Source: Klebsiella pneumoniae (GTDB lineage Bacteria; Pseudomonadota; Gammaproteobacteria; Eutrophobiales; Eutrophobiaceae). Taken from it: 44,467 nucleotides of DNA. The stretch lies in the NCBI GenBank assembly GCA_945870865.1, contig CAMBTO010000007.1, forward strand, positions 1 to 44,467, read 5' to 3'. The notes under the pieces are model-generated. The model had not been told where the DNA came from, did no database searches, and was given only the letters and a program-made list of their open reading frames with translations. Shown piece by piece: positions 1-44,467 of this stretch (positions within the stretch are counted from its first letter, which is position 1; each line of letters starts with the position of its first letter). The position numbers and the translations under genes are program-made.

Positions 1-171
1 ATCGTCAGCTTTACAGTCAACGGGCGCGGCAACAGCAAAATACAGCGAAAATTGATGGATAACAGAGTGATTTGTGCTTACCGCGTCGGGGCCATCCGCT
101 TTTCACCGAACTTTTATACCAGCTTACAAAAGCTTGATAAAGCAATTGAGATATTAAATATATATGTTTAA
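1..171 (+). CDS. Class-V aminotransferase-like protein, C-terminal fragment (partial)
   Basis: An open frame enters from the left edge and stops with TAA at 169-171, giving 56 residues. It contains IRFSPNFYTS followed by a charged helix (LDKAIEIL). The pattern 'variable residues, R-G-x-I-R-F/V-S-P-x-F-Y-N/T, then a D/E-rich helix' is the usual C-terminus of fold-type I, class-V PLP enzymes such as cysteine desulfurase and kynureninase relatives. The substrate cannot be inferred because the PLP-lysine region lies outside the window. It converges on tatD with only 8 bases between the stop codons, and no rho-independent terminator is visible there. The family call rests on a short piece. Confidence 0.6.
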   Translation: MVSFTVNGRGNSKIQRKLMDNRVICAYRVGAIRFSPNFYTSLQKLDKAIEILNIYV

Positions 172-179
172 ATATTATA

Positions 180-956
180 TTAATTTTTAAACAGATTGTA
201 GTAGTTTGTGGTGGTGACTGCCGCGATATGCCCCAGGGTGGTCTCCCGTAACTGTGCCAGATATTCGGCGACATGACGCACATAGGCCGGCTGGTTCTGT
301 TTGCCCCGATAAGGGACCGGGGCCAGATACGGCGAGTCGGTCTCTATTAGCAGGCTGGACTCCGGTAACTGCCGTGCCACCTGTTGCAAGGCGGTTGCAC
401 TTTTAAAGGTGACGATACCGGAAAACGAGATGGCAAAGTTCAGGTCTATCGAGCGCAGCGCAGTATCCATGTCTTCGACAAAACAATGCATGACCCCGCC
501 GACCTCGTCTGCCCGTTCTTCTTTCAGGATGCGCAGCACGTCCTCCTTCGCCTCACGGCAATGGATAATCAGCGGCTTACCCACCGATCGGGCCGCCTGG
601 ATATGACGACGGAAGCGCTCGCGCTGCCAGTCCAAATCCCCCTCGCTGCGAAAATAATCGAGGCCGGTCTCACCAATGGCCACCACCCGGGGATCGCTCC
701 CATGGTGGATCAACTGATCGACCGTGATTTCTTCGGCCATCGCCGTGTTCGGGTGGACCCCGACCGAGGCGGAGATACAGTCATGTTGTCCGGCAAGTTC
801 GAGCAAGGCCGGATAGGAGTCCATGTCTATCGAGACACACAGCATCTTTTCGATGCCCTGTTGCCTCGCGGCCTCAATGATCGCAGACGCACCGCCCTCC
901 ATCTCGATCATCGGGATATGGCAATGGGAATCAACGAGGGAAACAGGTGTGCTCAT
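180..956 (-). CDS. tatD: TatD family metal-dependent deoxyribonuclease
   Basis: 258 residues, full length for TatD/YcfH-type hydrolases. These are TIM-barrel metal-dependent nucleases of the cytoplasm, with 3'-5' DNase activity reported for E. coli TatD. Metal ligands are visible in order: HCH at 11-13, E96 in GETGLDY, H132 in IIHCRE, H157 in MHCF, and D207 in ETDSPYLAPVP. The ATG at 956 follows an AGGA about nine bases upstream. It is the last gene of the fab-mltG-tmk-holB-pilZ series, 65 bases after pilZ, which is the position it holds in many gammaproteobacteria. Confidence 0.95.
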   Translation of the reverse strand: MSTPVSLVDSHCHIPMIEMEGGASAIIEAARQQGIEKMLCVSIDMDSYPALLELAGQHDCISASVGVHPNTAMAEEITVDQLIHHGSDPRVVAIGETGLDYFRSEGDLDWQRERFRRHIQAARSVGKPLIIHCREAKEDVLRILKEERADEVGGVMHCFVEDMDTALRSIDLNFAISFSGIVTFKSATALQQVARQLPESSLLIETDSPYLAPVPYRGKQNQPAYVRHVAEYLAQLRETTLGHIAAVTTTNYYNLFKN

Positions 957-1021
957 GCGGATAAATCCTGATAAGAACCCGGTAATACCTGCCGGGGGCG
1001 ACTAAAACGGTATGGTGTGAC

Positions 1022-1375
1022 TCAGATCGTCTGGGTCGGGCGGTCAGACGACAGCGCATCGGCCAGCTGGTTCTCGATCTTGCTCGCACCCTTGTCCAGT
1101 TCGCTAAACTGTACGGCGATGCCGGCAGTCTTGTTGCTTTGTGCGCCCTTCGGGGTTATCCGGACGACACGGCCAGCGGCCGGCAGTTTTTCCTTGCTGT
1201 CCATCAGCTTCAGCAACATAAACACCTCATCGCCGAGTTTGTACGGCTTGGCCGTAGGGATAAACAGGCCGCCGTTCTTGATAAACGGCATGTAAGAGGC
1301 ATACAGCGCACTCTTGTCGCGTATGGTCAGTGACAGGATGCCCTGCCTGGGGTCACGTCCGCCGACTGCACTCAC
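1022..1375 (-). CDS. pilZ: PilZ domain protein (type IV pilus PilZ type)
   Basis: 117 residues, one PilZ domain. The position after holB and the length match the type IV pilus protein PilZ of Pseudomonas and Xanthomonas, which is needed for pilus assembly. That branch usually lacks the N-terminal RxxxR c-di-GMP motif, and no clear RxxxR plus D/NxSxxG pair is seen here, so c-di-GMP binding should not be assumed. Start is GTG at 1375. The GTGA tetranucleotide overlaps the holB stop, implying translational coupling. Confidence 0.87.
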   Translation of the reverse strand: MSAVGGRDPRQGILSLTIRDKSALYASYMPFIKNGGLFIPTAKPYKLGDEVFMLLKLMDSKEKLPAAGRVVRITPKGAQSNKTAGIAVQFSELDKGASKIENQLADALSSDRPTQTI

Positions 1376-2382
1376 GCCTTTCTACCTCCGTTGTTACCAT
1401 TGATAGACTGCCAATATACAATAAATTGCTCAAGCAGACCTGTCTGATTCAGATTATATGGCCCGGTGATGTAACGGTAGTTCTGTATGGCCAGATCATA
1501 ACCGCCGAGCAATGCCCGCAAGTCTAATCGATTTGCCAACCGTTGCAAATCCCGGTTCAATGGCGAGCTGCCATCGGCCGGGGCCACACCTACAAGCTTC
1601 AGTCGAGTCATTGTCGCCAGAAACGCCCTTAACCAGGCAAACACATTGCCCGCACCGAGATCCTGCCAACGGTGGGCGAGTGCACTGACATCGGTATTCG
1701 CGTAATCAAGCCGGGCCAGTTCTGCCAGCAATTGCTGTTGCTGCTGGATGGTATTGTTCTCCGTCATTGCTATCGCCTCCAGCGGACGACCCCGTGACAA
1801 TAACAGCGTATCGGCCGCGACCGTGCGCGCCATGCCGGTCCGCGACTCCAGCCAGTCGACAGCGGCCTCATCATACACCGGGGCAAAATCCAGGCGCTGG
1901 CAACGGCTGCGCACCGTGACTGGCAACAGCGCCGGTTGATGGGAGATTAACAGGAACACTGATCCGGCCGGTGGCTCTTCCAGTATCTTTAACAATGAAT
2001 TGGCAGAGCTGCGGTTCATCGCCTCGGCCGGGTCAATAATCGCAATCTTGCCACGGGCATACTGGCTGCTCAATTGTATGAAATGGATCAACTCACGAAT
2101 GGCGTCGACCTTGATTTGCTTGCCAGCCTCTTCCGGCTCTATCCGGCTGATATCCGGATGGTTGCCCGAGTCAAACAACTGACAGGAACGGCACAGCCCA
2201 CAGGCATAACCATCAATCGGTGCAGCACACAACCATTTGGCCGCGAGATTACTGGCAAACTGCTCGAGCCCCAGACCCATTGGGCCCGCCAGTAACAGCG
2301 CATGGGGCAGTCGGCCACGTTCAAACGCCTCGGCCAGCCGCGACCACTGCCTGTGTTGCCAGGGATAGACCGGCTGGCTCAA
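1372..2382 (-). CDS. holB: DNA polymerase III subunit delta'
   Basis: 336 residues, full length for delta', a structural subunit of the clamp loader that places the sliding clamp on DNA. The N-terminal AAA+ module has a degenerate Walker A (GPMGLGLEQ, 33-41, no Lys-Ser/Thr), as expected because delta' does not hydrolyse ATP. A four-cysteine zinc module follows (C52, C61, C64, C67). The SRC motif supplied to the neighbouring ATP site is seen in VRSRCQR. Start is TTG at 2382 inside a TTGA overlap with the tmk stop, so initiation is probably coupled to tmk translation. Confidence 0.95.
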   Translation of the reverse strand: MSQPVYPWQHRQWSRLAEAFERGRLPHALLLAGPMGLGLEQFASNLAAKWLCAAPIDGYACGLCRSCQLFDSGNHPDISRIEPEEAGKQIKVDAIRELIHFIQLSSQYARGKIAIIDPAEAMNRSSANSLLKILEEPPAGSVFLLISHQPALLPVTVRSRCQRLDFAPVYDEAAVDWLESRTGMARTVAADTLLLSRGRPLEAIAMTENNTIQQQQQLLAELARLDYANTDVSALAHRWQDLGAGNVFAWLRAFLATMTRLKLVGVAPADGSSPLNRDLQRLANRLDLRALLGGYDLAIQNYRYITGPYNLNQTGLLEQFIVYWQSINGNNGGRKA

Positions 2383-2999
2383 CGCAAAGTCTCCAGGATT
2401 CCCGCTATCTGCTGCTCCACAGCAACCAGCGTCTGTTCCGCATCAATGATCCGGAACCGCTGTGGCTGCTCGCGGGCGCGATCCAGATAGGTCTGCCGTA
2501 CCCGTTCAAAAAAACTGACTGTCTCGGCCTCAAACCGATCGGCCTCACCGCGCTTTTTTGCCCGCGACAGGCCGGTCTGTACTGAGGCATCAAACAATAA
2601 CGTAACGTTCGGTTGCAGCTGCTGTTGTACCAGCGTCTCCAGCACGCCGATTTCCGCCATCGACAGGCCACGACCACCGCCCTGATAAGCATAGGTCGCA
2701 TCGGTGAAACGATCACACAATATATACTGACCCTTCGCCAGTGCCGGCCGGACGACTTCCTGTAAATGCTGTGCTCGGGCGGCGAACATCAGCAGCAATT
2801 CTGCCATCGAATCGATCTGCATGTCCTTGCCATGCAACAGGATCTCCCGTATCGCTTCACCCGCCCGGGTACCGCCCGGCTCACGGGTGAGGATGACCGT
2901 GTGCCCCTGTTGCTGCAAACGGTCGGCGATAAACGCGAGATGGGTCGTCTTGCCCACGCCCTCGATTCCTTCCAGTGTAATAAACTTGCCCGCTGTCAT
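2379..2999 (-). CDS. tmk: Thymidylate kinase
   Basis: 206 residues. Phosphorylates dTMP to dTDP in dTTP synthesis. Visible motifs are the P-loop GIEGVGKTT (11-19), the dTMP-binding TREPGGT segment, DRFTDATYAYQGGGRG, and a LID-like RAKKRGEADRFE. Full length for the bacterial enzyme. The ATG at 2999 overlaps the mltG stop (ATGA), and its stop overlaps the holB start (TTGA), so mltG, tmk and holB look co-translated. Confidence 0.97.
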   Translation of the reverse strand: MTAGKFITLEGIEGVGKTTHLAFIADRLQQQGHTVILTREPGGTRAGEAIREILLHGKDMQIDSMAELLLMFAARAQHLQEVVRPALAKGQYILCDRFTDATYAYQGGGRGLSMAEIGVLETLVQQQLQPNVTLLFDASVQTGLSRAKKRGEADRFEAETVSFFERVRQTYLDRAREQPQRFRIIDAEQTLVAVEQQIAGILETLR

Positions 3000-4021
3000 G
3001 GTGTTTCCTGTGTATTGGCCCGCGAGAGCTGGTATAGCCTGACCGCGCGGTTATGTTCTTTCAGCGTCGCCGAGAACTGGTGTGTACCGTCTCCTTTGGC
3101 AACGAAATAGATCTGCTCACCGGCAGCCGGCTGCAAGGCAGCACGGATCGCGTCCCGGCCCGGCGCGGCGATGGGCGTCGGTGGCAAGCCGGAATACACA
3201 TAGGTATTAAACGGCGAGTCCAGATACAGATCCTGTTTGCGGATATTACCATTATACGCGCTGCCCATCGCATAGATAACGGTCGGATCGGTCTGCAGCT
3301 TCATCCCCTGTTGCAAGCGGCGAACGAACACCCCAGCAATGCGGTCACGCTCGGACGGCTCGGCCGTTTCCTTCTCGATGATCGAGGCCATGATCAGTGC
3401 TTCATAAGCGATAGTGTACGGCAGCCCGATCTGACGCTGCTCCCACTCCTCGGCCAGTACCTGCTGCATCAAATCAAACGCGCGGCGGAAAAAATCGATA
3501 TCCGTCGTCCCGCGCGGGAAATGATAGGTATCCGGATAAAACTGCCCTTCCGGACTGGTCTTCAAATAATCCATCTGTTTTGCAATGACGGCAGGATCGT
3601 TATCCTGCAACGTATGTATCAGCGCCGGATGCGCCATGACCAGACCGACAATGTCCCGGAACGTCAACCCTTCCGGTATCGTCAACGTATATTGCACTAC
3701 CCTGCCCGCGATCAACTGGTCGAGCAGTTGCAACTGCGTTGTGCCCGGCGCTATCTCATATTCACCCGCCTTGATCAGACGCGCCTTTTTATACCATCGC
3801 GCATCCAGCGTGAGGTAATAGGAATGATTGATCCAGCCCTGCTGCACCAGCATCGAGGCGATGCTGGAAAAACTCATACCCTGATTGATCGTCATACGGA
3901 CTGGCTCATCAACATTCATTGGCCGGTTCAGTTCGGCTTGCATGTCCGTATACAACCAATAGAAACACAGCGACACCGATACAATAAACGCCGAGAAAAA
4001 CGCCTTCAGGTTTCTGCTCAT
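2996..4021 (-). CDS. mltG: Endolytic murein transglycosylase MltG
   Basis: 341 residues. An inner-membrane lytic transglycosylase that cuts nascent glycan strands and is thought to set strand ends (YceG family). One N-terminal membrane segment (about 9-24) is followed by a periplasmic LysM-like region and the catalytic domain, with the conserved IIEKET around 215-219 and LQTDPTVIYAM around 242-252. In related genomes pabC lies directly upstream; here the upstream neighbour is a broken cupin gene and about 237 bases of non-coding sequence. Stop overlaps the tmk start. Confidence 0.95.
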   Translation of the reverse strand: MSRNLKAFFSAFIVSVSLCFYWLYTDMQAELNRPMNVDEPVRMTINQGMSFSSIASMLVQQGWINHSYYLTLDARWYKKARLIKAGEYEIAPGTTQLQLLDQLIAGRVVQYTLTIPEGLTFRDIVGLVMAHPALIHTLQDNDPAVIAKQMDYLKTSPEGQFYPDTYHFPRGTTDIDFFRRAFDLMQQVLAEEWEQRQIGLPYTIAYEALIMASIIEKETAEPSERDRIAGVFVRRLQQGMKLQTDPTVIYAMGSAYNGNIRKQDLYLDSPFNTYVYSGLPPTPIAAPGRDAIRAALQPAAGEQIYFVAKGDGTHQFSATLKEHNRAVRLYQLSRANTQETP

Positions 4022-4258
4022 AATACAATTATTAGACTATTCATATCAGCCCCGGCAAATGCACTGGAGATTGCTAGTTAGTAATGGCTGGATTATAGCG
4101 GATAAAAACAAGCGAGGGCTGTCCACCTGGAATAAGTCCGGACTGCATTACTCCGAAAGCCCCTGATGTCGTGTTTGCAGATGACCTTCATAGAGGATTG
4201 TATATATAGACTCTTTGCGGGGGCAGGCTCGCTGCCCTGCGTGATTAGGCTCGCCTGT
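4022..4258. other. Non-coding gap between the broken cupin gene and mltG
   Basis: 237 bases with no gene I can support. There is a small perfect 6-bp hairpin (GGGCAG/CTGCCC at 4221-4237) without a T-tract on either strand. No trace of an intact or partial pabC was recognised in this stretch. Confidence 0.5.
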
Positions 4259-4604
4259 TTATAATTGCGATCCAAAAGACGCGAGCACGGTCAAATCTTC
4301 CTTGATATCAAAAAACGTATGTGGTGTGTTGGCGGCGACGAAAAGGATGGCGCCTTTGCTTGCTTCCTGCTTCCTGCTCCTTGCCATTGACCATAAGCGT
4401 AGCCTTGCTTTCAACGACGAGGTATATCTCATCTTCAAGATGCGGGGATTGCATGACTTTTGCACCCTTGGGCAGGCGGTAGAAGGCCATGCTCATTGAA
4501 CGTACATGCAGGAATTCATGACACCGTGGATCATTGCCTTCCACTTTTTTCACTATTTCATCAAGGTGAAACTGTTGCCAACCGTCCTGGGTTTGTTTAC
4601 TCAT
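4259..4604 (-). pseudogene. Small cupin-domain protein, frameshifted by a 7-bp tandem duplication
   Basis: The 5' part (from ATG 4604, good GGGAG ribosome site) encodes a cupin start, with H-L-E-D-E-I-Y and V-E-S-K-A-T-L-M-V-N-G in the first metal-binding motif region. Near 4364-4379 the coding strand carries GCAGGAA twice in a row. After it the original frame runs into unrelated residues, while a second frame resumes with the expected A-A-N-T-P-H-T-F-F-D second cupin motif and stops at 4259. Removing one 7-base copy restores a single 112-residue cupin. The biological role is unknown; small mononuclear cupins of this size are diverse. It lies between fabF and mltG, where pabC is normally found. 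A sequencing or assembly error is the alternative to real decay. Confidence 0.8.
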
Positions 4605-4682
4605 TCAGTATATCTCCCGAATAATCATTGAGGCCGGAAGCATGGCAGCATTAAACGATCCTGTTCCAGCAAGACGGAGAAA

Positions 4683-5924
4683 CTAGCGCAGCTTGCTGAA
4701 TATCAACGTCCCATTCGTCCCGCCGAACCCGAACGAGTTAGACAGAGCGATATCTATCTTCATCTGTCGTGCATGGTGAGGGACGTAGTCCAGATCACAG
4801 GCCGGATCCGGATTGTCGAGATTGATGGTGGGCGGGGCGACCTGGTCGCGTATCGCCAGCAGGCAAAATACCGCTTCGATACCGCCGGCCGCGCCGAGCA
4901 GATGGCCGGTCATCGACTTGGTCGAGCTAATCGCCACCTTTTTCGCATCGTCGCCAAACACGCATTTGACGGCGTTGTTCTCGACCACATCGCCTGCCGG
5001 GGTTGATGTGCCGTGTGCATTGATGTAATCGATGGTGGATTTGTCTATGTGTGCATTACGCAGTGCGTTCAGCATACTGTGGGTGGCACCGGAGCCGTCT
5101 TCCGACGGGGCGGTCATGTGGTAGGCGTCTCCGCTCATGCCGTAGCCGATCAACTCACCGTAGATATGAGCACCACGTTGCTTCGCATGTTCGAGCTCTT
5201 CCAGTACCATCACACCGGCACCGTCGCTGAGCACAAAACCATCACGGTCACGGTCCCAGGGTCGGCTGGCACGCTCGGGCTCATCGTTACGGGTGGATAA
5301 TGCCCTGGCATTCGCAAAACCGGCAAGGCCCGTCGGCGAGGTCGCCATCTCGGCACCCCCGGCGACCATCACATCGGCATCACCGTATTCGATCAGACGC
5401 GCAGCATCACCGATATTATGCGTACCGGTCGTGCAAGCGGTGACGATGGCAAAGTTGGGTCCCTTCGCTCCGATACGGATCGACAGGTTGCCCGAGATCA
5501 TATTGATAATATTACTCGGCACGTAGAACGGCGAGATCTTGCGCGGGCCACCTTCTTGCAGGATCAGCGTGCCCTTCTCTATGCCGGGCAGTCCGCCGAT
5601 ACCGGAACCGATTGCCACACCGATCCGATGGGCGTTCTCTTCATTCACAACGAGACCGGAGTCCTCAAATGCCTGGATACCGGCTGCCATGCCGTAATGG
5701 ATGAACGGGTCCATCTTTTTGACATCCTTTTTCGGGATGTAATCCTCGACATTAAAGTCGCGGATGGAACCACCTATCTGGACCGGAAAATCCGTCGTAT
5801 CAAAATGGGTAATACGGCCGATACCGCTCTTCCCGGCCAGGATATTACTCCAGGTATCAATAACATTATTTCCCAGCGGGGTAATCACACCCAGTCCGCT
5901 CACGACCACACGGCGTTTATGCAC
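4683..5924 (-). CDS. fabF: 3-oxoacyl-ACP synthase II (KAS II)
   Basis: 413 residues, full length. Elongates acyl-ACP with malonyl-ACP and governs the C16:1 to C18:1 step. The Cys-His-His triad is intact: C164 in VTACTTG, H304 in [12 protein letters not shown]341 in [10 protein letters not shown], plus K336. It follows acpP in the usual order, separated by a terminator-like hairpin (5951-5983) that should lower its expression relative to acpP. Confidence 0.98.
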
Positions 5925-5950
5925 GGCGAAAACCTGATTATTCTGTCAGT

Positions 5951-5983
5951 TAAAAAAGAAAAGGCCGCAGTTGCGTGCGGCCT
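5951..5983 (-). terminator. Rho-independent terminator/attenuator between acpP and fabF
   Basis: Read on the minus strand, an 8-bp perfect stem (AGGCCGCA/TGCGGCCT, 5962-5983) with a 6-base loop is followed by a T-rich run (complement of 5951-5961). It is placed so that most acpP transcripts could end there while some continue into fabF, a common way to make ACP the most abundant product. Confidence 0.8.
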
Positions 5984-6004
5984 GTCTTCGATTAATGCTG
6001 AGGT

Positions 6005-6241
6005 TTATTCCAGATTGGCGTTGATGTAATCAACTGCCTGCTGAACAGTCGTTATCTTCTCGGCCTGTTCATCCGGAATTTCGGTCTTGAACTCCTCTTC
6101 AAGAGCCATGACCAGTTCAACGGTGTCCAGCGAATCGGCGCCCAGATCATCTACGAAAGAGGCTTCCGTAGTTACCTCTTCTTCCTTCACGCCTAACTGC
6201 TCGACTACTATTTTTTTTACTCGTTCTTCAACACTACTCAT
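6005..6241 (-). CDS. acpP: Acyl carrier protein
   Basis: 78 residues, acidic. The 4'-phosphopantetheine attachment serine lies in GADSLDTVE. It carries acyl intermediates between all Fab enzymes in this cluster and to PlsX. The start is ATG with a strong GGAGG 12 bases or so upstream. A candidate promoter and a perfect 12-bp palindrome lie just upstream, and a terminator-like hairpin lies downstream, so it probably has its own transcript. Confidence 0.98.
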
Positions 6242-6270
6242 GATGGTTCATTCCTCCCTATACGGAATAG

Positions 6271-6282
6271 GCACCTAGGTGC
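6271..6282. promoter_or_regulatory. 12-bp perfect palindrome just upstream of acpP
   Basis: GCACCTAGGTGC is an exact inverted repeat located 30-41 bases before the acpP ATG. It falls at or just after the predicted transcription start of the acpP promoter candidate. It could be an operator or a 5'-end mRNA hairpin. Seen directly; the function is inferred only from position. Confidence 0.35.
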
Positions 6283-6289
6283 GGGTGTA

Positions 6290-6317
6290 AGTTTAGTGAT
6301 TTGAAAATAAGTTGCAA
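6290..6317 (-). promoter_or_regulatory. Candidate sigma-70 promoter of acpP
   Basis: On the minus strand TTGCAA (6317-6312), 16 bases, then TAAACT (6295-6290), inside the AT-rich 153-base gap between fabG and acpP. The predicted start lies near 6283. Consensus matches are partial. Confidence 0.4.
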
Positions 6318-6394
6318 GTTGGATAAATCATTGATTATTAATTTTTATATAAAACAACCAGTTAATTTTATATTCTCGATTCCAGGGCAGCTTT

Positions 6395-7144
6395 TTAAGC
6401 CATGTACAGGCCGCCATTTACATTAATTGTCTCCCCCGTGATATAGCCGGCCGAGCCTGATGCGAGGAAGGCCACCGTTTCGGCTATCTCCACGGCCTGC
6501 CCAAAACGACCCAGTGCGGTCTGCTTGCTCATCATGGTCTGGTGTTCTTCCGACAACTCGCTGGTCATGTCGGTCACAATAAAACCGGGAGCAACAGCGT
6601 TCACGGTGATCCCGCGACTGCCGACTTCCCGTGCCAGCGATTTGGTAAAGCCTATCATACCAGCCTTTGCCGCAGAATAATTCACCTGGCCTGGATTACC
6701 TGATAGCGCAACGACCGAGGTGATATTGATGATCCTGCCATAACGGGCCTTGATCATGCCCTTCAGGCACACCCGGGTCACCCTGAACACGGAGTTCAGG
6801 TTCGTATCGATCACATCAAGCCATTCCTCGTCCTTCATCCGCAGCATCAGGTTATCACGGGTCATACCGGCGTTATTGACCAGGATGGTCGGCGTCAGAT
6901 TCTGCGCGGCAAGGCTGCTGAAAAACACCTCGATTGATTCAGCCTTCGACACATCTAGCACACCTGCCGAGCCCTTGATATTGTTCTCCTTGTACATCTG
7001 TACGATGTTTCGGGCACCGGATTCCGATGTGGCCGTACCGATCACGGTCGCGCCGCACTGCCCCAGTGTTTTCGCAATCGCACTGCCGATACCGCGACTG
7101 GCACCAGTGACGAGTGCCACCTGGTTTTCAAGATTTATGTTCAT
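6395..7144 (-). CDS. fabG: 3-oxoacyl-ACP reductase
   Basis: 249 residues, a classical short-chain dehydrogenase. It carries out NADPH-dependent reduction of 3-oxoacyl-ACP in each elongation cycle. Visible motifs are TGASRGIG (13-20), NNAG (90-93), S143, Y156 and K160 in YSAAK, and a C-terminal glycine/asparagine-rich GETINVNGGLYMA. The start ATG overlaps the fabD stop (ATGA). The gap to acpP downstream is 153 bases. Confidence 0.97.
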   Translation of the reverse strand: MNINLENQVALVTGASRGIGSAIAKTLGQCGATVIGTATSESGARNIVQMYKENNIKGSAGVLDVSKAESIEVFFSSLAAQNLTPTILVNNAGMTRDNLMLRMKDEEWLDVIDTNLNSVFRVTRVCLKGMIKARYGRIINITSVVALSGNPGQVNYSAAKAGMIGFTKSLAREVGSRGITVNAVAPGFIVTDMTSELSEEHQTMMSKQTALGRFGQAVEIAETVAFLASGSAGYITGETINVNGGLYMA

Positions 7145-8091
7145 GGCTGTATCTCTTTTATGGTCTGTTCCAGCGTTGATTTATCGCTGATGGCCAGTGC
7201 CACCAGATCACGGTTGATCCGTTTTGTGAAGCCGGTCAGGACCTTGCCCGGACCACTCTCAATCACTGTCCCGCACTGCAAGGCCGCAAGACGGTTTATG
7301 GTGTCCACCCAGCGCACGGGTTGGTGCAACTGGCTGACCAGGGCGGCCTTGATCGCCTCGGCACTGCTGCTGATCTCTGTATCGACATTATGCAGTACCG
7401 GTATCTCGGGGCTGGCAAATGTCATCTGCTGCAAGCGCTGTTCGAGTCGGGCGGCAGCCGGTTTCATCAGGGCGCAATGCGACGGTACGCTGACCGGCAA
7501 CACGATCGCGCGTTTCGCCCCGGCCGCCTTACATAACTCTACCGCACGGTTGACGGCTGCCACATCACCCGCGATCACCGTCTGCTCGGGAGAATTGTAA
7601 TTTACGGCAGAAACCACCTCGGCGCCCGCCGCCTCTGCACACAGTTTTTCAATGGAGGCGCTGTCGAGGCCCAGTATCGCGGCCATACCACCCGTGCCTG
7701 CCGGGACGGCGTCCTGCATGTAACGACCGCGGTCACGAACTAGCAACACAACCTCACTAAACGGTATCACACCGGCACACACGAGCGCCATATATTCGCC
7801 TAGGCTGTGCCCGGCCAGATAGTCCGGTTTGCGTCCGCCTGCCTGCAACCAGATACGCCAGATAGCCACCGCCGCGCTGAGCAGGGCCGGTTGGGTCACT
7901 TCGGTGCGATTCAGTTCGGATTCCGGGCCATTCTGAGTGACCGACCACAGGTCATAGCCTAGTGCCGAAGACGCCTCGGCAAAGGTGTAGGCGACAATCG
8001 GGTAAGCGGCAGCAAAATCCTGCAACATGCCGACAGACTGCGAGCCCTGCCCTGGAAAAATGAACGCGAAATGACTGGATCCTGGTTGCAC
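7141..8091 (-). CDS. fabD: Malonyl CoA-ACP transacylase
   Basis: 316 residues. Transfers malonyl from CoA to ACP. GQGSQ (14-18), the nucleophile S96 in GHSLGEY and H205 in VPSHCALM are visible. Start is GTG at 8091, with GAAGGA about seven bases upstream. It lies 20 bases after fabH and is coupled to fabG by an ATGA overlap. Confidence 0.97.
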   Translation of the reverse strand: MQPGSSHFAFIFPGQGSQSVGMLQDFAAAYPIVAYTFAEASSALGYDLWSVTQNGPESELNRTEVTQPALLSAAVAIWRIWLQAGGRKPDYLAGHSLGEYMALVCAGVIPFSEVVLLVRDRGRYMQDAVPAGTGGMAAILGLDSASIEKLCAEAAGAEVVSAVNYNSPEQTVIAGDVAAVNRAVELCKAAGAKRAIVLPVSVPSHCALMKPAAARLEQRLQQMTFASPEIPVLHNVDTEISSSAEAIKAALVSQLHQPVRWVDTINRLAALQCGTVIESGPGKVLTGFTKRINRDLVALAISDKSTLEQTIKEIQP

Positions 8092-8111
8092 AAATAATTC
8101 CTTCGTCTCGA

Positions 8112-9068
8112 TTAATAACGAACCAGCGCGGCGCCCCAGGCAAAACCGCCACCGATCGCTTCAAATAATAATAGTTGTCCCGGCTTGATCCGGCCATCAC
8201 GCACACCGGTATCGAGTGCCAGCGGTATTGAAGCGGCCGAGGTATTGCCATGCAATGGGACGGTCAGGATCACCTTGTCCATCGATAACATCAGCTTTTT
8301 GGCAGTCGCGGCGATAATACGCGCATTTGCCTGATGCGGCACCAGCCAGTCAATATCGGCCTTGGTCATACCGGTGCCGTTCAGGATGTCTTCGACGATC
8401 AGATCCATCGCATTGACGGCAAACTTGAATACATCACTGCCCTGCATACGGATAAATTTGTCATCACCGGTCCGGGACACGCCATTCGGGACTTCAAGCA
8501 TGTTCGCATAGGCACCGTTGGCGTGTAACAGCGTTGCATGGACACCCGGCTCGGTCGATGCCTGCAGAATAACCGCGCCCGCACCGTCACCAAACAGAAC
8601 GCAGGTGCTGCGATCAGTCCAGTCTATGATACGTGACAGGCAATCTGCACCGATAACCAGTACATTTTTTGCACTGCCTGACTTTATGAATTTGTCTGCC
8701 ACGGTCAGTGCATACACAAAACCGGAACACACGGCCTGCACATCAAACGCGGGGCAGGCATTATTGATTTGCAGCGCCCGTTGTAACAGACAGGCATTGC
8801 TCGGGAAAATCTGGTCGGGGGTGGAGGTGGCAAATACAATCAAATCGATCTGGTTCTTGTCGAGGTTTGCCTCTGCAAGCGCCCTTTTTGTCGCCTCGAC
8901 GGCCATATCACAGGTGGTCTCGTCGGGCCTCGCGATATGGCGTTCGCGGATACCGGTACGTTCCTGTATCCATTCATCAGACGTATCGACCAGTTGCTCC
9001 AGCTCGGCATTCAACATAATGCGCTCGGGCAGGTAGGAACCGGTGCCGGTGATTCTGGAATAGATCAC
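8112..9068 (-). CDS. fabH: 3-oxoacyl-ACP synthase III (KAS III)
   Basis: 318 residues. Starts fatty acid synthesis by condensing acetyl-CoA with malonyl-ACP. The triad is intact: C114 in QAVCSGF, H245 in VPHQANARI, N275 in HGNTSAAS. Start is GTG at 9068, overlapping the plsX stop (GTGA). The plsX-fabH-fabD-fabG order is E. coli-like; Pseudomonas aeruginosa lacks fabH at this site. Confidence 0.97.
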   Translation of the reverse strand: MIYSRITGTGSYLPERIMLNAELEQLVDTSDEWIQERTGIRERHIARPDETTCDMAVEATKRALAEANLDKNQIDLIVFATSTPDQIFPSNACLLQRALQINNACPAFDVQAVCSGFVYALTVADKFIKSGSAKNVLVIGADCLSRIIDWTDRSTCVLFGDGAGAVILQASTEPGVHATLLHANGAYANMLEVPNGVSRTGDDKFIRMQGSDVFKFAVNAMDLIVEDILNGTGMTKADIDWLVPHQANARIIAATAKKLMLSMDKVILTVPLHGNTSAASIPLALDTGVRDGRIKPGQLLLFEAIGGGFAWGAALVRY

Positions 9069-10090
9069 AATACAACATTCCCGTTCAGGTGGAGTTTTTC
9101 CAGTCGTGCCGAAATCCGCTCAATTACATCCATGTCCACTTCCTTGATGGCCTCTTCAATCGCGGTCGCAAACGAAATGCGATCAGCGCCGCCATGACTT
9201 TTCACTACGATACCACGCAGGCCCAGCAGACTGGCACCATTATAACCGCGGGGATCTATCTTGTTCTGGATCTTACGCAGTATCGGGATCGTCAGCAGCG
9301 CGGACAACTTGCCGTACAGCGAGCCAGAAAATTCTTTTTTCACATGGTATCCGACCAGTTTGGCAACGCCTTCACTGGCCTTCAGCGCCACATTGCCGGT
9401 AAAACCGTCGGTCACGATCACATCGACCTTGCCGGTAAAGATATCCGTGCCTTCGACGAAACCAATATAATTCAGATGACTATTCGTCAGCAATATCGCC
9501 GCCTGTTTGATCCTGTCATCCCCCTTGTTCTCCTCGGAGCCGACATTCAACAGGCCCACAGTGGGGTTTTCGATGTTCTCAACTGCGCTGGTCAACTCCG
9601 AACCCATAACCGCAAACTGGAACAATTGCTCCGAACTCGTATTGATATTTGCGCCGAGATCCAGCAGATGGGTATGCCCCTCAACACCGGGCATAATCGA
9701 ACAGATGGCCGGGCGGTCTATGCCCGGTAACATCTTCAGTACATAACGCGAAATCGCCATCAAGGCACCGGTATTACCGGCACTGACACAGGCATCTGCC
9801 TTGTCTTCCTTGACCATCTCGATGGCGATACGCATCGATGACTGCTTTTTGTTGCGCAAGGCGATTGAAGGCAACTCGTGCATCTCCACCACCTCGGGCG
9901 CATGCAGGATCTGCAGGCGCTCCGATTCGGACTGGCCAAGTTTGCGCAGTTCCTCCTGCAGACGATCCTGCTGACCAACCAGCGTCAGGTGCAGATTCGG
10001 GTGTCTGGCGAGTACCTGTATGGCGGCAGGAACCGTCTCGGACGGGCCGAAATCGCCGCCCATCGCATCTATTGCAATACGGTGAACCAA
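9065..10090 (-). CDS. plsX: Phosphate acyltransferase PlsX
   Basis: 341 residues. Makes acyl-phosphate from acyl-ACP for the PlsY route of phospholipid synthesis and sits at the membrane surface. AIDAMGGDFGP near the N-terminus is diagnostic. The start is TTG at 10090: no ATG or GTG is available in frame before MVHRIAIDAMGGDFG, and no clear Shine-Dalgarno is seen in the 93-base gap after rpmF. The TTG choice is inferred from alignment to the family. Confidence 0.95.
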   Translation of the reverse strand: MVHRIAIDAMGGDFGPSETVPAAIQVLARHPNLHLTLVGQQDRLQEELRKLGQSESERLQILHAPEVVEMHELPSIALRNKKQSSMRIAIEMVKEDKADACVSAGNTGALMAISRYVLKMLPGIDRPAICSIMPGVEGHTHLLDLGANINTSSEQLFQFAVMGSELTSAVENIENPTVGLLNVGSEENKGDDRIKQAAILLTNSHLNYIGFVEGTDIFTGKVDVIVTDGFTGNVALKASEGVAKLVGYHVKKEFSGSLYGKLSALLTIPILRKIQNKIDPRGYNGASLLGLRGIVVKSHGGADRISFATAIEEAIKEVDMDVIERISARLEKLHLNGNVVL

Positions 10091-10183
10091 GGTCAGTATG
10101 CCCGGGAACAGGTTACGAGTACGTAAGCTGACACCTGCTGGCAGGCATCTTCATCGAATGGAAAAATCAAACGTGCCTGCGGC

Positions 10184-10369
10184 TTATTCCGTCTCTTCCT
10201 TATTCTCGATTACCTTGCGGCCACGATAATAACCGTCCTTGCTCACATGGTGACGTCTGTGTATCCCACCGGTGGTTGGTTCAACGGACAGTTCAGGCGA
10301 GGTCAGTGCATCATGCGCACGGCGCATCCCTCTTCTGGAAACTGATTTTTTGGACTTTTGTACTGCCAT
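10184..10369 (-). CDS. rpmF: 50S ribosomal protein L32
   Basis: 61 residues, very basic. The start [20 protein letters not shown] matches the bL32 family. It lacks the CxxC/CxxC zinc ribbon of the zinc-binding L32 form, as in E. coli. Located between yceD and plsX in the standard yceD-rpmF-plsX-fab operon. Confidence 0.97.
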
Positions 10370-10390
10370 GGCGTTAATCTCTCCTGAAAA

Positions 10391-10897
10391 TTATGGTTTA
10401 CCCGTCTTTAAACTCTTTAAAACAGCAAACGTATTCTGTTTCTTTACCGTAAGCTCACTGACCAGCTCCGCTGCCGGGCAAGCGGAACGATCATGTACCG
10501 GCGCAAAAGGCATCGCCAGTAACAACTCCTCTTCTATCAGCCGGATTAGCGGAATCCTGTGCTCATCGGCCACAACCAGCTCCAGCATCTCCGGCAACAT
10601 ATCTATCTGCTGCTGGTCATCAATTACGCCCACCAGGATCGGACTTTGCAGTTTTAGCGGCATCTCATTCAGACAACGCTGACATATCACTGTCAAATCG
10701 GTGGATAATTCACCGGTAATTGTAACGATGCCCATGTCATCCTTGTTAAAGGCCAGGTCAAAACAGACCGAGCCGTCCCGATTCAGGATTAAATCACTGA
10801 TTCGGTCCAGTTGCGTAAACTGCAACTGGCCAGACAAACGTTCACCAGAATCCGTAAGTTTCGCAGGTTCTATTATTAAAGGCAGGTCAGGACACAT
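10391..10897 (-). CDS. yceD: YceD/DUF177 family protein (23S rRNA accumulation protein)
   Basis: Start taken at ATG 10897 (MCPDLPLIIEPAKL), 168 residues. An upstream in-frame TTG at 10936 would add 13 residues, but that TTG is also the first three bases of a perfect -35 box (TTGACA), so it is unlikely to be translated. The family motif C-x-x-C-L (CQRCL) is present. YceD is linked to 23S rRNA accumulation and is co-transcribed with rpmF. It is the first gene of the lipid operon and is transcribed divergently from maf. Confidence 0.88.
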   Translation of the reverse strand: MCPDLPLIIEPAKLTDSGERLSGQLQFTQLDRISDLILNRDGSVCFDLAFNKDDMGIVTITGELSTDLTVICQRCLNEMPLKLQSPILVGVIDDQQQIDMLPEMLELVVADEHRIPLIRLIEEELLLAMPFAPVHDRSACPAAELVSELTVKKQNTFAVLKSLKTGKP

Positions 10898-10907
10898 CAG
10901 GCGGTGA

Positions 10908-10936
10908 AGTTTAGCTATACACGTATTGGCTGTCAA
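10908..10936 (-). promoter_or_regulatory. Sigma-70 promoter of yceD-rpmF-plsX-fab
   Basis: On the minus strand a perfect TTGACA (10936-10931), a 17-base spacer and TAAACT (10913-10908). Transcription would begin about 10901, leaving only about three bases before the preferred yceD ATG at 10897, i.e. a nearly leaderless message. Confidence 0.6.
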
Positions 10937-10998
10937 AGAGTTCGACTGTATTTAAACTATTGACTTGACAGTAAATTACAGCTTGCGATGATGAATGT

Positions 10999-11586
10999 AT
11001 GTCTGAATCGCCGAAAATCGTGCTCGCCTCGTCCTCACCGTACCGCAAGACACTGCTGGAACGCCTGTGTATTCCTTTCGAAACAACCAGTCCGGAGGTG
11101 GACGAAAGCCCAATTCCCGGTGAAAGCCAGGAACAACTGGTCATCCGACTCGCCTGCCTGAAGGCCGAGGCAGTGGCAAAATCCTGGTCGGATGCGCTGA
11201 TTATCGGTTCGGATCAGGTGGCAGTCCTTGGCGATACCGTGCTCGGCAAACCGGGCACCCGGGCAAATGCGCTAAAACAATTGCAATCGATGCGCGGCAA
11301 TTCGGTCTTCTTCCTGACCGGTCTGTGCCTGCTGAACGTCGCCACACAGAACCGCCAGACTGAGCTCGTCCGTTACGAGGTCGAATTTCGTGATTTCGAC
11401 GATTCCGAGATTGAACGCTATCTGGATCGGGATGAACCCTACAACTGCGCCGGCAGCTTCAAGTCCGAACAACTGGGTATCGCCCTGATGCGCCGCATGC
11501 AGGGTGAGGACCCGACCGCCTTGATAGGCCTGCCGCTGATCCGGCTGGCGGAAATGTTACGCCAGGAAGGCTTCCAGCTTCCTTGA
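10999..11586 (+). CDS. Maf/YceF family nucleoside triphosphate pyrophosphatase
   Basis: 195 residues. Maf-fold house-cleaning enzyme; the YceF branch hydrolyses m7GTP. Family motifs are SSSPYRKTLLERL at 11-23, PEVDESP at 32-38, catalytic D72 in GSDQVAV, and CAGSFKSE. It resembles E. coli YceF more than the dTTP-specific YhdE. It is read divergently from yceD. TTGACA at 10965-10970 with a poor -10 would place transcription at or next to the ATG, and no Shine-Dalgarno is obvious. Confidence 0.93.
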   Translation: MSESPKIVLASSSPYRKTLLERLCIPFETTSPEVDESPIPGESQEQLVIRLACLKAEAVAKSWSDALIIGSDQVAVLGDTVLGKPGTRANALKQLQSMRGNSVFFLTGLCLLNVATQNRQTELVRYEVEFRDFDDSEIERYLDRDEPYNCAGSFKSEQLGIALMRRMQGEDPTALIGLPLIRLAEMLRQEGFQLP

Positions 11587-11614
11587 AGCTACATTAACTC
11601 TATATCTTAACTAT

Positions 11615-12583
11615 CTATTTTATATTGATATTTAAATTTTCAAGTATCAGCTGACTGGCGCTGGCACCGAGTCCGCGGGCAAAGCGGTCCAGATAGTCCG
11701 GCTTATAGCTGAAATTGACGATATCCTCGGCCCCGATCACCTCGCGTGCCACATAACTAGAGCTGCCAAGTTCATCGACCAGGCCGAGTTCGAGCGCTTT
11801 CTCGCCGGTCCAGATAAGGCCACTGAAGATGTTCGCGTCCTCTTTCAACCGGTCGCCCCGACCCTTTCTGACCACGGCCTTGAACTGCTCATAGATGTCA
11901 TTCAGCATATTGTCGACATGGGCGAGCTCATCCTCTTTCAGCGGGGCAAACGGGTCCATAAACGCCTTGTTCTCGCCCGCATGCCTGACCCGACGCTCTA
12001 TACCCAGCTTCGATATCGTGTCAACAAACCCGAAACCGGCCATGATCACGCCTATAGAACCAACCAGACTGGCCTTGTCCGCGTAGATCTTCTCGGTCGC
12101 GCTGGCGATGTAGTAACCCCCGGATGCGCAGATATCACTGATAACCGCATATACAGGAATATCGGGATACTCGGTGCGCAGGCGGAAGATTTCGTCATTA
12201 ATATAGCCGGACTGGACGGGACTGCCCCCCGGACTGTTGATACGCAGGATGACGCCTGCCGTATTATGGTCCTTGAACGCGGCGCGGAGGCCGGAAATGA
12301 TATTGTCTGCACTGGCATCGGACCCGGCTCCGATCTCGCCGCTGACCTCGATCAGGGCCGTATGTTTGTCACCGCCGATTCCGGATTTACCGAAACCCGT
12401 CTGTCCGGACAGGTAAATAGCAAAAAATCCGAATACATACAGTGCCATCAGAAACCTGAAAAAGATGCCCCAGCGCCGGGCGCATTTCTGTTCCTTCAGA
12501 AACTCCCGTGCAATCTCGGAAGAGAGCGACTGTTCAAAGGAAGTGGCTGAGGGTTTCGTGGTTGCATCATCATGGTCTGTCAT
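11615..12583 (-). CDS. sppA: Signal peptide peptidase SppA, short form
   Basis: 322 residues, the single-domain (36K) form of this inner-membrane serine protease that degrades cleaved signal peptides. A cytoplasmic N-terminus is followed by one membrane segment (about 39-58). The Ser-Lys dyad is visible as S154 in CASGGYYIA and K206 in AGENKAFMDPF, 52 residues apart as in B. subtilis SppA. It converges with maf (28 bases apart) and starts 2 bases after the HAD gene ends. Confidence 0.93.
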   Translation of the reverse strand: MTDHDDATTKPSATSFEQSLSSEIAREFLKEQKCARRWGIFFRFLMALYVFGFFAIYLSGQTGFGKSGIGGDKHTALIEVSGEIGAGSDASADNIISGLRAAFKDHNTAGVILRINSPGGSPVQSGYINDEIFRLRTEYPDIPVYAVISDICASGGYYIASATEKIYADKASLVGSIGVIMAGFGFVDTISKLGIERRVRHAGENKAFMDPFAPLKEDELAHVDNMLNDIYEQFKAVVRKGRGDRLKEDANIFSGLIWTGEKALELGLVDELGSSSYVAREVIGAEDIVNFSYKPDYLDRFARGLGASASQLILENLNINIK

Positions 12584-12585
12584 GG

Positions 12586-13254
12586 TTATTCTTCCTCGTC
12601 TGTTTGGTTATTCAGCCACACCGGCAGTTCATCCATGTGGTCCAGTTTGGTCAATGGCTTGTATTCAAGCAGTGTATGCAATGGCTGTGCCCCGTAACTG
12701 ACGGCTATCGAACCGACGCTGGCATTTATCGCCATCTGCAAATCATGATGACTGTCCCCTATCATCAGCGACCGCCATGGTTCCACATCCAGTGCCTGCA
12801 TGATTTCCAGCAACATTTGTGGATGTGGTTTGGAAATAGTTTCATCGGCACAGCGGCTGGTATGGAAATAGTCTTTAATACCGGTCTCGGTGAAGACCCG
12901 CTCCAGTCCGCGTCGGCTCTTGCCGGTCGCCACCGCCAGCAGATAACCGGACTCACGCAACTGCGCCAGAGTATCGCGCACGCCCGGGAATAATACGGTA
13001 TTACCCTGGGTGGCAAGCAGGTAATTCTGGCCGTAATGCGTGACCATCTCCCGGCATAACTTCTCTTCAACGTCAGGATACAGTGCACGCGCGGCCTCAT
13101 ACATGCCCAACCCGATAATCGCCCGGATCTGTTCCGGGGTCCGGACTGGCAACTGCACAGCATCGATGGCGGCCTCCATGGCGGTCACGATATGGTGTAC
13201 CGAATCTGCGACCGTACCATCCCAGTCAAATACCAGCAGATTATAACGGGCCAT
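12586..13254 (-). CDS. HAD-superfamily phosphatase (Gph-like)
   Basis: 222 residues from ATG 13254; a TTG one codon earlier is also possible, but the ATG forms a TGATG overlap with the rluC stop. HAD motifs are I, D-W-D-G-T-V (D10, D12); II, VATGKS; III, the Lys of SKPHPQM; and IV, MIGDSHHDLQMA. The helical cap insertion is typical of the phosphoglycolate phosphatase/beta-phosphoglucomutase group. The equivalent gene in Pseudomonas lies at the same place between rluC and sppA. The substrate is not known. Confidence 0.9.
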   Translation of the reverse strand: MARYNLLVFDWDGTVADSVHHIVTAMEAAIDAVQLPVRTPEQIRAIIGLGMYEAARALYPDVEEKLCREMVTHYGQNYLLATQGNTVLFPGVRDTLAQLRESGYLLAVATGKSRRGLERVFTETGIKDYFHTSRCADETISKPHPQMLLEIMQALDVEPWRSLMIGDSHHDLQMAINASVGSIAVSYGAQPLHTLLEYKPLTKLDHMDELPVWLNNQTDEEE

Positions 13255-14240
13255 CAATTTGCAGTACGTTCGTAAAGACGGACAAAGTCTTCAAGCTCCG
13301 CCGGCAACGGCGCCTTGATTTGCAGCGGTTTATTGCCTTCTATCGCTGGCAACCGGACCGAGGCGGCGTGAAGGAACAGGTGTTTCAGACCGGCACGGCT
13401 GATCTTGCGGTTAAACTCTCGCTCGCCATATTTGTCATCACCGGCCACTGGATGGCCGATCGAGGCGGAATGGACCCGGATCTGGTGGGTACGGCCGGTG
13501 CGGATCAGCACATCAACCAGCGTGGTATCCTTAATAATGCGTACCGGCCGAAACTCGGTGGAGGCGGCCTTACCTTCCGGGCTGATGCCGGTCAGCCGTT
13601 CACCTGACTTCCGGATACTGCGTTCCAGCGGCTGGTCCACATCAACCACCGCCTGTGACAGCTTGCCCTTTAAAAGTGCGATATAACGCTTGCTGATCGT
13701 CCCGGTCTTGAAACACTGCTGCAGGGCAGTCAGATAGCGCAGATTCTTGCTGATCAGCAACACACCGGAGGTCTCCCGATCCAGACGGTGAACCAGTTGC
13801 AGACTGGTCGCCTGATCCGGGCGCAGGATCCGGAGCAGTTCGATGACGCCAAAGCTCCGACCGCTGCCACTATGGACGACCAGGCCGGACGGCTTATTCA
13901 ATACCAGCAGATTGGCATCCTCATGAATGACCGTATGGCGGATCATGTCGAGCAGATAGTCGCGAGGGGTTAATACCGGGCTGGCCTGCTCATCAATGGA
14001 GACCGGTGGGATACGCACCTCCTCCCCCTGCTGCAGGCGGTAGCCCTGTTTGATGCGTTTGCCGTCGACCCTGACCTCGCCACGCCTGAGCATCTGGTAG
14101 ATTCGCGACTTCGGGATGTCACCAAGCTCACTGGTAAGAAAGTTGTCGATACGACGGCCGGACTGCTCCTCGCTGACTTTAATGTGACGTACCGGGTGGC
14201 GTTTGACGGGGTTTAGAGGTGGGTCTGATCGAGTTTCCAT
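13254..14240 (-). CDS. rluC: 23S rRNA pseudouridine synthase RluC
   Basis: 328 residues. An N-terminal S4 RNA-binding domain (about 29-85) is followed by the RluA-type pseudouridine synthase core, with catalytic D154 in HRLDRETSGV. Expected to modify 23S rRNA positions 955, 2504 and 2580 (E. coli numbering), on family knowledge. It is divergent from rne across 373 bases, as in many gammaproteobacteria. Confidence 0.94.
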   Translation of the reverse strand: METRSDPPLNPVKRHPVRHIKVSEEQSGRRIDNFLTSELGDIPKSRIYQMLRRGEVRVDGKRIKQGYRLQQGEEVRIPPVSIDEQASPVLTPRDYLLDMIRHTVIHEDANLLVLNKPSGLVVHSGSGRSFGVIELLRILRPDQATSLQLVHRLDRETSGVLLISKNLRYLTALQQCFKTGTISKRYIALLKGKLSQAVVDVDQPLERSIRKSGERLTGISPEGKAASTEFRPVRIIKDTTLVDVLIRTGRTHQIRVHSASIGHPVAGDDKYGEREFNRKISRAGLKHLFLHAASVRLPAIEGNKPLQIKAPLPAELEDFVRLYERTAN

Positions 14241-14292
14241 TGATGCAGTATAACAACATTGATATATTAGCGTCTCCGGAACAAGTAGGATC

Positions 14293-14322
14293 TTGGGTCG
14301 GATTGTTCGGTAACTGTATAAA
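14293..14322 (+). promoter_or_regulatory. Candidate promoter of rne
   Basis: TTGGGT (14293-14298), 18 bases, then TATAAA (14317-14322). It would start transcription near 14329 and leave a leader of roughly 285 bases before the rne ATG. Confidence 0.4.
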
Positions 14323-14328
14323 ATGTGC

Positions 14329-14613
14329 TCTTCTGCTGGCCTGGAGCAGGCAAACTAATACGGATCGGGGGAAACAACAAGTTTACTTACCCGCCTTTTC
14401 GTCCCTTCGCCCAGAGAGCATCCCGAAGTTGGCTGTTATAAAACAAAATTATGGATTCCGTACAGGTTGTTATGGTAGCGGAATCCGGGCACCGGGTTAA
14501 CCGGTAATAGAATTACATGCGTTGCTACGGCAAGGCCACAAGTCAATTGCTGTCATGACCTGACTGGCTTCTGTTGGAACATTAGCTATACGCATATACA
14601 AAGGACATAAATA
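14329..14613 (+). promoter_or_regulatory. Long structured 5' leader of rne
   Basis: No gene is seen in this stretch. Stem-loops are visible: CTGCT/AGCAG (14333-14349), an 8-bp stem GGATTCCG/CGGAATCC with an 18-base loop (14453-14486), and ACCGG/CCGGT (14491-14505). E. coli rne also has a long leader through which RNase E controls its own mRNA; a similar role here is inference from position and structure. The leader ends in AAGGA eight bases before the ATG. Confidence 0.4.
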
Positions 14614-17076
14614 ATGAAGAGAATGTTGATTAACGCAACTCAACCGGAAGAGTTGCGAGTTGCCCTCGTTGATGGGCAGCGGTTGTACGATCTGGATATC
14701 GAATCGACCAAACGGGAACAAAAGAAGTCAAATATCTATAAGTGCCGGGTCGTCCGGGTCGAACAAAGTCTGGAAGCAGCCTTTGTTGATTACGGGTCTG
14801 AACGCCACGGGTTTCTCTCCTTCAAGGAGATTGCCTTTCCACTGGTCGAGGAAGGTGCAGAAGAGAGCAAGGGTCGCGTAAACGTCAAGGAGAGGCTTAA
14901 GGTCGGCCAGGAATTCATCGTCCAGGTCGAAAAGGAAGAGCGTGGCAACAAGGGTGCGGCACTTACCTCGTTTATCAGTCTGGCTGGTCGATATCTGGTA
15001 CTGATGCCGAACAATCCGCGTGCCGGTGGGGTATCCCGTCAGATCGAGGGCAATGACCGGGCCGAGGCCCGCGAGGCGATGAGTTCGCTTGAGGTGCCTG
15101 AAGGTATGGGCTTTATCCTGCGCACGGCCGGTGTTGGCAAGAGCACAGAAGAGCTGCAATGGGACCTGAACTACCTGCTCAGCCTATGGGACGCCATTGA
15201 TAAATCCTCTAAAGACCGACCTGCACCGTTCCTGATTTACCAGGAAAGTGATGTGGTCATTCGCGCCATCCGCGATTACCTGCGTAAAGACATCGCCGAG
15301 ATTTGGGTCGACGATAAGGATGTGCATGCCCGCGCGGTCGAATTCATGACCCAGGTGATGCCGCAAAACCTGTTCAAGCTGAAGCAGTACAAGGAAGTCG
15401 ACCCGCTGTTTAACCGTTACCAGATCGAAGGCCAGATCGAGAGTGCGTATTCCCGCGAGGTTAAATTACCCTCCGGTGGATCACTCAGCATCGACCATAC
15501 CGAGGCGCTGATCTCGATTGATATCAACTCTGCGCGCTCAACCGCCGGTGTCGACATCGAGGAAACGGCCGCCAATACGAATCTCGAAGCCGCCGATGAA
15601 ATCGCGAGACAATTAAGACTGCGCGATCTGGGTGGTCTGATCGTGATCGACTTTATCGACATGATGAGTAACCGTAACCAGCGTGATGTTGAAGAGCGTC
15701 TGAAAGAGGCCTTGAAGATCGACCGCGCCAGGGTGCAGGTGGGACGTATCTCCCGCTTTGGCCTGCTGGAAATGTCCAGACAGCGCCTGCGTCCCTCGCT
15801 CGGTGAATCGACCCACCTGACATGCCCGCGCTGCAGCGGCAGTGGCACAATACGTAATGTGGAATCGCTCGCCCTTTCCATCCTGCGTATTATCGAGGAA
15901 GAAGCCATCAAGGATATGACCGGCAAGGTTGTTGCCCGACTGCCGGTACAAACCGCTACCTTCCTGCTGAATGAAAAGCGCAAGACGATTATGGACATCG
16001 AACAACGTCTGGATGTGCAGATCATTATTGTGGCGAACCCGGACATGCAAACACCGCATTTTGATGTACAGCGAGTACGCTTGTCAGATGCCGAGTTTAA
16101 TGCGAACAAGAAGCCTAGCTACGAGTTGAATGAGGAGAAATCCCCGGACAGCATCACCGCCTTTGCCCAGAGCCCGGCCCCGCCACGCGAGGCACCGGCC
16201 GTACAGCATGTGGCACATGACCGTCCTGCCCCACCTGTGGCTGTGGCAGAAAAACCGGCAGAGGCGATCCCGGGTATGGGCTTCCTCAGCCGAATTTTCG
16301 GTAAATTATTGAAACCAGCAGCGGAAACCCCGGCCGCTGTAAAACCGGCTACACCGGAGGCCAGGCCATCACAGAACAGATCCGGCCAGTCACAGGGTCA
16401 GGGTAATAATCGTCGCCGCAAGCCCGGTGGCGGTGATCGCAACCAGCCGCGACCACCACGGAATAATGAAGGCAATGCCGGTGGCCGTCCACAACAGCAA
16501 AAAGGACAACAGCAAAAACGCGGTCCACAGGACGGCAATAAACAGGATGCGAATCGACCTGAAGGCAATCAGGCAGAGGCTAACCCTCCTGAAGGTGCCA
16601 AACCGGAGGGTAGTCGTCCGGAAAGTGGTAATCGCAATCGCCGGAATAACCAGCAACAGGGTGGCCCCCGACCACAGGGCGGTCAGCGTAATCGTCGACC
16701 GGACCAGGAGCGCGGTCCTCGACCTGAGCGTGGTGATAATGCCCAGGCAAACAATGCGGCCACTACCGCAACAGATCAGGCAGCCGTTCCCAGGGAAGAC
16801 CATCAGCCGGCACACAGTTCACCAGCACAGGCATCGGCACCGATCAGCCATAACGTTGAGACGAGCGCACCCGTGCAGCAGGCAGTAGAACGTCAGCAGT
16901 ACAGTGAACCGGTAGCTGTCGTAGTTTCACAGGCACCTCCCCGCGTAGAGACAGTCCAGGCCGCGCCAGTGGTTGAGGAAGTCCGACGTCCTGTACAGGA
17001 ACGACCTGTTGAACCCGTCGCGCCGCGTCCTGCCCCGACCGAGGTGGTAGAACATGTCCGACCGGCGATTGAGTAG
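14614..17076 (+). CDS. rne: Ribonuclease E
   Basis: 820 residues. Endonuclease that starts mRNA decay and processes rRNA and tRNA. S1 domain at about 39-125. Catalytic D303 (SIDINSAR) and D346 (VIDFIDMM) fall at the same numbers as in E. coli. Zn-link cysteines C404 and C407 (CPRC) join subunits. After about 510 the protein is low-complexity and rich in Pro, Gln, Asn, Arg and Gly. It contains a likely amphipathic membrane-anchoring helix, [15 protein letters not shown] (about 554-568), and an Arg-rich region (about 585-720) suited to RNA binding. The tail is shorter than in E. coli (1061 residues), and partner-binding sites for other degradosome proteins cannot be recognised. Confidence 0.97.
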
Positions 17077-17140
17077 CGAGGATGCCCCGGTCCGTCACGA
17101 ACCTGCCGGCGACAGCGACCAGTCCATCTCGTAAACCAAC

Positions 17141-17174
17141 CCGGGGATAGTCCGCTGCGGCGGATTATCCCCGG
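17141..17174. terminator. Strong hairpin between convergent rne and prfC
   Basis: A 15-bp stem (one G-T pair) with a TGCG tetraloop: CCGGGGATAGTCCGC (17141-17155) against 17160-17174. It lies between the two convergent stop codons and could terminate both transcripts, though neither side has a clean T-run, so it may instead protect the 3' ends. Confidence 0.65.
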
Positions 17175-17185
17175 CACTTCATCTG

Positions 17186-18754
17186 TTAGTGTTCCCGTGT
17201 TCCGAGGAACGCAATCTTCGGCCAGCGTTCCATCGTCAGATTCAGATTGACCATTGAGGGCGCAAGATAGGTCAGATAGCCCGCACCGTCCTCCGCCAGA
17301 TTCTCCGAGCATTTGCTGCGGAACTCCCGCAGGTGCACAGCATCATCACATTTGATCCAGCGCGCACTGACCACGCGAACGTTTTCATAACTGCAATCAA
17401 CGCTGTATTCTTCTTTCAGCCGCCAGGCAACCACATCAAACTGCAGTATACCTACAGCGCCCACGATCAGGTCGTTAGAGTCGAGTGGACGGAATACCTG
17501 GGTGGCACCCTCCTCACCCAGTTCGTTCAGGCCTTTCTGCAAGGACTTGGATTTCAACGGGTCACGCAACTGCACCCGCCGGAACAATTCGGGGGCAAAA
17601 TACGGTATGCCGGTGAAGGTCAGCTTCTCGCCCTGGGTGAAGGAATCACCGACCTGGATGGTGCCATGATTATGCAGACCGATGATATCTCCTGGCAGGG
17701 CCATATCGGTATGTTCACGACTGCCCGCCATAAATGTCAGCGCGTTACTGATGGTCATATCGCGCTTCAGCCGGACATGATGCATCTTCATTCCGCTACA
17801 GTACGCCCCGGAGCAGATACGCAGGAAGGCAACCCTGTCGCGGTGTGCCGGATCCATATTCGCCTGGATCTTGAACACAAAGCCGGTGAAGTTATCCTCA
17901 TCCGCCTCTATGGTCCGCTCGAGCGCCTTTCTCGGCATCGGCGCGGGTGAATAACGCACCAGATAATCCAGAAACTCCACCACGCCGAAATTATTCAGCG
18001 CACTGCCAAAAAATATCGGGGTCTGCGTACCCGCCAGAAATTTCTCTGCGCTAAACTCGGGACACGCGCCCTTGATCAGTTCGATCTCCTGACGTAACTC
18101 ATCAATATACTGTTCATATCCACTCAAGGCCTCATTATCGAGGCCTTTGACCAGCTTCAGATGGATGTCCGGGTTCTTTTTTGAATACAGACGCACCGTA
18201 TCATTCACCAGATGATAAACACCCTGCAAGCGGCTACCCATGCCTACCGGCCAGGTCACCGGGGCACAGCTGATCTTCAATTCGCGTTCAATTTCATCGA
18301 GCAGATCCACCGGCGATTTACCCTCACGATCCAGCTTGTTGATAAACGTCAGGATCGGGGTATCGCGCAGCCGACACACGTCCATCAGCTTGATGGTACG
18401 TTCCTCGACCCCCTTGGCCACGTCAATGACCATCAGTGCCGAGTCCACCGCCGTCAGTGTGCGATAGGTATCTTCCGAGAAGTCGGCATGGCCGGGTGTG
18501 TCCAGCAGATTAATGACCTTGTCGTGGTAAATAAACTGCATGACCGAACTGGTAATCGAAATTCCACGCTGTTTCTCGATCTCCATCCAGTCAGAGGTGG
18601 CATATCGACTGGCCTTGCGTGATTTCACGGTACCGGCCAGCTGGATGGCACCGCCGAGTACCAGCATCTGTTCGGTCACAGTCGTTTTACCCGCGTCCGG
18701 GTGCGAGATGATCGCAAAGGTACGCCGGCTGGAATAGTCTTCCCTGTATGTCAT
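17186..18754 (-). CDS. prfC: Peptide chain release factor 3
   Basis: 522 residues, full length. GTPase that removes RF1/RF2 from the ribosome after termination. G1 HPDAGKTT (18-25), the DTPGHADF and NKLD motifs, and the RF3-specific [21 protein letters not shown] switch region are all visible. It lies 49 bases beyond pdxJ in the same orientation, and its 3' end faces rne. Confidence 0.97.
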
Positions 18755-18803
18755 TTAAATCTGCCTGCCAAGAATAATTTTGGATAGTGGATGCGCGGGC
18801 ATG

Positions 18804-19535
18804 TTATTGCCTTGCGCGGGTGAGTATGCGTTTCATCTCCTGCACAGCCCCGGTCAGTCCGGTCAGCACTGCCTGCGCGACTATCGCATGACCGATATTC
18901 AGTTCATGAATGTCCGGCAAGGCGGCAATCGCATGTACATTGTCATAATTCAACCCATGCCCGGCATTGACCTGCAAACCAGCAGAAATACCGAGCGTAA
19001 CGGCGCGACTGATCCGAAGGAGCTGATCGCCCTGCTCTGCTCCGTTCGCGGCGTCGGCGTAATTTCCGGTATGAAGTTCAACGACGCGGGCACCGGCCGC
19101 CACGGCCGCTTCTATCTGGCGGGCCTCAGGATCAATAAATAACGAGGCGATTATACCGGCCTGCTCTGCCCGACGGCATGCCTGAGTCACCTTTACCAGA
19201 TTAGCAGCCACATCAAGACCACCCTCGGTGGTCAGTTCCTCACGGCGTTCCGGGACGAAACAGCAGTATTGTGGGCGAATATGTTCGGCAAACTGCAATA
19301 TTGCATCGGTTACCGCCATTTCCAGATTCATTGGCACACTGATCTGCTCACGCAAGCGGATCACGTCCTGATCCTGGATATGTCGCCGGTCTTCACGCAG
19401 GTGCACGGTAATCGAATCTGCGCCAGCGGTAATGGCGAGTCCAGCCGCCTTCAGCAGGTCGGGATACGGCGTGAACCGTAACTGTCGCAGTGTGGCGATG
19501 TGATCTATGTTTACACCCAGTAATACCGGATTCAT
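18804..19535 (-). CDS. pdxJ: Pyridoxine 5'-phosphate synthase
   Basis: 243 residues. TIM-barrel enzyme that condenses deoxyxylulose 5-phosphate with 3-amino-2-oxopropyl phosphate to make pyridoxine 5'-phosphate (vitamin B6). The N-terminal [13 protein letters not shown], the [18 protein letters not shown] segment and the C-terminal [10 protein letters not shown] are diagnostic. It follows recO by 18 bases, as in many gammaproteobacteria. Confidence 0.97.
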
Positions 19536-19553
19536 GTTTTTTTATATTCCTTG

Positions 19554-20276
19554 TTATTCATTGTTTGCGCTGTTCTGCAGATAGGACCTGTATAACGCGC
19601 GGCTTGCCAGCGGACGATCACCGGTATAGGCGTCCAGTATGGCCCGGAACAACTGTTTGGCCTCACATGCAATCTGCTCGTCCCAGTCCTGCTCGCTATC
19701 CAGTCCGAGCAAGGTGCGTCCTGTGATCCGGATATGGGCATCCTGCGGTTTGTCCAGCTGCGGCCCGGAATCGATCAGATAATAATAGGCTGCGTCCGGT
19801 TCAACCGCTCGGCCGCTGGTGATGTCGTGATCAAGTATGAGACCGTAACCCAGCGTCTTTAACAGGTGTTTCTCGAAAATCCGCAATACCCGATCTTCTG
19901 CTGTATTGCCCTGCAATTGTATCAGGGCATCTTCATACTTGTGAAACAATTCAGGATGGGACTCGTGTTTGTGCAGCATACGGATGAGCAGTTCATTCAT
20001 GTAGAAACAGCAAAACAGTCTGGATCCAACCAGCATGCCCGCAAGACCAGCCGACTCAACCGTCACCAGCGTGCCCATCTCCGATCGTATCGCCCAGGCA
20101 AGATTCAGTTTGCGCCCCGGCTGTAACAGGATGGACTGACTGTTCCTGCCACGTTTGGCGCCGCGCGCTACCACACTGACGCGGCCATGGCCGGAGGAGA
20201 ACACATCGAGAATCACACTGGTTTCACGAAACGCCCGCTGATGCAGGACGAAACAAGGATGTAAATCGACCTTCAT
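19554..20276 (-). CDS. recO: DNA repair protein RecO
   Basis: 240 residues. N-terminal OB fold (about 1-80, including the ARGAKRGRNSQ segment) and a helical C-terminal part, the usual RecO layout. RecO works with RecR to load RecA on SSB-coated DNA in gap repair. No zinc-finger cysteines are seen, as in the E. coli type. Starts 14 bases after era. Confidence 0.93.
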   Translation of the reverse strand: MKVDLHPCFVLHQRAFRETSVILDVFSSGHGRVSVVARGAKRGRNSQSILLQPGRKLNLAWAIRSEMGTLVTVESAGLAGMLVGSRLFCCFYMNELLIRMLHKHESHPELFHKYEDALIQLQGNTAEDRVLRIFEKHLLKTLGYGLILDHDITSGRAVEPDAAYYYLIDSGPQLDKPQDAHIRITGRTLLGLDSEQDWDEQIACEAKQLFRAILDAYTGDRPLASRALYRSYLQNSANNE

Positions 20277-20290
20277 CCGGCTCGATCCTG

Positions 20291-21217
20291 TCAGACCGGG
20301 TCGCTGGTATAACCCAATTGTGTCAACGACTCCGCATCCATGGTCCAGTTCTTTCTGACCTTGACCCAGTTCCGCAAAAATACCTTCTTCTGGAACAATT
20401 CTTCCATGTCCTTACGCGCTGCCTCGCCAACCGCCTTCATGACATCACCGTTTTTCCCGATGATGATATTTTTCTGGCTGTTGCTCTCAACCCAGATGAC
20501 GCCCTTGATTGAGATCAGACCGGGGTCTTCGGTAAAGTCCTCTATCGTGACTGCGACCCGGTATGGCAGCTCGTCACCGAGGCGCTGGATCAGTTTTTCA
20601 CGGATAAACTCGGCCGCAAAAAAGCGCTGGTTGCGGTTGGTCACCTGGTCCTCCTCATAGGCAGGCGGACCCTCCGGTAACAGTGACAGCACGGTCTTTT
20701 CCAGCTCGGCGATATTGTCGCCGGTTTTTGCAGATATCGGGACGACCTCAAAGCGGTTTCCCGTCAGCGCCGCTATCTTCTGGATAAACGGCAATAACTC
20801 ACCGCGGTTACGGACCTTGTCTATCTTGTTGATGACGAGGATAACCGGCAACCCGGAGGTGCGTACCAATTCAAACACACGTGCATCCGCCTCAGACCAC
20901 CTCATCGCCTCGATCATGAAGATAACTACGTTAACAAACTCCAGGCTGTTGACGGCCTCGCGGGTCATGTGACGATGGACCGGACTGTCGTAGTCGGACT
21001 GGATTCCGGGTGTGTCTATATAGATTGCCTGAAAGCCCTCACCGGACTTGATGCCAAGTAATTGCCAGCGCGTGGTCTGCGGCTTGCGCGAGGTGATACT
21101 TATTTTCTGGTCGAGTAGACGATTTAACAGGGTGGACTTGCCTGCATTGGGTCTGCCCAGCAGCGTGATATATCCACAACGGAAACCGGCAGTGCCGATC
21201 ATGAATTCTTCCGTCAT
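20291..21217 (-). CDS. era: GTPase Era
   Basis: 308 residues. Assembly GTPase that binds 16S rRNA near its 3' end. G1 GRPNAGKS (21-28), DTPG and NKID motifs, and a C-terminal KH domain containing IIGKNGDVMKAVGEAAR. ATG at 21217 overlaps the rnc stop (ATGA). A second ATG at codon 6 exists, but the overlap favours the first. rnc-era-recO is a conserved operon. Confidence 0.97.
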   Translation of the reverse strand: MTEEFMIGTAGFRCGYITLLGRPNAGKSTLLNRLLDQKISITSRKPQTTRWQLLGIKSGEGFQAIYIDTPGIQSDYDSPVHRHMTREAVNSLEFVNVVIFMIEAMRWSEADARVFELVRTSGLPVILVINKIDKVRNRGELLPFIQKIAALTGNRFEVVPISAKTGDNIAELEKTVLSLLPEGPPAYEEDQVTNRNQRFFAAEFIREKLIQRLGDELPYRVAVTIEDFTEDPGLISIKGVIWVESNSQKNIIIGKNGDVMKAVGEAARKDMEELFQKKVFLRNWVKVRKNWTMDAESLTQLGYTSDPV

Positions 21218-21879
21218 AAATGCTTGTCTTCTATCTTTTTCAAAATCATTCCGGCAGCGGCCTGCTCCGCGATACGTTTGCTGTGACCGTTCGCACTGAC
21301 CTGGAAACCAAGATCGGCCACCTCACAGTTCACGGTAAAGGTTCTCTGGTGTGCCTCCCCCTGCTCAGCAATCACCTGATACACGGGTAAGGGTAATTTT
21401 CGAGACTGCAACCACTCCTGCAGGCCGGTCTTTGCGTCCTTGGTGGTATTTTCCATGTTCTGTTCATTCAGCAGATCATGGTACAACGTGAGGATAAAAC
21501 CGCTGCACGCCTCATAACCGGTGTCGAGATATATTCCGCCGATTATCGATTCAAGTGTATTGGCGAGGATGGAGTCACGGCGCCAGCCACCGCTTTTGCG
21601 TTCACCGGGACCAAGCCGCACCAGTGAACCGAGATCCAGCCCGCGTGCCAGTATGGCCAATGTTTCCCGCTTGACCAGATTTGCCCGCAAGCGGGTCAGA
21701 ACACCCTCAGGGGCCTCAGGGAAGGTACGATACAACTGCTCGGTTATAACGAAACCGAGGATGGAGTCACCCAGAAACTCCAGCCGTTCATTATTGACCC
21801 GACCTGCACTCCTGTGGGTTAAGGCCTGTTCGAGCAGATCTGTATTGCTGAACGTATACCCGGCCAGACCTGTCAACAA
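21214..21879 (-). CDS. rnc: Ribonuclease III with an Asn at a metal-ligand position
   Basis: 221 residues. Double-strand RNA endonuclease for rRNA precursors and regulatory RNAs. The RNase III signature NNERLEFLGDS lies at 29-39, and a dsRNA-binding domain at about 150-218. Of the four metal ligands (E. coli E41, D45, D114, E117) the matching residues here are E34, D38, N107 and E110: ILANTLES replaces the usual ILADTxEA. The codon is AAT. The start is TTG at 21879 or the next TTG. The frame is closed by the DUF4845 stop just upstream and there is no ATG, so a TTG start is forced. The N-terminus is about eight residues shorter than in E. coli. Confidence 0.95.
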   Translation of the reverse strand: MLTGLAGYTFSNTDLLEQALTHRSAGRVNNERLEFLGDSILGFVITEQLYRTFPEAPEGVLTRLRANLVKRETLAILARGLDLGSLVRLGPGERKSGGWRRDSILANTLESIIGGIYLDTGYEACSGFILTLYHDLLNEQNMENTTKDAKTGLQEWLQSRKLPLPVYQVIAEQGEAHQRTFTVNCEVADLGFQVSANGHSKRIAEQAAAGMILKKIEDKHL

Positions 21880-21897
21880 CGTCGCGGTCCCGACGGA

Positions 21898-22305
21898 TTA
21901 TTCGCCAGTGCTGCCTGCCAGCGCTAGCTGCTTGTCGAAACTGAGCAATAACTGGATGTCTGCAAACAGCTTGTTGGTAGCCTCATACTGCACATGCAGC
22001 ATCGGCGGCTCACCTGACTTCGCCGGCTTGATGATGTTCACATGATCCTTGATGTTCTTGTTATTGAAGCGATTAATATTTGTCACCGCCAGCGCCCGCA
22101 TAAATGCACTGCGGGTTTCCGCAATACTGCGCTTGGCTGATTCCGGTTGGGACACCACCGTGTTCATCGCCGCTTCAATCTGGAATTTTTCATTATAGAG
22201 TGGGAACAACCGCAGTACAAAGACGACCACGATGGCGATAAAGGACAGGATAAAACATAAACCGATAAAGGTTAATCCGGTCTGTTGCTTCATTGAATGT
22301 TTCAT
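21898..22305 (-). CDS. DUF4845 membrane protein
   Basis: 135 residues. A short basic N-terminus, one membrane segment (about 13-33) in a type IV pilin-like context (Q-T-G-L-T-F-I-G), and a small periplasmic domain. DUF4845 proteins lie between lepB and rnc in many gamma- and betaproteobacteria. The function is not established; a link to signal peptidase processing or export is only inferred from position. Confidence 0.87.
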   Translation of the reverse strand: MKHSMKQQTGLTFIGLCFILSFIAIVVVFVLRLFPLYNEKFQIEAAMNTVVSQPESAKRSIAETRSAFMRALAVTNINRFNNKNIKDHVNIIKPAKSGEPPMLHVQYEATNKLFADIQLLLSFDKQLALAGSTGE

Positions 22306-22338
22306 TTGCGACCCCTTACAATAAAAATTGCATGTAGA

Positions 22339-23142
22339 TTATTCGAGTATGGTACCCATACGGCTCCAGCCTATGCCACCGTTTTTCGTGTCCCAGTTCA
22401 TCCAGATATAAAACGCCCGACCCACCAGATTTTCATCGGGCACAAAACCCCAGTAACGTGAGTCGCGACTGTTATCACGGTTATCACCCAGCACAAAATA
22501 CTGTCCTTCGGGTACTGTTGTCTCAAAGCCACTGCTGGCAGGGCCCAGAGCAGAAATCAGGATATCATGTGTATTATCGTCAAATTTCTCTGTGAACCAC
22601 AGGTCACCTTCGGCCGTCATGCCGGCACCCACCGCCTTGTAGGGACCGTTTGACGTTTGAACTTGCTCTATACCATTGATATATATTGTTTTATTTCGGT
22701 ACTGCACATGATCGCCCGGCACGCCGACGACACGTTTGATAAACGGAATAGACGGATCTTCCGGATAGCGGAACACCACGACGTCGCCGCGCTGCGGGGT
22801 GTTGTTTCCGATGACCAGCTTGTTTATCACCGGTAAACGAATACCGTAGTCATATTTGTTAACCAGGATAAAGTCACCGATCAGCAGCGTCGGCATCATT
22901 GATGCTGAGGGGATGCGGAACGGCTCGACGATAAACGAACGCAGCACGAGAACGATGAGAAATACCGGGAAAAAAGAACGGGCATATTCGACAAATAGCG
23001 GTTCCGGCTTTGGGGTGGCACCGCTGTCTACAGCCGCCTGCAGCCGACGTTGCTCCGGGGCCAGGGCCCAGGCGTCATAGATCAGGATGATACCGCTGAT
23101 GAAGGTAAACAGTACCAGCCAGGCAGAAAAGTCGAAGTTCAT
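22339..23142 (-). CDS. lepB: Signal peptidase I
   Basis: 267 residues. Inner-membrane protease that removes signal peptides from exported proteins. Two N-terminal membrane segments (about 8-24 and 57-73). Catalytic S81 in [10 protein letters not shown] and K136 in [11 protein letters not shown], and the late [14 protein letters not shown] box, are visible. ATG at 23142 overlaps the lepA stop (ATGA). Confidence 0.97.
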
Positions 23143-24944
23143 CCGTCCTTACCTACATGTAAAATCGCCATAAAGGCGGTTTGTGGAATTTCAATAGACC
23201 CAAACTGCTTCATCCGTTTTTTTCCGGCCTTCTGTTTTTCCAGTAGCTTGCGTTTGCGGGAGATATCACCACCATAGCATTTGGCGGTTACATTCTTGCG
23301 CAAGGCCTTGACCGTCTCACGTGCGATGATCTTTGTGCCGATGGCCGCCTGGATGGCAACTTCATACATCTGGCGCGGGATAAACTCCTTCATCTTTGAT
23401 GCCAGTTCGCGACCACGCCGTTCGGCGAGGTCACGGTGGACGATACAGGACAAGGCATCCACACGCTCGTTGTTGATCATGATATCCAGTTTGACCAGTG
23501 CAGCCGACTGATAATGGGTAAAGTGATAATCAAACGAGGCATATCCGCGGCTGGCTGACTTCAAGCGGTCAAAGAAATCGAGCACCACCTCACTCATCGG
23601 CATCTCGAATGTCAGTGAAATCTGCTTGCCGACATACAGCATCTTTTTCTGTACACCGCGTTTTTCGATACACAGTGCGATGATATTGCCAAGGTACTCC
23701 TGCGGGACGAGGATGTCTGCCAGGATAATCGGTTCGCGTGTCTCGCGGATCTTGTCGACCACTGGCAGCTTCGACGGGTTGTCCACATAAAACACTTCAC
23801 CGGCGGTATTCATTACTTCATAGATCACCGTCGGTGCCGTCGTAATCAGGTTCAGGCCGTATTCACGCTCAAGCCGCTCCTGGATGATCTCCATATGTAA
23901 CATGCCCAGAAAACCGCAGCGATAGCCAAAGCCAAGCGCCTGCGAAGTCTCGGGTTCATAATGCAAAGCGGCGTCATTGAGGCTGAGCTTGCCGAGTGCC
24001 TCGCGCAATTCTTCATATTCACTGGAATCGACTGGGAACAGGCCGGCGAACACGCGTGGTTTGATCTTCTGGAAACCAGGCAGCGCGATGGTCGACGGGC
24101 GTACATGAGAAGTGATGGTGTCACCTACCGGCGCACCGTGGATGTCCTTTATACCCGCAACCACGTACCCGACTTCGCCCGCCTCCAGCAACTTCGTTGG
24201 CGTTCGCTTCGGTTTGAATACACCGACCTCATCAATCTGGTAGCTGATACCGGTCGACATGATCTGGATCTTCTCACCGACCTTGATATGCCCGTCCACA
24301 ACCCTGACCAGCGAGACCACACCGAGATAGTTGTCGAACCAGGAGTCGATAATGAGCGCACGCAGGGAATCGTCTATCTTTCCCCGGGGACAAGGTATGC
24401 GCTTGATGATCTCTTCCAGCAGATCGGGTACACCCTGACCGGTCTTCGCACTGACCCGGAGGGCGTCATGCGCCTCCAGGCCGATGATTTCCTCGATCTC
24501 CTGAACCACACGATCCGGATCGGCCGCAGGCAAATCTATTTTGTTGATGACCGGCAGGACTTCGAGATTGTTATCCAGTGCAGTGAAACAGTTGGCGACG
24601 CTCTGCGCCTCCACACCCTGTGCCGCATCCACTACCAGCAAGGCACCTTCACAGGCACTCAACGAACGTGAAACCTCGTAGCTGAAGTCCACATGTCCGG
24701 GCGTATCAATCAGATTCAGCTTGTAGGTATTGCCATCGACCGATTTGAAATTCAGGGTGACGCTCTGCGCCTTGATGGTGATACCGCGCTCTTTTTCGAT
24801 GTCCATCGAATCGAGCACCTGCTCGGACATTTCGCGCTCGCTGAGACCGCCGCATAACTGGATAAACCGATCCGCAAGCGTGGACTTCCCGTGATCAATG
24901 TGCGCAATGATCGAGAAATTCCTGATTAAATCCATGTTATTCAA
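23139..24944 (-). CDS. lepA: Elongation factor 4 (LepA)
   Basis: 601 residues, full length. Translational GTPase linked to ribosome assembly and initiation. G1 AHIDHGKST (14-22), DTPGHVDF and NKIDLP motifs, domain II, the EF-G-like III and V domains, and the LepA-specific C-terminus ([19 protein letters not shown]). A possible promoter lies in the 131 bases upstream: TAGAAT preceded at 17 bases by a poor -35. Confidence 0.98.
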
Positions 24945-25028
24945 TTGGATAGACTACTTGTATTCCAGTATGGGCGTCGATATTAGGTGTAAAACAGTAT
25001 TTGCTCAGTGTGTCTGGCAACGAGCGCG

Positions 25029-25057
25029 ATTCTAGCTGATTTATCGCCCGAATATAA
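25029..25057 (-). promoter_or_regulatory. Weak candidate promoter upstream of lepA
   Basis: On the minus strand TTATAT (25057-25052), 17 bases, TAGAAT (25034-25029). The -10 is good, the -35 poor. It lies in the 131-base gap that separates the rpoE-muc genes from lepA-lepB-rnc. Confidence 0.3.
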
Positions 25058-25075
25058 CTGTTTTATACAGAAGTG

Positions 25076-25312
25076 CTACCTGCCCAGCAGGTATCTGTCG
25101 ACGGCCAGATCGTTATAATGGCCCTCACAGATTTCGATGTCTCCGCCAACCAGCACGGGCAGACGGGCACCATATCGGTGTTTCAGCTCGGGATCAGTAT
25201 CGACATCAATCGTATGGTAAGCCAGACCCCGGGCGTCGAGACTGTCCCTGAAACCATCACACAGCGGGCATACCGCCCGTGTATAAAGGAACAGCTCGAC
25301 AGCTGTCTGCAT
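25076..25312 (-). CDS. Glutaredoxin-like protein (DUF836 type)
   Basis: 78 residues, a small thioredoxin-fold protein with redox motif C15-P-L-C18 and a cis-proline segment ARLPVLVGG. Proteins of this family are often found next to mucD or lepA in gammaproteobacteria. The target is unknown. The start ATG overlaps the mucD stop by one base (TAATG), so it is likely translated together with the periplasmic protease, although it lacks a signal peptide and should act in the cytoplasm. Confidence 0.85.
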   Translation of the reverse strand: MQTAVELFLYTRAVCPLCDGFRDSLDARGLAYHTIDVDTDPELKHRYGARLPVLVGGDIEICEGHYNDLAVDRYLLGR

Positions 25313-26739
25313 TAATCCAGCCTGAAGGCGAGGAACGTCGGATTGCCCTGGCGCTGGATCAGGATTGGAATGGATTTGTTTGTTGGCAGCTCACCCACCA
25401 GTTGCTCGAACTGTTTGCTGTCAATGATCTTCTTGTTGTCAATCAGCAGGATCACATCACCCTCGCGGATACCGGCACGGCTGGCCGAACCTTCGTTGAC
25501 CGATTCAACCACAATACCGTAGTCCTCGAGCTGGAGCTGGCTGCGCTGCTCTGTATTTGGCTCGGCGACAACAATATTCAGCGCATTACTCGCCTTGGCG
25601 GCCGGTTGCTCCCCGGGCTCGCCCGCATTGGCGCTGAGGTTTTCAGGTAGTTCCTCAATGGTAATATCCAGTTCCCGGGTCTTGCCGGCACGGATTACCT
25701 CGACGGGTATCTTGCTGCCCACCTTGGTACTCCCGACTATGGGCGGTAATTCCGAAGACATACCGACGTCCTGGCCATTAAATTTCGTAATGATATCGCC
25801 TATCTCAAGATCAGAACGCGCCGCCGGGCTATCCGGCAATACCTTGGCCACCAGTGCGCCGCGCGGGACATCCATATTGAACGATTCGGCAAGATCGCGG
25901 GTTACATCCTGGATAATCACACCCAGCCATCCACGCGATACACTGCCCTTGTCACGGATTTGCTCGTACACATCATTGACTACATTGATGGGCACCGCAA
26001 ACGACAAGCCCATATAACCACCGTTGCGACTGTAGATTTGTGAATTCACACCGATAACTTCACCCTTCAGATTGAATAACGGTCCGCCTGAATTGCCTGG
26101 ATTGATGGCGACATCGGTCTGGATAAACGGTATATAACTGTCATTGGGCAAGGCGCGCCCTATTGCACTGACGATACCCTGCGTGACCGAGTGATCAAAT
26201 CCGAACGGTGAGCCGATCGCCAGAACCCATTCGCCAACCTTCAGTCGGTTGGAATCGCCCAGTTTCAGTACCGGCAGATCAGTCGCATCGATCTTCAGTA
26301 CCGCAATATCGCTGCGCGGGTCGGTGCCGATGATCTCGGCAAGAAACTCGCGGCGATCATTCAAACGGACAATCACCTCATCGGCCTCGGCCACCACATG
26401 GTTATTGGTGATGATGTAGCCCTCTTTCGAGAGGATAAACCCCGAGCCGAGTGAGGAGCGTTCTCCAAATTGTTCACCACCACCGCCCTCCGGCATCTGC
26501 TCCTGATATTTTTTAAAGAATTCATACAAGGGACTGTCTTCGGGGATCTGCGGCGGCATACCAAACTGTTCGGCGGAGGCCTCATTCTGCTTCAAGGTCG
26601 TACTGATATTGACTACCGCCGCCGAATTCTTTTCGATCAAGGGCGTAAAATCCGGCAATGTTTGCGCACCGGCATAACCGGCGACACCGAGTAAGATGAT
26701 CAAACTGACAAATAGTGCACGCATGTTGGTTAACCTCAT
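25312..26739 (-). CDS. mucD: Periplasmic serine protease, Do/MucD type
   Basis: 475 residues. HtrA-family protease/chaperone of the envelope stress response. Signal peptide about 1-25 (cleavage after AGA). Trypsin-like domain with H114 (TNNHVV), D144 (RSDIAVLK) and S217 (GNSGGP), then two PDZ domains (about 270-350 and 385-470). A second ATG at codon 6 (26724), preceded by AGG, is an alternative start with the signal peptide intact. It follows mucB directly; mucC, found between them in Pseudomonas aeruginosa, is absent. Confidence 0.96.
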   Translation of the reverse strand: MRLTNMRALFVSLIILLGVAGYAGAQTLPDFTPLIEKNSAAVVNISTTLKQNEASAEQFGMPPQIPEDSPLYEFFKKYQEQMPEGGGGEQFGERSSLGSGFILSKEGYIITNNHVVAEADEVIVRLNDRREFLAEIIGTDPRSDIAVLKIDATDLPVLKLGDSNRLKVGEWVLAIGSPFGFDHSVTQGIVSAIGRALPNDSYIPFIQTDVAINPGNSGGPLFNLKGEVIGVNSQIYSRNGGYMGLSFAVPINVVNDVYEQIRDKGSVSRGWLGVIIQDVTRDLAESFNMDVPRGALVAKVLPDSPAARSDLEIGDIITKFNGQDVGMSSELPPIVGSTKVGSKIPVEVIRAGKTRELDITIEELPENLSANAGEPGEQPAAKASNALNIVVAEPNTEQRSQLQLEDYGIVVESVNEGSASRAGIREGDVILLIDNKKIIDSKQFEQLVGELPTNKSIPILIQRQGNPTFLAFRLD

Positions 26740-26803
26740 GGTTATTTATCCTGAATAAATTGGTAAGGGGGAGACTACTGACGACTGTATCAAGAATTAA
26801 TGC

Positions 26804-27793
26804 TCATTGCCCGGTGGTCACCGAATCAACCATACGAATCACGGTAGCCTGGGGTACTGCACCCACCGCCGTGACCTGATAGTCACCCGCGATCCTGGCA
26901 TATACGTTGATAGCACCGATCTTCAGCGCCCCGCTATTGACGTCGGGCCCGGAATCCCGCTTTTCGATAAAGATGGACACCATTGAAACACCATCAGAAT
27001 AGACCATGTGCTCAAGGAAACCGTCCTGCTCACCGGGCACGTGTCCATTATGGTTACTCAGGCGAAACCCCGACGGTAACCAGGTGACTTGCCACTTGCT
27101 GTCGGTAATCGTCACATCGGCAGCGGCCACAGTACTGTCGCCTGCAAATTCATACCAGGTATATTGCTCGCCGCTGATTGACGGGGAGAACACATCATTG
27201 CTGAAAGTATCACGCAGTTGCAGCTCGGTAAACATGACCACTTCCAATGGTACACCAGCCTCATCCCGCAATTCAGACTTCAGCAACAGATAGGTTTCCT
27301 TGTCTATCCAGAGGTGATAGCCATATCGGAATATGTCCTTAGGAGTAACACTGACAACCCAGCTGTCCCGGCCGGCGATTCGCTCGTTACCTATCGTGGA
27401 AAACTCGTAATTATCCGCGACTGCCTCGATCGACACGGGCAGCTTGATCGCAAAACTCTGGGCATGACTGCGCTCAACCATGACTTCCTGCGTATCCGGA
27501 AAGATACAGGTGACGGTCTGGTTATTGCGGATGACCTCGCGGGCAGGACCGGTCAGGGAGACAATTTTTTCCCTTTCACCGCTGTCATCGGATTTATGCA
27601 CCATGTGCATCACATCCATCTGCTCACCGCGGGTAAAGACAAACTCGCCCTCGTAGTTCAGCTTTTTGGTTGCATCAGACATGCGGTTGATCAGTTCCTG
27701 ACTTGTGACTGACTCCACATTCGCGTCAGCCGAATCAGTCTGCGCGTGTAGCAGGTTACTGAAAAACAGCAATATCAGGAACAGTCTGATCAT
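26804..27793 (-). CDS. mucB: Sigma-E factor regulatory protein MucB/RseB
   Basis: 329 residues. Periplasmic protein that binds the anti-sigma factor MucA/RseA and senses envelope stress. Cleavable signal peptide (about 1-17, ending LLHAQ). The two-domain RseB fold is supported by the MucB signature region around MHMVHKSDDSGEREK and SLTGPAREVIR. ATG overlaps the mucA stop (ATGA), keeping the two partners coupled. Confidence 0.93.
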   Translation of the reverse strand: MIRLFLILLFFSNLLHAQTDSADANVESVTSQELINRMSDATKKLNYEGEFVFTRGEQMDVMHMVHKSDDSGEREKIVSLTGPAREVIRNNQTVTCIFPDTQEVMVERSHAQSFAIKLPVSIEAVADNYEFSTIGNERIAGRDSWVVSVTPKDIFRYGYHLWIDKETYLLLKSELRDEAGVPLEVVMFTELQLRDTFSNDVFSPSISGEQYTWYEFAGDSTVAAADVTITDSKWQVTWLPSGFRLSNHNGHVPGEQDGFLEHMVYSDGVSMVSIFIEKRDSGPDVNSGALKIGAINVYARIAGDYQVTAVGAVPQATVIRMVDSVTTGQ

Positions 27794-28398
27794 CTGCGAT
27801 CAGTCGCCACCAGCCTGACGTGGGGAGTAAGTCCATGTACACCGGTATTGGACTGGTATTCGTTATAATTCAGTATGTAGCGACTCATCTTGACGTTATT
27901 CAAGCTGATCTGGTTCACACTGGCAGGCTCAAAACCAGGCGTCTGGATAACCTGTTGTACCGGGCGTTCGTCATTCCCGGCAACCTGAACCGGGACACCC
28001 ACTCGGTTTATGGGCATCGACGCTGGTAGCGCGGTGGCGGCGATTGGAGCGGCCTGTTCCATCACCTGACCGGCACGGAATTGCTGCACACCGAGGATAG
28101 CCAGCGCGGCAACAGTCGCGGCAACCACCATACCGGCGGCCGGCCGCAGAAACTCCGGTAGCGTTCTGGTCGGTGTGGGTGCAAGTATCGCCGGTTCGGC
28201 CTTGATTAATTCAGAGATACGCAGGGCAAGCTGTGTATCAGTATTCAACGGAGTATTATTGTGTATGACGTCGGAAATGATGTGGTAACGTTGCCAGCAT
28301 TGCTTGATGGACCTGTCTTCGAGCAGTTTCTTCACCGCCAAATCGTCCAGTTCACCATCCATCAATGCGGAAATTTGCGCCTTGTTTTGATCAATCAT
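27790..28398 (-). CDS. mucA: Anti-sigma-E factor MucA/RseA
   Basis: 202 residues. The N-terminal cytoplasmic anti-sigma domain contains SALMDGELDD and CWQRYHIISDVI, which bind RpoE. One membrane segment (about 86-104) and a periplasmic C-terminal domain that MucB binds and that DegS-type proteases cut. It starts 11 bases after rpoE, the standard sigma/anti-sigma pairing. Confidence 0.93.
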   Translation of the reverse strand: MIDQNKAQISALMDGELDDLAVKKLLEDRSIKQCWQRYHIISDVIHNNTPLNTDTQLALRISELIKAEPAILAPTPTRTLPEFLRPAAGMVVAATVAALAILGVQQFRAGQVMEQAAPIAATALPASMPINRVGVPVQVAGNDERPVQQVIQTPGFEPASVNQISLNNVKMSRYILNYNEYQSNTGVHGLTPHVRLVATDRR

Positions 28399-28409
28399 GG
28401 GTTTTATGC

Positions 28410-28991
28410 TCAGTCATGAATTAACGGTTCCAACAATTTGTCTATCGCCTCTCTTGCCCTGAAAATCCGGGAGCGTACGGTACCTATCGGACAATTCATC
28501 GCTTCAGCAATCTCCTCGTAGCTCAGGCCTTCCAGCTCCCGCAACGTGATGGCGGTGCGCAGGTCTACCGGCAAATCATCAATCGCGCGGACCACCGTGT
28601 CTTGGATCTCCTTCGTCAGCAACAGGTGCTCAGGGGTTGCCATATCTTTTAGAGTATCACTACCGTCGATTTGTTCCATCTCGGATACATCAGCATCCAT
28701 ATCGGACGTCCGGCGACTGACCTGCAAAGCCAGAAAGTTCTTCGCGGTATTGACCGCTATCCGGTACAGCCAGGTATAAAAGGCGCTGTCACCCCGAAAG
28801 TTCGGCAAGGCGCGATAGGCCTTGATGAATGCATCTTGTGTGACATCCTGTGCATCGGAATGGTTCCGGACAAATCTGGATACTAGGTTAATGATGCGGG
28901 ACTGGTACTTGAGGACCAGCAGATCAAACGCTGCCTTGTCCCCACGCTTGACCCTTTCTACCAACGCCAGATCGGCCTCTGTACTACTCAC
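28410..28991 (-). CDS. rpoE: RNA polymerase sigma factor RpoE (AlgU)
   Basis: ECF sigma factor for envelope stress. Start taken at GTG 28991 (193 residues), because AGGA lies seven bases upstream of it; the TTG at 28997 is too close to that site. Region 2 carries QDVTQDAFIKAYRALPNFRGDSAFYTWLYRIAVNTAKN (about 50-88), in which the -10 contact residues lie, and region 4 carries LEGLSYEEIAEAMNCPIGTVRSRI. No convincing sigma-E autoregulated promoter was found in the gap to nadB. Confidence 0.95.
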   Translation of the reverse strand: MSSTEADLALVERVKRGDKAAFDLLVLKYQSRIINLVSRFVRNHSDAQDVTQDAFIKAYRALPNFRGDSAFYTWLYRIAVNTAKNFLALQVSRRTSDMDADVSEMEQIDGSDTLKDMATPEHLLLTKEIQDTVVRAIDDLPVDLRTAITLRELEGLSYEEIAEAMNCPIGTVRSRIFRAREAIDKLLEPLIHD

Positions 28992-29246
28992 ATTCAATTC
29001 CTGAAAATTCGTTTACTTTGTTAGCGCAGCAGTCCTGTCCGGGTATGCCTGCAATCGGATTACACCGGCAATATGAATTAGTATCTATCATTGATCCTTG
29101 CAGCCTGTCCGTTAATTTACGCCAGCTTTAGTGGCTTTATTATTCCGGCAACGGGATGGTCCTGCCCGCTGTAAAACTGGCTGGAACTCCCATCCATCAT
29201 TTTTAAACTGCAATTTTGGTACTTCGGTTATACTACCCCACTTATT

Positions 29247-30893
29247 ATGAGTTACCAATACCAACATGATGTCCTGATCATCGGCAGTGGCGCCTCCGGG
29301 CTTAGTCTGGCGTTGCAACTGGCCGAGGCCGGTAACACCCGCATCGCCGTGTTATCGAAGGCCGCTATCAATGAGGGCGCCACCTTCTACGCCCAGGGCG
29401 GCATCTCCGCCGTACTCGATAACCAGGACAGCATCGAATCCCACGTCGAGGACACCCTGATCGCCGGTGGCGGCCTGTGTGACCCGGCAATCGTCAAGTT
29501 CGTCGTTGAGAACGGCAAGGACAGCATCCGCTGGCTTATCGATATCGGGGTCAACTTTACCCGCTCAACCGAGGCCGATGCCTACGAATACCATCTGCAT
29601 CAGGAAGGTGGCCACAGCCATCGGCGTATCATCCACTCGGCCGACTCCACTGGCCGGGCGGTCGAGACCACGCTGGTCAGTCGGGTACGGACGCATGCAA
29701 ATATCGACCTGTTTGAGTTCCAGACTGCGGTTGACCTCATCCTCGGCAACAAGGTGGGACTGGCGGATAACCGCTGTGTCGGTGCCTACGTGTACGACCA
29801 GAAGGCCGACCAGGTCAACGTCTTCCGGGCCAGGACTGTCGTGTTGGCCACCGGCGGCGCCGGGAAGGTCTACCTCTATACCAGCAATCCAGATATTTGT
29901 ACCGGCGACGGCATTGCGATGGCTTGGCGTGCCGGATGCCGGATAGCAAACATGGAGTTTATCCAGTTCCACCCGACCTGCCTGTATCACCCCGAAGCCA
30001 AATCGTTCCTTATCTCCGAAGCCTTGCGTGGCGAAGGAGCGAAACTGCTGCGCCCGGACGGCACGGAATTCATGCAACGCTATGACAGCCGGGCCGAACT
30101 TGCCCCGCGTGATGTAGTCGCCCGCGCGATTGACCATGAGATGAAACGGCTCGGTGCAGACTGCATGTATCTGGACATTACCCACCACAGTACTGACTTT
30201 ATCATTGAACACTTCCCGGCGATCTATGCGCGGTGCCTGCAACACGGTATCGATATAAGCAAGGTGCGTATCCCGGTCGTGCCCGCCGCACATTACACCT
30301 GTGGTGGCGTCGTGATCGATAAACACGGCCGCACCGATATTGAGGGCCTGTATGCAATCGGCGAGGTTTCCTGCTCTGGCCTGCACGGTGCGAACCGCAT
30401 GGCCAGCAACTCCTTGCTCGAATGTGTCGTGTTCGCCCACTCGGCCTACAAAGACATCCGTAGCAAACTGGATCAGATCGAAGTCCCCGCCGAATTACCC
30501 GCATGGGACGAGACTCGAGTTACTGACTCCGACGAGGAAGTCGTCGTCGCCCACAACTGGGACGAGATCCGCCGCTTCATGTGGGACTACGTCGGCATCG
30601 TACGTACTGGCAAACGCCTGAAACGCGCCCAGAACCGCATTCGCCTGTTACAGGGTGAAATTCATGAATACTACAGCCACTTCCGCCTGACTAACGACCT
30701 GATCGAACTGCGCAACCTCGCCGTCGTCGCCGAACTTATCATCGAATGTGCGCTCGCCCGCAAGGAAAGCCGTGGGTTGCATTACTCATTGGATTATCCG
30801 GTGCAGTCGGTTGATGCGACCGTGGTCAATTCAGTATTAAAAAAGGGCCCTGCATCTAACGTTATACCCGCAAACAAAATCAATCGATACTGA
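29247..30893 (+). CDS. nadB: L-aspartate oxidase
   Basis: 548 residues. FAD enzyme that oxidises aspartate to iminoaspartate, the first step of NAD synthesis. FAD-binding [11 protein letters not shown] near the N-terminus, [24 protein letters not shown], and the late [21 protein letters not shown] box are intact. It diverges from rpoE as in Pseudomonas. A -10-like TATACT (29229-29234) lies close to the ATG. There is no clear -35 and no Shine-Dalgarno, so the message may have a very short leader. Confidence 0.97.
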
Positions 30894-31218
30894 CCCTTTT
30901 GAATCCCATACCCAGGACATCGACTGTCCAAGGGCGATACATGATTATCAAATTGTCGCGAGCGCATGAATGCGCATTAGCGACCAGTCTCCGACGCAAC
31001 CCTGCTCACCTTCGTCATACTGGCGAATGCCAGTATCCAGTCTTTTAATTACCGCCTAAAGGGCGGCTCCTTACTACTGGATTCCGGGCTCTGCATGCAC
31101 AGCCCCGGAATGACAACTGATATATTCCTCTATATTCAGGACACCCACTGTCATCAGGCTTTACATGGTTAATCGGAATGACGTAAGACATTTTGTGCCA
31201 GTCCATAATACGTTCAGA
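30894..31218. other. Intergenic region between nadB and ligA, rich in inverted repeats
   Basis: No gene is seen. It holds a nested hairpin just after nadB (GTCGC..GCGCAT-GA-ATGCGC..GCGAC, about 30955-30983), the MITE-like element at 31013-31114, and two imperfect direct copies of a sequence beginning CAGGACA..ACTGTC and ending in TACATG.TTA.TC (30913-30950 and 31137-31174) flanking that element. Confidence 0.55.
31013..31114. repeat. MITE-like hairpin element of the GTCAT...ATCCAGT family
   Basis: Left arm 31013-31041 is a 29-base hairpin unit (CGTCATACTGGC, GAAT, then GCCAGTATCCAGT). Right arm 31076-31114 is a longer unit in the opposite direction (ACTGGATTCCGGG ... CCCCGGAATGAC) with a TGCATGCA core. 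Between them is a CCGCC/GGCGG hairpin. The arms form a larger inverted repeat. Such units are widespread short repeats in proteobacterial genomes; related units lie at 41105-41160. Confidence 0.75.
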
Positions 31219-34015
<2,797 letters not shown>

Positions 34016-34102
34016 GATTAAACGTCTCTAGTATGCAATAGACATTTCAATAATATCACCTTCCGCCAGATCCGGGCAGCGGCGTGTGCTGCCGGGGAGT
34101 AA

Positions 34103-37100
34103 TCAGGCGGTGGCGGCCATTTTGACGGCTTCTTCAATATCAACCGTCACCAGTCTGGACACACCGGGTTCATGCATAGTCACGCCCAGCAACTGGGTTG
34201 CAATTTCCATCGTAATCTTGTTATGGGTTATAAACAGGAACTGAACCTCGGACGACATCTGTGCGAGCAGTGTGCTGAATCGTCCGGCATTGGTATCGTC
34301 CAGCGGTGCATCAACCTCGTCGAGGATACAGAACGGAGCCGGATTCAGTTTGAATATCGAAAATACCAAAGCGACTGCGGTCAGTGCCTTTTCGCCACCG
34401 GACAACAGGTGGATACTGCTGTTCTTCTTGCCCGGCGGCCTAGCGACGATAGTGACACCGGTTTCAAGCAGATCATTACCGGTCATTTCCAGATAGGCCA
34501 TACCACCACCGAACATGATCGGGAACATCTCCTTCAGGTTCGCATTCAGGCGGTCAAAGGTCTCCTGGAAACGCGTCCGGGTTTCCTTATCGATCTTCTT
34601 GATGGCGCTATCAAGGGTGGTCAGTGCCTCGGTCAGGTCGTTGTTCTGGCGATCCAGATATTCCTTGCGCTCGCCAAGCTGGGTGTATTCATCAATGGCC
34701 GCCAGGTTGATGGGTCCCAGCCGCTGTATTTTCTGTTCGGTGGTAGCGATACGCTCCTGCCATTCCTGCTTGTTCGCTGCGGCATCGATGGTCTCGAGGA
34801 TCTGATCCGGCTGATGTTCACCCTCCTGCAGCAGTTCGTTCACTGTTTGCAAACGGACCTTGACCTCCTGCGAATCCAGTTTCAGTTTCTCCAGTACTAC
34901 ACGGTTTTCATCAACCGCCTGCTCCGCACCGATACGCTGCTGTTCCCGCTCGCGTATGAGCATGTCTATCGTCTGTACCGTCTCACGGGCCTTGCTCAAC
35001 TGCTTCTCGGTCTCGATGCGGACCTGTAATGCCGCCTCGAGTTTCTTTTGCAGGTCATCCATCGGTTCGTGGACCAGTTGCAAGGACTTCTGCAGTTCGG
35101 CCAGGTTCGCGGTCATGTTACCGAGCTGGATTTCATTGCGGCGTATTGCCTGTTCCAGCGAGGCCTTCTGCGAGCTCAGCGACTCCAGTTGCAGTGCTAT
35201 CTCGTGGCTGTGTTCATGCGTCGACTGCCAGTTCGTGCGTGCCTGTTCGAGCAGGCCGGCATGTTTCTCGCGCAATTCAATCAGCGTGGTCTTTTGGGAT
35301 GCTAGATTGTCCTGATCTGTGCGAGTGCGTTCCAGCATCTGCCTCAGATTATCGGATTCCTGGCGGGAGGCGTCTTCACGCGATTCCAGTTTTTCCAGTT
35401 CCTCGGTTATCTGCTCGATACGGCGGGCCAGCTGTTCGCGGCGCACCTTGATCTCGGCCAGCTGCGCCTGCGCCAGTGTCTGCTGGTTCTGCGCCTGACC
35501 GAGGCCGGTCTGGATTTCCTGTTGATGCTGCTCGACGCTTTCCAGGTCGGTACGTGCCTGTGCCAGTTGCTGTTGCAGGTTGGCGATGACCGATAATACC
35601 TCGGTATTCTCTGCCTTCAGCGCCTGGATCTTCTGTTCACGTATCAGGATGCTGTCTTCTGTTCTGGTTTGATGTACCCGGATCCAGCCGGGGCCGACCC
35701 AGATTCCGGAACGGGTCACCACAGATTCGCTCGGGTCAAGCTGCGGGTATATTCGCATCGCCTCGGCAATATCGTCGGCCAGATAAACGCGTGCGAGCAG
35801 ATTGTCTATCGAGGTGCCGGAGACGACCTTGTCTATCAGCCTCGGCAAATTGCGGACGTTTGCGGAGGCCGGATTTGTCGCAGCAGTAATCAGACTGATA
35901 TTGCCCTGGCCCCAGTTTGCCAACGCTGCCAATGCGGCATCAAAATTATTCACAATTACAGATTGCAGGTTCTGATCGAGGACGGACTCGAGCGCCTGTG
36001 CCCAGGCGGGTTCGATGTTCAGCTTTTCCAGCAATCGCGGCGAGTCCTGCTCACCCAGCGTAGACAACCATGTGTTTATACCCGCCTGATTCAGACTGGT
36101 ATCACCCTGCTGTAACGAGATCAACGCTGCCAGCGTGCCTTCGAGCTTCTGCTGCTGTGTGCGCATGCCGGCAATCTTTTCAGTCAGCGTATGCACCTGA
36201 TCACGGTAATTGCGGACGCTGGCAATCTTCTCATCGAGCATGCTGCGGTTGGCGGTGACCTGCACTACCCGGCTGGTCACGGTCGTTTCCAGCTCTACGA
36301 TCTGCCGATCCATGCCTTCAATCTCGGCGGACTCGAACTCTTCATTTAGGGTCTGGCGACGATAGGCAGTCTGCTCCAGGTTTTCACCCAGGAAGGTCAA
36401 ACGGCTGTTACCGACTTCTATCTGTTGTCTGAAACCGGCCTCGGTCTCCTTGAACGCATCCCACTCGTCCTGCCATTTTTGCATCGCCTGCTCGGCCTGG
36501 TTCAACGAGTCATAGGCCTTGTTGCTATCACTACGGTAATTATGCAGTTTAGGTTCCAGCTCCTTAACCCTGGCATCCAGCTCAATCAGCTTCTGCTGGT
36601 CCAGACGGTGCTGTTCCTCGGTCGTCTTTATCAGCTGCTGGACCTTGATAAGGTCAGCCTCCAGCGAGGTTATCCTTTCCTTCGAATATTCTAGCTTTTG
36701 CTCAAGCTGGGAGATGTCGGCACCTATCTGGTAATAACCGGACTGGACCACATTGAATGCCTCGTTGGAGGACACCAGCTCTTCACGTTTCTTCTCAATC
36801 TCGGCCTCAACACTGCGTAACAGGGCAAGACATTCTTTAGCCCGATTCTCCTGGGTACGCGCCTTCTCGTCACGCACCGCCACCTCGGCCTTCAGGTCAC
36901 GGTAGTTCAACGCAAGCAACTCTGCCTTCAGCTGGCGCTCTTCATTCTTCAGTAACTGGTAACGCTCTGCAGCTTTGGCCTGGCGCTGCAAATGGTTAAG
37001 TTGTTTACCCAACTCGTCACGGATGTCCTGCAGTCGGTCCAGGTTTTCCCTGGTGTGGCGCATGCGGTTTTCGGTCTCGCGGCGCTTCTCGCGGTATTTG

Positions 37101-37612
37101 GAGATACCGGCGGCCTCTTCAATAAACACGCGTAATTCATCCGGCTTCGCCTCGATCAGGCGCGAGATCATTCCCTGTTCAATAATGGAGTAGCCACGCG
37201 GTCCAAGACCGGTACCCAAGAAGATGCCATGGATGTCCTTGCGGCGACAACGGGTACCGTTCAGAAAATACGAGGAGACACCTTCACGGTTGATCTGGCG
37301 CTTGATTGCCAGCTCGCTATAGGAGGCATATTGTCCGCCTACGCGTCCTTCGGAATTATCAAACACCAGTTCGACCATCGCCTGACTGACTGGCTGGCGT
37401 GCAGAAGAACCATTAAATATCACATCGGTCAGTGATTCGCCACGCAGATGCTTCGCGGAACTTTCACCCATTACCCAGGTGACCGCGTCAATAATATTCG
37501 ATTTACCACAGCCGTTCGGTCCCACAATACCAACAAGGTTTCCGGGGACTATCAGGGTGGTTGGATCTACAAAGGATTTAAATCCTGACAACTTGATTTT
37601 GCGTAGGCGCAT
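34103..37612 (-). CDS. smc: Chromosome segregation protein SMC
   Basis: 1169 residues. ATPase that organises chromosomes. Walker A GPNGCGKS (31-38), long coiled coils (about 170-500 and 660-1000) around a hinge (about 505-650), the ABC signature LLSGGEKALTAVAL, and Walker B FCILDEVDAPLD near the C-terminus. The smc-zipA-ligA order is that of Pseudomonas, rather than the MukBEF system of enterics. A weak promoter candidate, TTGGCA with ATAAAT 17 bases on, lies at 37710-37682. Confidence 0.97.
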   Translation of the reverse strand: MRLRKIKLSGFKSFVDPTTLIVPGNLVGIVGPNGCGKSNIIDAVTWVMGESSAKHLRGESLTDVIFNGSSARQPVSQAMVELVFDNSEGRVGGQYASYSELAIKRQINREGVSSYFLNGTRCRRKDIHGIFLGTGLGPRGYSIIEQGMISRLIEAKPDELRVFIEEAAGISKYREKRRETENRMRHTRENLDRLQDIRDELGKQLNHLQRQAKAAERYQLLKNEERQLKAELLALNYRDLKAEVAVRDEKARTQENRAKECLALLRSVEAEIEKKREELVSSNEAFNVVQSGYYQIGADISQLEQKLEYSKERITSLEADLIKVQQLIKTTEEQHRLDQQKLIELDARVKELEPKLHNYRSDSNKAYDSLNQAEQAMQKWQDEWDAFKETEAGFRQQIEVGNSRLTFLGENLEQTAYRRQTLNEEFESAEIEGMDRQIVELETTVTSRVVQVTANRSMLDEKIASVRNYRDQVHTLTEKIAGMRTQQQKLEGTLAALISLQQGDTSLNQAGINTWLSTLGEQDSPRLLEKLNIEPAWAQALESVLDQNLQSVIVNNFDAALAALANWGQGNISLITAATNPASANVRNLPRLIDKVVSGTSIDNLLARVYLADDIAEAMRIYPQLDPSESVVTRSGIWVGPGWIRVHQTRTEDSILIREQKIQALKAENTEVLSVIANLQQQLAQARTDLESVEQHQQEIQTGLGQAQNQQTLAQAQLAEIKVRREQLARRIEQITEELEKLESREDASRQESDNLRQMLERTRTDQDNLASQKTTLIELREKHAGLLEQARTNWQSTHEHSHEIALQLESLSSQKASLEQAIRRNEIQLGNMTANLAELQKSLQLVHEPMDDLQKKLEAALQVRIETEKQLSKARETVQTIDMLIREREQQRIGAEQAVDENRVVLEKLKLDSQEVKVRLQTVNELLQEGEHQPDQILETIDAAANKQEWQERIATTEQKIQRLGPINLAAIDEYTQLGERKEYLDRQNNDLTEALTTLDSAIKKIDKETRTRFQETFDRLNANLKEMFPIMFGGGMAYLEMTGNDLLETGVTIVARPPGKKNSSIHLLSGGEKALTAVALVFSIFKLNPAPFCILDEVDAPLDDTNAGRFSTLLAQMSSEVQFLFITHNKITMEIATQLLGVTMHEPGVSRLVTVDIEEAVKMAATA

Positions 37613-37812
37613 GGAGCGTAACGATACCGTTTAGAGGGGATTGGCACAAGAAGCAAATTGGCATCAATCCCTGATTAAATTATTTATTATCAATATTTTT
37701 GTATTGCCAAGTATGATATTTTAGTGGTGTGTAATATCTCAATATCTGCTTCGGATTTTTTCACCCGGGCCGGATGCAAAATCACCAGAAAAAGATTGAC
37801 AGGACTACCGGC

Positions 37813-38202
37813 ATGACCATACAACCCTCAACCACACTGGACACCTTTGCCAACCCTGCACCGGAACGTGACTATACCATCCACATGGAGATCCCGGAGT
37901 TTACCTGCCTGTGCCCAAAGACCGGCCAGCCGGATTTTGCAACACTGATACTCGACTATGTTCCCGATCAACTCTGTGTCGAATTAAAATCACTGAAACT
38001 GTATGTCTGGTCCTACCGGGACCAGGGTGCATTCCATGAAGCAGTGACAAATCGCATCCTCAATGATCTGGTCAAGGCGACCCACCCACGCTTCATGCGC
38101 CTGACAGCCCGCTTTAATGTGCGGGGGGGGGTCTATACCAACGTGACGGTCGAACATAAAAAGCTCAACTGGGTCACCCCGGTACTGGTGAACCTGCCCT
38201 GA
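37813..38202 (+). CDS. queF: NADPH-dependent 7-cyano-7-deazaguanine reductase QueF, short form
   Basis: 129 residues from ATG 37813, which has AGGA about nine bases upstream; an ATG at 37774 would add 13 residues unlike the family. Reduces preQ0 to preQ1 in queuosine synthesis. Unimodular (B. subtilis-like) form: nucleophile C34 and D41 in [10 protein letters not shown], then ELKSLKLY. No preQ1 riboswitch was recognised upstream. Eight bases after it cysZ begins, although the two have no known functional link. Confidence 0.93.
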
Positions 38203-38210
38203 GGCCGCAG

Positions 38211-38933
38211 ATGGCGGACTTTATCACGGGCCTCCGCTACGCATTGTCCGGTTTTACGCTGCTGACACGGTCTGGCATACGTCTGTATGCCCTGTTGCCG
38301 CTGTTGATCAATCTGGTCCTGTTTGTACTCGCCATTACCTATGGCACCAGCCAGTTTAATGCACTTTTGAACCGCCTGACCGAACAATGGGCATGGCTCG
38401 AATGGCTGGGCTGGTTATTGTGGCCCTTGTTCCTGTTATTAATGCTCGGGTTTGTGTTTTTCTGTTTTTCCATCCTCGCGAATATCCTGGCTGCCCCGCT
38501 GAACGGCTATTTGTCCACGGCGGTTGAGCGTCATCTGGGTGCCAGTGGGACTAACCTGACCCCAGCTACCCGCTTTATGCAACAGATACAGGCCGGTTTA
38601 CGCTCGGAACTGGTCAAGATGCGCTTTTTCTTCGTCCGTGGCCTGCCATTGTTACTGCTGTTTGTCATCCCGATCGTGCAATTACTCGCGCCTGTCGTCT
38701 GGTTTATCTATGCCGCCTGGATGATCGCGCTCGAATATCTGGAAATCCCGCTGGGAAACCGGGGCCTGCTGTTTCCACAGGTAGTCGGAATTGCCGGTCA
38801 AAATCGCCGACTCGTACTCGGATTTGGTACCGGCGTCCTGTTGATGACGATGATGCCCGGTATCAATCTGATGATTATGCCGGTCGCCGTCTCCGGCGCG
38901 ACCAAACTGGCACTGGAAAAGCTCACGGGCTAA
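38211..38933 (+). CDS. cysZ: CysZ/EI24-family sulfate transport protein
   Basis: 240 residues with four or more hydrophobic segments (about 25-46, 62-92, 142-174 and 200-225). The N-terminal GLRYALSGFTLLTRSGIRLYALLPLLINL and the NGYLSTAVE and LEYLEIPLGNRG segments match CysZ. In E. coli CysZ supports sulfate uptake for cysteine synthesis; transport here is inferred from the family. Confidence 0.9.
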   Translation: MADFITGLRYALSGFTLLTRSGIRLYALLPLLINLVLFVLAITYGTSQFNALLNRLTEQWAWLEWLGWLLWPLFLLLMLGFVFFCFSILANILAAPLNGYLSTAVERHLGASGTNLTPATRFMQQIQAGLRSELVKMRFFFVRGLPLLLLFVIPIVQLLAPVVWFIYAAWMIALEYLEIPLGNRGLLFPQVVGIAGQNRRLVLGFGTGVLLMTMMPGINLMIMPVAVSGATKLALEKLTG

Positions 38934-38941
38934 AATCCAGT

Positions 38942-38970
38942 TTGCCTAAAAGTGTCATTTTTGGTATATA
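38942..38970 (+). promoter_or_regulatory. Candidate promoter of dksA
   Basis: TTGCCT (38942-38947), 17 bases, TATATA (38965-38970), directly after the cysZ stop and 33 bases before the dksA ATG. Confidence 0.4.
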
Positions 38971-39003
38971 TCATTTTTTTATGCGGGTTTGGGGCTTATA
39001 AAC

Positions 39004-39918
39004 ATGGTTGCTAAAAAGAAAGGCAGTAAAAAGTCGGTAACGAAGAAGAGGCCCGTAGTCAAGACGGTCTTTAAAAAAGCGGCAAAAAGGAAACCGGTCA
39101 AGGCGAAAGCCGCTGCAAAGCCGGTAAAACAGGCGACAAAAAAGAAACCTGTTAAACAGCAGGTCGTAGCCAAACAGGTGGCGAAAAAACAGAAGCCCGC
39201 CAAAAAGGCCATTGCCGTTAAAAAAGCACCCGCCAAATCGGTTGCGAAGAAAAAGGCACCTGTAAAGAAAAAGGCACCTGTAAAGAAAAAGGCACCTTTA
39301 AAGAAAGCAGCTCCCGCCAAACCGGCAATCAAACCTACAATCAAAAAGAAACCAGTCGTCAAGAAGGCAGCGGCCCCGGCCAAACCGGTCGTCGTAGCAG
39401 CTGCCCCGAAAAAGACCGCCAGGGTCGAGAAAAAACCCGCAACTCCGGTTAAATCCGGTAAGGCCCAAATCCAGGAAATGAAGAACAAGGTATTCCGACG
39501 CTCACCCACTGACGTACAATCGTTCCAGCCCTATCGCACTAAACATGGCGAGGAATATATGAATACGCCACAACGCGAACACTTCCGCAATATCCTGATG
39601 GACTGGAAAAAAGTCCTGATGCAGGAAGTTGACCGCACCGTGAATCACATGCAGGACGAGGCCGCCAACTTCCCGGATCCAAACGATCGCGCCACCCAGG
39701 AAGAAGAGTTTGCTCTGGAGTTAAGGACCCGTGACCGCGAGCGCAAGCTGATCCGCAAGATCGACGAAGCTGTGATAAGTCTGGAGACGGGTGATTATGG
39801 TTACTGCGAGGTATGCGGTGTCGAGATCGGGGTCAAGCGTCTGGAGGCAAGACCAACTGCGACTTTGTGTATCGACTGCAAGACACTCGACGAAATCAAG
39901 GAAAAACAACTGGGATAA
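39004..39918 (+). CDS. dksA: DksA with a 155-residue Lys/Ala/Pro-rich N-terminal tail
   Basis: 304 residues from ATG 39004, about twice the usual 150. Residues 180-304 are a complete DksA: coiled-coil with the acidic tip DPNDRA (225-230) that reaches the polymerase active site, and the zinc finger C268, C271, C289, C292. DksA works with ppGpp to tune rRNA and amino-acid promoters. Residues 1-155 are almost only Lys, Ala, Pro and Val in KKxAPxK-like repeats, resembling histone H1 tails or Pseudomonas AlgP, and should bind nucleic acid. Three near-identical copies of an 18-base unit lie at 39247-39300. The tail is in frame with no second start of the usual DksA type between the parts (the Met at 159 would still yield a whole DksA). 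gluQ, the usual next gene, is broken. Confidence 0.93.
39247..39300 (+). repeat. Three tandem 18-bp units inside the dksA tail
   Basis: AAGAAAAAGGCACCTGTA at 39247-39264 and 39265-39282, and a one-mismatch copy at 39283-39300, each coding for KKKAPV or KKKAPL. The unit is a multiple of three, so gain or loss would change tail length without breaking the frame. Confidence 0.9.
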
Positions 39919-39945
39919 AATCCGCTTACCGGTCAGTCGCTATCT

Positions 39946-40284
39946 GTGACCTAGCTACCGTCCCAACCGTACACGGGCCGCTTCGCACCTACGCCAAGCG
40001 GCCCGTTACATTTTGGCTCCATTGTTACTGCCCTTGCCAGCTTTCTGCAGGCACGTACCCATCAGGGCCGTTGGTTATTGCGCATTGATGATCTGGATAC
40101 TGCCCGCGTCAAACCGGGTGCCAGCGACGATATACTCAAAGCGCTGCAACTGTTGTCCCTGCACTGGGACGGACAGGTACTTTATCAAGGTCATCGCCAC
40201 GAGGCCTATCAGGCCGCGGCTGTTCAGGTAGTCCATCAGTTTGAGAAAACCGGGCAGTTGTTTGTTGGTATCAGGGTGCCATAA
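39946..40284 (+). pseudogene. gluQ: Glutamyl-Q tRNA(Asp) synthetase, truncated and with an early stop
   Basis: From 39970 the frame reads [17 protein letters not shown] and [17 protein letters not shown], clear GluQ-RS N-terminal motifs (the HFGS box is its HIGH-type ATP site), continuing through [12 protein letters not shown] to a stop at 40284. This gives about 105 conserved residues against about 290 in the full enzyme. The only start in register, GTG 39946, is followed two codons later by TAG (39952-39954), and no start codon lies between that stop and the ATP-site motif. The tRNA-binding zinc cysteines and the KMSKS-like half are missing. GluQ glutamylates queuosine in tRNA(Asp), and dksA-gluQ is a standard pair. 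Confidence 0.85.
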
Positions 40285-40318
40285 AACAATCATCAGCCTG
40301 CTTCCTCACGCGTTTGTT

Positions 40319-41020
40319 TCAATGTAACCAGGCACTGAGCCAGCGACTGTATATCGTATCAGCAATCAGGTTCAGCCGCCCGATCCTCGCCGGGAGCTCA
40401 TGCAACATCTCTTGCTCTGACTGTACACTTTCGCTCACCTGCAATTCACCACGACTTTCCTCTACCCATTTCTCGACCAGAGCGGCGGTCATCTCGATAT
40501 GACACTGGAAACCGAGACTATTGCCATACACAAATGCCTGGTGAGGGCAAAACAGGCTTTGCAGCAAGGGTGTAGCACCGACGGGAATCTCAAATGTCTC
40601 GCCATGCCAGTGGAACAACTCAGACTCGTGCGGTACACCGGCTAGCCAGTCGCGCGCAGTGGCATTATCAATCCGCGTGCTCATGTGCCAGCCAATCTCG
40701 GAAACCGGGTTTGCATGCACCGTTGCACCCAGCGCCTTTGCCAACAACTGACCACCCAGACAATGCCCCAACACCGGGATCCCCCGATCAATGGCCTGCC
40801 GAATCAGCGCCAGTTCATCTGCTATCCACGGCAGCGGGTCATTCACACTCATCGGACCGCCCATAAATACCAGCGCGGAAGTACCATCCGCTGTATCTGG
40901 TACTGATTCGCCCTGATCAACACAAATCATTTCATAGGGAATCTTTTTTTCTCGCAGGAAATCACCCAGATAACCGGGACCTTCGTGGGCGATGTGACGG
41001 AATATCAAGACTGGCAACAT
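40319..41020 (-). CDS. Class-I glutamine amidotransferase-like protein
   Basis: 233 residues, a stand-alone GATase1 domain. Nucleophile C87 in LGHCLGGQLLA, partners H174 and E176 in FQCHIEMT, and the oxyanion-region FMGGPMSV are visible. It resembles the GMP synthase-like amidotransferases found alone in many bacteria. The acceptor substrate is unknown, and a role in gamma-glutamyl hydrolysis or polyamine breakdown is possible. It converges on the gluQ remnant. Confidence 0.85.
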   Translation of the reverse strand: MLPVLIFRHIAHEGPGYLGDFLREKKIPYEMICVDQGESVPDTADGTSALVFMGGPMSVNDPLPWIADELALIRQAIDRGIPVLGHCLGGQLLAKALGATVHANPVSEIGWHMSTRIDNATARDWLAGVPHESELFHWHGETFEIPVGATPLLQSLFCPHQAFVYGNSLGFQCHIEMTAALVEKWVEESRGELQVSESVQSEQEMLHELPARIGRLNLIADTIYSRWLSAWLH

Positions 41021-41104
41021 AAATTTATATTATTTCATTACTTGAAGTTATTTGAGTTATCTTACAATAGAACTACACCGCCAGTCGCCGTCCAGATAAC
41101 GCAT

Positions 41105-41160
41105 CGTCATTACCGCGAAAGCGTAGAATAAGGTCACTCCCGCAACTGCGGGAATCCAGT
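41105..41160 (+). repeat. Two tandem hairpin repeat units of the GTCAT...ATCCAGT family
   Basis: Unit 1 (41105-41132) is decayed: CGTCATTACCGCGAAAGCG then a mismatched end. Unit 2 (41133-41160) is well kept: GTCACTCCCGC, AACT, then GCGGGAATCCAGT, a 7-bp hairpin. Same family as the arms of the element at 31013-31114. Confidence 0.7.
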
Positions 41161-41240
41161 AAAATAATATTTATTTAATCCCTCCCTGAGGCGTAAAATC
41201 AACACTCCTAACAGTTAAACACCATAATGAAAAATACTGT

Positions 41241-41269
41241 TAACATGGAAAGGCAAAATAACTATACTG
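41241..41269 (+). promoter_or_regulatory. Candidate sigma-70 promoter of kup
   Basis: TTAACA (41241-41246), 17 bases, TATACT (41264-41269), with five of six matches in each box. Transcription would begin near 41276. A second perfect -10 (TATAAT, 41298-41303) lies downstream but lacks a good -35. Confidence 0.6.
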
Positions 41270-41349
41270 AATCATCTTACTACGCCTGTAACCCGACTAT
41301 AATTCGTCCATTGGCTAGTTACCTATAAATATCATGTAAGGAAATCCAT

Positions 41350-43227
41350 ACGCAATCGAATAACCCGCAGTCCCGTACTGCCGCATTAACACTCGCTGCA
41401 CTCGGCGTGGTTTTTGGCGATATCGGCACCAGCCCGCTATACACGTTCAAGGAAATCTTTGCCCCGTGGACTGGCCTTGCCCTGGATAAAACGAACCTGA
41501 TCGGCGCCGTATCGTCCATCATTTGGGCGTTAATGCTGGTTGTAACACTGAAATATGTGCTGTTGATCCTGCGAGCCGATAACCGGGGTGAAGGTGGCGG
41601 ACTGGCACTGACGGTGCTCGCGGCAAATGCAGTCAGGAACAAACCGGGCCTGAGAAATGGCCTCCTGTTGCTTGGTATCTTTGGTGCGACCCTGTTTTAC
41701 GGTGACAGCGTCATCACGCCCGCCATTTCTGTGCTGGGCGCGATGGAAGGACTGGAGGTTATTGCACCTGATCTCGGTCAATATATCCCGCTCATCGCTG
41801 TCAGCGTGCTGTTGTTGCTGTTTCTGGCACAGCGTAAGGGAACCCATACGGTTGGAAAATTTTTCGGCCCGATTATGCTGGTCTGGTTTTCTGTGCTGAG
41901 TATCACCGGCGTGCTCCAGATAATCCAGGAACCAACTATCCTGATGGCACTTAACCCGTTATACGCAGTACATTTTCTGGTGGAACGGGGGCCGTATGTG
42001 CTGGCTGTCGTCGGCGCGATAGTACTGGCACTGACAGGTGCCGAGGCACTCTATGCGGACATGGGACATTTTGGCAGAAAACCTATACAACTGACCTGGT
42101 TGGGTCTGGTGTTTCCGGCACTGGCATTAAACTATATGGGACAGGGTGCCTTGTTGTTACGTGATCCCGCTGCACTGGAGAACCCGTTTTACCATATGTT
42201 TCCCGCGTACCTGTTGATACCTGCCGTCTTGCTGTCATCCGCAGCCGCCGTCATCGCATCACAGGCCGTGATCTCGGGTGCCTACTCACTGACCAAACAG
42301 GCCATCTTGCTCGGCTTTCTGCCAAGGATGCATATCGTACATACCTCGGAACTGAACCTTGGTCAAATCTACCTGCCTGCTGTCAACTGGATTTTGCTCA
42401 CGGCCGTCATCATCGCGGTATTCACATTTCAGAGTTCTTCCGCACTGGCCGGCGCATATGGCATTGCCGTCACCCTGGAAATGGTGATTACCACCATCAT
42501 GGCATTTTTTGTCATCCGTTATGCCTGGAAAATGCCGCTGGCACTGGCGGTCATGGCATCCGGATTTTTTGTGGTCATCGACCTGTTCCTGTTTGCGGGA
42601 TGTGTTATCAAGTTTTTCGATGGCGGCTGGTTCCCGATCGTCATGGGCCTTTCCATATTTGGAGTGATGACCACCTGGGCAAGCGGGAGGAAACTACTTG
42701 TTGAAAGTATCCAGAAGGATGGTATTGATCTCGTCCCGTTTATTACCCAACTGGACTTCAGTACGGTCAATATTGCCGAACGCACGGCGATCTATGCGGT
42801 GGCAAACCCGAAGGTGGTCCCCCAGGCGCTGTTGCATAATATGAAACACAACCAGGTGCTGCACAGAAAGAATATCATCCTGACCGTACAGTTTGAGGAA
42901 ATCCCCCGCATTCAGCTAGAACAATGTGTTGAGATTTCCCGACTGTCAGATCATTTCTGGCGGGTCATCGTAAAACGCGGATTTATGGACAATACCGATA
43001 TCCCGTTGATACTGGAAAACTGCAAACAGCACGGGCTGGATATTACTGCGTTTGAATCCACCTACTTCCTGAGTCGCGAGACCGTCGTGCCGACCCAGAA
43101 AAAAGGCATGATGCACTGGCGCGAAAAACTGTTTGCTACGATGAGCCGCAACTCCAGTGATATTGCCGGGTTTTTCCAGTTACCGGATAATGCGGTGGTC
43201 GAACTGGGTACGCGGGTGCAGATCTAG
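41350..43227 (+). CDS. kup: Low-affinity potassium transporter Kup, apparent ACG start
   Basis: About 625 residues if started at ACG 41350; E. coli Kup has 622. K+ uptake protein with about 12 membrane segments and a cytoplasmic C-terminal domain. The N-terminal [19 protein letters not shown], then [18 protein letters not shown]-like [18 protein letters not shown], and [14 protein letters not shown] are typical. A strong AAGGA (41338-41342) lies seven bases before the ACG, exactly where the family's start falls, yet no ATG, GTG or TTG is in frame before GTG 41407, which would remove the first 19 residues and the start of membrane segment 1. Either ACG is used, the gene starts late, or the start is mutated. 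Confidence 0.9.
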
Positions 43228-43242
43228 TACGGTCGCCCTAAG

Positions 43243-44274
43243 CTAGACTGTCCAGGTCTCCCCCGCACGCAGGTATTTCTTCAGATCACCTTTACCCTGA
43301 GTCTCCTGTGCACTCGTGATCTGCTCGTCCAGCATATCGCCGTAGACAGGTCGGTTGATCGCACGCAACACACCCATCGGCACCGGAAACTCCGGCAGGT
43401 CGAGCTGGGCCAGCAGGTACGGCAGGGTCGGGTTCGGCGAGGTCTCATCGTGGATGAGGATATCCGCCGGATTCACATCAGCGACATTAACAACATGCGG
43501 CTCGATACTGCCGTTCACCGAACGTATCGCAATAGCCTTCTGACCATCCTTGCCAAAAATGACAGGCTTGCCATGTTGCAGCGATACGGTAGATTCAAGC
43601 TGGTTCTTCTTGTCGGCAAATGCATCAAACGCACCGTCGTTGAAGACATTGCAGTTCTGGAATATCTCGATAAACGCGGTGCCCCTGTGGCGGGCGGCGC
43701 GCATTAGCACATCACGCATCTGCGCACCCTCGGTCGCAATCGCACGGGCGATAAAGGTCGCCTCGGAGGCAATGGCGACGGACATCGGATTTAACGGCCT
43801 TTCCACCGTACCGTGCGGACTCGACTTGGTCTTCTTGCCGATCTCGGAGGTCGGCGAATACTGGCCCTTGGTAAGTCCGTAGATACGGTTATTGAACAGC
43901 AGAATTTTCACATCGATATTACGACGCAGACAGTGGATCAAATGGTTGCCGCCGATACTAAGACCATCACCATCACCCGTCACGACCCAGACCTGTAATT
44001 CAGGACGGGTCAGCTTCAGGCCGGTTGCAATCGTGGGTGCGCGGCCGTGGATCGTATGGAACCCGAAGTTGTTCATGTAATACGGGAAGCGGCTAGAGCA
44101 ACCGATACCGGAGATGAACACGATGTTTTCCTTTTTCAGGTTCATGTCAGTACAAATTTCAGGCATGACTCTCTGCACCTGGGCCAGGATTGAATAGTCG
44201 CCACAACCGGGGCACCACCGGACTTCCTGATCCGAGCTGAAATCCTTACGGGTATATTCCGCTACTGCGCTCAT
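43243..44274 (-). CDS. korB: 2-oxoacid (2-oxoglutarate):ferredoxin oxidoreductase, beta subunit
   Basis: 343 residues from ATG 44274, preceded by GAGGAG; a TTG at 44289 is less likely. The beta subunit holds thiamine diphosphate: WCPGCGDYSIL near the N-terminus, GIGCSSRFPYYM, and the GDGDGLSIGGNH...NN motif that binds Mg-TPP. With the alpha subunit it converts a 2-oxoacid plus CoA to acyl-CoA, CO2 and reduced ferredoxin. 2-Oxoglutarate is the commonest substrate of this two-subunit form, but pyruvate or others cannot be excluded. It converges on kup, with 15 bases between the stops. Confidence 0.93.
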   Translation of the reverse strand: MSAVAEYTRKDFSSDQEVRWCPGCGDYSILAQVQRVMPEICTDMNLKKENIVFISGIGCSSRFPYYMNNFGFHTIHGRAPTIATGLKLTRPELQVWVVTGDGDGLSIGGNHLIHCLRRNIDVKILLFNNRIYGLTKGQYSPTSEIGKKTKSSPHGTVERPLNPMSVAIASEATFIARAIATEGAQMRDVLMRAARHRGTAFIEIFQNCNVFNDGAFDAFADKKNQLESTVSLQHGKPVIFGKDGQKAIAIRSVNGSIEPHVVNVADVNPADILIHDETSPNPTLPYLLAQLDLPEFPVPMGVLRAINRPVYGDMLDEQITSAQETQGKGDLKKYLRAGETWTV

Positions 44275-44298
44275 GTTTTCTCTCCTCAACCTTGCCTG

Positions 44299-44467
44299 TT
44301 AATCTATTGAACCACCGGCAGCACGCAACTTCGGCTGTTCCAGCATTTCATATATCCTGTTTTCAATCTCGCCGGTCTTGAACGGCTGGCCCTCGACCTT
44401 GTTCAGGCCAACTGCATCTACCAGATATTGTGCCCGCAGGATAAAACTGAGCTGCCCAAGATTCAGC
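44299..44467 (-). CDS. korA: 2-oxoacid:ferredoxin oxidoreductase, alpha subunit (partial, C-terminus)
   Basis: The last 55 or so residues of the alpha subunit enter from the right edge: LNLGQLSFILRAQYLVDAVG, then NKVEGQPF, stopping with TAA at 44301-44299. This matches the C-terminal N-x-G-Q-L...NKVxGxPF end of KorA. It lies 24 bases before the korB ATG in the same operon. Confidence 0.85.
   Translation of the reverse strand, partial: LNLGQLSFILRAQYLVDAVGLNKVEGQPFKTGEIENRIYEMLEQPKLRAAGGSID

Follow-up and report, generated by a model that had tools for sequence, protein, structure and literature searches.

The 44,467-bp stretch of DNA analysed in this study, referred to as the window, contains a small single-domain cupin gene (positions 4259-4604, minus strand) that is broken by a 7-bp tandem duplication, so that its 112 codons are distributed over two reading frames. 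This observation, already made in the first-pass annotation, was confirmed by the repeat itself, by the match of a family profile in both frames, and by a surplus of exactly 7 nt. The locus is likely to represent an accessory cupin gene, probably acquired horizontally, that was inactivated by one slippage event.

A direct scan of the minus strand found GCAGGAAGCAGGAA at positions 4377-4364. The claimed tandem pair of GCAGGAA units is thus real, and its exact span replaces the range of about 4364-4379 given before. The pair is part of a longer perfect period-7 run, AGCAGGAAGCAGGAAGCA, which was delimited by TRF and direct scan, covers 18 bp of the coding strand from position 4378 to 4361 (4361-4378, minus strand), and amounts to 2.6 copies of the unit. 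In the whole genome (2.17 Mb), this exact array occurs at one site only. Two-copy 7-mers by themselves are ordinary in a sequence of this size, as the window contains four of them and 100 order-2 Markov sequences had a mean of 2.5. The 18-bp run at lag 7, however, exceeds the chance expectation: one lag-7 match run of at least 11 was observed, whereas 300 simulated windows averaged 0.017. For all frame-changing lags from 4 to 20 pooled, 0.16 runs of at least 11 would be expected (300 simulations). The window also has one run of at least 11 at lag 15 and one at lag 18.

The consequences for the reading frame are apparent from a comparison with a profile of 13 relatives. Two parts of the profile are matched at the locus, 3-78 by frame 0 (92.7 bits) and 65-108 by frame 1 (39.5 bits), and the two matching frames meet at the period-7 run, which is the site of the frame change. 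The in-frame pieces, comprising 79 codons and 33 codons plus the stop, account for 339 of the 346 nt, and 7 nt are left over. In the family alignment, the residues E-A of the first piece and S-K-G of the second piece occupy consecutive columns, and the G of S-K-G falls on an invariant glycine of the family. Because the pieces join without a gap in this alignment, the count of 112 residues is correct, and the removal of one copy would restore a cupin of that length as first proposed. In its present state, the gene has a 98-aa open frame (4308-4604, minus strand) with family residues up to about residue 79, followed by 19 aberrant residues, and this frame lacks the second cupin motif. The out-of-frame remainder of 33 codons plus stop (4259-4360, minus strand) still matches the family and retains the motif-2 histidine. 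Hence, no single reading frame of the window contains both cupin motifs, and relative to its intact homologues the gene carries a frame-breaking lesion of the kind expected in a pseudogene. Beyond the duplication, no further stops or frameshifts were found in either piece of the cupin locus. The reported intact start and ribosome site were recovered as well: the ATG is present and is preceded, at a distance of 9 nt, by a GGGAG (4614-4618, minus strand) that may function as ribosome-binding site. A terminator-like hairpin with a T tail is located downstream of the cupin (4109-4129, minus strand; one found vs. 0.6 expected by chance). An RNA element was also considered as a candidate and rejected, as Rfam returned no matches with E ≤ 1 across positions 3900-4800.

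The two pieces were assigned to the cupin family through the profile of relatives. All four relatives tested exceed the Pfam cut-off for Cupin_2 (PF07883; 31.4-42.6 bits vs. 27.2), which corroborates the cupin identity. The N-terminal piece and the 68-aa downstream frame of the window, each searched singly, had no Cupin_2 match. The NCBIfam matches of four relatives were all far under the cut-off, and a sequence search of solved structures retrieved weak matches alone (best 4mv2, E 0.00031). The predicted structure of one relative, L002 (pLDDT 86.6), has the double-stranded beta-barrel fold of cupins. A Foldseek search with this model yielded 444 matches at E ≤ 0.001, the best solved structure being 1v70 (E 3.4e-07). 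Strands 81-84 and 91-106 of the model, along with the motif-2 histidine, fall past the frame-change point. The His/Glu/His positions are kept across the two window pieces, and the place that we take to be that of the first motif-1 histidine is occupied by alanine in the close relatives and by serine in the window copy. We know of no function for this subgroup of cupins. The intact relatives thus share fold and family with Cupin_2 proteins and with the structural neighbours 1v70 and 2gu9, whereas the window copy differs in being broken.

Altogether 17 cupin relatives were gathered from public genomes. The profile alignment, A1, consists of 13 of these, with L011 and L013 entered from an inner ATG. 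It omits L003 and L005, whose long N-termini are uncertain, L014, which is nearly identical to L013, and the short L018. Comparison with these related genomes set the window copy apart as the only one in two frames: 16 of the 17 relatives are in a single frame that extends from profile position 1-2 to 109-112, close to the full profile, and have no second-frame match. The remaining relative, L018 (an uncultured Chromatiales record, 1242-1526 and downstream), also keeps to one frame but is interrupted by an in-frame stop within the motif-2 region and has a degraded end. L018 is thus broken as well, by a lesion of a different type, and the gene therefore looks dispensable. The window copy is 45-55% identical to its close relatives, and a relative nearer than about 55% was not found among those collected. 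With the nearest relative this distant, the event cannot be dated, and a one-copy allele of the same gene was not encountered. In the neighbourhoods of 11 of the 17 relatives, inspected by eye, neighbouring genes are shared within two pairs, L002 with L007 and L011 with L016. No context was common to all 11 and none resembled that of the window; thus, the neighbourhoods name no function.

The cupin gene lies in a 578-bp segment between fabF and mltG (4104-4681) that cannot be aligned to the nearest species, G001, which has 1859 bp in its place. Both flanks are conserved, G001 being collinear with the window there (1-4103, 90.6% identity; 4682-27808, 91.5% identity). The complete gap between fabF and mltG measures 661 nt in the window (4022-4682), 1937 nt in G001, and 116-134 nt in three other genus mates. 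In G001 it holds a 441-aa GSDH-like gene. The slot is variable within the genus, being occupied by the cupin here and by the GSDH-like gene in G001 but empty in G002-G004 (records compared: window 4022-4682; L049 1656-3592; L050-L052; L053). In G005, a member of another genus, the slot contains a 276-aa gene that is presumably pabC.

None of the four genus mates had a profile match at 1e-3. The profile matched 22 of 116 relatives including this genome, all others at 1e-12 or weaker, and within the order (53 genomes) E ≤ 1e-10 was reached by nothing but this genome and one distant cupin. In the class sample, the N-terminal piece was matched in 2 of 369 genomes, and in the phylum sample the profile was matched at 1e-3 in 23 of 398 (this genome included in both cases). 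A search for relatives on plasmids gave no match, none of 10 viral_contigs stretches with a pattern encoded a relative, and a search for a second genomic copy of the segment found only the segment itself. The GC3 of the cupin gene (0.51-0.53) is low compared to four neighbouring genes (0.65-0.67), which could also result from decay instead of transfer. By its distribution, its position, and its low GC3, the gene looks accessory, and the simplest reading is that it was inserted, probably through transfer, at a site that varies within the genus.

In the proposed scenario, this lineage would have gained a stand-alone cupin gene between fabF and mltG, and the gene would have lost its function thereafter. 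The run has the structure AGCA-GGA-AGCA-GGA-AGCA, and the ancestral one-copy state would have been AGCA-GGA-AGCA, with two AGCA tetramers 3 nt apart. Such a pair is a plausible substrate for strand slippage: if the new strand misaligned between the tetramers during replication, the 7-nt unit would be copied twice. As 7 cannot be divided by 3, the frame is lost. Translation goes out of frame after residue 79 and ends at residue 98, and the product therefore lacks the motif-2 histidine as well as the terminal strands of the barrel. The mutation would be an ordinary loss of function by slippage. That the event is recent, as suggested earlier, is plausible. By analogy with other duplications, a perfect two-copy tandem could in principle collapse again, which would make the event reversible.

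Whether the gene had been under weakened constraint was addressed by a tree and by counts at invariant columns, both based on the 17 relatives and nine more distant cupins. Sixteen close relatives have 37 invariant columns in common (residue present in at least 15 of them), and the window copy deviates at 6 of these, whereas the relatives themselves, each left out in turn, deviate at 0-1 of 31-32. All 26 homologues have 11 invariant columns in common (residue present in at least 22), and the window copy deviates at 2 of these. An aspartate is replaced by valine, and a glycine, which we take to be the last one of cupin motif 1, by serine; each of the two residues is conserved in all 26 homologues. 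Counted in this way, 21 homologues of the 26 deviate nowhere, and the others are L018 (1 of 8), L075, L059, and L060 (each 1 of 10), and L054, a distant homologue (3 of 12). Departures at invariant columns are thus not unique to the window copy. A previous count on A1 had given 8 of 40 for the window copy and 0-4 of 40-44 for the relatives. The earlier statement that the rest of the gene shows no decay holds for stops and frameshifts but not for missense changes, a loss that is hidden when the sequence is viewed alone and is exposed by comparing relatives. The conserved-site missense suggests a real relaxation of constraint, either before the duplication or since. However, the window copy also forms the longest branch (0.49) among the 17 full-length close sequences, its placement in the tree is almost unsupported (0.007), and the excess of missense could reflect a deep lineage rather than decay. 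That neither piece carries another frame-breaking lesion would equally agree with a useful gene that was hit only very recently.

Alternatively, the second copy may be an error of assembly or consensus, and the gene may be intact in the living organism. A single 7-nt event in a genome of 97 contigs would agree with this explanation, which we nevertheless consider improbable. In the comparison with G001, which spans 27.2 of 44.5 kb at about 91% identity, all within positions 1-27808 of the window, 14 indels were counted. Nine of these change the frame, of which seven are intergenic and two affect the last codons of genes that we take to be fabF and rne. Internal indels that change the frame are absent from all 27 genes with full coverage. 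The assembly thus shows no general tendency towards frameshifts, and a poor quality of the assembly is improbable. The missense at conserved sites, which points to a real relaxation, also argues against an error.

A reversible on/off switch, in which the copy number of the 7-mer changes fast and the population keeps both states, is very doubtful. Contingency loci are phase-variable simple sequence repeats, and the cupin array resembles them in having a perfect repeat within the reading frame and a unit length that is not a multiple of 3. It differs in that it has only 2.6 copies and is known in one state, namely the two-copy state of one genome assembly. Neither a multi-copy hypermutable tract nor several tracts of the same unit were found, the array being a single one in the genome. 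The missense at conserved sites and the absence of a frame change from all 16 single-frame relatives also speak against phase variation. It is likewise very improbable that the two-copy heptamer acts as a slow reversible switch of an accessory cupin, retained since either state has its advantage at times. Of the interpretation in the first-pass annotation, the cupin identity, the frame change due to the 7-bp duplication, and the intact start and upstream GGGAG are retained, whereas the absence of decay and the phase-switch-like site find no support. Least credible is ribosomal frameshifting at the run, by which the gene as it stands would still give a certain amount of full-length protein. The downstream frame is open and family-like, but the 7-nt surplus would demand a +1 shift, 16 of the 17 relatives are in a single frame, and the lesion of L018 is a stop instead of a frame change; a programmed frameshift was rejected because the relatives show none.

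Short tandem duplications are known from other organisms. Microhomology-mediated tandem duplications occur in ssp1, presumably a gene of fission yeast. In a fungal review (PMC13207564), the ssp1 duplications are described as reversible and formed between short homologies. They resemble the cupin case in their short homologous arms (4 bp here) and in the premature stop that follows; the cupin case is bacterial, however, and its mechanism is inferred from one sequence. According to another report (PMC13170266), a 12-bp duplication in pilD of Pseudomonas aeruginosa, where the unit changed from one to two copies, reverted in 45% of 100 colonies, and a codon-altered version reverted in none of the colonies tested. 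There, too, a perfect unit is present once before and twice after the event within a gene and its collapse is expected to be possible, but the 7-bp unit of the cupin leads to loss of the frame and is known only from a genome assembly. Such ready collapse of two-copy short duplications would favour a switch, yet the collapsibility of a perfect tandem duplication is not evidence for one. For promoters of Mycobacterium tuberculosis, phase-variable copy numbers of tandem repeats have been reported (PMC12817950), with units of about 55 bp. The cupin locus, which occupies an accessory slot next to conserved fab genes, would be a clear case of a gene inactivated by slippage and caught ahead of any additional frame-breaking decay, and it cautions that a single clean lesion does not demonstrate a switch. 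If cells with one and two copies coexisted, the site would provide a simple natural assay of the rate at which short duplications collapse.

Other tandem repeats are also present in the window. At positions 39247-39306, TRF detected an 18-bp unit in 3.3 copies (97% match). It encodes a portion of the N-terminal region, rich in Lys, Ala, and Pro, of a 309-aa DksA-like protein with Pfam matches from residue 195 onwards. This repeat is in frame and thus possibly variable in length. An imperfect 15-bp tandem repeat (31771-31805, TRF) lies within a gene for a 671-aa protein, which we take to be ligA-like.
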